Virus record (IMG/VR): IMGVR_UViG_3300044712_000319
Coordinates: 1 to 23,580 of that record
DNA: 23,580 nt
Reading direction: 5' to 3' (one strand)
Origin: a virus
Made by a program: the position numbers and the translations under genes. Shown here one piece after another: positions 1 to 23,580 of this stretch (position 1 is the first letter of the stretch; the number at the start of each line of letters is the position of its first letter). Under the pieces are notes generated by a model. That model had not been told where the DNA came from, did not search any database, and saw only the letters and a program-made list of their open reading frames with translations.

Positions 1-185
1 AGCTCTGCTGTACTTACACTTCCTCGGATAGCTTGTGGAAAAAGTGATTTTATAATAGCTGATACGCTATCTGCACACCCTAAATCATCTATTGCCATGT
101 CTAAAGGTGATGCATCTGTACCTAAAAATGACAATGCTTGTGCATATAATCGTACTCTATTTGTTTGGTCTTTTGTTGTTTTCAT
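1..185 (-). CDS. Partial lysis-region protein, possible endolysin (N-terminus only)
   Basis: The first 61 codons are present; the rest lies beyond the left edge. The start is ATG at 185-183, which overlaps the TGA stop of the upstream membrane-protein gene as ATGA, so the two are probably translationally coupled. The visible part is mostly helical. It holds one cysteine, Cys37, in the context LGCADSVSAI, following a Pro/Asp-rich stretch. A Gly-Cys-Ala/Ser at the head of a helix is how the nucleophile of papain-like peptidoglycan hydrolases (CHAP, NlpC/P60) is presented, and the place after a holin-like gene fits an endolysin. The matching His and third catalytic residue would lie outside the window, so the enzyme call is inference. 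Confidence 0.5.
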   Translation of the reverse strand, partial: MKTTKDQTNRVRLYAQALSFLGTDASPLDMAIDDLGCADSVSAIIKSLFPQAIRGSVSTAE

Positions 186-646
186 TGATTTAAAGTTAAT
201 TTAATACCTACCGAAGCTAATACTGCTGTTACTATGGAAACTGCTGACGTTATGACTAGCTTCCATGTTTCTGTCTTTGCCTTTATTTTTTCTACTTGCA
301 CCTCCGTATCTACTTCACACGCTTTACCTAGATTTGTTTTAAGTAGATTTATTTCACGCTCTGCAAATTCTTTATCTTTTTTTATTTCTTGTTTTACCCA
401 TTGTTGATGAGCTTCAAAAGCTCCATATATTTTAGAGTTCCAATGTACTTGTTCTGCAAGAGATTTGTTTACTCCATCAAGAATATCGTCATGTTTATTC
501 ACTCTACCGTTTGTTTTTATAGCCTGTTCATGGGTAGCTTTTATAGTCAAAGTATTCTCTGCCTGTTGTATCTTTATATCCCCTACATCTGTTTGTAGTT
601 TTACTATTGCATCATATAACTTTGTGAGGATAGTGTTTTCGTTCAT
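182..646 (-). CDS. Holin-like / coiled-coil membrane protein
   Basis: This 154-aa protein has a long charged helical region (about residues 5-125, coiled-coil type) and one hydrophobic segment near the C-terminus (about residues 129-148), followed by a short tail. A soluble coiled coil plus a single C-terminal membrane span resembles XhlA-type haemolysin/holin accessory proteins of phages, but I see no family-defining motif. It lies between a papain-fold enzyme gene and the start of a possible endolysin gene, so a lysis role is likely. Its TGA stop overlaps the next ATG. No Shine-Dalgarno sequence precedes the ATG at 646; the leader is ATTTTTAAC. It could instead be a membrane-anchored virion or superinfection protein. 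Confidence 0.55.
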   Translation of the reverse strand: MNENTILTKLYDAIVKLQTDVGDIKIQQAENTLTIKATHEQAIKTNGRVNKHDDILDGVNKSLAEQVHWNSKIYGAFEAHQQWVKQEIKKDKEFAEREINLLKTNLGKACEVDTEVQVEKIKAKTETWKLVITSAVSIVTAVLASVGIKLTLNQ

Positions 647-647
647 G

Positions 648-1124
648 TTAAAAATCTACATTATCCAGTAAAGTTTTAGGTGTAGCAAATCCTTTTTCCG
701 TCATCTTATAGTACGTTATAAAGTTTATAAGCTCAGAACATACATGAGCGTGGTTATCGTCTGCTATAAGTGGTACACCAAATAGCTTGTTGAGTAAAAA
801 TGCAACTATCTTCCGTCTATCATACGGCTTTCCTAGTTCTTCTAATACCTTTGAGATAGGCATAATAGGTGTATCAACTCGAATAATTGTGTAGTTTCTC
901 CACTCTTGGAGTCTGTTTATAACGACACCTACACCGTCTTGCGACTCAATAAATAGATTATGTCCGTATTTTCTACCTAGATACATTCCCACATGAGAGT
1001 ATGGAGAGCCGTCTATAATAGGTATAAGACGTGAAAACAAGGAAGAAGTAGGAGTGAAAAATATCAAATCTCCATACTGTGCATCTTTTATATCTTCAAT
1101 TTTAGTTGCTTTTATCTTCTGCAT
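648..1124 (-). CDS. Circularly permuted NlpC/P60-type (YiiX/YebB-like) papain-fold hydrolase
   Basis: This 158-aa protein shows the permuted papain-fold arrangement in which His comes before Cys. The N-terminal GDLIFF strand (residues 18-23) leads to His44 in YSHVGMYLG, Glu60 in FIESQDG, and Cys129 in HVCSELI at the start of a helix. These are the expected catalytic His, acidic residue and nucleophilic Cys of the YiiX/YebB/DUF830-like families, which cleave amide or ester bonds in peptidoglycan or lipids. There is no signal peptide. It lies in the lysis-type end of the operon, directly before the holin-like gene, so it may hydrolyse the cell wall or act in virion entry. Its start overlaps the 3' end of the upstream 44-aa gene by 23 nt. 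The fold is well supported; the substrate is not known. Confidence 0.8.
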   Translation of the reverse strand: MQKIKATKIEDIKDAQYGDLIFFTPTSSLFSRLIPIIDGSPYSHVGMYLGRKYGHNLFIESQDGVGVVINRLQEWRNYTIIRVDTPIMPISKVLEELGKPYDRRKIVAFLLNKLFGVPLIADDNHAHVCSELINFITYYKMTEKGFATPKTLLDNVDF

Positions 1125-1236
1125 GTGGAAGTTCTTTTAATATCTTATCAATCGCATCATAAATCTGTACTGGTACATTACCCTGATATACGAGCTTCAT
1201 AATTGTTTCGATTTGTGCTTGTGTGATAGTTTTCAT
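1102..1236 (-). CDS. Small 44-aa hypothetical protein of the lysis region
   Basis: The frame opens with ATG at 1236 (MKTITQAQIE) and ends with TAA at 1102. It is a single amphipathic-helix type protein (KLVYQGNVPVQIYDAIDKIL) with no membrane span. Small proteins of this look are common beside phage lysin genes, but I cannot assign a function. It overlaps the downstream hydrolase gene by 23 nt. No Shine-Dalgarno is seen; instead TATAAT lies exactly 6 nt before the ATG, which would give a leaderless transcript if it were a promoter, though no good -35 accompanies it. Confidence 0.65.
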   Translation of the reverse strand: MKTITQAQIETIMKLVYQGNVPVQIYDAIDKILKELPHAEDKSN

Positions 1237-1255
1237 AATATTATTATACAATATT

Positions 1256-1525
1256 TTATTCTGTAATGGTAGTTTCTACTTCTAAAGCACCAGTATTCAT
1301 AGCTTCTACTATTGCATCAAACATAGCTTTATCCTTTTCTCCAAAATATTTTTCAAGATATGGGAGAATAAGAAGTATATTAGCCTGTCTGTGAGCTTCA
1401 TTGAGTACTCGGATAATAGTTTCATTAACTGTTTCTTCGTCTAGTTTTAATTTACTAGCTATGTATGGAACAAAAGGTTTATTCTGTTCTGATATATGTT
1501 GAATTGTTGTTGTTGTGATTTTCAT
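1256..1525 (-). CDS. Hypothetical 89-aa helical protein after the tail fibre
   Basis: The protein is predicted mostly helical with a run of hydrophobic residues (ANILLILPYLEKYFG, about residues 48-62) too broken by charge to be a clear membrane span. The N-terminus has a Thr run (TTTTIQ). I recognise no family. It starts 3 nt downstream of the stop of the large fibre gene, so it is part of the same transcript. Small genes directly after phage fibres are sometimes fibre-assembly chaperones, but nothing in this sequence demonstrates that. The leader (ATTAAATTAATAT) has no Shine-Dalgarno. Confidence 0.7.
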   Translation of the reverse strand: MKITTTTIQHISEQNKPFVPYIASKLKLDEETVNETIIRVLNEAHRQANILLILPYLEKYFGEKDKAMFDAIVEAMNTGALEVETTITE

Positions 1526-1528
1526 ATA

Positions 1529-4500
1529 TTAATTTAATACTTTTAATAGCAAATTTGTAAGAGATATTGTGTTAGAAGTAGATGCAGAACTCCATTGAGC
1601 TGTTATAGTGAGAGCCTGTGAAGTTGTTGTGTTTATCGTGGTTGTTGTGGTATTTGCCATACTTCCTTTAGCACCAGAACCTTGTACTTCTTCATAATAT
1701 CCTTGTGCCATAAGTGTACCACTTGAACCAGTTGTTCTACATGTAATAATTCCATCAACAATAAATGATGCGTTTGTAACATTTCCACTTGGGACATTTC
1801 CTGTATCTAGGATAGTTGTAGAACCTAATTTAATTCTAATTCTCATATTTGGATTAGAAGCAGAAGATACAATACCAAATCCTGCAATTTGAATTGTCTT
1901 TCCTGCTACAAAGAAGTTTGCTGGAAGTGTAAGAGTTCCAACACCTGTACTTGTTACAGTAGTTTCTGTTGTTGTGTTCGTTACAGTTACTGTTGCTGTT
2001 TGAGTAAAGAGTGTAGTGTCCATTACTTGAGTAACTCCATTTACTCGAACACTTATTTCTTTTTGTGTACTATCATTCCAAATATCTCCGTCATTTGGAG
2101 AACTTGGAGAAGTACCACTTCTTAATCTAAAAGATGCTATTGACGTTGTAGAAGCTGGGGCATCTATAAATGCTGTAAGAGTAGTATTGCCTACACCGAA
2201 TCTTCCTGATGAATCAAATCTAGCTCTTTCAGTACCTCCTGTTGTGATAGCAAGAATATCTGCACTTGGAAAATAAATACCAGTGTTAGTATCACTTCTG
2301 CAAGATAAAGACGGAGTTCCAACTGCACCTGTTGAACCTCTCCACCACCCACCTACTGTAATTTCACCAGTATATGAACCTGCGTTTGTTTGGAATCTGA
2401 CTAATGTAGATGAATCTGAATGTGAAGAATGTCCAATCATCACAAGCCCTGCATCAGTTGCACGTGCTGGGTGAATCTGTACAGTTGTTGCGTGGTCTAT
2501 ACCAATAGATTGACCAAATCCAACTGTGTCCATATCTGAACGTGTGTTTATCAATGTTGAGTCACTTATACCTTTAACAATAAAATGACATGTAGATGAG
2601 TTTGTATTGTTAAATACATTAGTATTACCCAAAATAGTTGTAGGAGTAGCAGAGAGTGAGCTTGGTCGTATTTCAATTCTTGCACCTGTATATATTAAAG
2701 ACCCTGTTGATATTTCAACACCTAATCTTCCTTGATATGTTGCACCAACTGTACTACTTGTAGCTACACCGAATCCTATATCTGAAAAACGTGTACCTGT
2801 TGAAGCTGTGTTTATAACAGAAACAATAGGAATATCAGTTACAGAAGTATTAGCCTTATCAAATCTTGAAGCTGTTGGAACAATGGCGTTTGGTGTTACG
2901 GTGTTTCCACTTGACCATGTTCTTAATGAATCGTCATCGAAAGATGTAACACTTGTGAAGTCTAAAAATTGACTATACGTTACTCCGTCTGATGAACGCA
3001 AAACACGAACACGTGAAGAACCTGTCCATGATACTGTATTGTATTTTGTACCTCCTGTATTTGATGAACTTGTGACTACACCACTTGGAGAATAGATACC
3101 AAGCCCTGCATCAAAGTTAAATATTTTGTAGTATCTAACTTGGTTAGAACCAGTCCAGCCGTATGAGTTTGGAGTAACTGTTGTACCGCTTATCCATGAA
3201 GTATATCCAATGTCATAAAAAACATACGAGCCTATTGTTTGACCATATGTTGATGTATTTGTTTCTATAATCTTTGCACCAATACTTCCTGACCATGTAT
3301 GTTTGATTATGTAATAATCAGAAGTTGTAATGTTTACTGAATATGTTGTAGGTGTAGCACCATACACAGTCACACCAGATGGTGATAAGCCCTGTGCATA
3401 AATACTAAAGTTATATGTAGTACCTGTACCTGAATATGTTTGTCCCCAACGAGCTTCGGCACTTGTATCGTTTGATAGTGATGTGAATGTATACGGACCT
3501 GTTGTGTTTCCAACATATTGATAGTACCAAGTAGAACCACCATCTTGTGATATTCTAACGATAGCATTTGTAGCATTTCCGTTATCAGTCCATGATATTT
3601 CTGCATCATATGTACCTAGTCCAGTATCGTCAAAAGAACCAGTAGTGGGAGAACCAGAAACATAATCAGTTCCAGAAATTGTCTTAACAGAATCTACTTC
3701 TAAAAGAATAGTCGTTGAAACTTCAGTTAATCCACCAGAACCAACATTTGTTGCCTGTGCCGAACCACCTGAAAACGCTGTTGGTGCTGTCACGGAATTT
3801 GTATAGAAAGTTCCCCAACTTGTTGTAGGGTCTGAACCTGACATATTTGTAAATGTTTCGGTTAGAGTAGGGTATACGTTAAGTGGATTAAACGAAGAAC
3901 CATCTGTTGAATACTCAACAAAATACTGTGGAGTTTCTCCAGATATTGATACTGAACCCCAACTTACTTGTATGTCATAAGTAAGAGAGTCATTCGGGTC
4001 GATTAAACTAATTTCTTCATAATATTGAGATTTATAGTATGTAGAAACACTCGGTACATATATACATGGGTGTATTCTAAAATAATACGTATTTCCAGTT
4101 GCCGTTATAGCTGTACCTGAGCCACCATTAACAAAACTTATCGAACCACCACTTCCTGCTGATGGTTCTGCAATAGCTGTGGCTGTACCACCAGATACCG
4201 TGGCAATACTTTCTGCACTTTGCACTGTACTTGCTGATGTTACTTCGGCAATAGTTGAGCCTGTACTAGATACAGCGTGAACTGGTGCTTGTGGGCTAGT
4301 AGCTTGGACACCAAGTCTATCGTTTGCTTTATCAAATACGAGATTAGGGTCATCTTCTAAAGTGTTTGAATCAAGAGCAAAAGGGATACGAGTAGCTGTA
4401 AGTGTACCGTCAATTCCTCCTGATAGCGTTTCTATCTTGTCATACAAAGCATTTTTAGTAGGTACCTCCATAGAACCGTTCCACCCTGCACCATAGGCTT

Positions 4501-5272
4501 CATCAGGTACACTAATATCATTTGTAGTAGTAGCCCCTGCATTAGTTACCTCTTGTAATGTTGGAGTAGTAGGAGCAATACCATCAAGGTTAATAGTCCA
4601 TGAAGCATATGTTCCTGAACCTGTTTTGTGCTGAATATCTACCACAAGAGTTGTACCTGAATAAGAATTAACCTGACCATGCATATGGTTAGAAGCATCG
4701 TATACTATTGATACATCTTGTAAAATTGTATAAGCGAGTCCTGCATCAACTGTAAATGAGAGAGTGCCTGTTGGTACAATAGTGTGAGAGGTTGTAGATG
4801 TTGTTTTGTATCTGTCTGATAGTGAAGATACGATAGGATTTTGAGGGTCTGTGCTGTCTACAGATACGTTTGTTCCTGCTACTACTGATTGAATACCACC
4901 TGAACTTCCACCGCCACTATAATAGTTCTTAACTTCTTTTGGTTGCCTTGCAAGTTTAGATATTTCATCATAGTCTTCAAGTCCTTTAATTGCATCAATA
5001 TTAAGACGTTCATTTCCTTGTAAAAGTTCAAGAGAATCTCTAATCGGTTGCCCTAATTTTGGAATATCTAGTTCTATCTGCTCGATAGTAGGGATAGACG
5101 GTTTAATCTTCTCTAAAGCGATTGTAGAGGCTTCTAGGGCTATATTTTCTACATCTACAACTGCATCTTTTCCGTCTTTACCGTCTTTTCCATCAACACC
5201 ATTTTTAATATTGAGCTTTTTTCTCAATTCCTCTGCTTTTATGTCTACTTTGATATTGAGCTTTTTTGGCAT
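1529..5272 (-). CDS. Large multidomain tail fibre with collagen-like and FN3-like parts
   Basis: At 1247 aa this is the largest gene and the likely host-binding fibre. Residues 1-24 carry a KKLNIK repeat; residues 25-36 are four collagen-type triplets (GVD then GKD three times); a helical stalk follows to about 115, then a SGGGSSGG hinge (119-126). The middle (roughly 480-850) is a chain of beta-rich, fibronectin-III-like modules; two end with the same WxSGxTVTPN motif near residues 689 and 783. Around 985-1025 is the familiar fibre motif DTNTGIYFPS followed by TTGGTERARFDSSGRFGVG. The C-terminus is Thr/Ser-rich and beta-type, without an obvious S74 peptidase chaperone. Its ATG shares one base with the stop of the upstream coiled-coil gene (TAATG). 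The fibre role is well supported; the receptor is unknown. Confidence 0.88.
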   Translation of the reverse strand: MPKKLNIKVDIKAEELRKKLNIKNGVDGKDGKDGKDAVVDVENIALEASTIALEKIKPSIPTIEQIELDIPKLGQPIRDSLELLQGNERLNIDAIKGLEDYDEISKLARQPKEVKNYYSGGGSSGGIQSVVAGTNVSVDSTDPQNPIVSSLSDRYKTTSTTSHTIVPTGTLSFTVDAGLAYTILQDVSIVYDASNHMHGQVNSYSGTTLVVDIQHKTGSGTYASWTINLDGIAPTTPTLQEVTNAGATTTNDISVPDEAYGAGWNGSMEVPTKNALYDKIETLSGGIDGTLTATRIPFALDSNTLEDDPNLVFDKANDRLGVQATSPQAPVHAVSSTGSTIAEVTSASTVQSAESIATVSGGTATAIAEPSAGSGGSISFVNGGSGTAITATGNTYYFRIHPCIYVPSVSTYYKSQYYEEISLIDPNDSLTYDIQVSWGSVSISGETPQYFVEYSTDGSSFNPLNVYPTLTETFTNMSGSDPTTSWGTFYTNSVTAPTAFSGGSAQATNVGSGGLTEVSTTILLEVDSVKTISGTDYVSGSPTTGSFDDTGLGTYDAEISWTDNGNATNAIVRISQDGGSTWYYQYVGNTTGPYTFTSLSNDTSAEARWGQTYSGTGTTYNFSIYAQGLSPSGVTVYGATPTTYSVNITTSDYYIIKHTWSGSIGAKIIETNTSTYGQTIGSYVFYDIGYTSWISGTTVTPNSYGWTGSNQVRYYKIFNFDAGLGIYSPSGVVTSSSNTGGTKYNTVSWTGSSRVRVLRSSDGVTYSQFLDFTSVTSFDDDSLRTWSSGNTVTPNAIVPTASRFDKANTSVTDIPIVSVINTASTGTRFSDIGFGVATSSTVGATYQGRLGVEISTGSLIYTGARIEIRPSSLSATPTTILGNTNVFNNTNSSTCHFIVKGISDSTLINTRSDMDTVGFGQSIGIDHATTVQIHPARATDAGLVMIGHSSHSDSSTLVRFQTNAGSYTGEITVGGWWRGSTGAVGTPSLSCRSDTNTGIYFPSADILAITTGGTERARFDSSGRFGVGNTTLTAFIDAPASTTSIASFRLRSGTSPSSPNDGDIWNDSTQKEISVRVNGVTQVMDTTLFTQTATVTVTNTTTETTVTSTGVGTLTLPANFFVAGKTIQIAGFGIVSSASNPNMRIRIKLGSTTILDTGNVPSGNVTNASFIVDGIITCRTTGSSGTLMAQGYYEEVQGSGAKGSMANTTTTTINTTTSQALTITAQWSSASTSNTISLTNLLLKVLN

Positions 5273-5580
5273 TAGATTATATTAAGTGTTACTGTTATAT
5301 TTTGTTCTTCTTCTACTTTTTCTTTTAAATTGTTTAGCTCGTCTGAATAGTCTTTAGGTACAGGTATTTGTATACTTTCTATCTTATTTTCTATTGAAAC
5401 AAGCCTTTCTTCTATATTTGTGTTTATGTCGGTTAGGCTACTTTCAATATTATATTTTAATTCTTCGACTTTATCTTCAACTTCGTCTATTGAGTCCAAC
5501 AGAGTTATACTAGCAGAGATAGGTTCTACCATTTTCTCTAACTTCTCTAGTTTTTTTAGTTGTTTTTCTGTTGGTTGCAT
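5272..5580 (-). CDS. Coiled-coil protein upstream of the tail fibre
   Basis: This 102-aa protein is almost entirely heptad-like charged helix (KLEKLEKMVEPI, VEDKVEELKYNIESS, RLVSIENKIESI), with a short beta-type end (NITVTLNII). There is no membrane span or enzyme motif. It is coupled to the 1247-aa fibre by a one-base stop/start overlap, and both have helical stalk-type sequence near their junction, so it may be a fibre connector or an adaptor that fixes the fibre to the tail. That role is inference from position. The leader ATAAAAAAATAAAC lacks a Shine-Dalgarno. Confidence 0.72.
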   Translation of the reverse strand: MQPTEKQLKKLEKLEKMVEPISASITLLDSIDEVEDKVEELKYNIESSLTDINTNIEERLVSIENKIESIQIPVPKDYSDELNNLKEKVEEEQNITVTLNII

Positions 5581-5582
5581 GT

Positions 5583-7319
5583 TTATTTTTTTATAAACTT
5601 TTTAACTCTTTCTTGTGGTGTGCCTACTATCTTTTCTTCAACCTTTCCTAATATTCTATTCACAGCACCTGACTTACCCTCTCTGATAACATCAAGTAGC
5701 GATAATCCTTGATAATCTCCCACACTCTCCATAGCTGTCAGTGCTAAATCACCCTCTTTAATTGCATCATATCCTGTAACCTCTTTGAGCTTAGTTAAGA
5801 ATTGTCTAGCCCCTGCATCAGAGTTTGATTGAATTGCACGTTTAACAGTTGCGGAGCCTTTTATCCTCTGACCTAAAGCACCCTCCTTACCCATAAGCAT
5901 ATCTCCAATTTCTTGTAGTTTTACATATTCTGAATATTTCTGACGGAGATTTCTGTAAATCTTATCTTTTGAAGCCACCGCATCTACTGTTTCGTTTTTA
6001 ATTGTATTTACTGCTTTTTCTATTTGACTATTTACGGTCGCATTTTCTTTAAAGTTTCCAAAAGCATCCCTAGCATCCCTTAAATATTTCTGCCAACTTC
6101 TTATAAAACTGTTTCTTTCTTGTACTGTCAATCCATTCTCTATCAACTTGTCAAAATCAGTAACAAGTTTACTTACAAGTTCCTCTCCATTTCCTTTTAC
6201 TCCATATTTAGGGTCATTTGCTAATTCAACAATATCTACAAATGATTTGTAAGTGCTATCTTTAATTGGTACAACTTCTTGTGCATACTTTTGTTCGATT
6301 GTTCCCATTTTTTGCCCAACTACTTGACGTTTTTTATCTGCAAATTGTAGAGCCTTATCAGTTCTATTACCTACTATTTCTACTGGACTACCACCTGCAA
6401 CACTTCTATCTTTAGCAAACTTTTCTGCTTGTTTTGTAAATGTATTATAGCTCTTTTCCGTAGAAACTTTTAATCTTGTATTCTCATTCGGAGTGAGTTC
6501 TGACAGTTTTTTCATCTGACCTCCTACTGATACTACAATATCTTGTCCTGTACCTTTCAATGCTTCTTGTGGGTTAAGGGATACTTTTACAGCTTCTGAT
6601 ACTTCTGGTTGAGCAAATCTTGATGCTGTTTCTTTAATTCTTTCTGTTGCCCTACCAGTTACATTTTTAATACCTTTACCTAGTGCAACTGTACTAGCTA
6701 GTCCAGCACCTAAGGTAGCTCCTGATAATGCCCCAATTCCAGTTGATATTAGTGTATCTTCTAGAACTGTTGTCATGTCATTTCCTTTTCCGACTGATTC
6801 ACCGAACCCATATAAAGCCCCACCAGTAGCACCTGTTGTAGCACCTTGAACACCTGCTTTTGTTATTTGACCTTTAATACCTGAACTTAATACATTTGCT
6901 AGTTTCCCTCCTGATGTAAGATATGATGTGGTTTTAAAAGCATCTCCTACAATCTGTTTAGCTCCCTCTACACCACCTTTTTGCCCCTCAATATTTATAT
7001 TCCCTGTAAAACTTGGTACAGTTACGTCTTGCTGTGATGCTTTTGTAACTGCTTCTTTAGATATTCCAAACGCTGGTGCTATTGCTGTACCTAAAGCTTG
7101 TCCTAATCTCATAGCTGGTTTAACCACTAGAGTTTTTAGTGGGTCATTTACGATATTAGAAAGCATATTAGGTTCTTTTACAGGTATAAACTGATTCAAT
7201 CCTGCACTTTGTAACTCTGTGTTCATTTTCCCACTTTCAATTCTCTTTCTAAGTTCACTAGCAAAAACACTATCTGGATTTTGTTTTGCGTATTCTATTG
7301 CTTGTTTAATATCTGCCAT
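5583..7319 (-). CDS. Putative internal virion / DNA-ejection protein with glycine-rich membrane-active region
   Basis: This 578-aa protein starts with a short helical domain (ADIKQAIEYAKQNPDSVFAS). Residues about 140-215 are rich in Gly, Ala, Thr and Ser with zipper-like spacing (GATTGATGGALYGFG, then STGIGALSGATLGAG), a type of sequence that inserts into membranes. The remaining C-terminal part is charged and helical. No enzyme motif is visible. Long helical proteins with glycine-zipper segments, encoded between tail and fibre genes of short-tailed phages, are often internal proteins ejected into the host envelope to form a channel. This fits the position next to the 541-aa protein. The call rests on composition and context, not on a recognised family. 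Confidence 0.65.
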   Translation of the reverse strand: MADIKQAIEYAKQNPDSVFASELRKRIESGKMNTELQSAGLNQFIPVKEPNMLSNIVNDPLKTLVVKPAMRLGQALGTAIAPAFGISKEAVTKASQQDVTVPSFTGNINIEGQKGGVEGAKQIVGDAFKTTSYLTSGGKLANVLSSGIKGQITKAGVQGATTGATGGALYGFGESVGKGNDMTTVLEDTLISTGIGALSGATLGAGLASTVALGKGIKNVTGRATERIKETASRFAQPEVSEAVKVSLNPQEALKGTGQDIVVSVGGQMKKLSELTPNENTRLKVSTEKSYNTFTKQAEKFAKDRSVAGGSPVEIVGNRTDKALQFADKKRQVVGQKMGTIEQKYAQEVVPIKDSTYKSFVDIVELANDPKYGVKGNGEELVSKLVTDFDKLIENGLTVQERNSFIRSWQKYLRDARDAFGNFKENATVNSQIEKAVNTIKNETVDAVASKDKIYRNLRQKYSEYVKLQEIGDMLMGKEGALGQRIKGSATVKRAIQSNSDAGARQFLTKLKEVTGYDAIKEGDLALTAMESVGDYQGLSLLDVIREGKSGAVNRILGKVEEKIVGTPQERVKKFIKK

Positions 7320-7324
7320 AATAT

Positions 7325-8950
7325 TTATCGATTAAAAAACTGTTCGTTAGTAAATGCTTGTGTTGAACCAGACATACTTTCATTGTTTATAGAATTTAAA
7401 AATTCTTCATTAGAAGCTTGTGAAAGCTTTTTCTTTTCCGCAATCAGTCTACCTGTCTGTATAATCTCTTGACCCTCGACTGAATTTGCATAAGTAGTAT
7501 TTGATAGCTGGTTTACATCTCTTTCAACATTATTGATTACATTCTGAATAGTAGTATCAATTCCTGAAATTCTTCCTGCTTTTAATCCCCACACGCTCGG
7601 TTTAGGAATACCTAGAGATACAAGTTTCTCTACACCATTATCTAGAGTACCGAGCTGATAATAATCTTTAACTGCACCTACTACTGCTTGATATGATGCA
7701 CCCAAAGCACCTGAACCCTTACCAAATACCTCACCTGTACCATATTTCTCTATCGCATCTTTGTATTCTTGTAGAGCTGATGCAAATTTAGCTCCGTCAT
7801 TTATTCCTTTTGCCTGTGGTGTTGAATTTAGACGAGCATTATCTTCTGCACTTAATCTATATGCACCTGTTTCGTTTGCTAGTTTAGTGGCTTCTGCTCG
7901 TAGTTTGTCTATCTGTAAGTTTTTAACTTCTCTATCCAAAGCACCAATATACTTTCCACCTGCTGTATATGCACTCGAAATATCTTTAGCACCTTGAATA
8001 GCTGAAATAACGGCAGTATCTCTACCACCTCCGTTATTTACTACTTCAAGTATTGCCTTTGCTTTAGCTTCTTCCAACGCTTTAACATCTTCTTTTTGTT
8101 TATTCAATGAAGTTACAATAAGATTCAATCTTTGCTGTTGCTCTTGTGTAAGAGCGTCTACGTTATCTTTTCCAAAAGTAGTGAAATATTGAATTTGATT
8201 TTCAATAGGAGCAAGGGCTAGTTTAACTTTCCTCTCTGCATCTGATTGTATAGCTGATATATTTCCTTGTGATGCACTTTGTCTAATTGCAAGGTCTGCA
8301 AGTCGTCTGCCGAAAGTATCTTGGATAGCACCAATCTCGACAGCTCTTTGAGCTTGACTCATAGGTGTGTTACGTATTCTGTCTTGTTCTGCTCTGAGTT
8401 GAATATTAGTATTTGCAATTTCTGTATTCACTTCTCTGAGAGCTTTTTGTTCATCTGCAATACCAGCCTGTTCTTCTAAAGCTGTCTGACTTGCTTGTGT
8501 CTGACCTCTTTGTGTAAATAGATTTTTAACTGTATCTGCTAAAGTCTTTCTTGCTTCTTGTGCCTGTGTTCCGACTGAACCCTGCAACATGTCTGCTTCT
8601 TGTTTAGCAATATCTAATTGTGTTTGTGTTCTTGTAACAATATCTGTTGTGTCTGGTGTTTGTGTCTGAACATTCGGTACTTTTACTAAAGGCTGATTAG
8701 AAGTCAATGAAGATGCTGATATAGCAGTTGCTGGTGGTATACCTGCCTTTTGGTACTGATTATAGTCTTCCATTGTAAAATTCAATGTAGGATTTGCCTT
8801 TTTGAATGAAGCTAAATCTTCTTTTGGAATTAGACTAGATGCGTCTGCACTTGGAGTAGGGTCGTTAAAATAGATAGGATTATCTGGTGTACCTCCTATA
8901 CGATTATATTTTATTGTTTCACCTGTTACTTTGTTTGTTGTTTCGTTCAT
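7325..8950 (-). CDS. Putative internal virion protein, long coiled coil
   Basis: This 541-aa protein has a Pro/Asn-rich disordered N-terminus (1-95), then a very Gln/Ala/Glu-rich helical region (about 100-360) such as QTQLDIAKQEADMLQ and RAVEIGAIQDTFGRRLADLA, and a mixed C-terminal part. No transmembrane span or catalytic motif is visible. Automated annotation would probably misname it as an SbcC-like or chromosome-segregation protein because of the coiled coil. It sits between a beta-rich tail protein and the glycine-zipper protein, where short-tailed phages encode ejection proteins. A tape measure is the alternative, but no tail-tube or tail-chaperone genes accompany it. Confidence 0.65.
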   Translation of the reverse strand: MNETTNKVTGETIKYNRIGGTPDNPIYFNDPTPSADASSLIPKEDLASFKKANPTLNFTMEDYNQYQKAGIPPATAISASSLTSNQPLVKVPNVQTQTPDTTDIVTRTQTQLDIAKQEADMLQGSVGTQAQEARKTLADTVKNLFTQRGQTQASQTALEEQAGIADEQKALREVNTEIANTNIQLRAEQDRIRNTPMSQAQRAVEIGAIQDTFGRRLADLAIRQSASQGNISAIQSDAERKVKLALAPIENQIQYFTTFGKDNVDALTQEQQQRLNLIVTSLNKQKEDVKALEEAKAKAILEVVNNGGGRDTAVISAIQGAKDISSAYTAGGKYIGALDREVKNLQIDKLRAEATKLANETGAYRLSAEDNARLNSTPQAKGINDGAKFASALQEYKDAIEKYGTGEVFGKGSGALGASYQAVVGAVKDYYQLGTLDNGVEKLVSLGIPKPSVWGLKAGRISGIDTTIQNVINNVERDVNQLSNTTYANSVEGQEIIQTGRLIAEKKKLSQASNEEFLNSINNESMSGSTQAFTNEQFFNR

Positions 8951-8951
8951 C

Positions 8952-10694
8952 TTATTCTTGTTTAGTGTTATCTAGTACTAATTCATCTATCGTTGCCTCA
9001 CCTGTCCATTTCATAGCTATTTTCAACTCAATCAATGTATCTGGTGATTGAATTGGTACGCTATCAAATTTCACACCAGTATTATTCGCTGTTCCACATT
9101 TCACCCAGTTTTGTTTTCTTGCTCTTGCTGTCCCTGAAACTCCAGTTATTTCTTCATCGAGTGTGACTGTATAATTAGGAGAACTGAATGTAGGTGTCCC
9201 TGTTATGTGTGCTACTCTACCACTTCCTTTTCCTTGAATAACAGTTATCTCATCACCCTCTGATAATCCTGCTTGTGTTGTTGTGAATGTATTAGTACCA
9301 GTCCACGTTATGTCAAAATCTGTATGATTAACACGTTCTGTCCTATATTTTATCACAAAACTAAATCCTGATACAGGTACATATAGTGTTGTTAATCTCT
9401 GCCATAAGTCTGTAAAATTTTGAGAACGTATTTGAACAGTTGAAAACCATCCTGATTTTTCTACATCGTCATAATAATTGTCTGTCCATATACCTTGTCC
9501 TGTTGAACTTGCATTAGTGAAGTATGTTGCACCTGCCAAGAAGTTTCCTTTAAGTGTTTGTGCTGTTCCGAATATATCTGGAGTTTCTGCAAGTCCTCCT
9601 ACTCTTGAAAGAGTAACCTGACCATAGTCTGTTATTGAACCTCCTGCATCTGGTCTTGTTCTATATGATAAAGAATATTTATGATATAGAGATTTTCCAT
9701 CACTTTCCCATATACCAGCATGGATATTTGGTTCATATGTAACTTCTGAAGTATTGTTATTTCTTGAGTTTATTAGCATTGAAATACGACCATCAATGGA
9801 TGCGAGTCCATTTGGATGTATAAACCTCTCAGAAGTACTTACATTTGTTGCCCTAATCAATAAATCTCTTTTTAATGGAAGTCTACCAATAGTTCTAAAT
9901 GAAGAACCTGAAAACTCTAGCAATTCTCCATTTGAATTTACTACAACAGGGACATCATCTTTTACATACCCAGCTAAAGCACCCTGAGCATATACTTTAT
10001 AAGCTCTATTCCATTTGTTTGTTGTTACTCCATCCCAGTCAAATACAAGCCCCTCACCACCAAATCTATGAATTGTACCAATTAGTATTCCGTTAGAATA
10101 CGCTCTCATCCAAGTTACTACGTATTCTTGTGGTAGTTGTATTGTATAATCTCCAGATGTAGATACTGCATATGAAGTGTCCATTGAGAATATTCTTGGA
10201 GGCTGATTTGAATCTAGCCAATATGCTCTGTTGTTATATACACATAATGCGTGGAAATCATTAACACTAGCAAAAGTTCTTCGTGGTGTGTATACACCTG
10301 TACCTGCACCTGAAGCACTTGCTTTTGTATATAGTTTATCTGTTGCTGATACTAATAACGTATCATTAAATACCTCAATATCAGAATAATCCGCTGAACA
10401 ATTAGTAGGCGGGTATAATGTCATATTATTAGAAGTATCTTCTGAAAAGTTACCCTGAGGTGTACCTCCGTTAAAGAATATACGAGTACCTGCAATTGTA
10501 AACCATTTAGTATCAAAGTATTTGAACCCAATAGGTAGACCCATATTAGTGACACTATCGGTTGTTATTATAGTTCGTGGTGCAAGAGATACTTTTCCTT
10601 GATTAAAAGACAAATCTAAATTAAAACTATCCCAAAGTTTACCTTGAATATCTCCGATATTAAGTTGTGTGATTTCTCCGTTAAATAATTTCAT
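8952..10694 (-). CDS. Beta-rich (propeller-like) tail structural protein
   Basis: This 580-aa protein is dominated by short beta strands with aromatic and glycine turns, in blades such as KWFTIAGTRIFFNGG, VFNDTLLVSATDKLYT, VYNNRAYWLDSNQPPRIFS and GLVFDWDG. Blade-like repeats run through about residues 50-290, suggesting a beta-propeller. A later beta-sandwich-type part contains FVIKYRTERVNHTDFDITWTG. Proteins of this kind in podoviruses form the tail hub, nozzle or head-tail stabilisation ring. Its position after the adaptor and fibre and before the ejection-like proteins fits a tail core part. It overlaps the upstream 88-aa gene by 4 nt (ATGA). A tailspike is a less likely alternative. Confidence 0.65.
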   Translation of the reverse strand: MKLFNGEITQLNIGDIQGKLWDSFNLDLSFNQGKVSLAPRTIITTDSVTNMGLPIGFKYFDTKWFTIAGTRIFFNGGTPQGNFSEDTSNNMTLYPPTNCSADYSDIEVFNDTLLVSATDKLYTKASASGAGTGVYTPRRTFASVNDFHALCVYNNRAYWLDSNQPPRIFSMDTSYAVSTSGDYTIQLPQEYVVTWMRAYSNGILIGTIHRFGGEGLVFDWDGVTTNKWNRAYKVYAQGALAGYVKDDVPVVVNSNGELLEFSGSSFRTIGRLPLKRDLLIRATNVSTSERFIHPNGLASIDGRISMLINSRNNNTSEVTYEPNIHAGIWESDGKSLYHKYSLSYRTRPDAGGSITDYGQVTLSRVGGLAETPDIFGTAQTLKGNFLAGATYFTNASSTGQGIWTDNYYDDVEKSGWFSTVQIRSQNFTDLWQRLTTLYVPVSGFSFVIKYRTERVNHTDFDITWTGTNTFTTTQAGLSEGDEITVIQGKGSGRVAHITGTPTFSSPNYTVTLDEEITGVSGTARARKQNWVKCGTANNTGVKFDSVPIQSPDTLIELKIAMKWTGEATIDELVLDNTKQE

Positions 10695-10957
10695 AAATAT
10701 GCTATTTTATATTCTTTACCCCTCCACTTAAAAACCAACACACCACTAGGGTTTACAGGCAAATTTAGTGTATATGGTGTACCAGTTATTATTTCATCTC
10801 TTGTTACTGCAGTGGTACTATCTTCGTTCTTTATAACTTCATTACGAATAATCTCTTTCAAATCATACGGCATGTCTTGAATAGTAAGCATACTTGAGAG
10901 AGCATCAACTTGCTTTTGCAACTCGTCTATTTGATTTTGAAGTTCTTTGTTATTCAT
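10691..10957 (-). CDS. Small coiled-coil/beta virion-associated protein, 88 aa
   Basis: Residues 1-25 form a heptad-type coiled coil (NNKELQNQIDELQKQVDALSS), followed by a linker and a small beta domain (PYTLNLPVNPSGVLVFKWRGKEYKIAYL). A short oligomerising helix plus a compact beta domain is typical of small phage fibre-accessory or neck proteins. It lies 2 nt downstream of the 385-aa fibre stop and overlaps the start of the beta-rich tail protein by 4 nt, so it is probably made in step with both. The leader is ATCTATAAAA, with no Shine-Dalgarno. No enzyme function is suggested. Confidence 0.7.
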   Translation of the reverse strand: MNNKELQNQIDELQKQVDALSSMLTIQDMPYDLKEIIRNEVIKNEDSTTAVTRDEIITGTPYTLNLPVNPSGVLVFKWRGKEYKIAYL

Positions 10958-10959
10958 TT

Positions 10960-12117
10960 TTATAGATAAAATCGGTTCATCATATATAGCTTCTGTGCAT
11001 ACACATCATCAAAGGCATTTTGACTGTAAACCACAACTCCATAGCAATAGAATGTTATTACATTACCTGTATATGTTGGTAGAGCATTATATGTCCTCTG
11101 AAGCGTTCCTGAACTGTTAAACAGTTTTACCTCTCTAGTTGATGAATTGTACCCATATATGTTGTTTGATGAATCTACTTGAGCAAACTGTGCTACATCA
11201 TTAGCAGTAGAACCACATGTTATATCAGAAACATACGTGAATGTAGTTCCTGAAAGAGTATACCTAGAAACAACATATGTGTTTGATGAATTTCCTGCTT
11301 TATTATTGAAGAAAAAGTCTGTTCCGTTAGAAGTAAACTCTTGTGTGTTGTTATTAAAAGCAAGTGATTGACCAGAGAATGTCATGAGAGTACCTCCTGC
11401 TGATAAATTAGTTTTACTGTATCTGTATACTCTATATGCTGTTGATGTTTGAAGAATGAGTACATACAAGAAATCTCCAACAAGACACGCCGCCAAAATT
11501 GAGTTAGCAGAAGCCCAGTCTGATGTTACATTTCTTGTTTGATAACCGCCAGAAATCAACGAAGAATGAAATGATATTGTTGTTCCAGTCGATGAAATTC
11601 TGCAAAGCCCATTATTTGCATCTGAAAAAGAATGAAGAAATGATTGAGAAGAACCAACAGACGGCAGGTTTGAAAATAACTCAGGGTATGAAGATTGTCC
11701 AGCTGGTACACTATAATTTCCAGTTCCATCCAAAAATCTTGTACTATCATTAGGCAGTTTTGGAGCAAATCCGTGTCTAGATGTAGATACATTATTTGTT
11801 GTATTGTCAGACAAAGACAAAGATGTTTCTGGTAAACCAGTAATAGTATTTGCAATTCCTGTTATAGTCTTGTTTGTAAGTGTTTGCGTGGCACTTTTAC
11901 CAACAGCTTTATCAGTAGATGTTATTTCACTGAGTTTATAGTCATGTGATGTGGTTACGTCTGAACCATTAGCACCAACTTTATCCTTTAGAGCTTTAAT
12001 ACTTTCATTTTGGAATGTTTCAAGTCCTGCATGGTCAAATGTCGCCACCTCTGTATTAGCAGTAGGAGATGATGGGTTCTGTATTGATGTTGGAAAGTCG
12101 TTTGATATATATGTCAT
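10960..12117 (-). CDS. Tail fibre protein with propeller-like C-terminus
   Basis: The N-terminal 110 residues of this 385-aa protein have a widespread phage fibre pattern: HAGLETFQNESIKALKDKVG, then TSHDYKLSEITS and ATQTLTNKTITG. This part usually trimerises and connects the fibre to the tail. The C-terminal 230 residues are beta-rich with repeated blade-like units (FLYVLILQTSTAYRVYRYSK, FFFNNKAGNSSNTYVVSRYT, NNIYGYNSSTREVKLFNSSG), suggesting a six-blade-type propeller receptor-binding head. There is no signal peptide or catalytic motif. It begins 1 nt after the stop of a 55-aa gene. With the 1247-aa protein it gives the phage at least two fibre-type proteins. Confidence 0.82.
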   Translation of the reverse strand: MTYISNDFPTSIQNPSSPTANTEVATFDHAGLETFQNESIKALKDKVGANGSDVTTSHDYKLSEITSTDKAVGKSATQTLTNKTITGIANTITGLPETSLSLSDNTTNNVSTSRHGFAPKLPNDSTRFLDGTGNYSVPAGQSSYPELFSNLPSVGSSQSFLHSFSDANNGLCRISSTGTTISFHSSLISGGYQTRNVTSDWASANSILAACLVGDFLYVLILQTSTAYRVYRYSKTNLSAGGTLMTFSGQSLAFNNNTQEFTSNGTDFFFNNKAGNSSNTYVVSRYTLSGTTFTYVSDITCGSTANDVAQFAQVDSSNNIYGYNSSTREVKLFNSSGTLQRTYNALPTYTGNVITFYCYGVVVYSQNAFDDVYAQKLYMMNRFYL

Positions 12118-12118
12118 A

Positions 12119-12286
12119 TTATGATTTTGAAATATTAGTCCATGTTGTTGATAATCCTAGACCATTAAAATAAACTGTATTGCCTGAATCTGGGTCTATT
12201 GACTGGTTAAATGTTAGATTAGGTTCGTTGAACTCCCACCCACCATTCCCTGTTCCTGATTTTTCTATATTATCCCACGTTGTCAT
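12119..12286 (-). CDS. Small 55-aa protein between adaptor and fibre
   Basis: The frame runs from ATG at 12286 (MTTWDNIEKSGTGNGGWEFN) to TAA at 12119 and is open throughout. It is rich in Trp, Gly, Asn and Ser, with no membrane span; composition is like beta-type virion protein pieces. It begins 3 nt after the adaptor gene stop and ends 1 nt before the fibre ATG, filling the gap exactly, which supports it as a real gene. A role in fibre attachment or as a small virion protein is a guess from position only. Confidence 0.7.
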   Translation of the reverse strand: MTTWDNIEKSGTGNGGWEFNEPNLTFNQSIDPDSGNTVYFNGLGLSTTWTNISKS

Positions 12287-12289
12287 AGT

Positions 12290-13018
12290 TTATTTATTAT
12301 TTTGATAAGCTGGTCTTAATCTAGGTATTTCATCTTTATTCCTTTGAGAATAAAATGTCTGTATAGACTTTTCCTCTTCTGTTAAAAGTGGAAACCAGTT
12401 TTTAGCCTGACTCATTTCCCTGTCTACTGCATAATGAGTAGATGAAAAATTTACAAGGTATTTATGGAATATTGACGGAAATCCAGGTACTTTAGTTGTA
12501 TCTGTTGTAGTAAAATATGATGCACCTCTTTTAAAGTACACTTTAAGTGCATTTGTACCTGAATAATTAGGCACAGCATCAAGAAAGATAGTGTTCCCAC
12601 GCTTATCGTATTTTGTTGGTACTCCTACATTTCCTGTATTGTTCTGTAAATATGTAATAGCTTTTCTATCTGATTCATCAATAGGGTCTAATATTTTCCA
12701 TGTACCATTACTATCGGCAATTAATACTTTTTCAATTACGAGGTGTTCTAATGCAAATTGATAATCTCGTTGACCATTAACAATATCAGTTTGAGCGATA
12801 GATAGGTCGGTATAGTTATCATCATCCCATTGCCATCTTCCGTCTGCTGTCATAGCCAAAAACACAAACCTATCAAGACCCCTGTTTACTAAATTAGTAA
12901 ATATAGATAGTTTATTTGTATCTCCTGTTATTTTTCCATATCCACTATCACCGAATACCTTTACTTCGATGTTTTGTAATATTCCTGATTTAGCTGTTGA
13001 TGTGTCGTTAAATTGCAT
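12290..13018 (-). CDS. Head-tail connector/adaptor-like protein
   Basis: This 242-aa protein fits a phage protein family that I recognise by pattern: MQFNDT near the start, a helix with NLVNRGLDRFVFL, the signature DGRWQWDDDNYTDLSIA (about residues 59-75), then GQRDYQFALEHLVIEKV, GTWKILDPIDESDR and KVYFKRGASYFTTTDTTKVP. The family is usually placed just after the capsid gene and is taken as a head-tail joining protein bridging portal and tail; I cannot confirm a structure. The gene follows a 57-nt gap that holds a strong hairpin. No Shine-Dalgarno is seen; the leader is AACAAATAAAAA. The family match is good, the exact role less so. Confidence 0.75.
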   Translation of the reverse strand: MQFNDTSTAKSGILQNIEVKVFGDSGYGKITGDTNKLSIFTNLVNRGLDRFVFLAMTADGRWQWDDDNYTDLSIAQTDIVNGQRDYQFALEHLVIEKVLIADSNGTWKILDPIDESDRKAITYLQNNTGNVGVPTKYDKRGNTIFLDAVPNYSGTNALKVYFKRGASYFTTTDTTKVPGFPSIFHKYLVNFSSTHYAVDREMSQAKNWFPLLTEEEKSIQTFYSQRNKDEIPRLRPAYQNNK

Positions 13019-13033
13019 TTTTTATTTGTTACA

Positions 13034-13067
13034 GGCTAACCTCAAGGCTTTTGCCCTGAAGTAAACC
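13034..13067 (-). promoter_or_regulatory. Strong RNA hairpin before the adaptor gene
   Basis: On the minus strand GGTTTACTTCAGGGC, AAAA loop, GCCTTGAGGTTAGCC forms a 15-bp stem with one T-T mismatch and three G-T pairs, closed by a tetraloop. It begins 9 nt after the 85-aa gene stop and ends 15 nt before the adaptor ATG. No U-run follows (TGTAACAAAT), so it is not a classical intrinsic terminator. It may protect the upstream capsid-region mRNA from 3' exonucleases or serve as an RNase processing site that separates expression levels. Confidence 0.7.
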
Positions 13068-13075
13068 GATAAAGT

Positions 13076-13333
13076 TTAACTAGCTGTTGTACAAGCTACC
13101 CAAGTTGTCGCACCTGTTGAGTTAATATACATTCGAGTTGCTGATGTTGAACCATCTGTTCGGATATATAGAGAACCTTTAGTTGCTGACAATGTAGGAA
13201 CACCTGAACCAACTGCTACAACAAAGTCTGATGAACCGAGGTGAAATAGTGCTACTCCCCCTGCTCGTACATCAATCTGTCTTCCTGAACCTGCATCTCC
13301 TAGGAACTGTGGATTTAGTGCGTTACCTTGCAT
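13076..13333 (-). CDS. Putative capsid decoration or head-fibre protein, 85 aa
   Basis: This is a compact beta-type protein with Gly, Ala, Thr and Ser throughout and no charged helix. The C-terminal half, VPTLSATKGSLYIRTDGS followed by TRMYINSTGATTWVACTT, is a module often found in phage virion surface and fibre proteins. Its small size and position two genes after the major capsid protein suggest a decoration or head-fibre protein. The start shares one base with the stop of the 58-aa gene (TAATG). The module is recognised by pattern; the location on the capsid is inference. Confidence 0.6.
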   Translation of the reverse strand: MQGNALNPQFLGDAGSGRQIDVRAGGVALFHLGSSDFVVAVGSGVPTLSATKGSLYIRTDGSTSATRMYINSTGATTWVACTTAS

Positions 13334-13509
13334 TATAGTGATTTAAGTTTAGCTTCTAATTCGTCTTTTTTATCTTCGTACTTTTTAGGATTTCTTGTTT
13401 TGTAGATTTCAATTATTTCAAGTAGCTTTCTTTTAGCTTCTGAAATATCTGTCGTACTTACAACTTCTTCCTTAATTTCCTCTGATGTTTTGATTGTTTT
13501 CTTTGCCAT
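13333..13509 (-). CDS. Lysine-rich 58-aa protein after the capsid gene
   Basis: The frame runs from ATG at 13509 (MAKKTIKTSEEI) to TAA at 13333. It is a highly charged helical protein (SEAKRKLLEIIEIYKTRN, YEDKKDELEAKLKSL) with no membrane span. It has one of the few good Shine-Dalgarno sequences in the window, AGGAGA about 10 nt before the ATG, directly after the stem of the post-capsid hairpin, so its translation could depend on how that RNA folds. Short charged proteins directly after the capsid gene are common in phages, but their role is rarely known. A capsid-assembly or head-completion role is possible. Confidence 0.78.
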   Translation of the reverse strand: MAKKTIKTSEEIKEEVVSTTDISEAKRKLLEIIEIYKTRNPKKYEDKKDELEAKLKSL

Positions 13510-13524
13510 GAGTGTATCTTCTCC

Positions 13525-13592
13525 TGTGGGGAGTGAAACAGTAGAGATGCTGGGAAGCGAGTTCTACTGCTTCACCCCACACAAGAGTGGGG
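13525..13592 (-). promoter_or_regulatory. Post-capsid RNA structure with two competing pairings
   Basis: The gap between the capsid stop and the 58-aa gene is nearly all secondary structure. A large hairpin pairs 13563-13575 with 13533-13545 (minus-strand GTGAAGCAGTAGA with TCTACTGTTTCAC, 13 bp with one G-T pair) around a 17-nt loop. A small hairpin, CCCCAC, TCTTGT loop, GTGGGG, covers 13592-13575. GTGGGG of that small hairpin (13575-13580) can alternatively pair with CCCCAC at 13526-13531, extending the large stem through a bulge. The Shine-Dalgarno of the 58-aa gene follows directly. There is no U-run, so a simple terminator is unlikely. Confidence 0.7.
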
Positions 13593-13599
13593 ATTATCT

Positions 13600-14454
13600 T
13601 TACGCTGTAAGAGTGATGTCAATCAAAAGGTCTGACTTTGAAGCCCATGCTTTAGCACCTACAAGAGCGTAAGCTACGATTTCCATACCAGTTTTACCTG
13701 ATACTTGCTTTTCTTCGTAATTAACTCCTCGTGGTGATGCAAAAGTAGCAACTTTCTTGATACCGAATAGTCGGTGTCCTGCGTTAGTGAAAGTCTGAGT
13801 TCCAAAAGTATCATCTGCGAATGTACCTGTTCTAGTTACATAGATGTCTACACCCATGTAAGAGTTCATAAATCCGTTTTTGTATACTGAGTCTGCAAAT
13901 GAGAATCCTGAAGCCGCCTGAGCTACAATAAGTCCAGGGATTTCAGTGTTTTCAATTACGAGGAACATTCCGTTAGAAATTTCTGAATAACCTGAAACTT
14001 TAGAAATCAAGTTACCAAAGATAGTTGTTACGTTTGTTGATGTTCCAAATCCTCCTGCTGGAGTTGAGTATGAGCCAGTAGCTCCCTCTGTAATTACGTT
14101 GAGAGCGTAAGCATCTGCTTTATCTTTAACTGCAAACATAATCTGCTCCATTCGTGAAGCAAATAGGTCAAAGTTAGATAGGATATTTTCAAATCCGTAT
14201 ACGTGTTCTCCTGCCTTAATTTCATCTGCAACTGTCAATGTGTCATCAGTAGTTGTATATGTGTTAACTGAGTATGTTCCGTTGATAGCTGTTACTGAAG
14301 CTGTTGGTGATGAGCCGTATGGATTGTCAATGTACTTGTCTTCTGTTCTATCTACGTTAAAGACAGCTTCAGAAATCAATGCTCGTCTGAGAAGTATAGC
14401 CAGAGTGTTCTGGAAATATTTTCGACGATATGTATATGTTGATATTGTGTTCAT
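13600..14454 (-). CDS. Major capsid protein (HK97-fold type)
   Basis: This 284-aa protein sits directly after the scaffold-like gene and two genes after the portal, the standard place for the coat protein. It has an N-terminal helix (RRKYFQNTLAILLRRALIS), a long central helix typical of the coat-protein spine (FENILSNFDLFASRMEQIMFAVKDKADAYALNVI, split around residues 88-121), and a beta/loop-rich remainder with VDIYVTRTG and a GHRLFGIKKVATFASPRG segment. It is short for a coat protein but within the range of small podovirus-like capsids. The ATG follows a 6-bp hairpin and lacks a Shine-Dalgarno. Position, composition and neighbours make the call firm, although no single short motif proves it. 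Confidence 0.82.
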   Translation of the reverse strand: MNTISTYTYRRKYFQNTLAILLRRALISEAVFNVDRTEDKYIDNPYGSSPTASVTAINGTYSVNTYTTTDDTLTVADEIKAGEHVYGFENILSNFDLFASRMEQIMFAVKDKADAYALNVITEGATGSYSTPAGGFGTSTNVTTIFGNLISKVSGYSEISNGMFLVIENTEIPGLIVAQAASGFSFADSVYKNGFMNSYMGVDIYVTRTGTFADDTFGTQTFTNAGHRLFGIKKVATFASPRGVNYEEKQVSGKTGMEIVAYALVGAKAWASKSDLLIDITLTA

Positions 14455-14456
14455 TA

Positions 14457-14473
14457 GGGTTATTATTTAACCC
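14457..14473 (-). promoter_or_regulatory. Hairpin directly before the capsid start codon
   Basis: On the minus strand GGGTTA, loop AATAA, TAACCC forms a perfect 6-bp stem that ends 2 nt before the capsid ATG. No Shine-Dalgarno is available outside it. The hairpin may affect ribosome access at the most highly expressed gene, or stabilise the message. It is short, so chance is possible. Confidence 0.45.
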
Positions 14474-14483
14474 CAGCATCTTT

Positions 14484-15038
14484 CTATCTTAATCCATGCC
14501 TTGCATTGAACAGTCTTTCCATATCTTCATCTGATTCAGGTAATACACCTTTAGATGCGTTTTGGAGTATAGTTTCATCAGTAACTTTACCTGACGGTCT
14601 TTTGTTACTTGTATGTGAAGCCTTTGCTGATTTTCTAAATTCATCTTTTTCTTGTAGCAAGTTCTTCACTACTGGATGTTTTAGAGCATCAATGACAGAA
14701 ATCTTTTTGTATGAAGCAAAATCAATCACTTCATCAATATCTTCTGGGTTCACATCTGCTTTAACTATTGCTAACTGTTCTTTCAAGGATAGAGTTGGGA
14801 TAGCTTCCTCTTTTTTAACAGGAGTTACAGGCTTGACTTCTTTAGGGTCTTTCTTTGCCTTGTTTCTCCAATGTTCTTTCTGTGCTTGTAGTGTAAATAT
14901 TCTTTTTTTAAGAGTTTCTACGTCGTCTACATCTTCTACATCTTCTGAACTTTCTATTTCATCTTCTAGTTCGATTTCAATAGGTTGTTCAAGTTCGTCA
15001 TTTTCAAGGTTGACTTCCTTTGTGTCATTTTTGTTCAT
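14484..15038 (-). CDS. Scaffold-like capsid assembly protein
   Basis: This 184-aa protein has a very acidic N-terminus (about residues 8-40, with ELEDEIESSEDVEDVDDVE), a charged helix likely to form a coiled coil (TLKKRIFTLQAQKEHWRNKAKK), a Pro/Lys linker and a helical C-terminus with basic stretches (SAKASHTSNKRPSGK). Acidic, helical proteins of this size directly before the capsid gene act as internal scaffolds that set shell size and are then removed. The gene follows a strong promoter with an approximately 60-nt leader. The ATG has no Shine-Dalgarno nearby; AAAGGG lies about 26 nt upstream. A minor capsid protein is the alternative. Confidence 0.78.
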   Translation of the reverse strand: MNKNDTKEVNLENDELEQPIEIELEDEIESSEDVEDVDDVETLKKRIFTLQAQKEHWRNKAKKDPKEVKPVTPVKKEEAIPTLSLKEQLAIVKADVNPEDIDEVIDFASYKKISVIDALKHPVVKNLLQEKDEFRKSAKASHTSNKRPSGKVTDETILQNASKGVLPESDEDMERLFNARHGLR

Positions 15039-15102
15039 CTTTTGTGATGTATTGTGTTAATTTTCCCTTTATTTCAAGTTCGGTTTTTTCCTGTTCTTTA
15101 TA

Positions 15103-15132
15103 ATTATACCACACTAAATATTTGCAATGCAA
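15103..15132 (-). promoter_or_regulatory. Sigma70-type promoter for scaffold and capsid genes
   Basis: On the minus strand the -35 is TTGCAT (15132-15127), an 18-nt spacer follows, then the -10 TATAAT (15108-15103) with an extended TGG directly before it. It lies in the 101-nt gap upstream of the scaffold-like gene and would supply extra transcription for scaffold, capsid and following genes. Confidence 0.8.
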
Positions 15133-15134
15133 AT
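15120..15134. promoter_or_regulatory. Palindrome over the -35 of the scaffold promoter, possible operator
   Basis: ATTTGCA-A-TGCAAAT is a perfect inverted repeat with 7-bp arms around one base. It covers the whole -35 hexamer, where a bound dimeric protein would block or recruit RNA polymerase. It could also be a chance AT-rich palindrome; no second copy was seen at the other promoters. Confidence 0.5.
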
Positions 15135-15139
15135 TATTT

Positions 15140-15688
15140 TTATTTTGTGGAATTTTGTTCTAATCTTTTAGCTAATTGTTCAAGAGTTTCACCCTCCTCA
15201 CCAGCGAAAACTTTAATACCTCTTAAAGTTGTTTCAACTGATGAAAGGATAAGACTTCGTGTAATAATATTGATTAGATTATCTGTATCTGATTTTAATG
15301 GACTGAAATCAAATTCAAGAACTGTTCTGTTTACATTGCTCTTTAGAACGTCATTCATAAAGTTTCTTTGTCCCTCTACTGCTTTCATAAAGATAATCGC
15401 ATCAGAAGCTGATTTGTCTTTGAGATTGATTTGAAACCAAATATCATTGACCATAAATACTTCTTCATTACCATTAACTGTTGGATTTAGAACTGAAAGT
15501 AGATAATCCATAAGGTCTTTATTTGCCTTTATAGAGTCAATCTTCTTTTGTTCTTCTTCGTTTAGAGCATCCAAACCAAGCACAACTTTTCGAGTGGTCT
15601 TTAGCATGTCAGGTTTCCCAGCATACACAGACTTCAAAAGCTGAACTTTTAGCTTGTCACTATCAGACATTTCTACTTCGTTTTGCAT
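15140..15688 (-). CDS. Hypothetical 182-aa protein between portal and scaffold
   Basis: The protein is a mixed helix/strand type: a helical N-terminal half (LKVQLLKSVYAGK, LNEEEQKKIDSIKANKDLMDYLLSVLN), a middle with FMVNDIWFQINLKDKSASD, and a C-terminal charged helix (EGETLEQLAKRLEQN). No membrane span or enzyme motif is visible and I recognise no family. Its place between portal and scaffold suggests a head-morphogenesis or portal-associated protein. AGGAGG occurs just after the portal stop but lies 25 nt from the ATG, too far for ordinary use; Met7 is a possible later start. It is probably co-transcribed from the portal promoter. Confidence 0.72.
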   Translation of the reverse strand: MQNEVEMSDSDKLKVQLLKSVYAGKPDMLKTTRKVVLGLDALNEEEQKKIDSIKANKDLMDYLLSVLNPTVNGNEEVFMVNDIWFQINLKDKSASDAIIFMKAVEGQRNFMNDVLKSNVNRTVLEFDFSPLKSDTDNLINIITRSLILSSVETTLRGIKVFAGEEGETLEQLAKRLEQNSTK

Positions 15689-15720
15689 TTTGATTTGTTA
15701 AATAACTAATAACCCTCCTG

Positions 15721-17502
15721 CTATGGTGTAGCTGGAGTTGTTTGTGGAGTTGGTGTCATAGATTGTTCTGTTTGGGATAGTTCTAGTGGTGACATAGCAC
15801 CTGCTGTTTCAAGTATTTTTGAGAAAATAGACTTAAATGTAGGATTTTGTAGTATCTGAGGATTTGTAGCGATAGTCTGGAGTATAGTTGTAAGTGAATC
15901 AAGCATAGCTTGTTTGTCTGAACTTTCTCCTGATACTTCAACTTCTACTTCCCATTCAAATCCTTTAAATATATCTTTCCAAGTTGTATCATCTAATTCT
16001 GACGGCTTTATAAATCTTGTGTTTCCGAGTGCAGATAGTTGTGATTGTAGCTTTGCCGTTTCTTCTGCTACCATTTCAGACTGTTGTTCTGGTGTCACTA
16101 CTGCTCCGTTCAATACTTCATCAACAACTCTTTTGTTTACAATTTTTGTTACTTCTGAAGAAAGATACCATGTATCTAGTTGTTTTATTCCATTTGCATC
16201 AAGTACTGCGACTATTTCCTCTGTCGTGTTTAGTTTGGTTTTAATAAAAGGAATAATGTATTCTCGCATCATATCCTCAATAGCAAGTCCTTTGTTTTCT
16301 ATCATTAACTGGAAAAGTGAATTTGCTTCTTGATTAAGAATAGCTACTTGTCTATACGCTGTACCTGACGGCATTGTGTTGCCTGATATTGCATCTGGTG
16401 TTGATGTAATTTCTTTAGCTAATCCTCTCCATTCATTTGCAAAGTTTTGTACAGATACAAGGTTATTTGATGCATTATTAACCTGAGTTAGAGGTTGGTT
16501 TACTGCATGAGTTAATATATCACCTGTTTCAAGGTCTGTAAGAACATTTCTACCTACAAAATTAGCATCTGCTGTTTGGTAGATAGTCTTTGATATGAGT
16601 TCTAGCTGGTCTTTAATTAGCTTTGCTGAATGATTTACCATCCACTGTGCTTGGAATAGATGCTCTACTGCACCAATACCCATAGCTCTTGTTGGCTCTT
16701 TTATTAAGTCTGCTTTATGATGCTGTAATTTTTTAAGTTTACCTCTGTATAAATAAAAATCTTTTTTATTAGATGAATTATAAGAAAATACGTGAATTTG
16801 ATTTACAAAAGTAAGCTGGTCTTTTTCTTTCTCTGTAATCATTGATAGAGGTAAATTTCCTTGTACTTCGTATATCTCAATATAGTCTGCAAGAGTATCT
16901 ATCTGCGTACCATTCTGAAGTTCTCGTGACTGTTTTGTAGACTCTATCAGTTCCTCAACTACATCTTGGTTGTATACAGGATTAAGTCTTAACTGTGATG
17001 GAGTTAAAAACTTCTTTTCTATTCGTACATTATTTTCAAAGTCTATATCATCTGTGATAAGAGTACTCCACGGAACTACTGATGCGTTTAGTTCGCCCTC
17101 TGATTCTATAAATTTAGACACAGCAGAACCATAGGTAGCAAGTGTTAGCCCCCAGTCGTTTAAGAAAACACCAAATCTAGCTTTGTTCATCCATTCTTGC
17201 AATATGATGTTACCTAGGAATGCTGGGATGATATCAGTAACCTTTGTAGCCTTTAGCTTAATATTTTTTCTATCTATGTCAGTTGCTCTATACCAAATAT
17301 TACGAGCTGATGTGACTATGTTAAAAAAAGGTTTTTCTCTACCTAGTGCATCTTCTGAACCTGAGATATGTTTTGAATATACGTATGCTTCAATAGTGTT
17401 TATAGTTTCATATTGAGAATATGATACATACTTTGAGATGTTGGTATTACCTGATTGATACGATGTTTCTCTTTGAGTTACAATTTCTGTTATTTTTTGC
17501 AT
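15721..17502 (-). CDS. Portal protein
   Basis: The portal forms the dodecameric ring at one capsid vertex through which DNA is packaged and ejected. The length (593 aa from the chosen start) and position between terminase and scaffold/capsid fit. Portal-type features are the N-terminal half with RNIWYRATDIDRKNIK, FLNDWGLTLATYGSAVSKF and VVPWSTLITDDIDFE, a long helical region (EHLFQAQWMVNHSAKLIKDQ), SGTAYRQVAILNQEANSLFQ, a C-terminal coiled coil and a Pro/Thr/Gln-rich tail. I start at ATG 17502 because GGGGAG lies about 10 nt upstream; the frame stays open to a TTG at 17523 (7 more residues), which is less likely. A promoter stands directly upstream. Confidence 0.88.
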   Translation of the reverse strand: MQKITEIVTQRETSYQSGNTNISKYVSYSQYETINTIEAYVYSKHISGSEDALGREKPFFNIVTSARNIWYRATDIDRKNIKLKATKVTDIIPAFLGNIILQEWMNKARFGVFLNDWGLTLATYGSAVSKFIESEGELNASVVPWSTLITDDIDFENNVRIEKKFLTPSQLRLNPVYNQDVVEELIESTKQSRELQNGTQIDTLADYIEIYEVQGNLPLSMITEKEKDQLTFVNQIHVFSYNSSNKKDFYLYRGKLKKLQHHKADLIKEPTRAMGIGAVEHLFQAQWMVNHSAKLIKDQLELISKTIYQTADANFVGRNVLTDLETGDILTHAVNQPLTQVNNASNNLVSVQNFANEWRGLAKEITSTPDAISGNTMPSGTAYRQVAILNQEANSLFQLMIENKGLAIEDMMREYIIPFIKTKLNTTEEIVAVLDANGIKQLDTWYLSSEVTKIVNKRVVDEVLNGAVVTPEQQSEMVAEETAKLQSQLSALGNTRFIKPSELDDTTWKDIFKGFEWEVEVEVSGESSDKQAMLDSLTTILQTIATNPQILQNPTFKSIFSKILETAGAMSPLELSQTEQSMTPTPQTTPATP

Positions 17503-17537
17503 TATGTATTTGCTCCCCAACAAATTACTTTTATATA

Positions 17538-17566
17538 ATTATATCAATGTTTTTTATTTGTAACAA
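17538..17566 (-). promoter_or_regulatory. Sigma70-type promoter for the portal operon
   Basis: On the minus strand the -35 is TTGTTA (17566-17561), the spacer is 17 nt, and the -10 is TATAAT (17543-17538) with extended TGA. It lies in the 95-nt gap between terminase and portal and would give a leader of about 30 nt. The -35 region (TTGTTACAAA) closely matches that of the terminase promoter. Confidence 0.82.
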
Positions 17567-17597
17567 GTTTTGATAAGTCAATAATGTTATACACAGT

Positions 17598-18797
17598 CTA
17601 TCTTGTTGAGTTTCTTCCTTGCATATTTCTACGCATAACCATATGTTGATTTACTTTTTGTGTAACTTCACTATCTTTTGGCTTCAAACTAGCTAAAGCA
17701 TATCTGACAGCATCTAGAATGTGGTCATATCCACTTTCAGGTACATTAATAACCTTTCCGTCTTTGTCTGTTTGCCATAAATAGTTTCGATATTCTTTAA
17801 TCAAATTGACTGAGCGTTTAGTCATAGACATTTTTTGTGCTTGGACATACTGAATACCTTGATTTATAGAACCTGCACCCTTTTCTGCTGGTAGTATATT
17901 TATTCCATAAAGCCTTATTTCATCTATTGATTTAGGTTCTGCACTATCTGCAATAACAAGACTACCTGTAACATTTTTCAATGTTTCGGCTATTTCTTTA
18001 TTGCTCATTCCATTCTTGTAGCAAATTTCATCAAGAATATACCCACCATTATAATAATATACAGCAACGATAGCGGTAGGGTCATTTGTATATCCAAAGT
18101 CTAATCCATATCTCTCTAACCTAGCTTCATGTGGTATATCGTCAATAATTTGCCAGTCTTTGTAAATTTTTCCCTCTACTTCTCCAAGTTGTCCAAGTCC
18201 ATATACCTGCCACCAGCCTTTTCTGTTTTGTCTTGATTCAATAGCTTTCACAATTTCTTGTGATAGTCCCTCGTTATCTTTGTATGTCAAAATAATATGG
18301 TCTACATCATCTCTTTTGTGTAATACGTCTGTATAGAACCAAAATTCATTAGTTGGATTCCAGTCTAGGAACATAAATTCTTTAGTTCTAACTTCTAGTT
18401 GGTCAAAAGCATCAAGACTCATGTTGTTACATTCGTTCATAAAACATCTATCTCGTCTTGCACCTCTGAGTTTATCTGATTGGTCGGCACTAAAGAATTC
18501 TATTTGAGAGCCTGTTTCAAACTCGTATATGTTATCTGTGGCACTCCACCTTTCTTCTTTCCAATAGCCATGCTCTTTCATTATGTTTATAAAATCTCGT
18601 CTTGCACCTCGTTTTAAGTGAGGTGTAGATTCTGCAATAACTGATGTAAGTGTCTTATGTGTGTCGGACTGAGCTTTATCTATCAAGAATAAAAGAATAC
18701 TAATAGTCTTTGAACTAGAAGTACCTCCTTGTATAGCTCGTATCTTTTTATTGAGCTTCGCTATCTTCTTTAGAGCTGTCGTTACTTGATAAGCCAT
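17598..18797 (-). CDS. terL: Terminase large subunit
   Basis: This is the ATP-driven DNA packaging motor with its headful or site-specific nuclease. In the 399-aa protein the Walker A motif is GGTSSSKT (residues 24-31), the Walker B is CFMNEC with catalytic Glu122, and LDWNPTNEFWFY (144-155) is the coupling region seen in this family. The C-terminal RNase H-fold nuclease shows Asp233 in GLDFGYTNDPTA, Asp284 in VIADSAEPKSIDEIR, and Asp358/Asp362 in YDHILDAVRYAL. All expected motifs are present, so the enzyme is probably functional. The start overlaps the 3' end of the small-subunit gene by 50 nt in another frame. Domain content resembles the Terminase_3-type large subunits. Confidence 0.95.
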   Translation of the reverse strand: MAYQVTTALKKIAKLNKKIRAIQGGTSSSKTISILLFLIDKAQSDTHKTLTSVIAESTPHLKRGARRDFINIMKEHGYWKEERWSATDNIYEFETGSQIEFFSADQSDKLRGARRDRCFMNECNNMSLDAFDQLEVRTKEFMFLDWNPTNEFWFYTDVLHKRDDVDHIILTYKDNEGLSQEIVKAIESRQNRKGWWQVYGLGQLGEVEGKIYKDWQIIDDIPHEARLERYGLDFGYTNDPTAIVAVYYYNGGYILDEICYKNGMSNKEIAETLKNVTGSLVIADSAEPKSIDEIRLYGINILPAEKGAGSINQGIQYVQAQKMSMTKRSVNLIKEYRNYLWQTDKDGKVINVPESGYDHILDAVRYALASLKPKDSEVTQKVNQHMVMRRNMQGRNSTR

Positions 18798-19161
18798 TTA
18801 GTATAGGTGTTGGTAAATCTTTATTGTTTGTAGTTTGGTCGATACCCTCTCTGTAACCATGCTTAGTCAATAACACTTTGGCGATAGTTGGATTATATGT
18901 ATTAGATAAGCCATTATTTAGCAATTTAGTAGCTTGACGATTTCTTAATTTCGCAATAACGTCGGAAAATTTTTCGTATTTAGTTTCCCAATCGTAAATA
19001 GTATCTTTATGAATATCCAAATAATCCGCTAATCCCTCAATACTTGGTAACTTAACAATCAATTTTCCATTCTCACTTAAAGTATCTTCACATGATTCAA
19101 GATACAATAAAGTATTCTCTACATAGGTATCATTATATTCAACTGGTCTTCCTCCTGCCAT
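18748..19161 (-). CDS. terS: Terminase small subunit
   Basis: The small subunit recognises the packaging start on phage DNA and hands it to the large subunit. This 137-aa protein begins MAGGRPVEYND, a start seen in many small terminases, and has a helix-turn-helix at about residues 40-62 (SIEGLADYLDIHKDTIYDW) followed by a helical oligomerisation part (FSDVIAKLRNRQATKLLNNG, then YNPTIAKVLLTKHGY). The C-terminus is Ser/Asp/Glu-rich and overlaps the large-subunit start by 50 nt. It stands directly upstream of the large subunit. Assignment by motif and context is strong. Confidence 0.9.
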   Translation of the reverse strand: MAGGRPVEYNDTYVENTLLYLESCEDTLSENGKLIVKLPSIEGLADYLDIHKDTIYDWETKYEKFSDVIAKLRNRQATKLLNNGLSNTYNPTIAKVLLTKHGYREGIDQTTNNKDLPTPILNGLSSNDSSKEDSEAQ

Positions 19162-19163
19162 AG

Positions 19164-19418
19164 TTATATCTTTTTACCTTTAGGTATTCTTAATGTTTTT
19201 CCAATAAGGAGATTGCCTTTCTCCCATTGCTTGTCGTTAATATATTGCTTTGCTGTTTTGTTACCATGTCTAGCTTTGAAAGCTGATGTTCTACTACCTC
19301 CGAGTTTAGTTCCTTTCTGTCCTCCTTGGATAGTCTTAATCTTCTTTCCGTTCTCAAAGATTTCTGCTTTCCATGATTTACCTTTAGCTGTTGCTCTCTG
19401 TATCTTTGCTGTAGGCAT
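19164..19418 (-). CDS. Small basic protein, DUF5754-like, 84 aa
   Basis: The protein is rich in Lys and Gly (SWKAEIFENGKKIKTIQGG, FKARHGN, LLIGKTLRIPKGKKI) with a predicted small beta-rich fold and no membrane span. The pattern of W-K-A-x-F-E-N-G-K followed by a Gly-rich turn and a basic ARHG segment resembles the small viral DUF5754-type family; I judge this by eye only. Basic charge could mean nucleic-acid binding. It starts 2 nt from the stop of the 44-aa gene and ends just before the small terminase start, so it belongs to the terminase transcript. Confidence 0.65.
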   Translation of the reverse strand: MPTAKIQRATAKGKSWKAEIFENGKKIKTIQGGQKGTKLGGSRTSAFKARHGNKTAKQYINDKQWEKGNLLIGKTLRIPKGKKI

Positions 19419-19419
19419 G

Positions 19420-19554
19420 TTACTTCTTTTTCTTTTCTACTCCTTTAATAGTTCCTTTATTTTTTGATGCGTAAAATACTTTTTTACCTGTTTTAGCTCC
19501 GTACTCCTTTTTCATAGCTTTCATGATTTTAGTTCCTTTTTTGTTTAGTGGCAT
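19420..19554 (-). CDS. Conserved-type 44-aa basic protein at the head of the terminase operon
   Basis: The frame runs from ATG at 19554 (MPLNKKGTKIMKAMKKEYGA) to TAA at 19420. It has the look of a widespread small phage protein type: KKGxKIMKxMKKEYGxKxGKKVFYASxNKGTIKGV, basic and probably one helix plus a hairpin. I know of no established function. It is the first gene after the promoter at 19582-19611, with a leader of about 20 nt and no Shine-Dalgarno. Basic charge suggests contact with nucleic acid. Confidence 0.75.
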   Translation of the reverse strand: MPLNKKGTKIMKAMKKEYGAKTGKKVFYASKNKGTIKGVEKKKK

Positions 19555-19581
19555 GTGTGTATAGTTAATGTATATGGATAT

Positions 19582-19611
19582 ATTATATCACGTTTATTGA
19601 GTTTGTATCAA
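19582..19611 (-). promoter_or_regulatory. Sigma70-type promoter for the terminase operon
   Basis: On the minus strand the -35 is TTGATA (19611-19606), the spacer is 18 nt, and the -10 is TATAAT (19587-19582) with extended TGA. The -35 lies inside the last codons of the preceding 102-aa gene. It would transcribe the 44-aa, 84-aa and terminase genes. Confidence 0.82.
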
Positions 19612-19902
19612 CTTTTCATAGTTAGATTTGCTTAATAAATACTGTTGATGTTGCGAGAGGAAGTATGTTTCTGGGTATGTTATCTCTATACTTCCTTTTT
19701 GTTCTAGTTCATTTATCTTATCTGACATTTCTCTCATTCTCAAATCCAATAAAGAAATGTTTTCAAATCTGTTAGAGCAGTATTCGATACCATGATACCT
19801 AGTTATTATTGAATGGTATAGTTCACCTTGTAAGATAGTATACGGATAAAATACCTGTTTTAGTCTATCCAAATCAGTGATTATCTCTGTTTTACACTTC
19901 AT
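19594..19902 (-). CDS. Hypothetical protein, 102 aa
   Basis: A soluble, mixed-charge protein with no recognised family. The N-terminus (KCKTEIITDLDRLKQVFYPY) and the C-terminal half (REMSDKINELEQKGSIEITY, SQHQQYLLSKSNYEKLIQTQ) look helical. There are only two cysteines (Cys3, Cys42), so no zinc site is evident. It overlaps the upstream 83-aa gene by 11 nt, and its last codons contain the -35 of the terminase promoter. It closes the small-gene region on the side of the morphogenesis genes. Confidence 0.7.
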   Translation of the reverse strand: MKCKTEIITDLDRLKQVFYPYTILQGELYHSIITRYHGIEYCSNRFENISLLDLRMREMSDKINELEQKGSIEITYPETYFLSQHQQYLLSKSNYEKLIQTQ

Positions 19903-20143
19903 ACAACGGCTTAAACTTTAGTGCTTCTTGTGTCAATGCTTGTACGAGCCTGTCTTGTGCATCATGCGGTATATTCTTATTAGGTATCTGCATTTCTGAA
20001 TTGAGTACTATAACTTCCGTGTTATCGTTTTGTTCTTTTGTTATTTGATTTCCTTTTGTGTCTATCATTGTTTCTGCAACTACAAAATACCCCCTGTACC
20101 CTTTCTTCTTGTTTAGTTCGAATGTTATATATTTTTTGTCCAT
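19892..20143 (-). CDS. Hypothetical protein, 83 aa
   Basis: The first half is beta-type (KYITFELNKKKGYRGYFVVAETMID) and the second half helical (DAQDRLVQALTQEALKFKPL). No membrane span, Cys cluster or known motif is visible. It overlaps the next gene by 11 nt and is overlapped by the tail of the 65-aa gene by 122 nt in another frame. Its codon pattern and protein-like composition are better than those of the overlapping tail, so of the two frames here this is the more certain. Confidence 0.68.
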   Translation of the reverse strand: MDKKYITFELNKKKGYRGYFVVAETMIDTKGNQITKEQNDNTEVIVLNSEMQIPNKNIPHDAQDRLVQALTQEALKFKPLYEV

Positions 20144-20219
20144 GTTTGTATAAAACTATAAGAGCGATTAAGCCTAAAAAAATCTTAATGTATTGTACTA
20201 TCGTTTCGTGTCGAGTCAT
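20022..20219 (-). CDS. Small membrane protein, 65 aa, overlapping its neighbours
   Basis: Residues 1-9 are polar (MTRHETIVQ), residues about 10-25 form one membrane span (YIKIFLGLIALIVLYK), and the rest is a strongly basic tail ending KSNNKRTKR. The membrane part fills the gap between the 43-aa and 83-aa genes. The tail is read from the same DNA as the start of the 83-aa gene in another frame (122 nt overlap), so that part may be passive overlap. The start is 35 nt inside the 43-aa gene. I favour a real small membrane gene, but the annotated length is uncertain. Confidence 0.5.
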   Translation of the reverse strand: MTRHETIVQYIKIFLGLIALIVLYKHGQKIYNIRTKQEERVQGVFCSCRNNDRHKRKSNNKRTKR

Positions 20220-20316
20220 GTTGTCCTAGTGTATACCCATAGCCAAATCCCATAGAACTACCTACAAGAAATCCGACTAAAAGTGCTAATATAATTAAAG
20301 CCCCAGCAAATATCAT
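20185..20316 (-). CDS. Glycine-rich mini membrane protein, 43 aa
   Basis: The frame runs from ATG at 20316 to TAA at 20185. Residues 2-20 are a clear membrane span (IFAGALIILALLVGFLVGS), followed by a Gly/Tyr-rich turn (MGFGYGYTLG) and a short polar tail. No Cys or charged pore residue marks a known family. A promoter-like TATAAT lies 6 nt before the ATG, so it may be translated from a leaderless message. The 3' end overlaps the 65-aa membrane gene by 35 nt. Confidence 0.65.
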   Translation of the reverse strand: MIFAGALIILALLVGFLVGSSMGFGYGYTLGQHDSTRNDSTIH

Positions 20317-20322
20317 GCGTAT

Positions 20323-20351
20323 ATTATACTACATCTCTCAACATTTTCCAA
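20323..20351 (-). promoter_or_regulatory. Possible sigma70 promoter giving a leaderless message
   Basis: On the minus strand TTGGAA (20351-20346), 17-nt spacer, TATAAT (20328-20323). The -10 is perfect and the -35 matches 4 of 6. Only 6 nt separate the -10 from the ATG at 20316, so transcription would start at or next to the A of the start codon. It overlaps the 3' end of the 283-aa gene. Confidence 0.5.
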
Positions 20352-21175
20352 CCTTTCTTGTTAATAAACTCTTTTTTTTCTTCAGTATTCATTCCGAGTA
20401 CTTTATAATCTGATTTATATAAAGCCCAATATATATCTTCTTCTTGGAGTTGCATGTTATCTAAAATCATATGTTCAACTGCATTGATGTATGCTCTTTT
20501 TATAGACGGTATTTTAAGTGCCAAAAATAGCAATGTTGCGATAGCATTCACTTTAGAACCCCATACATTGTTATAGTTTCGTTCATGGAATAAATGCAAT
20601 AATCTCTTTATTTCTCTAACATTCTTGAGCTTGTGCTTTTTTGTTTCACTTAGAATATCCATAATTCTATATCTGTAAGCATCATCATTCTCTATGGCGA
20701 CTGATACTATTTCGGAAAAATCTTCGGCATCCTGTTCGTTAGTCAAATGACGCATGAAATTGAATATAAAGAACTGTAATTCCCTGCCAAATGAAGTCCT
20801 ATGAATATCCTTTAGTATTTCATGGCTTATAATGCGTTTTCCGAGCTTATTAAACGCATATATGGTACTTTGTCTATATTTTGGTAAAAGTATCGTTATA
20901 AGCGTTCCTGTGACGTTCTGTGGCATCGTAGCTATCTTTATAGACTCTATAATCACAGACTTTATCATGTTTGTTGAATAAAGTGCTGTGTCCATGACAC
21001 ATGTCCGTCTTGGAAACTCTGCTCCAGCAACGTGAAGTTTTATTTCTTTTTCTTCTTCTACTCCAATAGCTTCAAAATTTTCTTTACTTTCACTATGTAT
21101 TTGTGATTCTGGACTTCCGTACTTGTGGTACTCTCTACGATAGTATTTATCTAAAAAATCTTGGATACTTAACAT
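20324..21175 (-). CDS. Hypothetical protein, 283 aa, largest unknown of the small-gene region
   Basis: The protein is soluble and probably mainly helical, with many basic and aromatic residues (FLDKYYRREYHKYGSPESQ, HEILKDIHRTSFGRELQFFI, NVREIKRLLHLFHERNYNN). A short central segment (KVNAIATLLFLALKIPSIKR) is hydrophobic but probably buried rather than membrane-spanning. I find no Walker, nuclease, HTH, zinc or other catalytic pattern. It starts at 21175, one base into the stop of the secreted-protein gene (TAATG), so the two are coupled. The function is unknown; regulation or replication are possible but unsupported. Confidence 0.75.
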   Translation of the reverse strand: MLSIQDFLDKYYRREYHKYGSPESQIHSESKENFEAIGVEEEKEIKLHVAGAEFPRRTCVMDTALYSTNMIKSVIIESIKIATMPQNVTGTLITILLPKYRQSTIYAFNKLGKRIISHEILKDIHRTSFGRELQFFIFNFMRHLTNEQDAEDFSEIVSVAIENDDAYRYRIMDILSETKKHKLKNVREIKRLLHLFHERNYNNVWGSKVNAIATLLFLALKIPSIKRAYINAVEHMILDNMQLQEEDIYWALYKSDYKVLGMNTEEKKEFINKKGWKMLRDVV

Positions 21176-21435
21176 TATTTAACACAGCTTATTGAGGTTG
21201 AATCTACAATTTTACCAATATTTGTATTACGTGAAGCGAAAGTACCAAAACATGTTACTGTTGAACTTCCTATTTTTTCTTCAAATCTATACACTGTAAC
21301 AGTTTCAGTATCTACGAGCTGATTTGTTATTTTAACAAAAGAAGAGTTTGTTCTTGTGGTATAAGTAGCAAAAGCGTATACGCTACCTGCCGTGAACGTT
21401 AGTGCTAGTATTGCTGTTAGAATTATTGTTTTCAT
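21175..21435 (-). CDS. Small secreted protein with signal peptide, 86 aa
   Basis: The N-terminus is a classic Sec signal: Lys2, a hydrophobic core (IILTAILALTFTAG) and a cleavage region near VYA-FA (about residues 19-23). The mature part is about 63 residues, Thr/Ser/Val-rich and beta-type, with exactly two cysteines (Cys62 and Cys84) that could form a disulphide outside the cytoplasm. No lipobox is present. The gene is coupled to the 283-aa gene by a one-base overlap. Exported small phage proteins may block superinfection or change the host envelope; the sequence does not say which. Confidence 0.75.
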   Translation of the reverse strand: MKTIILTAILALTFTAGSVYAFATYTTRTNSSFVKITNQLVDTETVTVYRFEEKIGSSTVTCFGTFASRNTNIGKIVDSTSISCVK

Positions 21436-21444
21436 ATTTGTATA

Positions 21445-21612
21445 TTACTTTGTTTTTTTAATTTTGTCAATTTTTTTAACCCTATCCACCGTAAAATTAT
21501 ATCTTATCTTCACCCCTGTTTTCTTTTCCATTCGGTCTATAAATTCCTCCATTTCATCATAAATAAGGTTTATAATCTCGTTTTCTGTTAGTATTTTGTA
21601 GTTTTTAGGCAT
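21445..21612 (-). CDS. Hypothetical protein, 55 aa
   Basis: I start at ATG 21612 (MPKNYKILTENEIINLIYDE), 1 nt after the stop of the upstream gene, as is usual here; a frame-matched ATG at 21639 would add nine residues but overlap the upstream gene by 26 nt. The protein is helical and charged, with an acidic middle (DEMEEFIDRMEK) and a very basic C-terminus (DRVKKIDKIKKTK). No known motif is visible. Confidence 0.65.
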   Translation of the reverse strand: MPKNYKILTENEIINLIYDEMEEFIDRMEKKTGVKIRYNFTVDRVKKIDKIKKTK

Positions 21613-21613
21613 G

Positions 21614-21844
21614 TTATTGAAATATAATTTTATGTCCACAGAATTTTATATCTTGCAAATCTAAACTTCTTGGTATTCTTCTTATTATATACTCTGAATA
21701 ATGTAAAGGTAAATGAATGTCTTTCTTGTCTTTATCGTGTCTATACCTAGCAATAATAGCAAATAGACTTTCTGCAATAAAATCTTCTACTGCTTTTTCT
21801 TTTATTTTCTTCACCCTTTTTGCATACGCAGTCATTTCTTTCAT
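21614..21844 (-). CDS. Hypothetical protein, 76 aa
   Basis: The N-terminal half is a strongly basic helix (AYAKRVKKIKEKAVEDFIAESLFAIIARYRHDKDKK), the second half has HLPLHYSEYIIRRIPRSLDLQ. Basic charge would suit nucleic-acid or membrane-surface binding. I recognise no family. It starts 1 nt after the stop of the upstream zinc-motif gene with leader TTTTATAAATAAA and no Shine-Dalgarno. Confidence 0.68.
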   Translation of the reverse strand: MKEMTAYAKRVKKIKEKAVEDFIAESLFAIIARYRHDKDKKDIHLPLHYSEYIIRRIPRSLDLQDIKFCGHKIIFQ

Positions 21845-21845
21845 T

Positions 21846-22187
21846 TTATTTATAAAATTCTTTACACTTTACACACCTCGACTGTGGTGGATTACTTGTA
21901 TACGATAGTCCGTCTGATTCGTGAGTGCATTTATTAAGACTTGGTAAGTTTATAATATCATAAACAACTTGACCTATTACTGTTCTTTCAACTATTCCTA
22001 GGTTTTTTTCCAAAAGCTCATCTTCGTATGCTTCTATTTCGTGACTTACAGTTAATGTTTTCTCCTCTAGTATGGTGTCTATAACTTCGAATAAATCATC
22101 ATCTCCAGTCATAGTAGAGTCTGTGATGTAATAAGATAAATTTATTTGCTTAATAATCTTCTTTTTTTCCTCGTTCGTTAGTTTCAT
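21846..22187 (-). CDS. Putative zinc-binding protein, 113 aa
   Basis: The first 80 residues are an acidic helical part (EEKKKIIKQINLSYYITD, HEIEAYEDELLEKNLG). The C-terminus carries a Cys/His motif: Cys87-x-His89, then PPQSRC with Cys105 and Cys108 (CVKCKEFYK). This C-terminal C-x-H ... PPQxRCxKCxEFY pattern is a known feature of many small phage proteins and probably binds one zinc ion. Its function is not established. The leader ACTCTATAAACAAATG is almost the same as that of the next upstream gene. Confidence 0.72.
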   Translation of the reverse strand: MKLTNEEKKKIIKQINLSYYITDSTMTGDDDLFEVIDTILEEKTLTVSHEIEAYEDELLEKNLGIVERTVIGQVVYDIINLPSLNKCTHESDGLSYTSNPPQSRCVKCKEFYK

Positions 22188-22191
22188 TTGT

Positions 22192-22353
22192 TTATAGAGT
22201 TATAAGTGGTACTTCAAATATTGTAATTTCTCCACATACAGGACATGTATGTTGATAAGTACCTGCTTCATATACTTTATACTTAGGTGGCTCATGTTCT
22301 GGACACATGCATGGTAATTTAGGCTCTGATATTTTTATAGTGTTTTCTTTCAT
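22192..22353 (-). CDS. Small zinc-ribbon protein, 53 aa
   Basis: The frame runs from ATG at 22353 (MKENTIKISEPKLPCMCPEH) to TAA at 22192. It has two Cys/His groups: Cys15, Cys17 and His20, then His35, Cys37 and Cys40 in HTCPVCGEI. CPVCG is a typical zinc-ribbon knuckle, so a single zinc-bound fold is likely. Zinc ribbons of this size often contact nucleic acids or proteins. It is followed 4 nt later by the other zinc-motif gene. No Shine-Dalgarno is seen. Confidence 0.68.
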   Translation of the reverse strand: MKENTIKISEPKLPCMCPEHEPPKYKVYEAGTYQHTCPVCGEITIFEVPLITL

Positions 22354-22365
22354 TTGTTTATAAGG

Positions 22366-22515
22366 TTATTTTTTAGGTATACAGCCGATTAAATATGCAA
22401 AGCTAATAATTAAACCTAGCCAAATACCATAATCCTGTATTCCGATGTCTGTTAGGTATATTCCACTTGCTACTGTCAATGAGAACAATAATACTATTTT
22501 AGTAAAATCTATCAT
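22366..22515 (-). CDS. Mini membrane protein with two spans, 49 aa
   Basis: The frame runs from ATG at 22515 to TAA at 22366. Two hydrophobic segments (about 4-20, TKIVLLFSLTVASGIYL, and 30-46, GIWLGLIISFAYLIGC) are joined by a short acidic turn (TDIGIQD), and the end is Pro-Lys-Lys. The hairpin topology resembles small holins, but the gene is far from the lysis end. AAAGGA lies 6-7 nt before the ATG, one of the few good ribosome sites in this region. It starts 1 nt after the upstream stop. Confidence 0.65.
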   Translation of the reverse strand: MIDFTKIVLLFSLTVASGIYLTDIGIQDYGIWLGLIISFAYLIGCIPKK

Positions 22516-22516
22516 A

Positions 22517-22837
22517 CTATTTCCTTTGTTTTATTATTGATAATACTTCCTCGTATGCTTCTTTAGCACCTTTTGACCAAGTGGCACTTTCACTGAATCC
22601 TTGTGGATTTCCAATACATTCGAGTTTCTCCTCCACCTCCTCTGCTATACGAGTACGTTCTGTTTGGAGAATTTTATCTAAAAATATTTTAGCTTGTACC
22701 ACTCTTCCTCCGTCTTTTCTATAAGCACCGTTTCGTTCTTCGTAAATTCTTGTAACCTCATCTTCAATAAAAGCCAATAGTTGACCTGTATAAGCTGTTA
22801 ATATTTCTTTTTCTTTATCAAATGCAATGTTTGTCAT
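22517..22837 (-). CDS. Hypothetical helical protein, 106 aa
   Basis: A soluble, charged helical protein (FIEDEVTRIYEERNGAY, FLDKILQTERTRIAEEVEEK, GAKEAYEEVLSIIKQRK) with one short Gly-rich turn (KDGGRVVQ). Only one cysteine is present. Small helical proteins of this kind are common in phage early regions and usually lack known function. It is preceded by the 40-aa membrane gene and followed within 1 nt by the two-span membrane gene. Confidence 0.7.
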   Translation of the reverse strand: MTNIAFDKEKEILTAYTGQLLAFIEDEVTRIYEERNGAYRKDGGRVVQAKIFLDKILQTERTRIAEEVEEKLECIGNPQGFSESATWSKGAKEAYEEVLSIIKQRK

Positions 22838-22840
22838 GTG

Positions 22841-22963
22841 TTATTTAACATAAATTATTACTAATAAAGTGTAGTTAAAAGCCCATATTGCTGATGTAAT
22901 ATTGTCTGATAGCAACGAAAATGTAACTCCAGTTATTCCACATATTATTCCTAGTATTTTCAT
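22841..22963 (-). CDS. Mini membrane protein, 40 aa
   Basis: The frame runs from ATG at 22963 (MKILGIICGITGVTFSLLSD) to TAA at 22841. It has a hydrophobic N-terminal segment with Gly and one Cys, a short polar turn (SDNIT), and a second hydrophobic segment (AIWAFNYTLLVIIYV). It lies in tandem with other tiny genes, 3 nt after the upstream stop, which supports it as real although it is very short. Confidence 0.55.
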   Translation of the reverse strand: MKILGIICGITGVTFSLLSDNITSAIWAFNYTLLVIIYVK

Positions 22964-22966
22964 CTT

Positions 22967-23077
22967 TTATTTGGTTAATATTAAAGTTCCAAAAAACCAT
23001 CTGAAACACCAACAGCCATAGGCAGATTTATATATACTAAATTTTCCTCTAAACGCTTTACTTGTAAATATGTTCAT
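22967..23077 (-). CDS. Tiny aromatic/Cys-rich protein, 36 aa
   Basis: The frame runs from ATG at 23077 (MNIFTSKAFRGKFSIYKSAY) to TAA at 22967. The centre is GCWCFRWFFG, unusually rich in Trp, Phe and Cys for such a short protein, with a basic N-terminal half; it might lie at a membrane surface. It starts 6 nt after the upstream stop, with a weak AGAG before the ATG. The length makes a chance frame possible, but its position in a continuous run of small genes favours coding. Confidence 0.45.
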   Translation of the reverse strand: MNIFTSKAFRGKFSIYKSAYGCWCFRWFFGTLILTK

Positions 23078-23083
23078 CTCTAG

Positions 23084-23215
23084 TTATTCGGTTAGCCTAT
23101 AAATTCCATAAATAATAAACCATATAGGAAGTGTTATCACTAAAACAGCGAACACAATAATACTTACTATAAAATCAAATACATTTTCCATTTCATCAAA
23201 CATATCATAAAACAT
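23084..23215 (-). CDS. Mini membrane protein, 43 aa
   Basis: The frame runs from ATG at 23215 (MFYDMFDEMENVFDF) to TAA at 23084. An acidic N-terminus is followed by one long membrane span (about 15-38, IVSIIVFAVLVITLPIWFIIYG) and a short basic-polar end (IYRLTE). The charge layout would place the N-terminus outside by the positive-inside rule. It begins 1 nt after the stop of the Cys-rich 108-aa gene. Confidence 0.6.
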   Translation of the reverse strand: MFYDMFDEMENVFDFIVSIIVFAVLVITLPIWFIIYGIYRLTE

Positions 23216-23216
23216 A

Positions 23217-23543
23217 TTAGTTCTTTAGGTTATCTAAGGCTTTTAATGTTTCTTCTCGACAGGTATTGAAGCCACTACAGTCACATTCATCAGGGCCACC
23301 GTGGCACTCAGCACAAACTGTACTTTCAAAGTCGTCATCAAATCTACGTTTTGTTTCCAAACATATTTTCTCTTTAGGTATCACACCCTTCACCCTCTCC
23401 AACATATCCTGTTGACCTGCTTTGAAAGCTTTTGTTATCAACTCTTGAATATCAAAACTTGTAGATTGATGTGCAAATCCAATTAAATCTGATTTGTCTA
23501 AAATTCGAGTCGCTTCTGCTTGTAAGGTTTGTAGGTTAGTCAT
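23217..23543 (-). CDS. Cys-rich putative metal-binding protein, 108 aa
   Basis: The first 55 residues are helical (TLQAEATRILDKSDLIGF, IQELITKAFKAGQQDMLERV). The C-terminal half has a dense Cys cluster: Cys61, Cys77, Cys80, His81, Cys87, Cys89 and Cys95 (CAECHGG, ECDCSGFNTC). The spacing suits one or two zinc ions, but a disulphide-rich fold cannot be excluded by sequence; without a signal peptide zinc is more likely. I recognise no named family. The start has no Shine-Dalgarno (AATAACCCACA). Confidence 0.68.
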   Translation of the reverse strand: MTNLQTLQAEATRILDKSDLIGFAHQSTSFDIQELITKAFKAGQQDMLERVKGVIPKEKICLETKRRFDDDFESTVCAECHGGPDECDCSGFNTCREETLKALDNLKN

Positions 23544-23553
23544 TGTGGGTTAT

Positions 23554-23580
23554 TTATGATTGTTTAATATATTCACCATC
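23554..23580 (-). CDS. 3' end of a further gene, cut by the right window edge
   Basis: The last eight codons read DGEYIKQS followed by TAA at 23554, in a frame open to the window edge. The spacing to the next ATG (10 nt) fits the gene packing here. Too little is visible to say what the protein is. Confidence 0.4.
   Translation of the reverse strand, partial: DGEYIKQS

Follow-up and report, generated by a model that had tools for sequence, protein, structure and literature searches.

Compensatory changes connect the capsid-gene leader with a hairpin loop behind the same gene in an uncultured family of tailed phages

A large and widespread family of uncultured tailed phages carries a structured RNA element behind the gene for its major capsid protein. 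The apical loop of this element (L) is complementary to a site (s) in the leader of the same gene and, judged by covariation, the helix s·L is real. The element also contains two alternative helices, a·a' and a'·a'', which, by the variation seen across relatives, are kept by compensatory changes and hence under selection. We propose that s·L forms a 5'-3' RNA tether around the capsid gene and controls capsid translation; this reading is held with slightly better than even confidence, the pairings being drawn from sequence comparison and the effect on translation being what we infer from them.

The window, i.e. the whole stretch of 23,580 nt that was analyzed, contains the following two genes on either side of the element:

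13600 to 14454, minus strand: gene for the major capsid protein, 284 aa (open reading frame and matches to PHROG major head protein families)
13333 to 13509, minus strand: lysine-rich 58-aa gene located 3' of the element (open reading frame)

The capsid protein of the window matches the major head protein family phrog_27239 (E=1e-5), and 10 of 12 of its relatives match phrog_267 (best E=4e-12); the AlphaFold model of the capsid protein (pLDDT 30) was too poor to use. A comparison with 50,697 phage records revealed no relative of the capsid protein, and no cultured relatives of the capsid or portal proteins were found among isolated phages. The terminase encoded at 17598-18797 of the window is 43% identical to the terminase of Flavobacterium phages, while the capsid and portal have no isolated-phage match. 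Scans of IMG/VR and GTDB yielded well over a hundred loci with capsid relatives (46-98% identity). As regards the host, capsid matches were limited to one Parcubacteria genome, one Bacteroidales genome and one 0.7-Mb MAG; two phyla, covered with about 380 and 395 genomes, yielded no further ones. From these loci 95 distinct post-capsid gaps were extracted, of which 60 non-redundant ones had a parsed element, and 30 further non-redundant genomes were held out for a blind test of s·L; some of the start codons were assigned automatically. The identity of the gene that follows the element varies by genome and includes lysine-rich small proteins, decoration-like proteins and others. In one chimeric-looking contig (L005:5790-5800), the capsid reading frame abruptly turns into unrelated sequence.

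On the minus strand, the 90-nt gap between the two genes of the window is organized in the order a (CCCCAC), b (UCUUGU), a' (GUGGGG), stem, loop, stem, a'' (CCCCAC) and b' (AGGAGA), with the following features:

13587 to 13592, minus strand: strand a (CCCCAC), which forms the upstream side of the small hairpin and lies 7 nt past the capsid stop (sequence; permutation z=-13.5, 60 genomes)
13581 to 13586, minus strand: b, loop of the small hairpin and, in the other form, outer stem of the long hairpin (fold)
13575 to 13580, minus strand: a', GUGGGG, strand common to both hairpins (sequence and permutation)
13521 to 13587, minus strand: long hairpin 3' of the capsid gene, predicted to have 27 bp (fold z=-7.0; kept in nearly all relatives)
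13545 to 13555, minus strand: L, apical-loop segment UCCCAGCAUCU, complementary to s (loop-site complementarity)
13526 to 13531, minus strand: a'', CCCCAC, downstream strand displacing a from a' (sequence, fold)
13520 to 13525, minus strand: b', AGGAGA, base of the long hairpin (pairs with b in the predicted fold)

The initial annotation of this gap had placed all of its minus-strand motifs correctly (CCCCAC at 13592-13587, GTGGGG at 13580-13575 and the second CCCCAC at 13531-13526), and its 13-bp stem (13563-13575 with 13533-13545) was recovered as part of a helix that actually extends to 13587/13521. As it had also proposed, a' at 13575-13580 pairs either with a or with a'', never with both. 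The predicted fold of the gap RNA has an energy of -42 kcal/mol (z=-5.05), a value reached by none of 200 shuffled sequences; the z-score of the 85-nt core is -7.0, and the small hairpin alone reaches -11.6 kcal/mol (z=-3.1), all energies here and below being model values that ignore loop-loop geometry. The long form is favored over a·a' by 11.5 kcal/mol in the window and by 3-20 kcal/mol in most genomes, which excludes an equilibrium switch. Two forms of similar free energy were not found in the window or in most relatives; at equilibrium one structure is overwhelmingly favored, which the initial annotation had named among the outcomes that would refute its reading. The small hairpin must therefore act while the RNA is being transcribed, while ribosomes are on it or once it has been cleaved. 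During synthesis of the RNA, a·a' is the earlier helix to form and persists until a'' and b' emerge. With a·a' as a fallback, the calculated cost of opening the long-hairpin base drops from 23.1 to 11.5 kcal/mol in the window and, as a median over genomes, from 24.4 to 12.8 kcal/mol. Neither the window nor 12 relatives contained an Rfam 15 match above the gathering score. A stimulator of frameshifting or readthrough was rejected as a candidate, the reading frames staying free of stop codons over 100 nt in no more than 7, 12 and 8 of the 60 genomes.

A long hairpin is located behind the capsid stop in nearly every gap, with stems of 20-36 bp in the relatives; the sequence of the stem varies freely and its structure is constant. 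The small hairpin is present in most genomes, typically 5-7 nt past the stop codon, with an a·a' stem of mostly 6-12 bp and a short, often U-rich loop. In the 60 non-redundant genomes the upstream strand pairs with the arm of its own hairpin at -8.8 kcal/mol, compared with -4.2 kcal/mol for permuted partners (z=-13.5), and the types of base pairs vary at each position in both a·a' and a'·a''. Covariation in relatives, the test put forward together with the first description of the gap, thus holds for both pairings, and because of these compensatory changes the structure in the window is not a chance one. Single mismatches flanked by Watson-Crick pairs, counted in an alignment blind to wobble, comprise 163 G·U and 12 A·C; this excess indicates that the functional molecule is the capsid-sense RNA and rules out a palindrome acting at the DNA level. 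A convincing small hairpin is missing in about 9 of 90 genomes, all of which keep the long hairpin, and the small hairpin is therefore regarded as accessory. In two genomes (loci L048 and L063) no element was found behind the capsid gene; their capsid leader still has a GGGG...CCCC hairpin. A second, different hairpin follows the next gene or genes in a number of genomes, several of these hairpins having CCUUA...UAUAGGG at the base, at the following loci:

L004:6281-6331
L013:6411-6465
L016:5245-5299
L022:7278-7329
L059:6415-6465
L074:6127-6181

The main partner of the element is the 5' leader of the capsid gene itself; the initial annotation had noted the local pairings correctly and had missed this one. 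The leader of the window contains the following features:

14471 to 14481, minus strand: site s, AGAUGCUGGGG, complementary to L (11 contiguous pairs with 13555-13545)
14468 to 14475, minus strand: c, 5' arm of a local leader hairpin, overlapping s (leader fold)
14455 to 14462, minus strand: c', 3' arm of the leader hairpin, directly before the AUG at 14454-14452 (leader fold)

In the window, the leader sequence AGAUGCUGGGG pairs with the loop sequence UCCCAGCAUCU, and the duplex of L with the capsid 5' region has a predicted energy of -19.6 kcal/mol. The site s precedes the capsid start by about 25-50 nt and is 900 nt away from L. All but a few of the inspected genomes have an s·L complementarity, which covers 6-13 contiguous nt (mean 9.5); there is no recognizable match at loci L032, L048 and L063. 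Exact 8-mers of the reverse complement of the genome's own loop were observed 62 times, compared with 8.9 expected from swapped loops, and cluster just upstream of the capsid start codon. The comparison of own with swapped loops gave z=13.9, with 60 of 62 non-redundant genomes passing the threshold, and loop complementarity was at background in the control regions (capsid ORF, scaffold gene and downstream). In the blind repeat on the 30 new genomes, for which the rule was applied without any assumption about a loop motif, the score was 22.1 for own and 16.3 for swapped loops (z=10.9, a result not reached in any of 10,000 permutations), and entirely different s/L pairs emerged, for example GGACAAUGGU/ACCAUUGUCC and GGUAACCGACUGG/CCAGUCGGUUGCC. 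At loop positions 2-4, base pairing is retained in 59 of 59 genomes, with several types of pair represented. On the capsid tree, the changes of loop and site largely coincide: for nine positions (-1 to 7), 86 changes in the loop and 85 in the site reduce to 116 joint changes. Roughly, the conserved apical loop reads UUY-CCACCG-AUU, from which the window loop (CUUCCCAGCAU) differs. Lineages without CCACCG, such as that of the window, keep the complementarity, so no cause of the conserved CCACCG besides pairing is needed; a protein or the host rRNA as the cause is superfluous for a loop that covaries with the leader. Pairing of strand a with the capsid leader was also considered and was rejected in the absence of a significant excess (z=1.3).

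Folding statistics support the formation of the leader hairpin c·c': the predicted fold of the window leader has an energy of -9.2 kcal/mol (z=-3.2), and the leader hairpins of the relatives have a mean z of -2.5. In most genomes this hairpin ends 0-8 nt before the AUG and its 5' arm is the 3' end of s, with an overlap of at least 2 nt between s and the local hairpin in 45 of 48 cases; in a few capsid leaders the local hairpin is weak or absent. Since s shares nucleotides with c, the helix s·L and the leader hairpin partly exclude each other. The 424 ORF leaders of these genomes are A-rich, with about 8% G just upstream of the starts, and are depleted of motifs resembling the Shine-Dalgarno (SD) sequence; judged by this composition, initiation in these phages is probably SD-independent. 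Sequestration of an SD sequence was rejected on account of the same depletion. The motif AGGAGA had been read initially as the SD sequence of the 58-aa gene, which is unlikely given the depletion of G-rich motifs upstream of starts; with leaders so poor in G, the base of the long hairpin is its most plausible role.

In three genomes (loci L033, L113 and L138) the element is located 340-650 nt further downstream. The loops of the displaced elements in L113 (+650) and L138 (+595) still match the capsid leader over 11-13 nt, and the match is weaker in L033. The elements at L033:6174-6229 and L113:6510-6560 lie at least one gene downstream of the capsid gene, which shows that genes have been inserted or shuffled around the element. 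At L138:5862-6620, a broken HNH-type homing endonuclease gene follows the capsid gene; a copy of the element precedes the broken gene, its loop matching the last ten bases before the start of that gene, and the canonical element, with its capsid-leader match, lies 595 nt downstream. Sites for the genome's own loop were also found before other genes in a minority of genomes. Before the portal gene they occur in 17 of 57 genomes (3.0 expected; 5 of 25 in the repeat, 0.9 expected), mostly at -15 to -28 relative to the start, and before a 182-aa gene in 14 of 60 (2.75 expected; 3 of 12 in the repeat, 0.8 expected). The scaffold gene is at background (1 of 60 with 1.0 expected; repeat, 1 of 26 with 1.0 expected), and the terminase gene TerL has 1 of 37 (0 of 15 in the repeat). 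At loci L018, L022 and L067, a second site of the GGUGGA type is present 24-40 nt before the gene after the element, and the same loop could also act on this next gene.

In the proposed tether, the loop L of the completed 3' hairpin would capture s and break the leader hairpin, which would free the start region for SD-independent initiation and raise capsid translation on completed messages. The least certain part of this reading is the direction of the effect, and we adopt activation in preference to repression only tentatively. A point against the tether as a whole is the coupling of transcription with translation, as capsid translation could then start before the 3' hairpin exists. The portal sites lie right before the start codon, where pairing with the loop should block initiation, and one loop could in this way favor capsid over portal and raise the capsid/portal ratio. 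The small hairpin would approximately halve the cost of opening the long-hairpin base, allowing a ribosome to load on the next gene with the display of L intact; alternatively, it might serve as a protective 3' end after cleavage. The pairing s·L may take place within one message (in cis) or between messages, both being compatible with the sequences. A wider proposal, that the whole family uses an RNA device that loops the capsid message and acts as a regulator in cis or in trans, with capsid up and in some genomes portal down, is possible and on balance doubtful. If true, virion stoichiometry would be set by one RNA loop and a set of leader sites, in phages seemingly without SD initiation.

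The same helix could instead mainly stabilize the capsid message against nucleases and affect translation only indirectly. Long hairpins at the 3' end of a message block exonucleases, and the capsid is the protein required in the largest amount. A bacterial precedent is hbs, for which a review describes a 14-nt 5'-3' UTR pairing that protects against RNase Y (PMC7821165). However, the leader hairpin that overlaps s reaches the start codon in most genomes, and the extra sites lie right before the portal starts; both observations point at initiation, and a mainly protective function appears somewhat unlikely. Repression of capsid translation, with L bound near the start and blocking ribosomes until late infection, would resemble the icaR message, in which pairing of the 3' UTR with the SD region blocks initiation (PMC3868564). 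The portal-type sites and the endonuclease site at L138 are indeed located where pairing would block initiation, but the capsid site s is mostly found 25-50 nt upstream of the AUG, i.e. upstream of the usual initiation footprint, and its pairing with L breaks a hairpin that itself looks inhibitory, so we consider repression unlikely.

Two further explanations put the weight on processing or on action in trans. RNase III might cut the long duplex, whereupon a·a' would form and protect the capsid message at its new 3' end. The element has the duplex of about 20 bp or more that an RNase III processing site requires, its stems being 20-36 bp long, the stable a·a' hairpin (mostly 6-12 bp) lies close behind the stop codon, and its formation needs an event such as cleavage because the long form wins at equilibrium; processing nevertheless leaves the covarying loop L and site s unexplained, and it is quite unlikely. 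A trans-acting small RNA derived from the 3' UTR, with L as its seed and the leaders of the capsid, portal and 182-aa genes as its targets, would account for the matches of one loop, in a minority of genomes, to sites before several structural genes. None of the other sites is nearly as constant as that of the capsid gene, though, and in the same genomes the displaced elements are still downstream of the capsid gene, as a tether in cis needs; the probability of this explanation is accordingly low.

It is very unlikely that, as had been suggested at the outset, the downstream gene is controlled at its SD sequence by the choice between a·a' and the long hairpin. The distance from the base strand b' to the next start codon is indeed no more than about 40 nt, and a·a' does halve the cost of freeing b'; yet the downstream genes differ by genome, SD motifs are depleted in the leaders, and the displaced elements follow the capsid leader, still matched at L113 and L138, and not a given downstream gene. 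Of the switch first proposed there remains a regulatory RNA with two exclusive and conserved pairings, without the control through the SD sequence of the gene behind it. An intrinsic terminator can practically be dismissed: a GC-rich intergenic hairpin is present and the small hairpin is terminator-like, but the window has no U-run, as had been noted before, none is visible in the gaps of relatives, and genes in the same direction follow downstream.

The preferred reading, a tether that controls capsid translation, would extend what is known of end-to-end pairing in bacterial messages, which is limited to a handful of single cases, some of them reported as not conserved between species. Here the putative tether belongs to the constant features of a phage lineage that is widespread and uncultured; covariation in about 90 non-redundant genomes and a blind test support it, and exclusive hairpins accompany it at both ends of the message. 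It offers a concrete, mutable system for how phages may set capsid amounts without protein regulators, and the comparison of a 3' hairpin loop with its own leader provides a recipe for the detection of tethers elsewhere. Such an element for the capsid genes of DNA phages was not found in the open-access literature.

Several known systems share parts of this architecture. The coat operator of phage MS2 is a hairpin between the coat gene and the next gene that is bound by the coat protein; the phage element described here is likewise a hairpin with a conserved loop in the same place, whereas the constancy of its loop is explained by base pairing with s. Attenuators of the trp type choose among three strands to form exclusive hairpins beside the position of a ribosome. 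The phage element too chooses among three strands with a ribosome position adjoining, but it has no terminator or leader peptide and is located behind a gene, not before it. The 3' cap-independent translation elements of plant viruses form 5'-3' kissing loops in eukaryotic RNA viruses and recruit eukaryotic factors; there, as here, the message is closed by pairing between its 5' leader and the loop of a 3' hairpin, although the sequences and hosts are unrelated to those of the phage element.

The closest bacterial parallels are messages in which the leader is complementary to the 3' UTR, a property that the capsid message shares. In Staphylococcus aureus, a UCCCC motif in the 3' UTR of icaR pairs with the SD sequence, blocks initiation and gives a substrate for RNase III (PMC3868564). 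A review lists 5'-3' UTR pairing also for RNAIII and hbs and reports that the icaR pairing is not conserved in S. epidermidis and that the B. subtilis hbs 3' UTR is not conserved in close relatives (PMC7821165). As in icaR, a motif in the 3' UTR of the phage message pairs with its own leader, C-rich against G-rich, and would act on initiation. Unlike in icaR, the phage partner is a loop carried on a hairpin with two states, the leader lacks an SD sequence (pairing of the 3' part with an SD sequence was not found, s being located upstream of the start region and the leaders being poor in G), and covariation shows that a deep lineage of phages has conserved the pairing. With hbs the phage message shares a long intramolecular pairing of leader and 3' UTR; a hairpin-loop switch or a leader hairpin like that of the phages is not described for hbs in the accessible part of the review (PMC7821165). 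The phage system differs from the known cases of 5'-3' UTR pairing in that its loop is borne on a hairpin, its hairpins have two states and its conservation reaches deep.
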